Both the position numbers and the translations under genes were made by a program. A stretch of 33,572 nucleotides of DNA from Pyrolobus sp. Its GTDB lineage: Archaea > Thermoproteota > Thermoprotei_A > Sulfolobales > Pyrodictiaceae. Of the stretch, positions 1 to 33,572 are shown piece by piece. Location: assembly GCA_015521195.1 (NCBI GenBank), contig WAOO01000092.1:1-33572 (forward strand), written 5' to 3'. A model generated the notes under the pieces. It was not told the origin of the DNA. It saw nothing but the letters and a program-made list of their open reading frames with translations, and searched no databases. Position 1 is the first letter of the stretch. The number at the start of each line of letters is the position of its first letter.

Positions 1-429
1 ATAGTCAAGTATGAGCATCTCGCGGTCCGGCTGCTCTCCGGCATGGTCACCCCCAACACGAGGATATACGCCGCCGCGATACTCGGCGACGTGGCAGCCG
101 ACATATGGAGCCTAGCCAACACCCTCGCAACCCTCGCCGAGACCCGCGGAGCCCCCGGCAAGACCGAGAGGCTCTCAAAGCTCCTGGCTGGCATGAGGGA
201 GGCCCTGAGCGAAGTGGGGAGAGCCGAGGGCCTGGAGGCCCTCAGGAAGCTACTGGACAGGGTCTCGCAGCTTAGGATGGAGGCGGGACGCGCAATGATA
301 GACGCCGAGAAGCCCGTCGAAGCAGCAGCCGCAGCAACACTCCACCATGCTGCGCGATACTTAGAGATAGCGGTAAACGCGCTGTTATGCAACGAGATGG
401 TAGCCCGCATATTCCGAACAGTAAAGTAG
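1..429 (+). CDS. Hypothetical alpha-helical protein, probably 5'-truncated by the window edge (ORF track start 43)
   Basis: Frame is open from base 1 through the ATG at 43 to the stop at 427-429; no family recognised. Confidence 0.6.
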   Translation: MVKYEHLAVRLLSGMVTPNTRIYAAAILGDVAADIWSLANTLATLAETRGAPGKTERLSKLLAGMREALSEVGRAEGLEALRKLLDRVSQLRMEAGRAMIDAEKPVEAAAAATLHHAARYLEIAVNALLCNEMVARIFRTVK

Positions 430-498
430 CAATTATACCCCTTAACCACTCCGCATCCTTTTTAAACCCAGAGTTTTGAACTAGGGCTAATGGCGAGT

Positions 499-583
499 GC
501 CGGGGTCGCCTAGCCTGGCTAGGGCGCCGGCCTGCTAAGCCGGTGGGGGCAACCCCGCGCGGGTTCAAATCCCGCCCCCGGCG
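499..583 (+). tRNA. tRNA-Ser (anticodon GCT), CCA encoded at 584-586
   Basis: Acceptor GCCGGGG (499-505)/CCCCGGC (576-582); anticodon stem CCGGC/GCCGG with loop CTGCTAA; long variable arm; T arm GCGGG-TTCAAAT-CCCGC; CCA follows. Confidence 0.95.
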
Positions 584-717
584 CCACTCATCCTCAAGCC
601 GTACTCATTGTTCATTAAAGCGTCTATTAATGAGCAGAGAGTCGCTTCGGTCCTATCCCCGCCCTTTCTTATACCTTTACACTGTTCAACCTAGTTCTGC
701 TTACACGTGGGAACCAT

Positions 718-1509
718 ATGATAGGGATTGTCGTGGAGCTTGGCGAGATGTTCCTAAGGCTGGTGGAGGGAGTTGCGCGTATACGTGAGGCAGCCAGGGC
801 ATCATGGTTCAATAACAGTAGGGGGCCTGATTCTCTAGCGTTTATCGAGGCTGCTGTACCCCTCGAGTATGGCGGCGGTCGCGGTGTTTACAATAGCCTC
901 GGGTTTCTAGGAGAGCTTCGCAAGCTTGGCGTCGAAAAAGGCCTCTATCTCTACCTCCCCTTTGTGCGTCTGGAGGGTGTCGTAGATGGCGATGTGAGCA
1001 ACGTCTATTATAGCATTGTTGGCGGCCTCGTGGTGAGCGTCCCGAGCGATGTTGAAATGGTAGAAGGGGTGAGCGTGGAGCTCGTCGAAGCTAGATTGTT
1101 GAAGCCTAAGAGGCTCTCACAGTTCCTCATAGACCCTCTGTTATCCACCCGGCTGCAGAGGCTTTACGATGCTGCATCCACAGTCCGTGATTGCAGGGGT
1201 GGAGTCACAGTACTGGTTAACGGTATAGAAGCGCGGGGATACACCCTTCCAGCCTTCATCAAGTGCTTCGTAACAGGTGTGCTTGACGATGTGCTCGGCG
1301 AGGATGAGTGGAGGAGCCTCCTGGAGGCGAATGCTGTATCCTCGAGTCTAGTCGAGGCGGCTAAACGGGGCACCTATACCTTGGCACTAATCCGCAAAAG
1401 GGGAGCCCTGTTAACCCGGCATGCACTCACACTACTCAGTATGATTGTAGGTGAGGAGCTGGAGAGGCGGGAGCCCGCGCGGGAGGATGGTGCCGCGGCC
1501 GGGATTTGA
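718..1509 (+). CDS. Hypothetical protein (263 aa)
   Basis: Long ORF with upstream A/T-rich TATA-like element (cttatacc ~668); 3' end overlaps tRNA-Glu on the opposite strand. Confidence 0.65.
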   Translation: MIGIVVELGEMFLRLVEGVARIREAARASWFNNSRGPDSLAFIEAAVPLEYGGGRGVYNSLGFLGELRKLGVEKGLYLYLPFVRLEGVVDGDVSNVYYSIVGGLVVSVPSDVEMVEGVSVELVEARLLKPKRLSQFLIDPLLSTRLQRLYDAASTVRDCRGGVTVLVNGIEARGYTLPAFIKCFVTGVLDDVLGEDEWRSLLEANAVSSSLVEAAKRGTYTLALIRKRGALLTRHALTLLSMIVGEELERREPAREDGAAAGI

Positions 1510-1565
1510 ACCCGGGTCACGGGCTCGAGAGGCCCGCATACTTGACCGGGCTATACTACCGCGGC
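1491..1565 (-). tRNA. tRNA-Glu (anticodon CTC), CCA encoded at 1488-1490
   Basis: Minus strand: acceptor GCCGCGG/CCGCGGC, anticodon stem CGGGC/GCCCG with loop CTCTCGA, T arm CCGGG-TTCAAAT-CCCGG, CCA follows. Confidence 0.95.
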
Positions 1566-1590
1566 ACCTGCCGGTTCCCTTGGCTTCGCC

Positions 1591-2049
1591 TTACCCCTTT
1601 TTAGCTTTACTATACAAGTAGAGTTCCACGAGAAGCGTCACGAGGCCCACTTGCCCCCAGTCTAAGGCGAGCACGCGGGTCGTCACCCCCGTGTGTGGGT
1701 CACGGTACACTAGGAGCACGTGTAGGGGTAAGGGTATCTTCTCGACGCGAACGGCGACTATCTTCACCGTTTCCATGCTAGGCGTCATAGCGACGGGTAC
1801 CTGTGCGTGGAAGACGCTCGGTGTCGTGAGGAGTGGTGTTAGTGGGAGCAGAGCTATAGACGCGACTATAAGGAGCACGCGCGTATACACGCTTGATATC
1901 GTGCCCCTCGCGGCGAGGGCGATTATGTACGATGCTACGAGGGCAGTGTACGGGTTGTGCGTTGCGGCTGCAAATGCCGCCGCGATAATCGGGTACGTCA
2001 CTAGGGCTAGCGCTGCCTGCTCTTCCCCGCCAAGCCGCAAGCCAGCCAT
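1591..2049 (-). CDS. Small membrane protein, hypothetical
   Basis: 152 aa with several hydrophobic segments (ALALVTYPIIAAAFAAA, ALVASYIIALAA, VLLIVASIALLPLTPLL). Confidence 0.6.
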   Translation of the reverse strand: MAGLRLGGEEQAALALVTYPIIAAAFAAATHNPYTALVASYIIALAARGTISSVYTRVLLIVASIALLPLTPLLTTPSVFHAQVPVAMTPSMETVKIVAVRVEKIPLPLHVLLVYRDPHTGVTTRVLALDWGQVGLVTLLVELYLYSKAKKG

Positions 2050-2051
2050 CC

Positions 2052-2789
2052 TTAGAGGAGCCCCAGCTCGTCAGCTATTAGGCTGAGTGTCGCAGACGCC
2101 AACGTCCACGCCTCTAGGCGAGTCACAGGCTCATAGACCTTTACCGAGGGGAGACCCTTCAAAGCCCCCATACTCCTCTCGCTTGGAGCACCCTGAGGAA
2201 AGCCCGGCAGAAGGAGGGCTACCCTCCCACCTCCTCTCACAACGCGCGCAGCCTCCCTTGCAACCTCCCTGACGCGGGCGCGTTGCCCCCCAGACTCCCA
2301 GGAGTAGAGTACGACGGCCTCCGGTCGGAGCTGACGCAGCAGAGACGCGAGTGTAAGGGGCCTCGCGGTTATCAACGGCTCCTCGGCGTCCGGCGGCACC
2401 TGTCCAGTCGTAAGCAGCTGCTCCATCAGCCCCACAAACCTGTTATAGTTCCTCGGGAGCCGGGTACCAGGCTTAATGTGCAGCACGTAATCTGCTATTG
2501 TGTGGACGTAGACCTCCATAACCCCCTTCTCGACGAGGGGGTTCGACGTGGCCTCCAAGAGTATAACATGGACTATATCCGGCCTCCCCCTCTTACCTGC
2601 ATCTTCAAGCTCCTTGGAGCGCATAGCTTGGTGGTGGAGAGATGCGTCTAGGAGTGTCTCCTCGGGCTTCTTGCCCCTCCTCCATGCCGGCTTGTAGACT
2701 GAAGGGTGGCGTGTGAGCTCCCTGGGTACAAGCTCCAGGCTCGCCTCGAATATCACAAGTTTTAATGGCCTCTCTTTGCCGGCCACCAT
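2052..2789 (-). CDS. nep1: rRNA small subunit pseudouridine methyltransferase Nep1/Emg1
   Basis: LKLVIFEASLELVP...HPSVYKP...RPDIVHVILLEATSNPLVEKGVMEVYVHTI matches the Nep1 (SPOUT) family; ATG at 2789 chosen over the track's 2867. Confidence 0.88.
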   Translation of the reverse strand: MVAGKERPLKLVIFEASLELVPRELTRHPSVYKPAWRRGKKPEETLLDASLHHQAMRSKELEDAGKRGRPDIVHVILLEATSNPLVEKGVMEVYVHTIADYVLHIKPGTRLPRNYNRFVGLMEQLLTTGQVPPDAEEPLITARPLTLASLLRQLRPEAVVLYSWESGGQRARVREVAREAARVVRGGGRVALLLPGFPQGAPSERSMGALKGLPSVKVYEPVTRLEAWTLASATLSLIADELGLL

Positions 2790-2808
2790 AGGCTCCTGGG
2801 TACCAGGA

Positions 2809-3240
2809 GTGTCGAGCAGGTTTAGACTGCTAGCCCGCGACATTGCGCTGCAAGCTGTGAAGCTCATACTCTTCTATGCCAGGGAGGCGGCCCGCCGCGG
2901 CGACTACGAGTACTCGCGCAGGCTTACCGAGCAAGCGTGGCGAATAGTCGAGAAGCTAGACGTGCCTACGCCTAAGAGTCTACGCAGGTGGGTATGCGAG
3001 AGGTGCGGAGTCCCCCTCATACCGGGCGTCACGGCGAGGGTGAGACTAGAGCCCCGGGGGCGAAGAGGCTCGAGGTTGACGGTGACATGTCTTATCTGTG
3101 GGTGGATGAAGCGCTACCCCTACGGGAAGGAAAAGGATGCGCGTAGACCTCAAGAGGCTGAAGGAGCTGGTGCAGCAGGGGCCAGCCGACGTCATCATAG
3201 GGAAGAACGGGTTGAGCGAGGGGGTTCTACGCGAGATTGA
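2809..3240 (+). CDS. rnp4: RNase P protein component 4 (Rpp21/Rnp4 family)
   Basis: KLILFYAREAARRGDYEYSRRLTEQAWRIVEKLDV followed by CERCGVPLIPG...CLICGWMKRYPYGK (zinc ribbon); GTG at 2809 as likely start. Confidence 0.82.
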   Translation: MSSRFRLLARDIALQAVKLILFYAREAARRGDYEYSRRLTEQAWRIVEKLDVPTPKSLRRWVCERCGVPLIPGVTARVRLEPRGRRGSRLTVTCLICGWMKRYPYGKEKDARRPQEAEGAGAAGASRRHHREERVERGGSTRD

Positions 3241-3532
3241 CAGGAGGTTGAAGGAGAAGGGCGTGATAAAGGTCAAGGCGTTGAAATCCGCGCTGGCCGT
3301 CACAGGCCTCGACCGTAGGGAGCTGGCGAGGCGGGTCGCCGAGGCGGTGAGAGCGAGACTCCTGGACGTTAGGGGCAGAACCTTCGTCCTCTACCGGCAC
3401 GAGGATTATGTCAGAGTCGTCGAGGGCGGTAAGGGTGGGGAAGGCAGCGCTGATAATAGGGCGGCCTCGGCCCAGCCACGGGGGAGGAGGAAGAGATGGT
3501 CACAGCGCTTGAAGTACCCCCAGACCTATTGA
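3137..3532 (+). CDS. YhbY/CRS1 (CRM)-type RNA-binding protein
   Basis: [49 protein letters not shown], typical CRM fold with a modified GxxG motif; upstream of eS19. Confidence 0.8.
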
Positions 3533-3969
3533 TAAAGAGGGTTGCAGAGGAGCTCAAGAAGTACCCCCAGATTAGGCCGCCAGTATGGGCCTATTACGTG
3601 AAGACCGGTGTGCACAAGGAGCTTCCTCCTCAGGACCCCGACTGGTGGTACTACCGGGCAGCCTCGATACTCCGCAAGCTCTACAAGAGGGGGAGGCCGG
3701 TTGGCGTGGAGAGGCTCCGCACAGCCTACGGCGGCAGGCTCAACCGCGGCGTGGCTCCAGAGCACTTCGTGAAGGGCTCCGGCTCCATCATCCGCAAGAT
3801 ACTCCAGCAGCTTGAGGCGGCGGGGCTGGTCACCAAGGTTAGGAGGGGGAGGAGGATACTCGGAAGGACGCTCACCCCCAAGGGCCGCAGCCTACTCGAC
3901 AATATAGCCTATGAGATAATGAGGGAGCTTGCACAGCAAAACCCAGAGCTTCAAAAATACCTACGGTAG
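3496..3969 (+). CDS. rps19e: Ribosomal protein eS19
   Basis: [53 protein letters not shown]... diagnostic of eS19. Confidence 0.95.
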
Positions 3970-3999
3970 AGTCTTACACGAACACGGGCGAGGCCCCCG

Positions 4000-4344
4000 T
4001 TGAGCGAGTATTTCGACTCCGAGCTTGAAGAGATTCTCCGTAGAAAGCAGGCAGAGCTCCAGAGGAGACTGGCAGAGGAGCAGCAAAAGAGAGAAGCCGA
4101 GCTGCGAGAGGCACAGAGGCAGGCCCTTCTACGCAGAATCCTAACCCCCGCCGCCCGCGAGAGACTAAACAACGTGAAGCTCGTGAGACCAGAGCTCGCC
4201 CACATCGTCGAGGACCAGATCATAGCGTTGGTTCAGGCTGGCCGGCTCAGGCCCCCCGTCGACGAGGATATTGTGAAGCAGCTTCTAGAGGCCGTCTACG
4301 AGCAGACGAGGTACGAGCCGAGGATAAGGATAAAGAGGAAGTAG
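4000..4344 (+). CDS. PDCD5-like DNA-binding protein (TTG start)
   Basis: RILTPAARERLNNVKLVRPELAHIVEDQIIALVQAGRL, PDCD5 family; starts TTG AGC GAG. Confidence 0.9.
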   Translation: MSEYFDSELEEILRRKQAELQRRLAEEQQKREAELREAQRQALLRRILTPAARERLNNVKLVRPELAHIVEDQIIALVQAGRLRPPVDEDIVKQLLEAVYEQTRYEPRIRIKRK

Positions 4345-4402
4345 CCGAGTCCCAGCGATTTTTACGTGGAATACTGTAGAGTTGTTTTTCTCACACAGTA
4401 CG

Positions 4403-4410
4403 CTTTATAA
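4403..4410 (+). promoter_or_regulatory. TATA box of the V4R-domain gene
   Basis: ctttataa, centred ~26 nt before the GTG at 4433 and ~38 nt before the ATG at 4445. Confidence 0.5.
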
Positions 4411-4432
4411 CAAATGATTCGCACTATTAATA

Positions 4433-4933
4433 GTGGTTGGGAGCATGGCTGCCGAGTGGCGTGAAAAGCTACGCGAGATCGTTAGGAATGAGAGTATATT
4501 GATAGCGAAAGACGTCATAGTGGACCTATACACGGCTTTCGAGAAGTTCCTAAAGTTCGCCGGGCCCGTGTTATACACTGCGGCGAAGAAGGCCGGACGC
4601 CATATGGCCAAGGTCCTCATGGAGAAGGGCGTTGTGAACCAGGATAATGGTCTGGAGGCGCTGCTAGAGTCTATAGTGGATGCTGGATATGCATCAGAGG
4701 CTAGGATTCTCGGCGAGAAGGACTCCAAGAAGGAGAGGATTATCGAGGTTTCAATGAAAGGGACTCTGCTAGGGGCAAAGCTGCAGAGGAAGAAGCCTGT
4801 GGACCTCCCCATCGCCGGCTATATGGCTGGTTGGCTGGAGGCGGTATATGGTAAACATGTTGACGTTAAAGAGGTTGCGTGTATGGCTACGGGGAGGGAC
4901 GAGTGCGTATTCCAGATACATATCAAGAAGTAG
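4433..4933 (+). CDS. V4R (4-vinyl reductase) domain protein
   Basis: GYMAGWLEAVYGKHVDVKEVACMATGRDECVFQI is a V4R-type C-terminus; start at 4433 or 4445. Confidence 0.75.
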   Translation: MVGSMAAEWREKLREIVRNESILIAKDVIVDLYTAFEKFLKFAGPVLYTAAKKAGRHMAKVLMEKGVVNQDNGLEALLESIVDAGYASEARILGEKDSKKERIIEVSMKGTLLGAKLQRKKPVDLPIAGYMAGWLEAVYGKHVDVKEVACMATGRDECVFQIHIKK

Positions 4934-4947
4934 TCGGCCCCGGCAGA

Positions 4948-5538
4948 CTATGCTATACCCCTCGCGCGTGCAAGTAGAGCCAGGAGGACTGTCTTCCCGT
5001 CTAGCAGCTCGCCTCGAATGGCCATCTCGTATAGCCTGTCAAACGGCATCCTAACCGTCACGAGTATCTCATCCTCCTCTGGTCTAGGCCTGGTCTTGGG
5101 GTGGGCTCGCGCAGCGTAGAGATGCATCTTCTCGCTGCTCGTCCCGGGAGTGGGGTACACCGAGCCTAAGTTGATCAACTCGTCGGCAGCCAGCCCAGTC
5201 TCTTCGAGTAGCTCCCGTCTTGCGGTCTCCTCGGGAGACTCTCCAGGCTCGATCGTCCCGGCTGGCGCCTCTAGAAGCCAGCATCTGCACCCGGGCCTCC
5301 ACTGGCGTAGTAGGACGACGCTCCCATCTTGCAGTATGGGTAGTATCGCGACCGAGCCCGGGTGCTCGAGGAGGTCGCGAGTAAACCTCCTACCCTCATA
5401 CTCCACGACAACCCTCTTCAGCGAGAACCTTCTCCCAGCGCACAGCTCCCTCTCCTCTACAACCTTAACACCACTCCCCTGCACGCCGGTGACACCGGGT
5501 AGAGGAGGTTGAGCTTGGAGCAGAAAGATTGCGGCCAC
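4948..5538 (-). CDS. Nudix hydrolase (ADP-ribose pyrophosphatase-like)
   Basis: Nudix box GTIEPGESPEETARRELLEETGL (GX5EX7REUXEEXGU). Confidence 0.92.
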   Translation of the reverse strand: MAAIFLLQAQPPLPGVTGVQGSGVKVVEERELCAGRRFSLKRVVVEYEGRRFTRDLLEHPGSVAILPILQDGSVVLLRQWRPGCRCWLLEAPAGTIEPGESPEETARRELLEETGLAADELINLGSVYPTPGTSSEKMHLYAARAHPKTRPRPEEDEILVTVRMPFDRLYEMAIRGELLDGKTVLLALLARARGIA

Positions 5539-5883
5539 TACGAGAACCTCTTCTACGAGACTATGGAGAGGTTCCTGGTTACAAAAGAGGGGTTCGCCGA
5601 CCTCCTACAGGAGCTCGTCAAGAGCATAGAGGAGCAGCTGGAAAGGGCGAACGAGGAGCACGTGATGATGCCCATGGTCGGCGTCGTCCTAGCTCAGGCC
5701 GCGGCAAGAGTCTATCGCACCCTACGCGAGACAGGGGTAGGCAAAGAGGAGGCGCGGGAGATAGCAGAGGCGCAGATGTGCGGCGCCTACCGGTACGCGT
5801 TGAAACTGTTCAGGGAGATGGTCGAGTCTGGTGTTTTGGACGAATCCCCATCCTCTCCTGCCACGGGGCAGCCTCCTCCCTGA
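5509..5883 (+). CDS. Hypothetical helical protein; start TTG 5509 or TTG 5515
   Basis: 124-aa ORF preceded by GAGGAGG; no family recognised. Confidence 0.6.
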   Translation: MSLEQKDCGHYENLFYETMERFLVTKEGFADLLQELVKSIEEQLERANEEHVMMPMVGVVLAQAAARVYRTLRETGVGKEEAREIAEAQMCGAYRYALKLFREMVESGVLDESPSSPATGQPPP

Positions 5884-6367
5884 CACCTATACACTCGTCA
5901 ATCCATTCGCGGACACCATACTCGTCTACAACAGCCTTCACGCACGGGTTTTCGCCGCTACACAATACCCTACCGTCGTCGCTGCAAGGCCTCATACGTG
6001 GTAGTAGCCGTATCCTCTGAGACCAGGTGTCAGCCTCATAGTCTGGCATTACGCGAGGGTTTGTGGCCAACGCGTAGGGAACCTGCTCCACGTAAACATG
6101 TATCGGCATCACATCGCCGTCCTCAAGCCTGACCCTCGCTATAGTGACGAAATCCCAAGGTTTCCCCATAACCAATGCCGTCTCCTTCTCGCTCAGCGGG
6201 TTGATTAGCGTGAACACCACGTAATCATCGCTGCCGTGCCTCGTCTCGATGTAGACGACGCCGGGTGCCTTGTACTCGGCGTAGACCGGCACACCCTTCC
6301 TGCAGGCCTCCCTCAGTATATCGAGAGCGATGCGTGTGAGTCTAATCGGGTTCATTTGCACCCGCAA
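5810..6367 (-). CDS. Hypothetical protein in hydrogenase maturation operon
   Basis: 185 aa; 16-nt overlap with the upstream maturation protease; four Cys in the C-terminal half. Confidence 0.65.
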   Translation of the reverse strand: MRVQMNPIRLTRIALDILREACRKGVPVYAEYKAPGVVYIETRHGSDDYVVFTLINPLSEKETALVMGKPWDFVTIARVRLEDGDVMPIHVYVEQVPYALATNPRVMPDYEADTWSQRIRLLPRMRPCSDDGRVLCSGENPCVKAVVDEYGVREWIDECIGVREEAAPWQERMGIRPKHQTRPSP

Positions 6368-6882
6368 GCACCAGCCTCCCTCCTAGCGCAAGCCTCGTCT
6401 ATAGATGCTCTAGACCCGAGAACCTCCAAAACTCTCCTAGCAGTATCCAGTAGTAACCCGCAAGCATCACGCGAGAGCCCCTCGCCGAGCACAAGCCTAG
6501 AGGCGCGGGGAGCAACTATGACAACGCGGCCGTTGAAAACGCCTGATGCCCGTGCAATCAGTGCGATGTTGACGGGGTTAGATTCGTGGGACGAGATGTT
6601 CATCAGCACCTCTGCAAGCTCCTCGACACTAAGCCTCTTAGGGTCAACCTCGACAACGGCGATTTTCGCACCCTCGGGTAGCGCGTCGGGGTCAGCGGCA
6701 TCCACGAAAACCACCAGGCTACGATTCTCGAGGTAAGCGGCTACACCCGGCTCCAGCGCCTGCAGAACCATAACGTCAAAGTCGCGGCTCCGAGTACACT
6801 TCTCGAGGATTACTCCAACGCAGTAGCCTATAGCGTCATCCCCTGCCAGCGGGTTACCCACTCCTATCACGAGAGGACGCAT
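6352..6882 (-). CDS. [NiFe]-hydrogenase maturation endopeptidase (HyaD/HycI family)
   Basis: MRPLVIGVGNPLAGDDAIGYCVG...VVFVDAADP...SSHESNP, typical of the M52 peptidase family. Confidence 0.9.
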   Translation of the reverse strand: MRPLVIGVGNPLAGDDAIGYCVGVILEKCTRSRDFDVMVLQALEPGVAAYLENRSLVVFVDAADPDALPEGAKIAVVEVDPKRLSVEELAEVLMNISSHESNPVNIALIARASGVFNGRVVIVAPRASRLVLGEGLSRDACGLLLDTARRVLEVLGSRASIDEACARREAGACGCK

Positions 6883-7123
6883 TCCTCAACAGCCTCACAA
6901 GCTCATCATCGTCGCTGAGCCCCATGGAGCGTTTTATACCCTCGATAAGCTCCTCAGCATCCTCCTTCTTCACCCTAAAACGGTACAAGTCTTCGAGCAT
7001 AAGCTGGCCGAGGGTGTTCTCAACCTCGCTTGCAACCTCTTCCCGGACCCGGTTCAGGTAGCCGAAAAGCCGGAATATAGCATAGAGTCTTTCGCGCTGA
7101 GGCATGCCCCTGGTCAGCCGCAT
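6854..7123 (-). CDS. Small hypothetical protein, first gene of the hydrogenase accessory operon
   Basis: 89-aa ORF overlapping the protease gene by 29 nt. Confidence 0.6.
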   Translation of the reverse strand: MRLTRGMPQRERLYAIFRLFGYLNRVREEVASEVENTLGQLMLEDLYRFRVKKEDAEELIEGIKRSMGLSDDDELVRLLRNASSRDRSG

Positions 7124-7142
7124 TTCAGTTCACGTATCCGCG

Positions 7143-7149
7143 TATATAA
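7143..7149 (-). promoter_or_regulatory. TATA-like box for the accessory operon
   Basis: Minus-strand ttatata ~20-26 nt upstream of the ATG at 7123, spacing consistent with a leaderless transcript. Confidence 0.35.
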
Positions 7150-7274
7150 GGAGGGCCGTAGATTTGTGGCCCGAGGTCTTTAACGCCCTATCCTATCGGC
7201 CGTAGGCAAACCGTGCATATCCTTTAATCCAGATTCGGTTATTTCCGTACGTGAAGCTTGGAGGGTGTGATACA

Positions 7275-8810
7275 ATGAGTAAGCTATCACGCCGCGACTT
7301 CTTGAAGCTAGTCGGCACAGCCAGCATCATGGCGAGCCTCGACTGGGCGACGCTGATACGCAAGGCTTTCGCCGAGGTCCAGAACGGCACCATCAGCCTG
7401 ATATGGTTCGAGTCGCAGGACTGCGCAGGCGACACCACCTCCCTGATACAGGCTACCGACCCGGACATCATCCAGGTGCTCGCGGGTCTCACCCAGATAG
7501 CGCCGCCGGGCGCAGTAATCCTGCCATACCATGAGACCGTGATGCCAGAGTGGGGCCCGGCGGCGGTAGCTCATCTAGCACTCGCCCTGGGCGGCGTTTA
7601 CGACCCATACGTCCTCATACTCGAGGGGGCGATACCTCCGGACAGCTCTATCAGCGGCATCGACGGCACCGACCTACTATGCTACATCGCCGACAAGGCC
7701 ACTGTAATGGAGGCCCTCGACAAGCTAGAGATGGTCCTCGAGGGTAAGCTGAAGCCCGACTACCTCCTACCCGTCCTCGACGTAGTCAAGGCAATCAACC
7801 CGGAGACCTACAAGACGCTGCTCGACAGGGTCGCCGCTAAGAAGGACGAGATAATCAAGAACACGAAGGAGTGCCTCCGCGACCTCGGCGACGAGGACGT
7901 GATCTCGTGCGCCAGGTGGTACGCCTGCCTAATGAAGAGGGCGGCCGCTGTCGTAACCTTCGGCAACTGCGCCTCCTACGGCGGCATCGTCGGAAACACC
8001 GTCGCCTTCGTCTATGGCGGCAACAAGGACCTCTACGACACGTATAACAGCAAGTACTCGGGAGGCTATGCGAGCAACTTCGTCGAGAAGTGGCACAAGC
8101 AGGGCTGGGCGCTAAGCCCAAGCGGCGGCGTAGGCTTCTTCCCAGACCCGATAAGGGGCTACAAGGGATTCGCAAAGATACTCTATGAGAAGGGCGGCTG
8201 GTTCCGCGAGGCTGCCGCACCCTTCGTGAGGTTCATAGAGAAGGTTGAGAAGGGAGACAAGAGCTACATGAACGTTAAGCCAGGCCAGCCGGGCATAAGA
8301 CCGGCTATCGCCGTCCCAGGCTGCCCGTCCAACGGCAACGCACAGCTCAAGACGCTCGCCAACCTCATACTATGGGTTAAGGGCATCCTGCCGCTGCCCG
8401 AGCTAGACAAATACTGGAGGCCCAAGTTCATCTTCGGCCCGACCGTCCACGAGCAGTGCCCACGCGCAGCCTGGTACGCGGCCGGCGTGATGAGAAAGTA
8501 TCCGGGCGAGCCGACAGCAGCCTGCCTCTTCGGCGTCGGCTGCAAGGGCCCAATCTCCAACTGCCCGTACAACAAGGTCGGCTGGGTCAACGGCGTCGGC
8601 GGCCCAACCCGCACCGGCGGCGTCTGCATAGGCTGCACCATGCCAGGCTTCATGGACGCCTACGAGCCATTCTACAAGCCGCTGCCAGCACCAGTACCGC
8701 CCAAGTCTACGGGCACAGTAGCCGCGATAGTGGGCGCCGCTATCGTGGGCGCGGCTGCAGCCTATGGCATAGGCCAGCTCCACAAGCGCGAGGTGTCCAA
8801 GAGCAAGTAA
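7275..8810 (+). CDS. hynS: [NiFe] hydrogenase small subunit with Tat signal and C-terminal membrane anchor
   Basis: Tat motif SRRDFLK; GNCASYGG, PGCPSNG, TVHEQCPR and GGVCIGCTMPGF motifs; C-terminal hydrophobic helix; ATG 7275 with GGAGGGTG upstream. Confidence 0.95.
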   Translation: MSKLSRRDFLKLVGTASIMASLDWATLIRKAFAEVQNGTISLIWFESQDCAGDTTSLIQATDPDIIQVLAGLTQIAPPGAVILPYHETVMPEWGPAAVAHLALALGGVYDPYVLILEGAIPPDSSISGIDGTDLLCYIADKATVMEALDKLEMVLEGKLKPDYLLPVLDVVKAINPETYKTLLDRVAAKKDEIIKNTKECLRDLGDEDVISCARWYACLMKRAAAVVTFGNCASYGGIVGNTVAFVYGGNKDLYDTYNSKYSGGYASNFVEKWHKQGWALSPSGGVGFFPDPIRGYKGFAKILYEKGGWFREAAAPFVRFIEKVEKGDKSYMNVKPGQPGIRPAIAVPGCPSNGNAQLKTLANLILWVKGILPLPELDKYWRPKFIFGPTVHEQCPRAAWYAAGVMRKYPGEPTAACLFGVGCKGPISNCPYNKVGWVNGVGGPTRTGGVCIGCTMPGFMDAYEPFYKPLPAPVPPKSTGTVAAIVGAAIVGAAAAYGIGQLHKREVSKSK

Positions 8811-8831
8811 CCCCCGCTGGGGGTGAGGGGC

Positions 8832-9632
8832 ATGGGGCTCAGCGAGGCTCTCTACAACTTCGCGGTTTACCAGTTCTTCTGGATAGCTCTAGCATTGTTC
8901 GCATTCGGCGTGGTATACAGGATTGGCAGGATGTTTGCACTCTGGAAGAGACCTGTAAAGGCGCCGAGGAGGGCCAGGGGAGGCGGCTACCTTGTCAAGA
9001 CGTTCATAGAGACCTTCCTGGATCCGATAATCTTCTCGCTGAAGAAGAAGCCACACGACTTCACCTTCGGACTGCTCCTGCTACACCTCTTCGGCGTACT
9101 GCCGATAATCTTCCTGATGGGCGAGCACGTCATAGTATGGTCGTACTACTTCCCGCCATACTGGCTGGTAGCTAAGTGGGGCCTATGGATACCCGAGAGC
9201 ATGATCAGCGGCACGCTGACGGTGACAACACCGGTGCCGCCGGTTGGCGAGATGAGCTACAAGTTCGTCAGCAACATCTGGGGCCCCCTCAACATCATAC
9301 TGAACGGCGACGTGCTAGCCATACTAGCGTTGATAGGCGTCGGCGGCAAGATAGGGATGAAGCTGCTCGAGGCAGCTAAGCGCGAGAAGAACGTCAGGCT
9401 CGGAGACATAATCGATTACACACTGCTGCTCGGCATCCTGCTAGCCGGCTACCTTGCGGCGAGATTCCGCGGCGATGTGATAATCTATCGTGAGCTGTTG
9501 GCGCTGCACGTGCTGTTCGCTGAGCTCCTGCTAGCGTGGCTGCCGTTCTCCAAGTACTGGCACTTTGTCTTCGGCTACTGGTATGGTAAGATCCACGAGT
9601 GGTGGGACACGCGCTACCAGAGGGGCGCTTAA
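8832..9632 (+). CDS. isp1: Membrane cytochrome b-like subunit of hydrogenase (Isp1-like)
   Basis: Several TM segments with His residues (e.g. LLLLHLFGVLPIIFLMGEH, LLALHVLFAELLL); lies between small subunit and Isp2-like gene. Confidence 0.78.
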   Translation: MGLSEALYNFAVYQFFWIALALFAFGVVYRIGRMFALWKRPVKAPRRARGGGYLVKTFIETFLDPIIFSLKKKPHDFTFGLLLLHLFGVLPIIFLMGEHVIVWSYYFPPYWLVAKWGLWIPESMISGTLTVTTPVPPVGEMSYKFVSNIWGPLNIILNGDVLAILALIGVGGKIGMKLLEAAKREKNVRLGDIIDYTLLLGILLAGYLAARFRGDVIIYRELLALHVLFAELLLAWLPFSKYWHFVFGYWYGKIHEWWDTRYQRGA

Positions 9633-9655
9633 CTCGCATGTAGGGGGTGGGAGCC

Positions 9656-11080
9656 ATGGCCTCGAGACCGAGCCCGGTTGTGGAGGAGATACTCAAGACG
9701 GTTAAGCAGAGGGTCAAGTGGAGTGGTTACGATAAGCAGGCTGTAGAGAAGGCAGTGTCGAAGTTCGTAGCGGCAATCGACGTTGTAAGGCTGCACTACC
9801 TCGAGAACTGTGTAGGATGCGCTGCGTGCGCACCGGCATGCCCATACTACTACGTGGACGAGCACTACTCGCCTGTCAACAAGGCCGAGTATAGCCGCGG
9901 CGTCTACAGGAAGAAGCTGACGTTTGCAGGCAGGATACTGGGGCCTTTGGTCGGCGCGTGGATACCGAAGAACGAGAAGGACCTTGACAGAGTGGTGGAG
10001 CTAGTGTACAGGTGTACCAACTGCGGCCACTGCTACTATGCCTGCCCCTTTGGCATCGACAGCGGCTCGCTGGTACAAGGTCTCCTGAAGATAATAGCAA
10101 CCTATAGTGGCAGAGCCCCGACGATAATCGACGTCTTCGCCGAGCTAGAGTACAGGGAAGCCTACCTGGAGATAGAGGGGTTGATGATGCCGTGGAACAT
10201 GGTGTTGAAGAAGGCCGAGGAGGCCATCGGTAAGAGCCTACCGCTCGACAAGAAGGGTGCCGAGGTACTCCTGCTGCCGTGGCTTACCGACGCGATGTTC
10301 TACCCGGGCGGCGTCATAGGAGCGATCAAGGCGTTCGAAGCGGCAGGGCTCGACTATACGCTGCCCAGCAGGCCGTGGGCAGTAAGGCCTCCGATAGGCG
10401 TCGTGGTTGGACGCATGGAGCTGGCGAAGGCTACGCTGGAGAGGATAGTGAGACGCGCCGAGGAGCTTGGCGTCAAGAGGGTTGTGCTGCTTGACGGTGG
10501 CTTCCCATACCCGTGGATGAGGTGGGAGATGCCGAAGCTGCTAGGCCGCAGGCCGAACTTCCAGGTGGTGCACTTCGTCGAGATAGCGTTGGAGCTGGTC
10601 AAGCAGGGTAGGCTGCCCATCGAGCCCGACGACACGCCGGTCACCTGGCACGATCCATGCCAGCTCGGCAGGCGCGGCGGTGTGACAGAGGAGCCGTATG
10701 AGCTGCTAAGGAGGGTGGCTAGGAACTTCAGGCCGTTGAAGCACCGTGGCGTTCACAGCATATGCTGTGGTGGTGGCGGTGGCATCGGCTGCATGAACCC
10801 AGAGATGATAGCAGAGATGGCGAAGCTGATGGGCCTAGAGCCAGATGCTCTTTACGACGGCGAGAAGGAGAAGAAGTTCATAGAGGAGACGACGAAGGCC
10901 TGGTCTATAGCGGTCAAGAGGAAGATTGACGAGATACGCGAGTCGGGAGCCAAGATTGTCGTGACGGCCTGCCCGGTGTGCATACACTCGATATCCGGTG
11001 GAGCCAAGCTCTACAACCTACCCGTTGACGTGAAGCACATCGCAGAGTATATCGGCGAGAGGGTGAAGCTCAAGAGGTGA
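9656..11080 (+). CDS. isp2: Isp2/HdrD-like iron-sulfur protein of hydrogenase complex
   Basis: Two 4Fe-4S motifs (CVGCAACAPACP, CTNCGHCYYACP) and CCG domains (DPCQLGR...ICCGGGGG; ACPVC). Confidence 0.88.
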   Translation: MASRPSPVVEEILKTVKQRVKWSGYDKQAVEKAVSKFVAAIDVVRLHYLENCVGCAACAPACPYYYVDEHYSPVNKAEYSRGVYRKKLTFAGRILGPLVGAWIPKNEKDLDRVVELVYRCTNCGHCYYACPFGIDSGSLVQGLLKIIATYSGRAPTIIDVFAELEYREAYLEIEGLMMPWNMVLKKAEEAIGKSLPLDKKGAEVLLLPWLTDAMFYPGGVIGAIKAFEAAGLDYTLPSRPWAVRPPIGVVVGRMELAKATLERIVRRAEELGVKRVVLLDGGFPYPWMRWEMPKLLGRRPNFQVVHFVEIALELVKQGRLPIEPDDTPVTWHDPCQLGRRGGVTEEPYELLRRVARNFRPLKHRGVHSICCGGGGGIGCMNPEMIAEMAKLMGLEPDALYDGEKEKKFIEETTKAWSIAVKRKIDEIRESGAKIVVTACPVCIHSISGGAKLYNLPVDVKHIAEYIGERVKLKR

Positions 11081-11109
11081 TTACGATGAGCCTCTATACC
11101 CTCAACCCC

Positions 11110-11119
11110 GTTTTTATAA
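11110..11119 (+). promoter_or_regulatory. Candidate internal promoter (TATA) for the large subunit gene
   Basis: gtttttataa in the 110-nt gap before hynL, flanked by a 16-nt direct repeat. Confidence 0.4.
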
Positions 11120-11190
11120 CCCCCTATACCCTAAACCCCACGTGGGTGTACGCTCTCCAAGTCCCCACATATGGTAGGAGGTGGGTGTAA

Positions 11191-13137
11191 ATGGTGCGCG
11201 AGATAAGGCTCCACATAGACCCAATCACGAGGATCGAGGGTCACCTGGGTCTAAGGATATACGTTGACGCCGACACCAGGAAGCCTACGGGTAAAGTCTG
11301 GAGCTTCGTAACCATGTTCAGAGGCTTCGAGATATTCGGCATCGGCAGGCCGCCGGAGGACCTGCCGCACGTAACCAGCAGGATATGTGGCGTCTGCGGA
11401 GCCAGCCACGCCAACGCTGACGTCCTCGCGGCGGACATGGTGTACGGCGTCTCGCCGAAGCCTATGGGCGTAGTGCTGAGGAACATGGCATACGCGATGA
11501 CAGACCACATCTATGACCACACGATAATCCTCGGCATGCTGGAGGGCCCGGACTATAGCACAGCGATAGTCAAGAAGCTGACTCCGAAGGTCTACGAGGC
11601 TGCCAAGCAGGTGCGTGCAGAGAACCGTGACATACACGGGTTCACCACAATAGCCGATATAATGGATGCGCTAAACCCGGTCATCGGCAAGGTCTGGCAG
11701 CTGGCGGTCAAGTTCCAGAGGCTGGCCCGCGAAGCAGGCGTACTGATATACGGCAGGCACAGCCACCCCTCGACGCTGATACCCGGAGGCATTGGCACTG
11801 ATCTGACAAACGCTCAGTACCTGTTTACAGCCTACACGTTCAGGTTGAGCAAGCTGACGGCGTGGGTCAAGTGGTTCTACGCGCTATTCGAGGACCTCTT
11901 CCGCTTCTACGAGGAGAACGTCACCCTGCCTGGAGACCTGCCATACACGTGCAACGGCCTCAGCTACGCTCCCACCGAGAGACCCAAGGAGTGCCCTGGG
12001 ATGGAGACGACGGTCCTGGCGGCCGCCAGCGGCGGTATCGGCGACGACCCAGGCGTCTACGGAGAGCAGATGCCAGAGTATAACCCGGAGGAGTTCTACA
12101 GGAGTATCGATAAGGCTGCCATGGCCAGGCTTCTGAAGCCAGGCGTCATCCTGAGAGGCCAGAGGGTCACCAGCAGCCTAACCGACTATCAGGTCAGCAT
12201 CGCGGAGTACGTCGACTATGCCTTCTACAAGGACTGGCCCATGCCAGACTTCGGCACCGAGACCGACCCGAAGGGCAACAAGCTACTCTGGGGCCACTGC
12301 CACGCCAAGTACCACCCGTGGAACAAGATAACCGTGCCAGACATCCGCGGCAGGAGCGTCAAGTTCGAGGAGGGCGGCAAGTACAGCTGGGTGACGCACG
12401 TAAGGCTAGTGTGGAAGGACGGTACGATAACCCCGTTCGAGGTCGGCCCCTACGCTAGGCTGCTAGTGACAAGCACCTACGCCTATAGCTTCGGCGCGCT
12501 AGGCGCCAGCTTCAAGAGCGACGGCAACGGCAAGCTTACCGTCGAGCTTCCAAGGGCCTGCGCCGAGGGCCTGCCCAGCAGCGTCTGCGACCCGGTAACC
12601 TTCGAGTGGAAGGTGCCGCCCTTCAGCAGCACAATCTACAGGCTGTGGGCCAGGGCCTTCAACCTGCTGATAGACGTTGTGATAGCCTGGAAGAGCGTCG
12701 AGGAGGGCCTGTCGCTGCTCGCACAGGGCAAGAAGGAGACGTCCAGGCCGTGGAAGGTGCCAAGCGGCATCACACGCGGCTTCGGCTTCGTAGAGGCTCC
12801 GAGAGGCACCGTGAGGCACTGGATGGTCCAGCAGGGTGGCCGCGCCCTCAACATCCAGATACACGCGCCGACAACCGGCAACGTCTCGCCACACGATAAC
12901 CTCAAGACCTGCGGTAAGGCAGGCAAGACGGTCTACAGCCCGTTCGAGCAGGCAGCCCTCAACAGCTGGGTGACCGAGGAGCTGCAGCCTGAAGAGTGGC
13001 AGGGTCTAGACTTCGTGAGGGCCATCAGGAGCTTCGACCCGTGCCTAGCGTGTGCAGCCCACATAGCGATATACAAGAACGGCAAGGAGGTCAAGAAGAT
13101 AAAGAAGGTTATAACCAACGTGCATTACAGCTTCTAA
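11191..13137 (+). CDS. hynL: [NiFe] hydrogenase large subunit
   Basis: HIDPITRIEGHL; L1 motif RICGVCGASHANA; L2 motif DPCLACAAH followed by a 24-aa cleavable tail. Confidence 0.96.
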   Translation: MVREIRLHIDPITRIEGHLGLRIYVDADTRKPTGKVWSFVTMFRGFEIFGIGRPPEDLPHVTSRICGVCGASHANADVLAADMVYGVSPKPMGVVLRNMAYAMTDHIYDHTIILGMLEGPDYSTAIVKKLTPKVYEAAKQVRAENRDIHGFTTIADIMDALNPVIGKVWQLAVKFQRLAREAGVLIYGRHSHPSTLIPGGIGTDLTNAQYLFTAYTFRLSKLTAWVKWFYALFEDLFRFYEENVTLPGDLPYTCNGLSYAPTERPKECPGMETTVLAAASGGIGDDPGVYGEQMPEYNPEEFYRSIDKAAMARLLKPGVILRGQRVTSSLTDYQVSIAEYVDYAFYKDWPMPDFGTETDPKGNKLLWGHCHAKYHPWNKITVPDIRGRSVKFEEGGKYSWVTHVRLVWKDGTITPFEVGPYARLLVTSTYAYSFGALGASFKSDGNGKLTVELPRACAEGLPSSVCDPVTFEWKVPPFSSTIYRLWARAFNLLIDVVIAWKSVEEGLSLLAQGKKETSRPWKVPSGITRGFGFVEAPRGTVRHWMVQQGGRALNIQIHAPTTGNVSPHDNLKTCGKAGKTVYSPFEQAALNSWVTEELQPEEWQGLDFVRAIRSFDPCLACAAHIAIYKNGKEVKKIKKVITNVHYSF

Positions 13138-13199
13138 CCCCGACCTGCATTTTTAACCTTAACGGCTCGTGCGCCGCACCATTCAAGACCCCGTCTAGT

Positions 13200-13390
13200 T
13201 CTCCCTCCTCCCGGGGCTGTGACCCGCCGCCCCACGGGCGCCGGGGCGGGCGTAGGGTTTCCGCCCGTCTCGGCGTACAGTCTCCGGGTTCACCCGTGGG
13301 GCGGCAGGGGAGCCCCGCCGCCCCTGTGAAGAGCCCGTTGTATGCTGAGGTTTTGTGATGATGGATGGCTGGCTTAGGGGCGGAAACCAT
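13200..13390 (+). ncRNA. Candidate structured RNA / 5' leader upstream of GltD-like gene
   Basis: 13-bp perfect helix 13226-13238/13293-13305; 11-bp perfect helix 13256-13266/13378-13388; competing hairpin 13298-13305/13317-13324. Confidence 0.4.
13320..13381 (+). ncRNA. Possible C/D-box-like sRNA (degenerate)
   Basis: Terminal stem GCCCCT/AGGGGC; GTGAAGA (C-like, 13326), CTGA (D', 13345), GTGATGA (C', 13355), CTTA (D-like, 13373), with 12-, 6- and 11-nt spacings. Confidence 0.25.
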
Positions 13391-13431
13391 CTTACTAGGG
13401 TTGGGTTGCGGCTAGCCGTAGGGTTAGTGTT

Positions 13432-14472
13432 TTGAGATTCCTGGGTTGTAGGCTTGAGGATGTCCCCGTGGCTAGGCGCGGGTCTGTTGTCATCATAGGT
13501 GCTGGTCCTGCGGGGCTGGGGGCTGCTGGTAGACTAGTGTGCCGTGGTCACGAGGTTGTGGTTGTCGATAAGATGCCTGAGCCTGGCGGCCTCCTGATAT
13601 TCGGTATACCCGAGTTTAGGATTCCGAAGGATAGGGTTCGTGCAGGTGTAGCTGAGCTTCGCGAGGCGGGTGTGGAGTTTAAGACCGGTATTGTTGTCGG
13701 CAAGGATGTTAGCCTGGAGAACTTGATACGCGAGTTTGATGCTGTGTTGATTGCTACGGGTACCTGGGAGACTAGGAGGCTTAGGATACCGGGGGCTGAG
13801 CTGGAGGGTGTGTACGGGGCGCTCGAGTACATAGTGAACTACTTCCTCGCCAAGTATGGGTATAGGCCGTTGGAGAGTGTGCCTCCCCTCGGCGAGAGGA
13901 GTGTAGTGGTGGGTGGCGGCTATACCGCGGTGGATGCGTGCCACGTTGCCCTGGAGAGGGGCGTTAGGGAGGTGCACCTGGTCTACCGTAGGACTAGGAG
14001 GGAGGCTCCAGCTGGCCCCGAGGAGTTCAAGAGGCTTGAGGAGAGGGGTGTTGTGGTGCACGAGCTGGTCTCTCCGAAGAGGTATATCGAGTGCAGCGGG
14101 CGTAGGGGCCGCGTCTGCGGCGTCGAGCTGATACGCATGGAGCTAGGGGAGCCCGATGAGACCGGGAGGCCTAGGCCGATACCGGTGCCTGGCAGCGAAT
14201 TCATACTAGAGACGGACTCGGTGCTCGAGGCTGTCGGGCTTAGACCCACTCCGCCCTTCGACCCGGGTACAGACCATGGCATAAGGTTGAACAGGGATGG
14301 CACCATTTGGACCGACGAGTTCTTCAGGACTAGTAGGAGGAAGGTCTTCGCAGCCGGGGATGTGAGACACGGGCCTTCAAAGATAGGCCCAGCGTTGAAG
14401 AGCGGCATCGACGCCTCACAGTGGATACATAAGTATCTGGTTGGCGAGCTGAAGGGCTGGCCGGGGCTGTGA
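13432..14472 (+). CDS. GltD-like FAD/NAD(P)-binding oxidoreductase (glutamate synthase small-subunit type)
   Basis: VVIIGAGPAGLGAAG (FAD), SVVVGGGYTAVDACHVALERG...VYRRTRREAP (NADP), VFAAGDVRHGPSKIGPALKSG. Confidence 0.88.
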   Translation: MRFLGCRLEDVPVARRGSVVIIGAGPAGLGAAGRLVCRGHEVVVVDKMPEPGGLLIFGIPEFRIPKDRVRAGVAELREAGVEFKTGIVVGKDVSLENLIREFDAVLIATGTWETRRLRIPGAELEGVYGALEYIVNYFLAKYGYRPLESVPPLGERSVVVGGGYTAVDACHVALERGVREVHLVYRRTRREAPAGPEEFKRLEERGVVVHELVSPKRYIECSGRRGRVCGVELIRMELGEPDETGRPRPIPVPGSEFILETDSVLEAVGLRPTPPFDPGTDHGIRLNRDGTIWTDEFFRTSRRKVFAAGDVRHGPSKIGPALKSGIDASQWIHKYLVGELKGWPGL

Positions 14473-14524
14473 GGACAAGTCGGTGCGCCGACGGGTGATG
14501 TGAACGGCAAAATCCGAGCCCGCA

Positions 14525-14797
14525 CTACTCCTCTCCCTCCACGGGCTCGGCGCCCAGATACCTCTCTGCTATCTCGTCGACCTCATCCTCTCCCGCCTCG
14601 CGCCACCTCCTCCGCGTCAGCTCCTCTATCCTCCTTGCTGCCTCGACGACCTTCCTCGCGGGAATCCGGATGTAATCCCCGTCGTCATACTCGATGAAGA
14701 CGGCGAACCTCTTCCTAGGAGGGTCCAGCACGACGTGGATACATGGTAGCTCCTCGCACTCGTACCTGGGCAGCCCCCTTCGGGGCACACTGGACAT
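14525..14797 (-). CDS. Hypothetical protein (90 aa)
   Basis: ORF with ATG at 14797; no family recognised. Confidence 0.5.
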   Translation of the reverse strand: MSSVPRRGLPRYECEELPCIHVVLDPPRKRFAVFIEYDDGDYIRIPARKVVEAARRIEELTRRRWREAGEDEVDEIAERYLGAEPVEGEE

Positions 14798-14828
14798 GGT
14801 GGTGCACCTGGTGCGGTCGGGGTGGGAC

Positions 14829-14876
14829 CCAGCCGGTCATCCGGGAGGGGGCTCTCGGCCCCCGGTCGCCGGCTGG
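14829..14876. repeat. Strong nested inverted repeat (hairpin)
   Basis: CCAGCCGG (14829-14836)/CCGGCTGG (14869-14876) enclosing GGGGGC-TCTCG-GCCCCC (14847-14863). Confidence 0.6.
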
Positions 14877-14885
14877 AGCCGCGTT

Positions 14886-15470
14886 CTAGGGCTGTACTAG
14901 CGTCTCCTTTTCAATCTGCCTCTTTACGCGCAGTTTGACCCAGGGCGGCTCGGCGGGTATATACGAGAATATATTGTCGGCTATGCTCCAGTCCGTGAAG
15001 GCTAGTAGTCCGTGGCCGACGAGCTTCCCGACGGCCTTCACGGCCAGGTATGCCGCTAGGCTGCGGGGTGCTTGTGCAACACCCTGGTATAGGCCCCGCA
15101 GCAGCTTGTACAAGCTCTTCAGCTGCTGAGGCGTCTCTACAACCATTACGCTCCTTCCGCGTCTCCTCTTGACCCCCTCTGCCAGCTCTTGTGCAAGCCT
15201 GCCAGCCATGACTATCAGCGTCTTACCCGAGTCGAGGCGGACCACGGGCTCGTCGCGGGTGGCGGATGCTATGGCAAGCGACTCTAGGAGCCGCGCGTCG
15301 CCGTTGTAGGCTTCGGGCACTTGTATCAATCGTAGACCCTCTGGCCCCCTGGAGGTCGCCACGATGTTGAGCCTGTTTGCCGGTAGGCCGAGGGTCTTGA
15401 CGGCGGATGAAAGCCAGTCGAAGAAGTTTAGCAGCTTCTCGGGCTCCACTTCCGCCGAGAGGTTCGACAC
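14886..15470 (-). CDS. Hypothetical protein, possibly membrane-anchored (N-terminus uncertain)
   Basis: 194-aa ORF; the open frame extends upstream through two hydrophobic segments (LLHILLGLAAAAAAFAITLY, LLVASIVGFLVSGAAYLARL) with no ATG/GTG/TTG. Confidence 0.6.
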   Translation of the reverse strand: MSNLSAEVEPEKLLNFFDWLSSAVKTLGLPANRLNIVATSRGPEGLRLIQVPEAYNGDARLLESLAIASATRDEPVVRLDSGKTLIVMAGRLAQELAEGVKRRRGRSVMVVETPQQLKSLYKLLRGLYQGVAQAPRSLAAYLAVKAVGKLVGHGLLAFTDWSIADNIFSYIPAEPPWVKLRVKRQIEKETLVQP

Positions 15471-15678
15471 GAGCCTCGCCAGGTATGCTGCGCCGCTGAC
15501 GAGAAAGCCTACGATAGAGGCGACGAGGAGGCTGCCTCCCTCCGGCGCCCCAGAGTAGAGTGTTATAGCGAATGCTGCAGCGGCTGCCGCCAGGCCTAGG
15601 AGTATGTGCAGCAGCGCCGACCCCGAGGAATACCGTGGAGAGGTGCAACTAGTTTAGTGTTACCTGCTTGCGCTCCAC

Positions 15679-18444
15679 ATGTGTATTCTCCCATGGATGC
15701 ATGGCTGGGGCGCTATTGTGGAGTGTAGCGTGCGGCTTCCTCCCCTATCTGCAGGCGAGCTTGAAGCTAGGCTCGTGAGGGAGGCTGGCGTCCCTCCATC
15801 AAGGCGTGACGCTATAGAGGCTCTCCTGGATAGCGTCGAGGAGCTCCTATCATCCGAGGAGCCTGTCGTCGTATTCATCCTCGGCGAGTGGGGCGAGGGT
15901 AAGACCGCGGCGTGGTACGCGTACGTCAAGCCAGCGCTCCTCGAGCGCGGCGTGAAGGTGTTTGAGGTTAGGGCCGGGACCCTCTGGGAGGCCGTAGAGA
16001 GGGCATCCTGGATAGCGTCTCCCGCGTGGAGGCTGCTTGCCGCGCTCGAGGCCGTCGTGAGGGGCGGTGGTGTGGCCGGCGACTACCAGAGGGCGGTTCG
16101 GAGGCTCCTGGGCGGCGAGAGGGCCGTCGTGTTCATAGACGAGGTGGAGGACCTGGTGTACCGGAGGGGTGGCATAGAACAGCTGCTCGAAGCGATACAC
16201 GCCATTATAGACGGGGAGGTGGGGCTCCGGATAGGCTTCTACCTCGCCGTCTCCCCGACAGCGTATGCAAGGATAGCAGCGTGGAGCGCATGGAGGAGGC
16301 TCCGGAGGCGCATACGCCTCGTGGAGCTGAAGCCTCTCAGGAGGAGCGAGGTTGTACAGGCGTTGAAGGCTATGCTGGACTACTCGTGCGGCGGCTGCAT
16401 GCCAGTCTCCGACCCCCGCCTCCTAAACGCTGTAGTCGCAGCCTCCAAGGGTAACCTCGGGGCCCTCGCCGCCTATCTGCGTAGAGTGTTGGCAGCGTGG
16501 AGTAGGAGGGGCTGCAGGCCGCTGGGGGCGGACGATGTCGCGAGGATACTCTCCGAGCCTATACCGGCGGGTCTTGCAGCCGGAGGCGTGGACCCCGAGA
16601 GGCTCAGGGAGGTTGGCGAGGCTGGCCTCCTGGTGTTGAGCGATGAGCCTGGCGGGGGGCTGGTTGAGGCGAGGATATGCGAGTATAAGGGCGGCGTAGG
16701 CGACAACGTGTGGTTCTGGCGCGACGGCAGCATAGTGGTCGTGGATGGTGGATGGAGGAGTGAGGCGGAGAAGCTGGGCTGGAGGCTTCTCGAGTGTAAA
16801 GGCGAGGGTCGTAAGGCCTACGTGTTGAAGCCGAGCATATTAGCTGGCGTCTATGCAGAGAGTGGTGGCATAGCATCCTTCATACTGGACCCGGGTGTTA
16901 GGCTGGAGGCGCTGCGTGCAGCCTATCGCAACCCGAGGCTCGCCGTCCGGGGGCTGGCGTCGCTCCTATGCATCAGCCTAGGCTGCGGCTCCTGCCGCGC
17001 TGGCGACGGGTATGCGGTGCTGGAGTTGAGGCTCAACAGCCTCCGCCTCCGCCTGGCGATACTAGGGGAGGGCGGCGCGGCCAGCGTATCGGCGGTGGCG
17101 GGTTACAAGCCTCATGCGGCGATATGCCTTGGCGGCTGCGAGGGCGTGCCCTGGAGGAGCGTGAAGCTCGAAGTAGACCCGGTGTGGCTGTTGAAACTTG
17201 GCGCCCTCGGGTACGTCTCCCGGGAGAACTGTAAGCCGGGCGGCGTCGACCGCGACGCCCTGCTGGCTATGGCTTCGAGGCTCACCGTCGACTACGGGCT
17301 CGTGGATAAGATGCTCGAGGCGCTGAGACGCCCCTACCCGCTCATAGTCCCTCGGTTCAGGCTCCCGCCGGGCGTGGGGCCAGAGGCGCTGCGCTGCGTG
17401 CTACACATGCTTTCGTTGCTCGTCGAGGCTCCCGAGGAGAGCGTCGCCGAGAAGGCGTCTAGGCTTTGTAGGCTCTCGGGTCACGCGGCGCGAGTGGCGC
17501 TGCGCGCCCTCGTCTCCAACGGCGTTGTCGCAGAGAAGGATGGCGCGGCGAGGGTTGCGTTGTCTGACGTCGAGAGGGGGATACTGGAGGTGCTGAAGGG
17601 GCTTGGGGGCGTGGCGAGGCTGGAGGAGCTGGAGGATAGGCTGGTGCCCGAAGGCTCGTGGGACCGTAGCCTCCGCCTATGGGTGCAGATTCTCGCGTGG
17701 AAAGGGTGGCTACACGCCCCCTCTAGGCCCCGCCCCTCGAGCCGCGTGAGGATAGCGAGCATGGAGGAGCTCTACGAGGCGGTGGCGGGTGTCGAGCCTC
17801 CCGAGTGGGCGTCGAGCCTAGAAGATTGCGGGGATGACGAGACGTGTAGAAGGGCTTGGCTGTCCGCCCTGAAATGGTATGCCGGTAGAGTGTTGAGGAG
17901 GGAGAGTGAGCGGAAGGAGAAGGCTGCGGCCGCCGGGGGCGTTGCAGTCGGCACGGCTATGGCTGAGCGTGTGGAGTCTCAGCTCGAGCAGGTATCCGAG
18001 TCTCTCGTGGAGCGGGCTGAGCGCCCCCAGCAGGCGGTCAGCGGGGCTGCTGAAGTCGAGCGGGAGCTTGGGCTCCTCGAGAAGAGGCTTGTAGAAGCGC
18101 TTCTAGTTGCGCCTGCAGCCCGTGAGGCTGGCAGGCTGGAGGAGCTTGCAGCCGGTATAACTGAGGCTAAGAGGCTGGCGGTGCAGGGTAAGGTAGATGA
18201 CGCGCTTGTAGTGCTAAGCGACGTCCTTGTATCCATCGGCCGGGGGCCTGACGCGCTTCTAGTAGAGGCTGCGAAGACTCTAGACCCGGAGGCCTACGAG
18301 GCGGTGGCGACGCTCATAGAGAACGGGTACGCCGCCAGAAGGGCCCTAGAGAGGCTAATCGCGAGGAGCTCCGCGAAACTTGTGAGACGGTCGCTGAAAA
18401 CGGCTCTGGCGAAGCTCATATACTCAGCCACAACCCTCGCCTAG
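15679..18444 (+). CDS. Large P-loop (AAA+/STAND-like) ATPase of unknown function
   Basis: Walker A GEWGEGKTA, Walker B AVVFIDEVEDL; long C-terminal part with possible winged-helix and helical segments. Confidence 0.8.
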   Translation: MCILPWMHGWGAIVECSVRLPPLSAGELEARLVREAGVPPSRRDAIEALLDSVEELLSSEEPVVVFILGEWGEGKTAAWYAYVKPALLERGVKVFEVRAGTLWEAVERASWIASPAWRLLAALEAVVRGGGVAGDYQRAVRRLLGGERAVVFIDEVEDLVYRRGGIEQLLEAIHAIIDGEVGLRIGFYLAVSPTAYARIAAWSAWRRLRRRIRLVELKPLRRSEVVQALKAMLDYSCGGCMPVSDPRLLNAVVAASKGNLGALAAYLRRVLAAWSRRGCRPLGADDVARILSEPIPAGLAAGGVDPERLREVGEAGLLVLSDEPGGGLVEARICEYKGGVGDNVWFWRDGSIVVVDGGWRSEAEKLGWRLLECKGEGRKAYVLKPSILAGVYAESGGIASFILDPGVRLEALRAAYRNPRLAVRGLASLLCISLGCGSCRAGDGYAVLELRLNSLRLRLAILGEGGAASVSAVAGYKPHAAICLGGCEGVPWRSVKLEVDPVWLLKLGALGYVSRENCKPGGVDRDALLAMASRLTVDYGLVDKMLEALRRPYPLIVPRFRLPPGVGPEALRCVLHMLSLLVEAPEESVAEKASRLCRLSGHAARVALRALVSNGVVAEKDGAARVALSDVERGILEVLKGLGGVARLEELEDRLVPEGSWDRSLRLWVQILAWKGWLHAPSRPRPSSRVRIASMEELYEAVAGVEPPEWASSLEDCGDDETCRRAWLSALKWYAGRVLRRESERKEKAAAAGGVAVGTAMAERVESQLEQVSESLVERAERPQQAVSGAAEVERELGLLEKRLVEALLVAPAAREAGRLEELAAGITEAKRLAVQGKVDDALVVLSDVLVSIGRGPDALLVEAAKTLDPEAYEAVATLIENGYAARRALERLIARSSAKLVRRSLKTALAKLIYSATTLA

Positions 18445-19092
18445 GATTAGCTCCACGGCGTCAAGAGGAGTCTTGGCCACCCTGCCGCCCGCAGCCCTGA
18501 CTACGACGCTGTCCATCGGGTTAACCGCGACTCCACCCCCTGCCACCATCATCATCGGAGCGTCTATCCTCGAGTCGCCGACGACGCAAACGCTGCTCCG
18601 CGGCACCCCGAGCATCCTGGAGAAGCGTATAACCCACCGGTGTTTAGCATCAGCCTCTACTTCAGGGACGCCGCCTGGCACGAGCCTACCCCTCTCGTCG
18701 AACGAGAGGCGGGGCGCAGCCCATAGCCTCACACCCAGCTCGCCCGCAACCCTCTCGACCAGCAGGTCCACGCCCCCCGAGACGAACGCTACCTCGACAC
18801 CCCTCCTTCTAAGACGCTCTATGGCGTCATAGGCGTCAGGCAGCACCGATACCCTCTCCTCGAGGATACCCCTGAGCATATCCCGGTCGAGCCTAGGCTC
18901 CGCCTCAAGCCAGAGCTGCGTATCCGCGAGCATCCAGTCACGGTAGCTTATCCTACCCTCCCAGTAGAGCCGCGCGTATAGCTCGGAGTAGTGTGTCGTC
19001 CCGAGGGCCTCGTGTATAACCCTCCAGCTGGACCTAACGTCCACGAGCACCCCGTCGACGTCGAAGATTACCAGTTTGAGGGTGGTGCCCAT
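18424..19092 (-). CDS. HAD-superfamily phosphatase (phosphoserine phosphatase-like)
   Basis: LVIFDVDGVLVD (motif I), AFVSGGVD (motif II), VVGDSRIDAPMM (motif IV). Confidence 0.88.
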   Translation of the reverse strand: MGTTLKLVIFDVDGVLVDVRSSWRVIHEALGTTHYSELYARLYWEGRISYRDWMLADTQLWLEAEPRLDRDMLRGILEERVSVLPDAYDAIERLRRRGVEVAFVSGGVDLLVERVAGELGVRLWAAPRLSFDERGRLVPGGVPEVEADAKHRWVIRFSRMLGVPRSSVCVVGDSRIDAPMMMVAGGGVAVNPMDSVVVRAAGGRVAKTPLDAVELILGEGCG

Positions 19093-19191
19093 CCCCAGGA
19101 GGCCTATAGGAGGCGGGTCGAAGAGCCTGGGTAAAAACGGGATGACCGGTTTAGCCTACGCTGAGCCGTGATGAGGGGCTTTCCAGGGACC

Positions 19192-19713
19192 CTAGAAGAG
19201 GCGTCTCCTGCGCCTCCTCCTAGCCATCTCTCTTGCCATCTCGCGCTGCTCGAGCTCTATCTGCGTCTCTATCGCGATAGCCTTGGGCCAGTATTCTTCG
19301 AGAGCCTCCTTCATCTTCTCTGCGAGGGCGGTGTCGTAGCCAACCTTCTGTAGGAACTCGCGCCCATCGTTCGTTATCCTGAGCTTCTTCTGGGGCGTCG
19401 CTTCTATCAGCCCGAGGTAGAGGAGGGCGACGACGTCCTCGTGCAGGTCGCGGCTGTAGGGTGTGTCGCCGAGGGTGACAAAGTTGTAGCCGAGGTCTAT
19501 GCCCTTCTCGGTCTTAAACCAGTAGAGGAGGTAGTTGAGCGTCTTCTCGAATATGCCGCCGCTCTTGGAGGTTATGAGGTCGAAGAAGGCGAGCAGGTTC
19601 CTCTTCCTAGTATCGTTCTTCACCTGGTCGAGGGTTATGACGGGCCTCGTTATGATGACAAGCTCCTTCTTGGTGCCAGCGACGGGCTCCTTCTTCTTCC
19701 TACCCGTTCCCAC
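19192..19713 (-). CDS. Conserved-looking hypothetical protein, possible winged helix
   Basis: Likely GTG start at 19713 (VGTGRKKKEP); DVVALLYLGLIEATPQKKLRITNDGREFL resembles a wHTH wing; upstream extension in the track has non-coding character. Confidence 0.6.
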   Translation of the reverse strand: MGTGRKKKEPVAGTKKELVIITRPVITLDQVKNDTRKRNLLAFFDLITSKSGGIFEKTLNYLLYWFKTEKGIDLGYNFVTLGDTPYSRDLHEDVVALLYLGLIEATPQKKLRITNDGREFLQKVGYDTALAEKMKEALEEYWPKAIAIETQIELEQREMAREMARRRRRRRLF

Positions 19714-19824
19714 GAGGAGCCCCGGTTCTGCAGGACGCCGTGGACGGGTATAATGGGTGTGGGCGTTCCTCCAGCGACGCCGGGCTGTGAGGAGGGTAGT
19801 CCGGTCGAATGACCCTCGGGAGGG

Positions 19825-20718
19825 GTGATTAGGCCGGACCCTACCGAGCCCCCATGGTGTAGAGTCACGCGGGTTGTGATACTCGCGCTTGTCTCGGGCG
19901 GGGTTGACAGCACGACGGCCGCTCTCCACGCGGTCCACGAGTATTGCACGGAGGGCGTCGAGTGCTACAAGTACGCGTTGACGGCTGTCTACGGCCAGAG
20001 GCACTCTAGGGAGGTGGAGGCGGCGCGGGAGTTCGCAGAACGCTACGGCTTCAGGCACATTATCGTGGAGGTCGGCGGGCTTAGCGCTGAGAAGCTCCTA
20101 GGCCGCGGTGTATCCGCGTTGACCGATTCTAGCGTCGAGGTGCCCGAGTCCCTGAAACCGGGCCGCGTGCCGGTCACCTACGTGCCGCAGAGGAACCTAG
20201 TCCTCCTAGCCCATGCAGCCGCCGTGCTAGAGATGCTCATGGACGTCCACGATGCGGATATGGGCGTGCTGAGCGTGGGCTTCCACCGCAGCGACTGGGA
20301 GAGGGGTGAGCCCGTCTACCCGGACACGCGGAGGGAGTTTGTCGACGCGGTGGAGCTCGCAGCCAGCATGGGGAGCGGCAGGGTGTTTGAAGGGAAATCG
20401 GTTGTCAGGATTCATGCGCCGTTCATAGACAAGCCTAAGTGGAGGATAATCGAGTGGGGGGTACGCCACGGCATGGACTACTCGATAACATGGAGCTGCT
20501 ACCGGGGCGGGGAGAGGCCCTGCGGACGCTGCCCCGCGTGCATCTCTAGGCTCCGCGCGTTCATGGCGGCTGGCGTCGAGGACCCCCTGACGCCCCTCTA
20601 CGAGACGCTGCCGGAGTGGTACAGGGAGTGGCTGGAGGCTAGGAGGCGGTGTGTCGAAGGCGACATGGAGGCGTGCAGGAGGGCCGAGGAGATGAGCAGG
20701 CGTGAGAGAAAACCTTGA
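19825..20718 (+). CDS. queC: 7-cyano-7-deazaguanine synthase QueC (start 19825 or GTG 19876)
   Basis: ALVSGGVDSTTA PP-loop; VPQRNLVLLAHA; WSCYRGGERPCGRCPACISR zinc site. Confidence 0.92.
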   Translation: MIRPDPTEPPWCRVTRVVILALVSGGVDSTTAALHAVHEYCTEGVECYKYALTAVYGQRHSREVEAAREFAERYGFRHIIVEVGGLSAEKLLGRGVSALTDSSVEVPESLKPGRVPVTYVPQRNLVLLAHAAAVLEMLMDVHDADMGVLSVGFHRSDWERGEPVYPDTRREFVDAVELAASMGSGRVFEGKSVVRIHAPFIDKPKWRIIEWGVRHGMDYSITWSCYRGGERPCGRCPACISRLRAFMAAGVEDPLTPLYETLPEWYREWLEARRRCVEGDMEACRRAEEMSRRERKP

Positions 20719-20757
20719 ACCCGAAGACCATGCCGCCTCCGATGCGCGGGGTAGGCC

Positions 20758-21216
20758 ATGCTGATAGTGTTCTTCCGGCATGGGAGGGCGGTGCCTAAAG
20801 AGGAGGCCGGCAGCGATGAGGCGAGATGGCTCACCGAGAGGGGCAGGTGCGAGGTCGAGGCGGTGGCGAGGCTCCTCCCTGTGAAACCGCCGGTCGTCTA
20901 TACGAGCCCCTTGCGTCGCGCCCGCGAGACGGCCGAGATAGTGTCTAGGGTGCACGGTTCACGCGTCGAGGTTGTAGATGCTCTGGCGCCCGGCGCCGAC
21001 CTCGGAGTATTGAAGAGCCTCCGTCTCGAAGACGGGGTTGTGCTTGTAGGCCACAACCCGGACTTCGAGGAGATGGTAGAGGCGTTGACCGGAGGCAGGG
21101 TTAAGCTGGCTGCGGGTGCAGCTGCAGGCGTGGAGGTAGACGAGAATCTGGCCGAAGGCAGACTAATCTTCCTCATACCGCCAGCCGCTGCGACACGGGT
21201 ACACCCCTGTGGCTAG
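20758..21216 (+). CDS. SixA-like histidine phosphatase
   Basis: FFRHGRA, YTSPLRRARETAEI, VLVGHNPDFEEMV motifs. Confidence 0.9.
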   Translation: MLIVFFRHGRAVPKEEAGSDEARWLTERGRCEVEAVARLLPVKPPVVYTSPLRRARETAEIVSRVHGSRVEVVDALAPGADLGVLKSLRLEDGVVLVGHNPDFEEMVEALTGGRVKLAAGAAAGVEVDENLAEGRLIFLIPPAAATRVHPCG

Positions 21217-21427
21217 CCGTCATCCAGCCGCCTTGCTTTACGCGATAGCCGTGGCCTCCGCCCTCCTCTCGATGCTCTCCGCGGCGCTTGCAACACGCAG
21301 CCCTCTCTACGCAGCCTCCTATATCGTCTCGTCGGTGGCTGGCGTCGCCGCCGTGTTCACCGCGTACCTAGCAGTGACTCGGCCATCTTGGCTGCGGCTG
21401 AAGACTCGACGAACACGTTCTCGATGA
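21209..21427 (+). CDS. Small two-TM membrane protein
   Basis: 72 aa, two hydrophobic segments, 8-nt overlap with the upstream gene. Confidence 0.45.
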   Translation: MASRHPAALLYAIAVASALLSMLSAALATRSPLYAASYIVSSVAGVAAVFTAYLAVTRPSWLRLKTRRTRSR

Positions 21428-22133
21428 AGAGGAGTGCTCTTGCAGCCCATACTCCAAGCACGCACGCCAGGTGCCTTGAAGGCCTCTCGGCGTTCAACAC
21501 TATCCTCTTAGCCGCAACACCCTTCAGCTCTACACCCTCAAGGTCGAGTATGAGGTCGACGACGGGGGCATAGTGGCGTATAAGCTCCGGAGTCGTAGGC
21601 TCAATGTTAACCGCGAAGAGCTTGTCGAGGCCGGAGAGCTCCGCCTCTGGAAGCCTATCCTCGGGCAGCGCCACTATCACCCTCCGGTACCCCCTCCTCG
21701 CCAATGCTGCTATCAGGAGCTTAGCCTCCCACCGGTACCTCGCCACAATCAGCGCCGAGACGCCCCTAGGTATACACTCGGCTATCGCCGCCGGCAGTAT
21801 CGCCGTACACTCAAGCTCGCCATCTCTCACCGCAAAAACATCCGTATAGCCGAGGAGCTGGGCGTCGCGCCCGTCTACAGAGTCGCAGATGTTGGCCGCC
21901 AGTACGCCTAGCACGTGGCTCGTGAACACGCCTCCATGCGTGAGCCTCCTAGCAGCCTCCATGAAAGATTCCAGCTCGTCCGGGTAGAGCGTATAGACGA
22001 GGGGCACAGCGTCGACGTTGGCCTCGCGGTAGAGGGTGCAGAGCAGCTGCTGGAGTAGCGCCTCCAGGCTCCCCCTCTCCTCGCCCACCACCACGTGCAG
22101 CCTCGTCAACGGCGTATACGGGCATCCTTGCAT
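21357..22133 (-). CDS. Hypothetical protein, Rossmann-like
   Basis: 258-aa ORF directly downstream of the SDR gene; weak resemblance to shikimate dehydrogenase architecture only. Confidence 0.6.
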   Translation of the reverse strand: MQGCPYTPLTRLHVVVGEERGSLEALLQQLLCTLYREANVDAVPLVYTLYPDELESFMEAARRLTHGGVFTSHVLGVLAANICDSVDGRDAQLLGYTDVFAVRDGELECTAILPAAIAECIPRGVSALIVARYRWEAKLLIAALARRGYRRVIVALPEDRLPEAELSGLDKLFAVNIEPTTPELIRHYAPVVDLILDLEGVELKGVAAKRIVLNAERPSRHLACVLGVWAARALLFIENVFVESSAAAKMAESLLGTR

Positions 22134-22922
22134 TCAAAACACGCTCCTCAACAGGCCGCCGTCCACGGGGACAACCGCCCCGTTTACAAAGCTCGCGGCT
22201 GGCGACGAGAGGAAGACGGCCACCCTCGCAACCTCCTCCGGCTCAGCAGCCCTACCCAGAGGCACCTCGCTCGCCATCTCCTTGAGGACCTCCTCGATGC
22301 TCACACCCTTCTCCTCGGCCCTCCTCCTGGCAATCTCGAGTATCCTCTCGGTGCGCGTTATGCCGGGCAGCACGGCGTTTACCCGCACGCCTAGCCTCCC
22401 CAGGTCGCGGGCCAGGCTCCTCACAAGCCCTGCCAACGATATCCTAACCACGTTGGAGAGTATCAGGTCGGGTATAGGCTCGCGTATGGCGACTGACGCC
22501 ATGTAGGTTATCGCTGGGCTCCGGCCCTTCAGGAGGTAGGGCAGTGCATACCTGGTCACCCACACGGCGCTAAGCAGGAGGAGTCTAACCGCATACTCCC
22601 AGTCCTCGAGGCTAACCTCGGTGAACCTCCCGGGCCTAGGCCCTCCAGTGTTATACACGAGTATATCCAGCCCGCCCAGCCTCTCAGCACAGAACCCCAC
22701 CAGCCTCTCAACATCCTCTCTAACCGTAAGGTCGGCGGTCGTGCCGTAAGCCTCAACGCCAAGCCTCCGGAGCCTCTCGAGAGCCTCCTCGACGTGCCTC
22801 TCCCTCCTAGAGGATATGCAGACTTTCGCCCCTTCAAGCCCCAGGAGCTTCGCTATAGCAAAGCCTATCCCGCGCGTAGAAGCGGTGACCATGGCCCTCG
22901 CGCCGCGCAATCCCAGGTGCAA
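22134..22922 (-). CDS. Short-chain dehydrogenase/reductase
   Basis: AMVTASTRGIGFAIAKLL, LDILVYNTGGPRPG, GVRVNAVLPGITRTER, FVNGAVVPVDGGL. Confidence 0.92.
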   Translation of the reverse strand: MHLGLRGARAMVTASTRGIGFAIAKLLGLEGAKVCISSRRERHVEEALERLRRLGVEAYGTTADLTVREDVERLVGFCAERLGGLDILVYNTGGPRPGRFTEVSLEDWEYAVRLLLLSAVWVTRYALPYLLKGRSPAITYMASVAIREPIPDLILSNVVRISLAGLVRSLARDLGRLGVRVNAVLPGITRTERILEIARRRAEEKGVSIEEVLKEMASEVPLGRAAEPEEVARVAVFLSSPAASFVNGAVVPVDGGLLRSVF

Positions 22923-22975
22923 AGAAGCCCCGGGTGGGGCGGCGGGCGCGCGGAGGTATTAGGAGTGAGGGTAGC

Positions 22976-23398
22976 CTAGCCCCTCTCGAGCTCCTTGCGT
23001 ATAGCCTCTGCGACCTTCGCCAGCTCCTCGTCACCCGGCTTGCTCCTAGCGCACGCCATTATCTTGCAGCCGTCCCCCTCCCTCCTTGGTATCAGGTGTA
23101 GGTGCACGTGCATAATCTCCTGGCCAGCCGCCCTCCCAACGTTGACGACAAGGTTGTAGCCCTGCGCGCCTGTAGCGCGGAGCACGGCCGGTGCGAGTCT
23201 CGCAGCAGCCCTCATCATGGCTGCGAGCACATCCTCCGGGACGTCCTCGAGCCTCTCATAGTGCTGCTTGGGGACTATCAGGGTGTGACCCGGGTTTATC
23301 GGGTATATGTCGAGGAACGCGACGACCTTGTCATCCTCGTAGACCTTATGGGCTGGCACCTCGCCCCTCACAATCCTACAGAATATGCAGCTGCTCAA
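22976..23398 (-). CDS. HIT family protein
   Basis: CIFCRIVRGEVPAHKVYEDDKVVAFLDIYPINPGHTLIVPKQHYE; HVHLHLIPR. Confidence 0.95.
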   Translation of the reverse strand: MSSCIFCRIVRGEVPAHKVYEDDKVVAFLDIYPINPGHTLIVPKQHYERLEDVPEDVLAAMMRAAARLAPAVLRATGAQGYNLVVNVGRAAGQEIMHVHLHLIPRREGDGCKIMACARSKPGDEELAKVAEAIRKELERG

Positions 23399-23558
23399 CC
23401 CTGCCCACCCTAGTGCGGCGGCTCAGTGGGCTCCTATTCTTCATCCCTCCCGTGGGAGGTCGCGCCCGCCACACTCGTCACAGCCGCCCTCCATCCTCCG
23501 CTAGGTTCCCGCTCCCTCTTTCTACTAGCGTTGCGGCACAGCGCACCCGGGGAGAACC

Positions 23559-24128
23559 GTGGCATATACCCTCGAGGACCTCGCGGAGATAATGAAGGTG
23601 CTTGTCGATGCCAGCGTAAAGGCAGTGGTTATAGGCAGTACTGTTGTGCAACTCGAGCTCCGGAAGAAACAACTGGAGGAGGATGTAGACCTGTTCGTAG
23701 AGGAGCCTAGCCCCTTCATCGAGGAGGAGTTCTACAGGAGGCTTGCGTCGGAGCACGGGTGGGGCGTGGGGCAGACGTGGATAGGCACACCATCCCTCAT
23801 AGCGCGGAGGGGCGGCGAGGATATAGTCGTAGAGCTATACGAGAACATCTACGACTTCTACGTGCCGCCGGAGCTCCTCGAAAGGGCGCCCAAGAAGAAC
23901 ATTCGGGGTGTTCCGGTCCGCGTCCTCCGCCTTGAGGACTATGCGCTCCTCAAGGCTAAGGCGGGGCGCGACGAGGACATGGAGGACCTGGAGGAGCTTG
24001 CAATGCTGGTTAAGAGTGGGAGGCTGCGTTTCGACAGGAGGCTCGTCCGGGAGAGCATCCAGTTCTTCCCGGAGGAGGACCAGAGGCTCATGGAGAAACG
24101 GTTGAAGAAGGTCGGGCTCATAGAGTAG
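23559..24128 (+). CDS. Nucleotidyltransferase-fold protein
   Basis: VVIGSTVVQLELRKKQLEEDVDLFVEEP (GS...DxD/E-type NTase core); RLEDYALLKAKAGRDEDMEDL. Confidence 0.72.
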   Translation: MAYTLEDLAEIMKVLVDASVKAVVIGSTVVQLELRKKQLEEDVDLFVEEPSPFIEEEFYRRLASEHGWGVGQTWIGTPSLIARRGGEDIVVELYENIYDFYVPPELLERAPKKNIRGVPVRVLRLEDYALLKAKAGRDEDMEDLEELAMLVKSGRLRFDRRLVRESIQFFPEEDQRLMEKRLKKVGLIE

Positions 24129-24134
24129 GGTATA

Positions 24135-25145
24135 GTGGTGGGTGTTTTGTCGGGCTTCGAGCAGCTCCGCGACGCCTACCTATCCTGGCCCAGCCTCGCC
24201 AGGGACGCGTTGGCGGAATCCGGTAGGGTGGCCCGCGAGGCGCCCGGGGCCTACTCCTGCGTCGACGAGATAGTCTCATGTGGTGTCGGAGGCTCCGGCG
24301 TCGTAGGCGAGTATATTGCGAAGCTCAGCGAATACTATGGCGGCGTCCCCGTGACGGTAGCCCGGGGGATGGTTGCGCCGAGGAGGGTTGGCAGGAGGAC
24401 GCTGGTGCTCGGCGTCAGCTTCTCGGGCGCGACGGTCGAGACGATAAGGTGCGTTGAGAGCGCCGCTGCACACGGGGCTAAGATAGCGGTCGTCACCGGA
24501 AAGGGGCCTCTCTTTGAGAGGGCGAGGGCGAATGGCTGGCTCACGGTGACGGTGCCCCAGGGGCCTGCAGCGCGTTCCATGTTCGCCTCTCTCTTCTACT
24601 CCGCTCTCGGCCTCCTCACCGGCCTAGGCCTACTCTCCGTGCCTGGGAGCGAGATAGACCAGTCTATAACCGCCCTTGCCGACGTTGGCATCGAGGATAA
24701 GGCGAAGGCGTTGGCCGAGAAACTGCAGGGCAAGAGGCTCATACTGGTGGCCAGCGGGTATGCGCTCTCACCGCTCTCACTCCGCACCGCGCAGGAGCTC
24801 GCCGAGAACTCGAAGAAGACCGCCATACCCGTCTACGCCCCCGAAGCCCTCCACAACTTCATAGAGGGTGTGAGGAGCATAGAGGCGCTTGAAGGCGTGG
24901 CGGTGCTTGCCTACAAGTGGCCCGGGTATACGGGCAAAGCGCTATACGAGCACCTCGTGAAGGTCCTGGCGCAGGCTGGTGAGACTCTGGAGGTCGAGAT
25001 AGCACAGGCTGGCCTACTCCAGGCGCTCGCATGGGGGACGCTGCTCGCAGGCCTCACTACGATACACCTTGCGAGGCTGGAGGGCGTCGACCCCCTGGAG
25101 ATACCGAGGATAAAGGAGGCTAGGCGTGTCGCCGCGCAGCTATAA
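24135..25145 (+). CDS. Bifunctional phosphoglucose/phosphomannose isomerase
   Basis: SCGVGGSGVVGEY, GVSFSGATVETI, YAPEALHNFIEG; crenarchaeal PGI/PMI type. Confidence 0.9.
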   Translation: MVGVLSGFEQLRDAYLSWPSLARDALAESGRVAREAPGAYSCVDEIVSCGVGGSGVVGEYIAKLSEYYGGVPVTVARGMVAPRRVGRRTLVLGVSFSGATVETIRCVESAAAHGAKIAVVTGKGPLFERARANGWLTVTVPQGPAARSMFASLFYSALGLLTGLGLLSVPGSEIDQSITALADVGIEDKAKALAEKLQGKRLILVASGYALSPLSLRTAQELAENSKKTAIPVYAPEALHNFIEGVRSIEALEGVAVLAYKWPGYTGKALYEHLVKVLAQAGETLEVEIAQAGLLQALAWGTLLAGLTTIHLARLEGVDPLEIPRIKEARRVAAQL

Positions 25146-25288
25146 CGGGCTCGGCAGCCTGGTTCAGCCCATCGGCGCTCCTCGGCACCTTACAAGGCTC
25201 CTCACAGCCCAGGTGAAGTGCGGCTCCCAGAGGCCTTTTTAGCTAGCAAGCCGGGCCTTTAACATGGCTGCAGAAAAGAGGGAGTATC

Positions 25289-25633
25289 ATGGCAGACCTG
25301 GTCGCTGTTGTCGCGGCGTTCGTGGGTGGCGCGGTCGGCGGCCTGATAGGAGGCTTCATAGCCAACCGTTCGCGTAAAAGCGAGGTAGAGCTGCCCCCGA
25401 TAGACCCTAAGAGCATAGCGGCCATGGTTGCTCAGGAGCTGGAGGCGAGCCTGAACGAGATACGTGAGAGCATAGGGAGTATAGGCGAGAAGATGGGCAG
25501 CATCGAGGAGACGGTCTCCAGTCTCTACAACATATTCGCGGCTTATCTCGGCGCGGCGGCAGCCTACCGTCCTGCCCGCAGGAGGCGAGTCACGGCGGCC
25601 CAGCAGGGGAAGACGGGCGAAGGAAAAAGCTAG
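25289..25633 (+). CDS. Small membrane-anchored protein with predicted coiled coil
   Basis: N-terminal Gly/Ala-rich TM (VVAAFVGGAVGGLIGGFIA), basic stop-transfer, then heptad-like region. Confidence 0.6.
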   Translation: MADLVAVVAAFVGGAVGGLIGGFIANRSRKSEVELPPIDPKSIAAMVAQELEASLNEIRESIGSIGEKMGSIEETVSSLYNIFAAYLGAAAAYRPARRRRVTAAQQGKTGEGKS

Positions 25634-25669
25634 AACCCTTTTCCTCCATATACGGTCGGGTATCTCGTC

Positions 25670-26674
25670 TTGAGCTATGAGGCTTCCTGCGTCTCCGCGC
25701 TGGTCTCCCGGCTGGCCGCATCTCGTCTAGCCGAGGCGGCTAGCAGATACGGCCTCTCTACAGCCGATGTTGTAGCCGCGCTCGTAGAGGCTGTGGCTTA
25801 CCACCTCCCCGACGTCGAGAGGGTGATGAACGTCCACTGGTGTTGCGATAGGGACGCGTGGCGTGCGGCGATAACGGCGCTTCTCTCGAGCGGCTCGGCC
25901 CTCATGGAGATGCTAACGCCGATAATCAAGGCGATGCATGGAGAAGGCTACCTAGTACCATCTCAGGTCTCCTGGCTGGATGGGTACCGTGGCGTATCGT
26001 TTAGGCTTGCGAGTCTCGACCCGTGGCTGGATATTGTAGACTTGACTGTTAAGCAGGGTAGGCTGGAGGCCGTCTACACGTTCATCGTCGGCACGCCGGG
26101 CACAGTTCCGGGCTTCGAGGACGTAGTGGCAAAGCTGGAGGGTGTACTGGCGCCAGGGGTTGTATTACAGAAGGATGGTGAGGCCAGGCTGGTGTATAGG
26201 GTTGAAGCCGCTAAACCGGAGGAGCTGAAGCCCCTCGAGGACGTCGCGTCAATGTACTCGGAGATTCTCAGGGAGGCGGGCGTAGAATGGCTTGTTGCCG
26301 AGGTTGAACACGGCTACAGCCCCGAGAGGCACGCGGAGCTCTCAAGGCTGTACTACCAGCTTGGGGGTACAACGCAGGACCTAGCCGAGGCTACGGTGGA
26401 TACCCTCAGGTCGCTCGAAGAGGCTGTAAAGATGCTCGTCAAGAGGCACGAACTCGAAGATATAATAGATGATGCTAGGAAGGGCGGGTGGAGTACAAGC
26501 CTCCTAGAGGATGCCGTTAGGAGGCTCACCGGGCTATACCCGCAGCTCATAGCGGCTTGGAGGGCGGCGCTAGAAGCCTCGACCGCTCTACAGGAGAATA
26601 GGCTTACGGCCGACGACCTTAGAGGCCTAAGGAGGAGCGTTGAACGCGTATTGCGAAAAACGGGCGTATTCTAA
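25670..26674 (+). CDS. Hypothetical protein (334 aa)
   Basis: TTG start; helical C-terminus; convergent with CdvA-like gene. Confidence 0.65.
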   Translation: MSYEASCVSALVSRLAASRLAEAASRYGLSTADVVAALVEAVAYHLPDVERVMNVHWCCDRDAWRAAITALLSSGSALMEMLTPIIKAMHGEGYLVPSQVSWLDGYRGVSFRLASLDPWLDIVDLTVKQGRLEAVYTFIVGTPGTVPGFEDVVAKLEGVLAPGVVLQKDGEARLVYRVEAAKPEELKPLEDVASMYSEILREAGVEWLVAEVEHGYSPERHAELSRLYYQLGGTTQDLAEATVDTLRSLEEAVKMLVKRHELEDIIDDARKGGWSTSLLEDAVRRLTGLYPQLIAAWRAALEASTALQENRLTADDLRGLRRSVERVLRKTGVF

Positions 26675-26693
26675 GGGCGTGTGCCGAACGGCC

Positions 26694-27419
26694 TCAACCT
26701 ATTATCTTGACCGGTATAGGCTCCTGTGTCGCCACGATGTTCGGCTTCTCCTCTACCTGCTTCTCCTCGCTCTTCCCGTGCTTCTCCTCCTCGCCTATCG
26801 CCTCAACGGCCCTTATCTCGAGCTCCTCCAGCCTCTTCAGCATATTGTTGATATCGTCTATCTCCTTCTTGACCTTCTCCTCGTGGTCGTTGAGCTTGTC
26901 CCACGCCTTGTTGTAATCGTCCCTGCTGAGCTCGCCGGCGTACAGCGCCATGCGCAGGTTAACCCTCGACACTTTGATGGAGTCTAGCTCTGCCTCGAGC
27001 GTGCTCTTCCTCCTCTTCATAAGCTCCTTGACCTTGACCATCTCGTCGCGGAGCCTCTTGATGCTCGCCTCAAGCTTCTTTGCAAACTGGTCGTATATCT
27101 CGCGTGTTATCTCCCCCTTCCTGTGCATCTCCTTCACAGCCTCAAGCTTCTTAACCGCTTTGATGTACTGGGTTGCAACCCGCTCAGCGCTCACTTTCCA
27201 CTCGGGCTTGAGTATCACAATGCCGTTCCTTATCTCGATGGCCTCGGGTTTATAGTCGTGTATCTTGCCGTCGCCAAACACGAGTATGGATACTCTCTCG
27301 ACGTAGCTGTTGAAGTCGGAGGAGAAGCCCACCAGTATGCCGACCTTCCTCCCGTACGGGTCTAGCACGATGCTACCGACCTTGCCCTCCAGGTTGTCGG
27401 CGTAGAGTGCACGCACCAA
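26694..27419 (-). CDS. CdvA-like protein (PRC-barrel plus coiled coil)
   Basis: GRKVGILVGFSSDFNSYVERVSI...NGIVILKPEWK (PRC-barrel), long coiled coil, ALYAGELSRDDYNKAWDKL, and terminal PIPVKIIG resembling an E3B-type tail. Confidence 0.72.
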   Translation of the reverse strand: MVRALYADNLEGKVGSIVLDPYGRKVGILVGFSSDFNSYVERVSILVFGDGKIHDYKPEAIEIRNGIVILKPEWKVSAERVATQYIKAVKKLEAVKEMHRKGEITREIYDQFAKKLEASIKRLRDEMVKVKELMKRRKSTLEAELDSIKVSRVNLRMALYAGELSRDDYNKAWDKLNDHEEKVKKEIDDINNMLKRLEELEIRAVEAIGEEEKHGKSEEKQVEEKPNIVATQEPIPVKIIG

Positions 27420-27494
27420 ACTCTAGGCCACCGTGTAGAGGGTGTGGCTGTGGGGCGGCCTCCCCGCTAGGGGCGAGTAATACTTTAGAAGAGT

Positions 27495-28748
27495 CTAGAG
27501 GTACTTGCGCGGGTCGGTCAGCCTTCCTTCCACCGCGGTGGCTGCCGCGGTATACGGCGATACCAGGTAGGTCTTCGCGGTCGGGTGGCCCGTCCTCCCC
27601 CTGAAGTTCCTGTTTGTCGTGAATACGCCCACCTCGCCGGGACCCAGGACGCCATAGTGGCCTCCTATGCAGGGGCCGCAGGTCCCCCAGGTGACGAGGC
27701 ACCCCGCCTCAGTCAACACCTCGACTATGCCCCTGCGGAGGGCCTCCTCGTATACCTTGCGTGACGCCGCTATCACTATGCACCTGACCCTAGGGTGCAC
27801 CCTCCTACCCTTCAGTATCCTGGCTGCAGCCTCCAGGTCGGAGAGACGGCCGTTGGTACAGCTCCCTATGAACACCTGGTCTACCTCCACGCCCTCCACC
27901 TCCCTCACGGGCTTCACGTTGTCGACGCGGTACGGTATGGCTACCATGGGCTCGAGCTCCGAGAGGTTATACTCGAGCCTATCGGTGTACTCCGCGCCCT
28001 CATCCGGCTCGAGGCGCTCAACATCTATCCCCAGGCTCTTGTAATACTCTATCGTCGTCTCGTCGGAGGGGAAGAGGCCGACTTTGGCACCCATCTCGGT
28101 CGTCATGTTAGAGACCGTCATCCTATCCTCGATGCTAAGCGTCTTGAGGGCAGGACCGGTGAACTCCAAGGCCTTGTAATTAGCGAAACCGGCTCCCTTA
28201 TCGCCCAGCATCTTTAGGACGAGGTCCTTGGTCGTCACGCCGTCGGGTAGGCTCCCGGTTAGCCTCACCTCGACGGGCTCCGGCACGCGGAGCCAAACCT
28301 CGCCGAAGAGCGTCGCGTATGCGACATCGCTCGCACCCATGCCGGTGGCGAAGGCTGCTACTGCGCCACCAGTGTTCGTGTGGCTATCGGCGCCTATGAC
28401 TACCTCACCCGGCCTAATCAGCCCCTCGTCAACTACAACCTGGTGCATTATGCCGTGCCCCACGTCGCGGAAGACGACGCCGTTCTCTAACGCCCACTTC
28501 CTTGTCTTCTGTTGCACCTCGGCGGCGCGCACCGTCGGAGGAGGCACAAGATGGTCGAACACCACTATGACCCTCTTCGGGTCGAAGGGTTTAGCACGCC
28601 CAGCCTTCTCCATAACCTCGATGACATGGTAGCCTGTCAGGTCGTGGAAGAGCACCTTGTCGACGCGAACCGTTACTATCTCGCCGGGCTCAAGCCTCCC
28701 GTCTATAACGTGCTTTGAGAGTATCTTCCAGGTTAGTGTGCCTTTCAA
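27495..28748 (-). CDS. leuC: 3-isopropylmalate dehydratase/homoaconitase large subunit family
   Basis: VFDHLVPPP, GADSHTNTGGAVAAFATGMG, VFIGSCTNGRLSDLEAAA, CGPCIGGHYGVL, TTNRNFRGRTGHP. Confidence 0.93.
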   Translation of the reverse strand: MKGTLTWKILSKHVIDGRLEPGEIVTVRVDKVLFHDLTGYHVIEVMEKAGRAKPFDPKRVIVVFDHLVPPPTVRAAEVQQKTRKWALENGVVFRDVGHGIMHQVVVDEGLIRPGEVVIGADSHTNTGGAVAAFATGMGASDVAYATLFGEVWLRVPEPVEVRLTGSLPDGVTTKDLVLKMLGDKGAGFANYKALEFTGPALKTLSIEDRMTVSNMTTEMGAKVGLFPSDETTIEYYKSLGIDVERLEPDEGAEYTDRLEYNLSELEPMVAIPYRVDNVKPVREVEGVEVDQVFIGSCTNGRLSDLEAAARILKGRRVHPRVRCIVIAASRKVYEEALRRGIVEVLTEAGCLVTWGTCGPCIGGHYGVLGPGEVGVFTTNRNFRGRTGHPTAKTYLVSPYTAAATAVEGRLTDPRKYL

Positions 28749-28797
28749 CTCGGAGCCCGGAGGCGCAGAGCGAGTGGGAGGGGAAAAACCGGGAGGG

Positions 28798-30957
28798 CTA
28801 GCCTATCCTCGCGTAGGCCTTCACCGGCTGGTAGGGCTTCCCAACCGATATCATGAACTTGCTGAACATCTCGTAGTAGTGGAGCCTAAGCGTGTGGGCG
28901 AACGCGACTATAGACTCTAGGCCTATCACCAGCAGGTTGCCAAGCAGGTAGATTATGGAGCCGGCGGCGAGCCCAGCCATCATAGCCATGATGTAGAACC
29001 CGTACATCAGGCCGCTGTGCGCCAGGGATAGTGCGAAGATTCGCAGGAAGCTGATGGTGTTGCCCACGGCTATCAGCAGCAGGTCGAAGAGCTCCAGTGC
29101 AGCGTTGGCCAACGCGCCGCCGACGCTGCCGCCGTGGCGGATAACCTCCACCATCTTGCCGAAGAACGCCAGGAGGAGTCCGCCGTATATCAGCGCGGCT
29201 ACTAGCGGCCAGACCGTGTTAACTACGGGTGCTAGGTACTGTGGGACGTGCACGTGGGCTATGTCTGCGGCGGCCTTGTCAAGTATATACGCTGCTACGC
29301 GTATCGCGTCGCCGGGTAGATACGGCAGGCCCGCCAGGAACGCTATGAAGACGCCGCCGAAGACGAGTATCTTTGAAAGGCCGGACGCTATAGCCTCGCC
29401 GGTCTCCCCGGCGACAAGGTAGTTGTAGAAGCCGAATATCGACGATAGCACTAGGAGTAGGGTGCCCAGCAGCAGCGCCACGTACATCGAGAAGTAGACC
29501 ACCAGCGTCATCATACCGCCGGGCGTCATCACGCCAGCCACAAACTCCTTGGCCAGCGTCGGGCAGAGCTCCTTGACCGCCTCGATGCCCTTCTCGATTA
29601 GCAGCTCTTGCACGTGTGCGACGAACAGTGGCGTCGCGTACGGTGGCTTAGTGAACCCTAGGCTGCACCACATGTGGATTAGCAGCTCGCCGAGCGGCCA
29701 TGGGCCGAAGAACTCGCCCGCGAGGAACCCGAATATCATTGACGAGATTCCGAGGTATACCAGCAGGAGCCCCAGCTGCCTGACGCCCTCGCCTTTCGCG
29801 AAGCTGCCGAACTGCGCCTTCTTCATCAGATAGAGGCCGAAGAGGAGGAGTACCAGCCCGTGGCCGAGGTCCGGGAACGCCATGCCGAATATCAGCGGGA
29901 AGGTTATCGCCATGACTATTATCGGCGATATCTCCCTCGGCCTCGGTAGACCATAGGACTCCAGTAGCGCCTTGAACGGCGCCAGCACCTTCGGCACGCG
30001 GATGACGGAGGGCGTCTCCAGCTCCTCCTCGACCCTCACGTAGCCCCTCTGCACTATCACGACGCGGTTGCCCGTCTCCCTCTGGACGGTCTCCGCAAAC
30101 CTCCTCATGTCGCTGTGTGGCACGTAGCCGGTGAGGGCCACGAAGAACTTGGTGAAGGCTGCTGAGAGGAGGAGCCTCATAGCCTCCCTGACGGTCAGCA
30201 GCTTCGCCAGCAGCTCCTTTATCCTCGGGACGCTACTCCTAAGCTCCTGCTCCAGCCTCTGTTCGAGACCCTCGAAGTACTTGGCCGCCTTAGCGAGGTT
30301 CTGGGGCACCTCGGAGGGCAGAACCAGCGGCTTGGCGTCAGTCTCGCCAGCCAGCCTGTCGACAAGCTCCTCGTACTTGGCAGGATACACTACTATCACG
30401 AGCGCCCTCAGAGGCTCATAGTCCTCAACGACGGTGACGAGCACCGGCTCCTGCCTGGATAGCTCTATCCACCTCTCGACGTGCTCCCTCGGCGGTCTCA
30501 GGAGCCTGACGCGCAGATGCTTCATGCCCTTCAACTGGTCTAGGTCGAAGTCGAGCCACGAGTAGGCCTTCGCGACCTCAGCGGCCTCGTGGAACTCGGT
30601 GCCGGGCGTCCTAAGCTCGACGAGCCTCTTCAGCACAGGGTCCAGCTTAGAGTCAAGCTCCTCAGCCTCCCTGACAACCTCGGTGGCGGTCTTCTCCCAG
30701 TCCTCTACCCTACCCAGGCTAGCCTCGCCGGGCTCAGGGACCTCCCCGATGCTCTCAAGGTAGAGCTTCATCCTCGTGGCCAGGTTGTCTGCCTCGCTGA
30801 GCAGCCTCTGCAGCCTAGACTTCTCGGCTGCCTCCTCGGCACCCGGCACCGGCTTAGGGTGGAAGACGCCGGTCTTCAACGTCGCCGAGACGAGCCGGTG
30901 TAGCTCCTCCCTGGGGGCGAGTATCGAGACCTCAGCCGCCCCCCTCGTCACTATCAA
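28798..30957 (-). CDS. atpI: A/V-type ATP synthase subunit I
   Basis: 719 aa with soluble N-half and multi-TM C-half (FGMAFPDLGHGLVLLLFGLYL, NTISFLRIFALSLAHSGLM). Confidence 0.93.
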   Translation of the reverse strand: MIVTRGAAEVSILAPREELHRLVSATLKTGVFHPKPVPGAEEAAEKSRLQRLLSEADNLATRMKLYLESIGEVPEPGEASLGRVEDWEKTATEVVREAEELDSKLDPVLKRLVELRTPGTEFHEAAEVAKAYSWLDFDLDQLKGMKHLRVRLLRPPREHVERWIELSRQEPVLVTVVEDYEPLRALVIVVYPAKYEELVDRLAGETDAKPLVLPSEVPQNLAKAAKYFEGLEQRLEQELRSSVPRIKELLAKLLTVREAMRLLLSAAFTKFFVALTGYVPHSDMRRFAETVQRETGNRVVIVQRGYVRVEEELETPSVIRVPKVLAPFKALLESYGLPRPREISPIIVMAITFPLIFGMAFPDLGHGLVLLLFGLYLMKKAQFGSFAKGEGVRQLGLLLVYLGISSMIFGFLAGEFFGPWPLGELLIHMWCSLGFTKPPYATPLFVAHVQELLIEKGIEAVKELCPTLAKEFVAGVMTPGGMMTLVVYFSMYVALLLGTLLLVLSSIFGFYNYLVAGETGEAIASGLSKILVFGGVFIAFLAGLPYLPGDAIRVAAYILDKAAADIAHVHVPQYLAPVVNTVWPLVAALIYGGLLLAFFGKMVEVIRHGGSVGGALANAALELFDLLLIAVGNTISFLRIFALSLAHSGLMYGFYIMAMMAGLAAGSIIYLLGNLLVIGLESIVAFAHTLRLHYYEMFSKFMISVGKPYQPVKAYARIG

Positions 30958-31010
30958 GTCGCTCTCACCCTGCCGTCACTTATCCCGCGTCCAGGGCGAC
31001 GCCCTCACAA

Positions 31011-31016
31011 TATAAA
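31011..31016 (+). promoter_or_regulatory. TATA box for atpF-atpE
   Basis: tataaa ~35 nt before the ATG at 31050. Confidence 0.5.
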
Positions 31017-31049
31017 TGCGAGGCGGTCGGGTAGGCGGCAGGGGGCTTT

Positions 31050-31361
31050 ATGGCGGAGAAGAAGATAGTCGTCATCGCCGACGAGTACACCGCGATACCC
31101 TTCAAGATGATAGGTGTTGAGGCCTACCCGGTGAGCAGCGGGGAGGAGGCGAGACGCCTCCTCGAGAAGCTAATCCAGAGGGAGGATGTCGGTGTCGTGC
31201 TTGTCGCGAGCGACTATCGCGACGCGGTCGAGGATATAATCGAGAAGGTTGCGAGGGAGAGGGGAGACCTAGTCGTAACGCTGCTCCCGACGCTCAAGAA
31301 CCCCGGCAAGCCGGTTGACATGAGAAGACTTCTTCTCCAGGCGCTGGGCTTCGGCGGCTAG
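31050..31361 (+). CDS. atpF: A/V-type ATP synthase subunit F
   Basis: KIVVIADEYTAIPFKMIGVEAYPV...LLPTLKNPGKPVD, subunit F family. Confidence 0.88.
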   Translation: MAEKKIVVIADEYTAIPFKMIGVEAYPVSSGEEARRLLEKLIQREDVGVVLVASDYRDAVEDIIEKVARERGDLVVTLLPTLKNPGKPVDMRRLLLQALGFGG

Positions 31362-31371
31362 GGGGGCTAGC

Positions 31372-31986
31372 GTGCCGAGCGTCCGCCTATACGGCGACCC
31401 AGCTGCTGTAGCCAAAACGGCTGTCGAGGATGTCAGGAGCGAGCTCTCGAGAAAGTTCGAGGAGGCTCTTGACGGGGCTGTGAGGATTCTCGATGCTGCG
31501 AAGAACAGGGCGTTGGCGAAGATAGAGAGGGAGATTGGCGAGATTCTAAGGGAGGCCGAGGAGAGGGTTAGGGCCGAGAGGGCTACCCGGGAGGCCGAGC
31601 TTAGAGTCGAGGAGCTTAACGCGAAGAACGAGTGGATAGAGAAGGCTGTCTCAGAGGCGCTGAAGAGGCTGCGCAGCCATGTGGGCGACGAGGCCTACTC
31701 GAATTTCCTCGCGGAGCTCCTCCGGAGGGCTGCCGAGTCGCTTCGCGAGAAGGGCGAGATGATAATAGAGCCTACTAGCAGAGACCGCGACCTCATAGAG
31801 AAGCTCGTCTCTAGCCTCGAGCTGCCGGTCAAGGTGACTATATCGGCCGAGAACGTCGACGGCTATGGGGGCTTCATAGCCTCTAGCCCCGACGGCTCCA
31901 TAAGGCTCGACTACCGCATCGAGTATGTGCTCGCCGATGTGATAGAGCAGGCGAGGGCGGCTGCCGCGAAAGCCCTCTTCGGCTGA
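31372..31986 (+). CDS. atpE: A/V-type ATP synthase subunit E
   Basis: N-terminal charged coiled coil, then GGFIASSPDGSIRLDYRIEYVLADV typical of subunit E. Confidence 0.88.
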   Translation: MPSVRLYGDPAAVAKTAVEDVRSELSRKFEEALDGAVRILDAAKNRALAKIEREIGEILREAEERVRAERATREAELRVEELNAKNEWIEKAVSEALKRLRSHVGDEAYSNFLAELLRRAAESLREKGEMIIEPTSRDRDLIEKLVSSLELPVKVTISAENVDGYGGFIASSPDGSIRLDYRIEYVLADVIEQARAAAAKALFG

Positions 31987-32079
31987 CGGCGGCCCTCCAC
32001 CCCATTTTTGACGATATAGTGGAGCATTTCAGCACTCAAGACCCTCTTCATCGCAGAGTGCTCCGAGTGCGCGGGGTCA

Positions 32080-32436
32080 TCACTCCAGTATACCCTTGCG
32101 CAACGCCTCCTCTAGAATCCTCTCCTGCGCCCGCAGCCTCGCCTGCTTCGCGGCTATCTTCTCTGCCAGCTCCTCTACGCTGTGGGCGAAGGAGTAGAGG
32201 CCGTACGGCGTGTAGTAGAGGTTGCTGCAGCTCCAGGATGCGCCCTGTAGGGCATCGGCTGGCGCCACCTTAGCGTATATCCAGTCGTCGTGTCTAGCCA
32301 CGGCTATGAGGTGGAGCGTGTCTCCCCGTCGCGCTGTGAGAAGCGTGCATTCCCCGCCAGCCTCGTACACCGAGACCTTCTCGTAGACGCGTTTTGACGT
32401 GAGGAGCTCTGCGAGCCTGGCGGCCTCCTCGTACAT
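32080..32436 (-). CDS. Hypothetical protein (118 aa)
   Basis: ORF between two plus-strand genes; no family recognised. Confidence 0.55.
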   Translation of the reverse strand: MYEEAARLAELLTSKRVYEKVSVYEAGGECTLLTARRGDTLHLIAVARHDDWIYAKVAPADALQGASWSCSNLYYTPYGLYSFAHSVEELAEKIAAKQARLRAQERILEEALRKGILE

Positions 32437-32515
32437 GCGACGCCCCCGTATTGTAGGACGGCGCGGGTGGTTTTAGGAGGGGTTGGCGTAGGGCGCCGGG
32501 AGACTATTGACGGGC

Positions 32516-33571
32516 ATGGTTGAGGAGCTCTTCGGGTTCAGGCCTAGAAGCGTGGTTGTATTCGCGCTGGGCGGTGGCGGTGACATTGTCTCTGCGGCGG
32601 GGCAGGCTGTGTGGCTCGAGGGTCGAGGGGTGCGTGTAGCGCTCGCCGCCATAGCCTGGGAGAGGTTCGTCGTCGACCCTTGCCCAGGCCCCCTCCGCCT
32701 CGAGGACTTTGACAGTGTGGAGGTTGAGGAGGGTGTGGTCGTCGCGCACGGCTCCTGCTCGGCGGTCCGGCTGTGCGGGTGTAAGGGTGGGGTGTTTGTG
32801 CCGCAGGTGTGTAGGGTCTCGAGGCTGCTCTCTAGGCCCGTGTTTATAGTCGACGTGTGGGGCGGCTCGTCTGGCATCTCGAGGTCCTTGGAGAGAGTCG
32901 CGTCGCTGACGGGAGCCGAGGCGGTGCTCGGCGTCGACGTCGGCGGAGATGTGCTCGGGGAGGGTTTCGAGGCCACCCTCTGGAGCCCCCTCGCAGACTC
33001 TCTGGGGCTGGCAGGGATGGTTGACGCGGGGCTGCCGGGCGTAGTGGCGGTCCAGAGTCCGGGTGCCGACGGCGAACTCCCAATAGGATACATCCTCGAG
33101 AGGCTCTCCGACCTCGCGACGGTCGGCGGGTTGAAGGCTGCGAGGCTGCTCTCGAGGCTCGAAGCCGGTGTCATAGAGGGGCTTGTCGCGGGGGGTGCCG
33201 TCACCGAGGCGAGTCTACTCCAGATACTAGCCCTCAGGGGTACGCGCGGCGTTGTGATGCTGCGCGGCGGTGCCAGGCGGGCGTGGCTCAGCCCCCTCCA
33301 AGCCCTAATCTTCTACCTGGATGCCGCTGCGTTGGCGAGGCTGTCTCCACTCTACCGCCTGGCGAGCGGGACGCGGAGCCTAGAGGAGGCGGTTGCAAGG
33401 ATGAACGAGGCTGGCGTCTACACCGAGTACAACCTAGAGGAGGATATGCTGCGGGAGGCCTGCAGCGGGTCTACCCCCGACCCGAGGAGGGTGAGGAGAG
33501 CCGGAAGGGCCAGGCTGCTAGCGTCGCTGAGAAACGCTCACCACCAGGATTCCGCCGTCATAGGCTCTTAG
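32516..33571 (+). CDS. DUF1152-like archaeal protein
   Basis: VVFALGGGGDIVSAAGQAVWLEGRG...GVDVGGDVLGEG...SPLADSLGLAGM. Confidence 0.8.
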   Translation: MVEELFGFRPRSVVVFALGGGGDIVSAAGQAVWLEGRGVRVALAAIAWERFVVDPCPGPLRLEDFDSVEVEEGVVVAHGSCSAVRLCGCKGGVFVPQVCRVSRLLSRPVFIVDVWGGSSGISRSLERVASLTGAEAVLGVDVGGDVLGEGFEATLWSPLADSLGLAGMVDAGLPGVVAVQSPGADGELPIGYILERLSDLATVGGLKAARLLSRLEAGVIEGLVAGGAVTEASLLQILALRGTRGVVMLRGGARRAWLSPLQALIFYLDAAALARLSPLYRLASGTRSLEEAVARMNEAGVYTEYNLEEDMLREACSGSTPDPRRVRRAGRARLLASLRNAHHQDSAVIGS

Positions 33572-33572
33572 C

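Follow-up and report, generated by a model that had tools for sequence, protein, structure and literature searches.

A probable small RNA gene of Pyrolobus joining a kink-turn hairpin to an sR24-like C/D-box module

Maturation from longer transcripts, tRNA-C/D dicistrons among them, is common for archaeal C/D sRNAs (PMC7994747), and most kink-turns can be stabilised by proteins of the L7Ae family (PMC6298567). The described RNAs to which the present locus was compared are the C/D-box sRNA sR24 (RF01135), the tRNA-C/D dicistrons, the RNAs sRkB and sRkC of Pyrococcus abyssi (PMC3124441) and the archaeal H/ACA guide RNAs (PMC7991803).

The locus is a gap between two genes in the window, by which is meant the whole stretch of 33,572 nucleotides of Pyrolobus sp. 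DNA that was analysed (contig C92 of a 1.24-Mb assembly in 134 contigs, ~78% complete). On its 5' side lies the large subunit of a nickel-dependent hydrogenase, hynL (PF00374), and on its 3' side a pyridine-nucleotide-disulphide oxidoreductase of the GltD-like type (PF07992), with its start codon at 13432. The gap is 294 nt long (13138-13431), as given in a preliminary description of this DNA. Comparison with the single other Pyrolobus genome used (G001; one contig, 1,843,267 bp) resolved two abutting modules on the + strand, a hairpin at 13212-13317 and a probable C/D-box RNA at 13318-13383. The gap most likely encodes a small RNA, in which a long kinked hairpin is joined directly to a ribosome-methylation guide.

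The C/D module has the same D guide as sR24 (GGAUGGCUGG), the same order of boxes and a D' guide that can be aligned with that of sR24, but the D' guide itself is different, box D is CUUA, the terminal stem is a 7-bp GC stem and a hairpin is fused upstream. As in the tRNA-C/D dicistrons (PMC7994747), the C/D sRNA is immediately preceded by a stable folded RNA that could set where it starts; here, however, a kink-turn hairpin takes the place of the tRNA, and no tRNA was found at that position. A GC-rich intergenic RNA with a kink-turn also recalls sRkB and sRkC (PMC3124441), which bind L7Ae as the present RNA would be expected to do. Those RNAs differ, as far as the cited parts of that report describe them, in being longer, repetitive and specific to P. 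abyssi, and no fused C/D guide appears in those parts. Archaeal H/ACA guide RNAs (PMC7991803) likewise combine a kink-turn and an internal loop in one hairpin, but there the kink-turn is expected 5-6 nt above the pocket and here it is basal, 16 bp from the loop. An H/ACA sRNA was considered and rejected: the loop is one-sided where a two-sided pocket is expected, and no ACA follows the lower stem, the bases after the 13-bp helix being AGG or UGG.

The adjacency and order of hynL and the GltD-like gene are kept in G001 (79% and 83% identity), and the gap region is 69% identical between the two species. In other genera of the family the relatives of hynL and gltD are not adjacent and the loci around them gave no hairpin match. 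The protein relatives of the GltD-like gene, from bacteria and distant archaea, were uninformative for the leader. A two-species model of the hairpin was searched against 197 genomes of the order (E <= 0.5) and 229 of the class (E <= 0.01), both with stricter filters; no further hairpin was found in either set, the 2 of 229 that carry it both being Pyrolobus. A match of 20.2 bits in genome G011 was treated as chance, as it is antisense within a conserved coding gene, a sugar-phosphate isomerase-like ORF by sequence. The composite RNA has so far been seen solely in Pyrolobus, and the comparative evidence consists of two sequences.

Other features of the window include a gene for a 4Fe-4S/CCG-domain protein, heterodisulfide-reductase-like by its domains, just 5' of the hydrogenase large subunit (9647-11080, +), and genes for tRNA-Ser (GCT; 499-586, +) and tRNA-Glu (CTC; 1488-1565, -).

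The kink-turn hairpin

The elements of the hairpin are as follows.

13212-13317, + strand: kink-turn hairpin, whole (z -5.10; matched by the G001-only model; 34/34 pairs kept)
13212-13217, + strand: 5' strand of the C-stem, CGGGGC, paired with GCCCCG at 13312-13317; -1b:-1n is C:G
13218-13222, + strand: kink-turn bulge UGU (13218-13220) with G1b and A2b (13221-13222), from the sequence; GAU and GA in G001
13223-13225, + strand: NC-stem CCC, paired with GGG at 13307-13309; 3b:3n is C:G here and G:C in G001
13226-13238, + strand: 5' strand of the 13-bp helix, partner 13293-13305; 3/13 pairs changed on both sides
13239-13275, + strand: inner stem-loop, 14 bp (13239-13252/13262-13275) with loop 13253-13261, from the MFE fold and the covariance-model alignment
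13276-13292, + strand: one-sided 3' internal loop UACAGUCUCCGGGUUCA, 17 nt; 21 nt in G001, with YACARUC common to both
13293-13305, + strand: 3' strand of the 13-bp helix, from the MFE fold and the pair alignment
13306-13317, + strand: 3' side of the kink-turn, from the sequence: bulged A13306, GGG, G2n and A1n (13310-13311), C-stem GCCCCG (13312-13317)

The perfect 13-bp helix reported in the preliminary description (GCCGCCCCACGGG, 13226-13238, with CCCGTGGGGCGGC, 13293-13305) is present. The comparison of folding energies with shuffled sequences that had been proposed there came out clearly for the hairpin, which at z = -5.10 lies far beyond chance (0/200 shuffles), and its G001 counterpart gave z = -5.67 (0/200). 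Without protein its folding energy is -77 kcal/mol. The 211-nt region as a whole showed a modest excess of stability over dinucleotide shuffles (z = -1.93, 5/200 as good), with the opposite strand folding equally well; the signal is concentrated in 13212-13317, not in the whole 211 nt. The C/D module 13318-13383 gave z = -2.83.

The MFE fold of the G001 sequence contains the C-stem, the bulge GAU, the tandem GA, three pairs, a one-base 3' bulge, the long helix, the inner stem and the one-sided loop. As MAFFT alone misaligned the hairpin, the alignment was instead obtained from a one-species covariance model and then re-modelled. A covariance model built from the G001 hairpin sequence alone recovered the one in the window with a score of 56.8 bits (E 1.7e-12), and all modelled pairs in it were standard. 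In the comparison with this relative every one of the 34 pairs of the model holds in both species, with both sides changed in 6 and one side in two, counts that lean towards the modelled structure because the alignment was fitted to it and that give limited covariation because just two sequences exist. The six double changes comprise one in the C-stem, that at 3b:3n, three in the 13-bp helix and one inner pair. The C-stem, UGGGCC/GGCCCG in G001, has in addition one C-G/U-G change. Pair conservation as good was seen in 9/500 shuffles, and sliding the partners by 1-3 columns reduced the paired cells from 100% to 42-52%.

The base of the hairpin (13212-13225/13306-13317) has a 3-nt bulge, tandem GA/AG, a C-stem and an NC-stem, and G001 has the same with compensated stems, its 3' side reading U-GGC-GA-GGCCCG. 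Of the bulge (UGU in the window, GAU in G001) the two species share the last U, and they also share both GA steps. With bulge-GA-GA and -1b:-1n = C:G in both, the motif is, as read from its sequence, a standard kink-turn. The G-U pairs and the GA/GA core indicate that the RNA strand is +. Complementarity of the one-sided loop to rRNA was no better than chance (p 0.44). A protein-coding reading of the hairpin was judged unlikely, several of the gaps between the species not being multiples of three.

The probable C/D-box module and its predicted 23S rRNA targets

The elements of the second module, which the preliminary description had not recognised, are listed below.

13318-13383, + strand: probable C/D-box sRNA, sR24 paralogue (sub-cut-off match to Rfam sR24; aligned with sR24 of both genomes; z -2.83)
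13318-13324 and 13377-13383, + strand: terminal stem CCGCCCC/GGGGCGG, 7 bp; GCCCC/GGGGC in G001
13326-13332, + strand: box C GUGAAGA, one change from RUGAUGA; same in G001
13333-13344, + strand: D' guide GCCCGUUGUAUG, with predicted pairing to 23S rRNA ~1237-1247 (G001 numbering)
13345-13348, + strand: box D' CUGA, consensus
13355-13361, + strand: box C' GUGAUGA, consensus
13362-13372, + strand: D guide UGGAUGGCUGG, common to sR24, with predicted pairing to 23S rRNA CAGCCAUCC, ~1264-1272
13373-13376, + strand: box D CUUA, which departs from the consensus and is the same in G001

The layout is CCGCCCC-U-GUGAAGA ... CUGA ... GUGAUGA-UGGAUGGCUGG-CUUA-GGGGCGG, and in both species it begins with zero spacer after the C-stem of the hairpin. 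The terminal stem juxtaposes boxes C and D. Box C' matches RUGAUGA and box C departs from it by one change, as it does in the sR24 of G001. Box D' has the expected CUGA, but box D does not: with CUUA in both species A2b is opposite U instead of G, so that the C/D kink-turn lacks one of its two sheared GA pairs. This lowers the claim of the module to membership of the C/D-box class. The true sR24 of G001 has GUGAAGA as box C and CAGA as box D, which indicates that box sequences in Pyrolobus depart from the consensus.

The Rfam scan proposed earlier gave a match to sR24, at 19.2 bits in the window and 23 bits in G001, both under the cut-off of 36. True sR24 is found elsewhere in both genomes above the cut-off (39.8 and 42.6 bits), the orthologues being L187 507-560 (G000:C16:906-959, -) and L186 402-455 (G001:558901-558954, -). 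A 16-nt block with the D guide, GGATGGCTGGCTKAGG, occurs in each genome at module 2 and at sR24 only (at most one mismatch; 0 in a reversed-pattern control), and the four RNAs can be aligned over their whole length. Given two copies of the block per genome and this full-length alignment, module 2 is at the sequence level a paralogue of sR24, not its orthologue. No copy of the guide/stem block was present in the viral contigs searched. Between the species, whose identity in the region is 69%, boxes and D guide have hardly changed.

Target searches used the rRNA of G001, 23S rRNA not having been found in the MAG of the window. The guides of sR24 have two pairing sites close together in 23S rRNA, and 9 consecutive pairs can form between the D-guide site and the D guide of module 2. 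Against shuffles the D guide alone gave p 0.59 for its 11 nt (no better than chance) and 0.03 for the common 9 nt. The D' guide differs between the species, and among all rRNA both versions are jointly best at one 23S site, 26 nt upstream of the D target. As p is 0.0115 for falling <=100 nt from the D target and 0.28 over all rRNA, targeting of this site by D' is suggestive only.

Two other candidates were noted in the window. A second probable C/D-box sRNA, at 14465-14519 (+; G001 66521-66575, -), overlaps the GltD-like stop codon and has boxes GUGAGGA/CCGA/GUGAUGU/CCGA and a sub-threshold match to sR14 (19.7 bits); G001 has nearly the same two guides, for which the best matches in rRNA are in 23S at ~476 and 498, 22 nt from each other (p 0.018 and 0.053). 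A sub-threshold match to sR60 at 19138-19184 (+; 36.2 bits, cut-off 50, E 2.6e-5) is probably another unannotated C/D sRNA.

Competing helices and rival explanations

The preliminary description had favoured a ligand-responsive switch in the leader of the GltD-like gene, working by strand exchange between copies of GCCGCCCC and by an 11-bp helix, with a stable ncRNA as the alternative. The helices on which this rested do exist: GGGGCGGC (13298-13305) is able to pair over 8 bp with GCCGCCCC at 13317-13324 (ALT1), a perfect 11-bp helix joins GGTTTCCGCCC (13256-13266) to GGGCGGAAACC (13378-13388) (ALT2), and the local hairpin GGGCGG (13244-13249)/CCGCCC (13261-13266) is present. The RNA also lies upstream of the GltD-like gene in both species, and in the window the pairing probability of ALT1 and ALT2 is ~0.2 at 37 C. 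At 70-95 C, however, it falls to <=0.003 and the dominant fold is the hairpin with the C/D stem. As a mutually exclusive layout the two helices are not conserved: in G001 both have probability 0.000 at 37 and 70 C, and at 95 C, where much of the fold melts in the model and the C/D stem itself has 0.13, ALT1 alone reaches 0.10 (ALT2 0.002). The second arm is accounted for by the C/D terminal stem, being the 5' strand of that stem (partner 13377-13383) plus one base of the C-stem. G001 lacks GGTTT/AAACC, the outer half of the 11-bp helix; these bases occupy the position 5' of the GltD-like gene at which one would expect a promoter. The start codon at 13432 is not covered by any arm, and Rfam gave no riboswitch match in the region. 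A switch is therefore considered extremely improbable. The stable ncRNA, by contrast, held up, with a conserved structure carrying compensatory changes and a C/D sRNA module, and the view that it resembles neither RNase P RNA nor SRP RNA was borne out, as Rfam gave no match to either up to E = 5 over 13050-13600. If the two-module reading is correct, the locus also shows that switch-like competing helices can arise merely from two adjoining GC-rich stable RNAs.

The main rival to the favoured reading is that the hairpin is simply removed on maturation. The two modules would then be independent neighbours, the first a free-standing structured ncRNA or a hairpin in the 3' UTR of the hydrogenase operon and the second a C/D sRNA matured on its own, with nothing but a processing site at the junction. 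Archaeal C/D sRNAs do often adjoin other genes or directly follow tRNAs, maturing from longer transcripts, and the flanks of one C/D gene of S. acidocaldarius could be changed without effect on maturation (PMC7994747). The zero-nt spacing of the stems in both species, despite diverged flanks, argues without proof for a joined molecule, and this rival is thought rather doubtful. An L7Ae-controlled leader or trailer, with the kink-turn hairpin exerting cis control over the GltD-like or hydrogenase mRNA and the C/D-like part only a passenger, has precedents in archaeal L7Ae, which controls its own mRNA by way of a kink-turn in the leader (PMC6298567), and, in the cited parts of the Pyrococcus report, in sRkB, an RNA with two kink-turns that extends to the start codon downstream (PMC3124441); gene order is also conserved on both sides. 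Here, though, the kink-turn lies >100 nt from the gltD-like start with the C/D RNA between, nothing was found to pair with the start, and a hairpin so stable without protein (-77 kcal/mol) is unlike the weak l7ae leaders (PMC6298567), which makes cis control unlikely. Boxes C and D that depart from the consensus, a weak complementarity to 23S rRNA and the continued presence of sR24 proper could suggest that the C/D part is a decaying, functionless duplicate of sR24 and the hairpin a remnant or a chance GC-rich inverted repeat. The near-constancy of the boxes and D guide between the species and the retention of 34/34 hairpin pairs speak against decay, which is held to be very unlikely.

The proposed gene and its significance

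The reading favoured, with moderate confidence, is a + strand small-RNA gene of two stable modules without a linker: an sR24-derived C/D sRNA that guides methylation of 23S rRNA, and a kink-turn hairpin at its 5' side. It would be transcribed with the hydrogenase operon or from an upstream TATA-like sequence. Candidates for the latter are TTTTTAA at ~13151 in the window and TTTTTACAAGTTATAA in G001; their spacing to the hairpin differs, and no clear promoter was found at a fixed distance in both species. L7Ae would bind both the basal kink-turn and the C/D core, and the C/D sRNA would direct fibrillarin to 2'-O-methylate 23S rRNA, the D guide reading the site of sR24 and the D' guide a site 26 nt upstream. 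The sRNA may also chaperone folding of the targeted 23S region. With the two GC stems abutting, the hairpin may stack on the C/D terminal stem, and at very high temperature it could shield or define the 5' end of the guide RNA. Its role would most likely be that of an L7Ae-binding 5' module for stability or processing. More tentatively, the whole could be a genus-specific composite L7Ae RNA, in which the basal kink-turn hairpin with its long one-sided loop is not a discarded leader but a functional 5' domain of the C/D guide, acting as a heat-proof clamp or a second interaction domain; this is regarded as possible, not probable.

If the proposal is correct, an unannotated structured RNA would be added to one of the most heat-tolerant archaeal genera, namely a C/D guide RNA with a kink-turn domain at its 5' side. 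It would then offer a testable case of the stabilisation and maturation of a guide RNA near the upper temperature limit of life.
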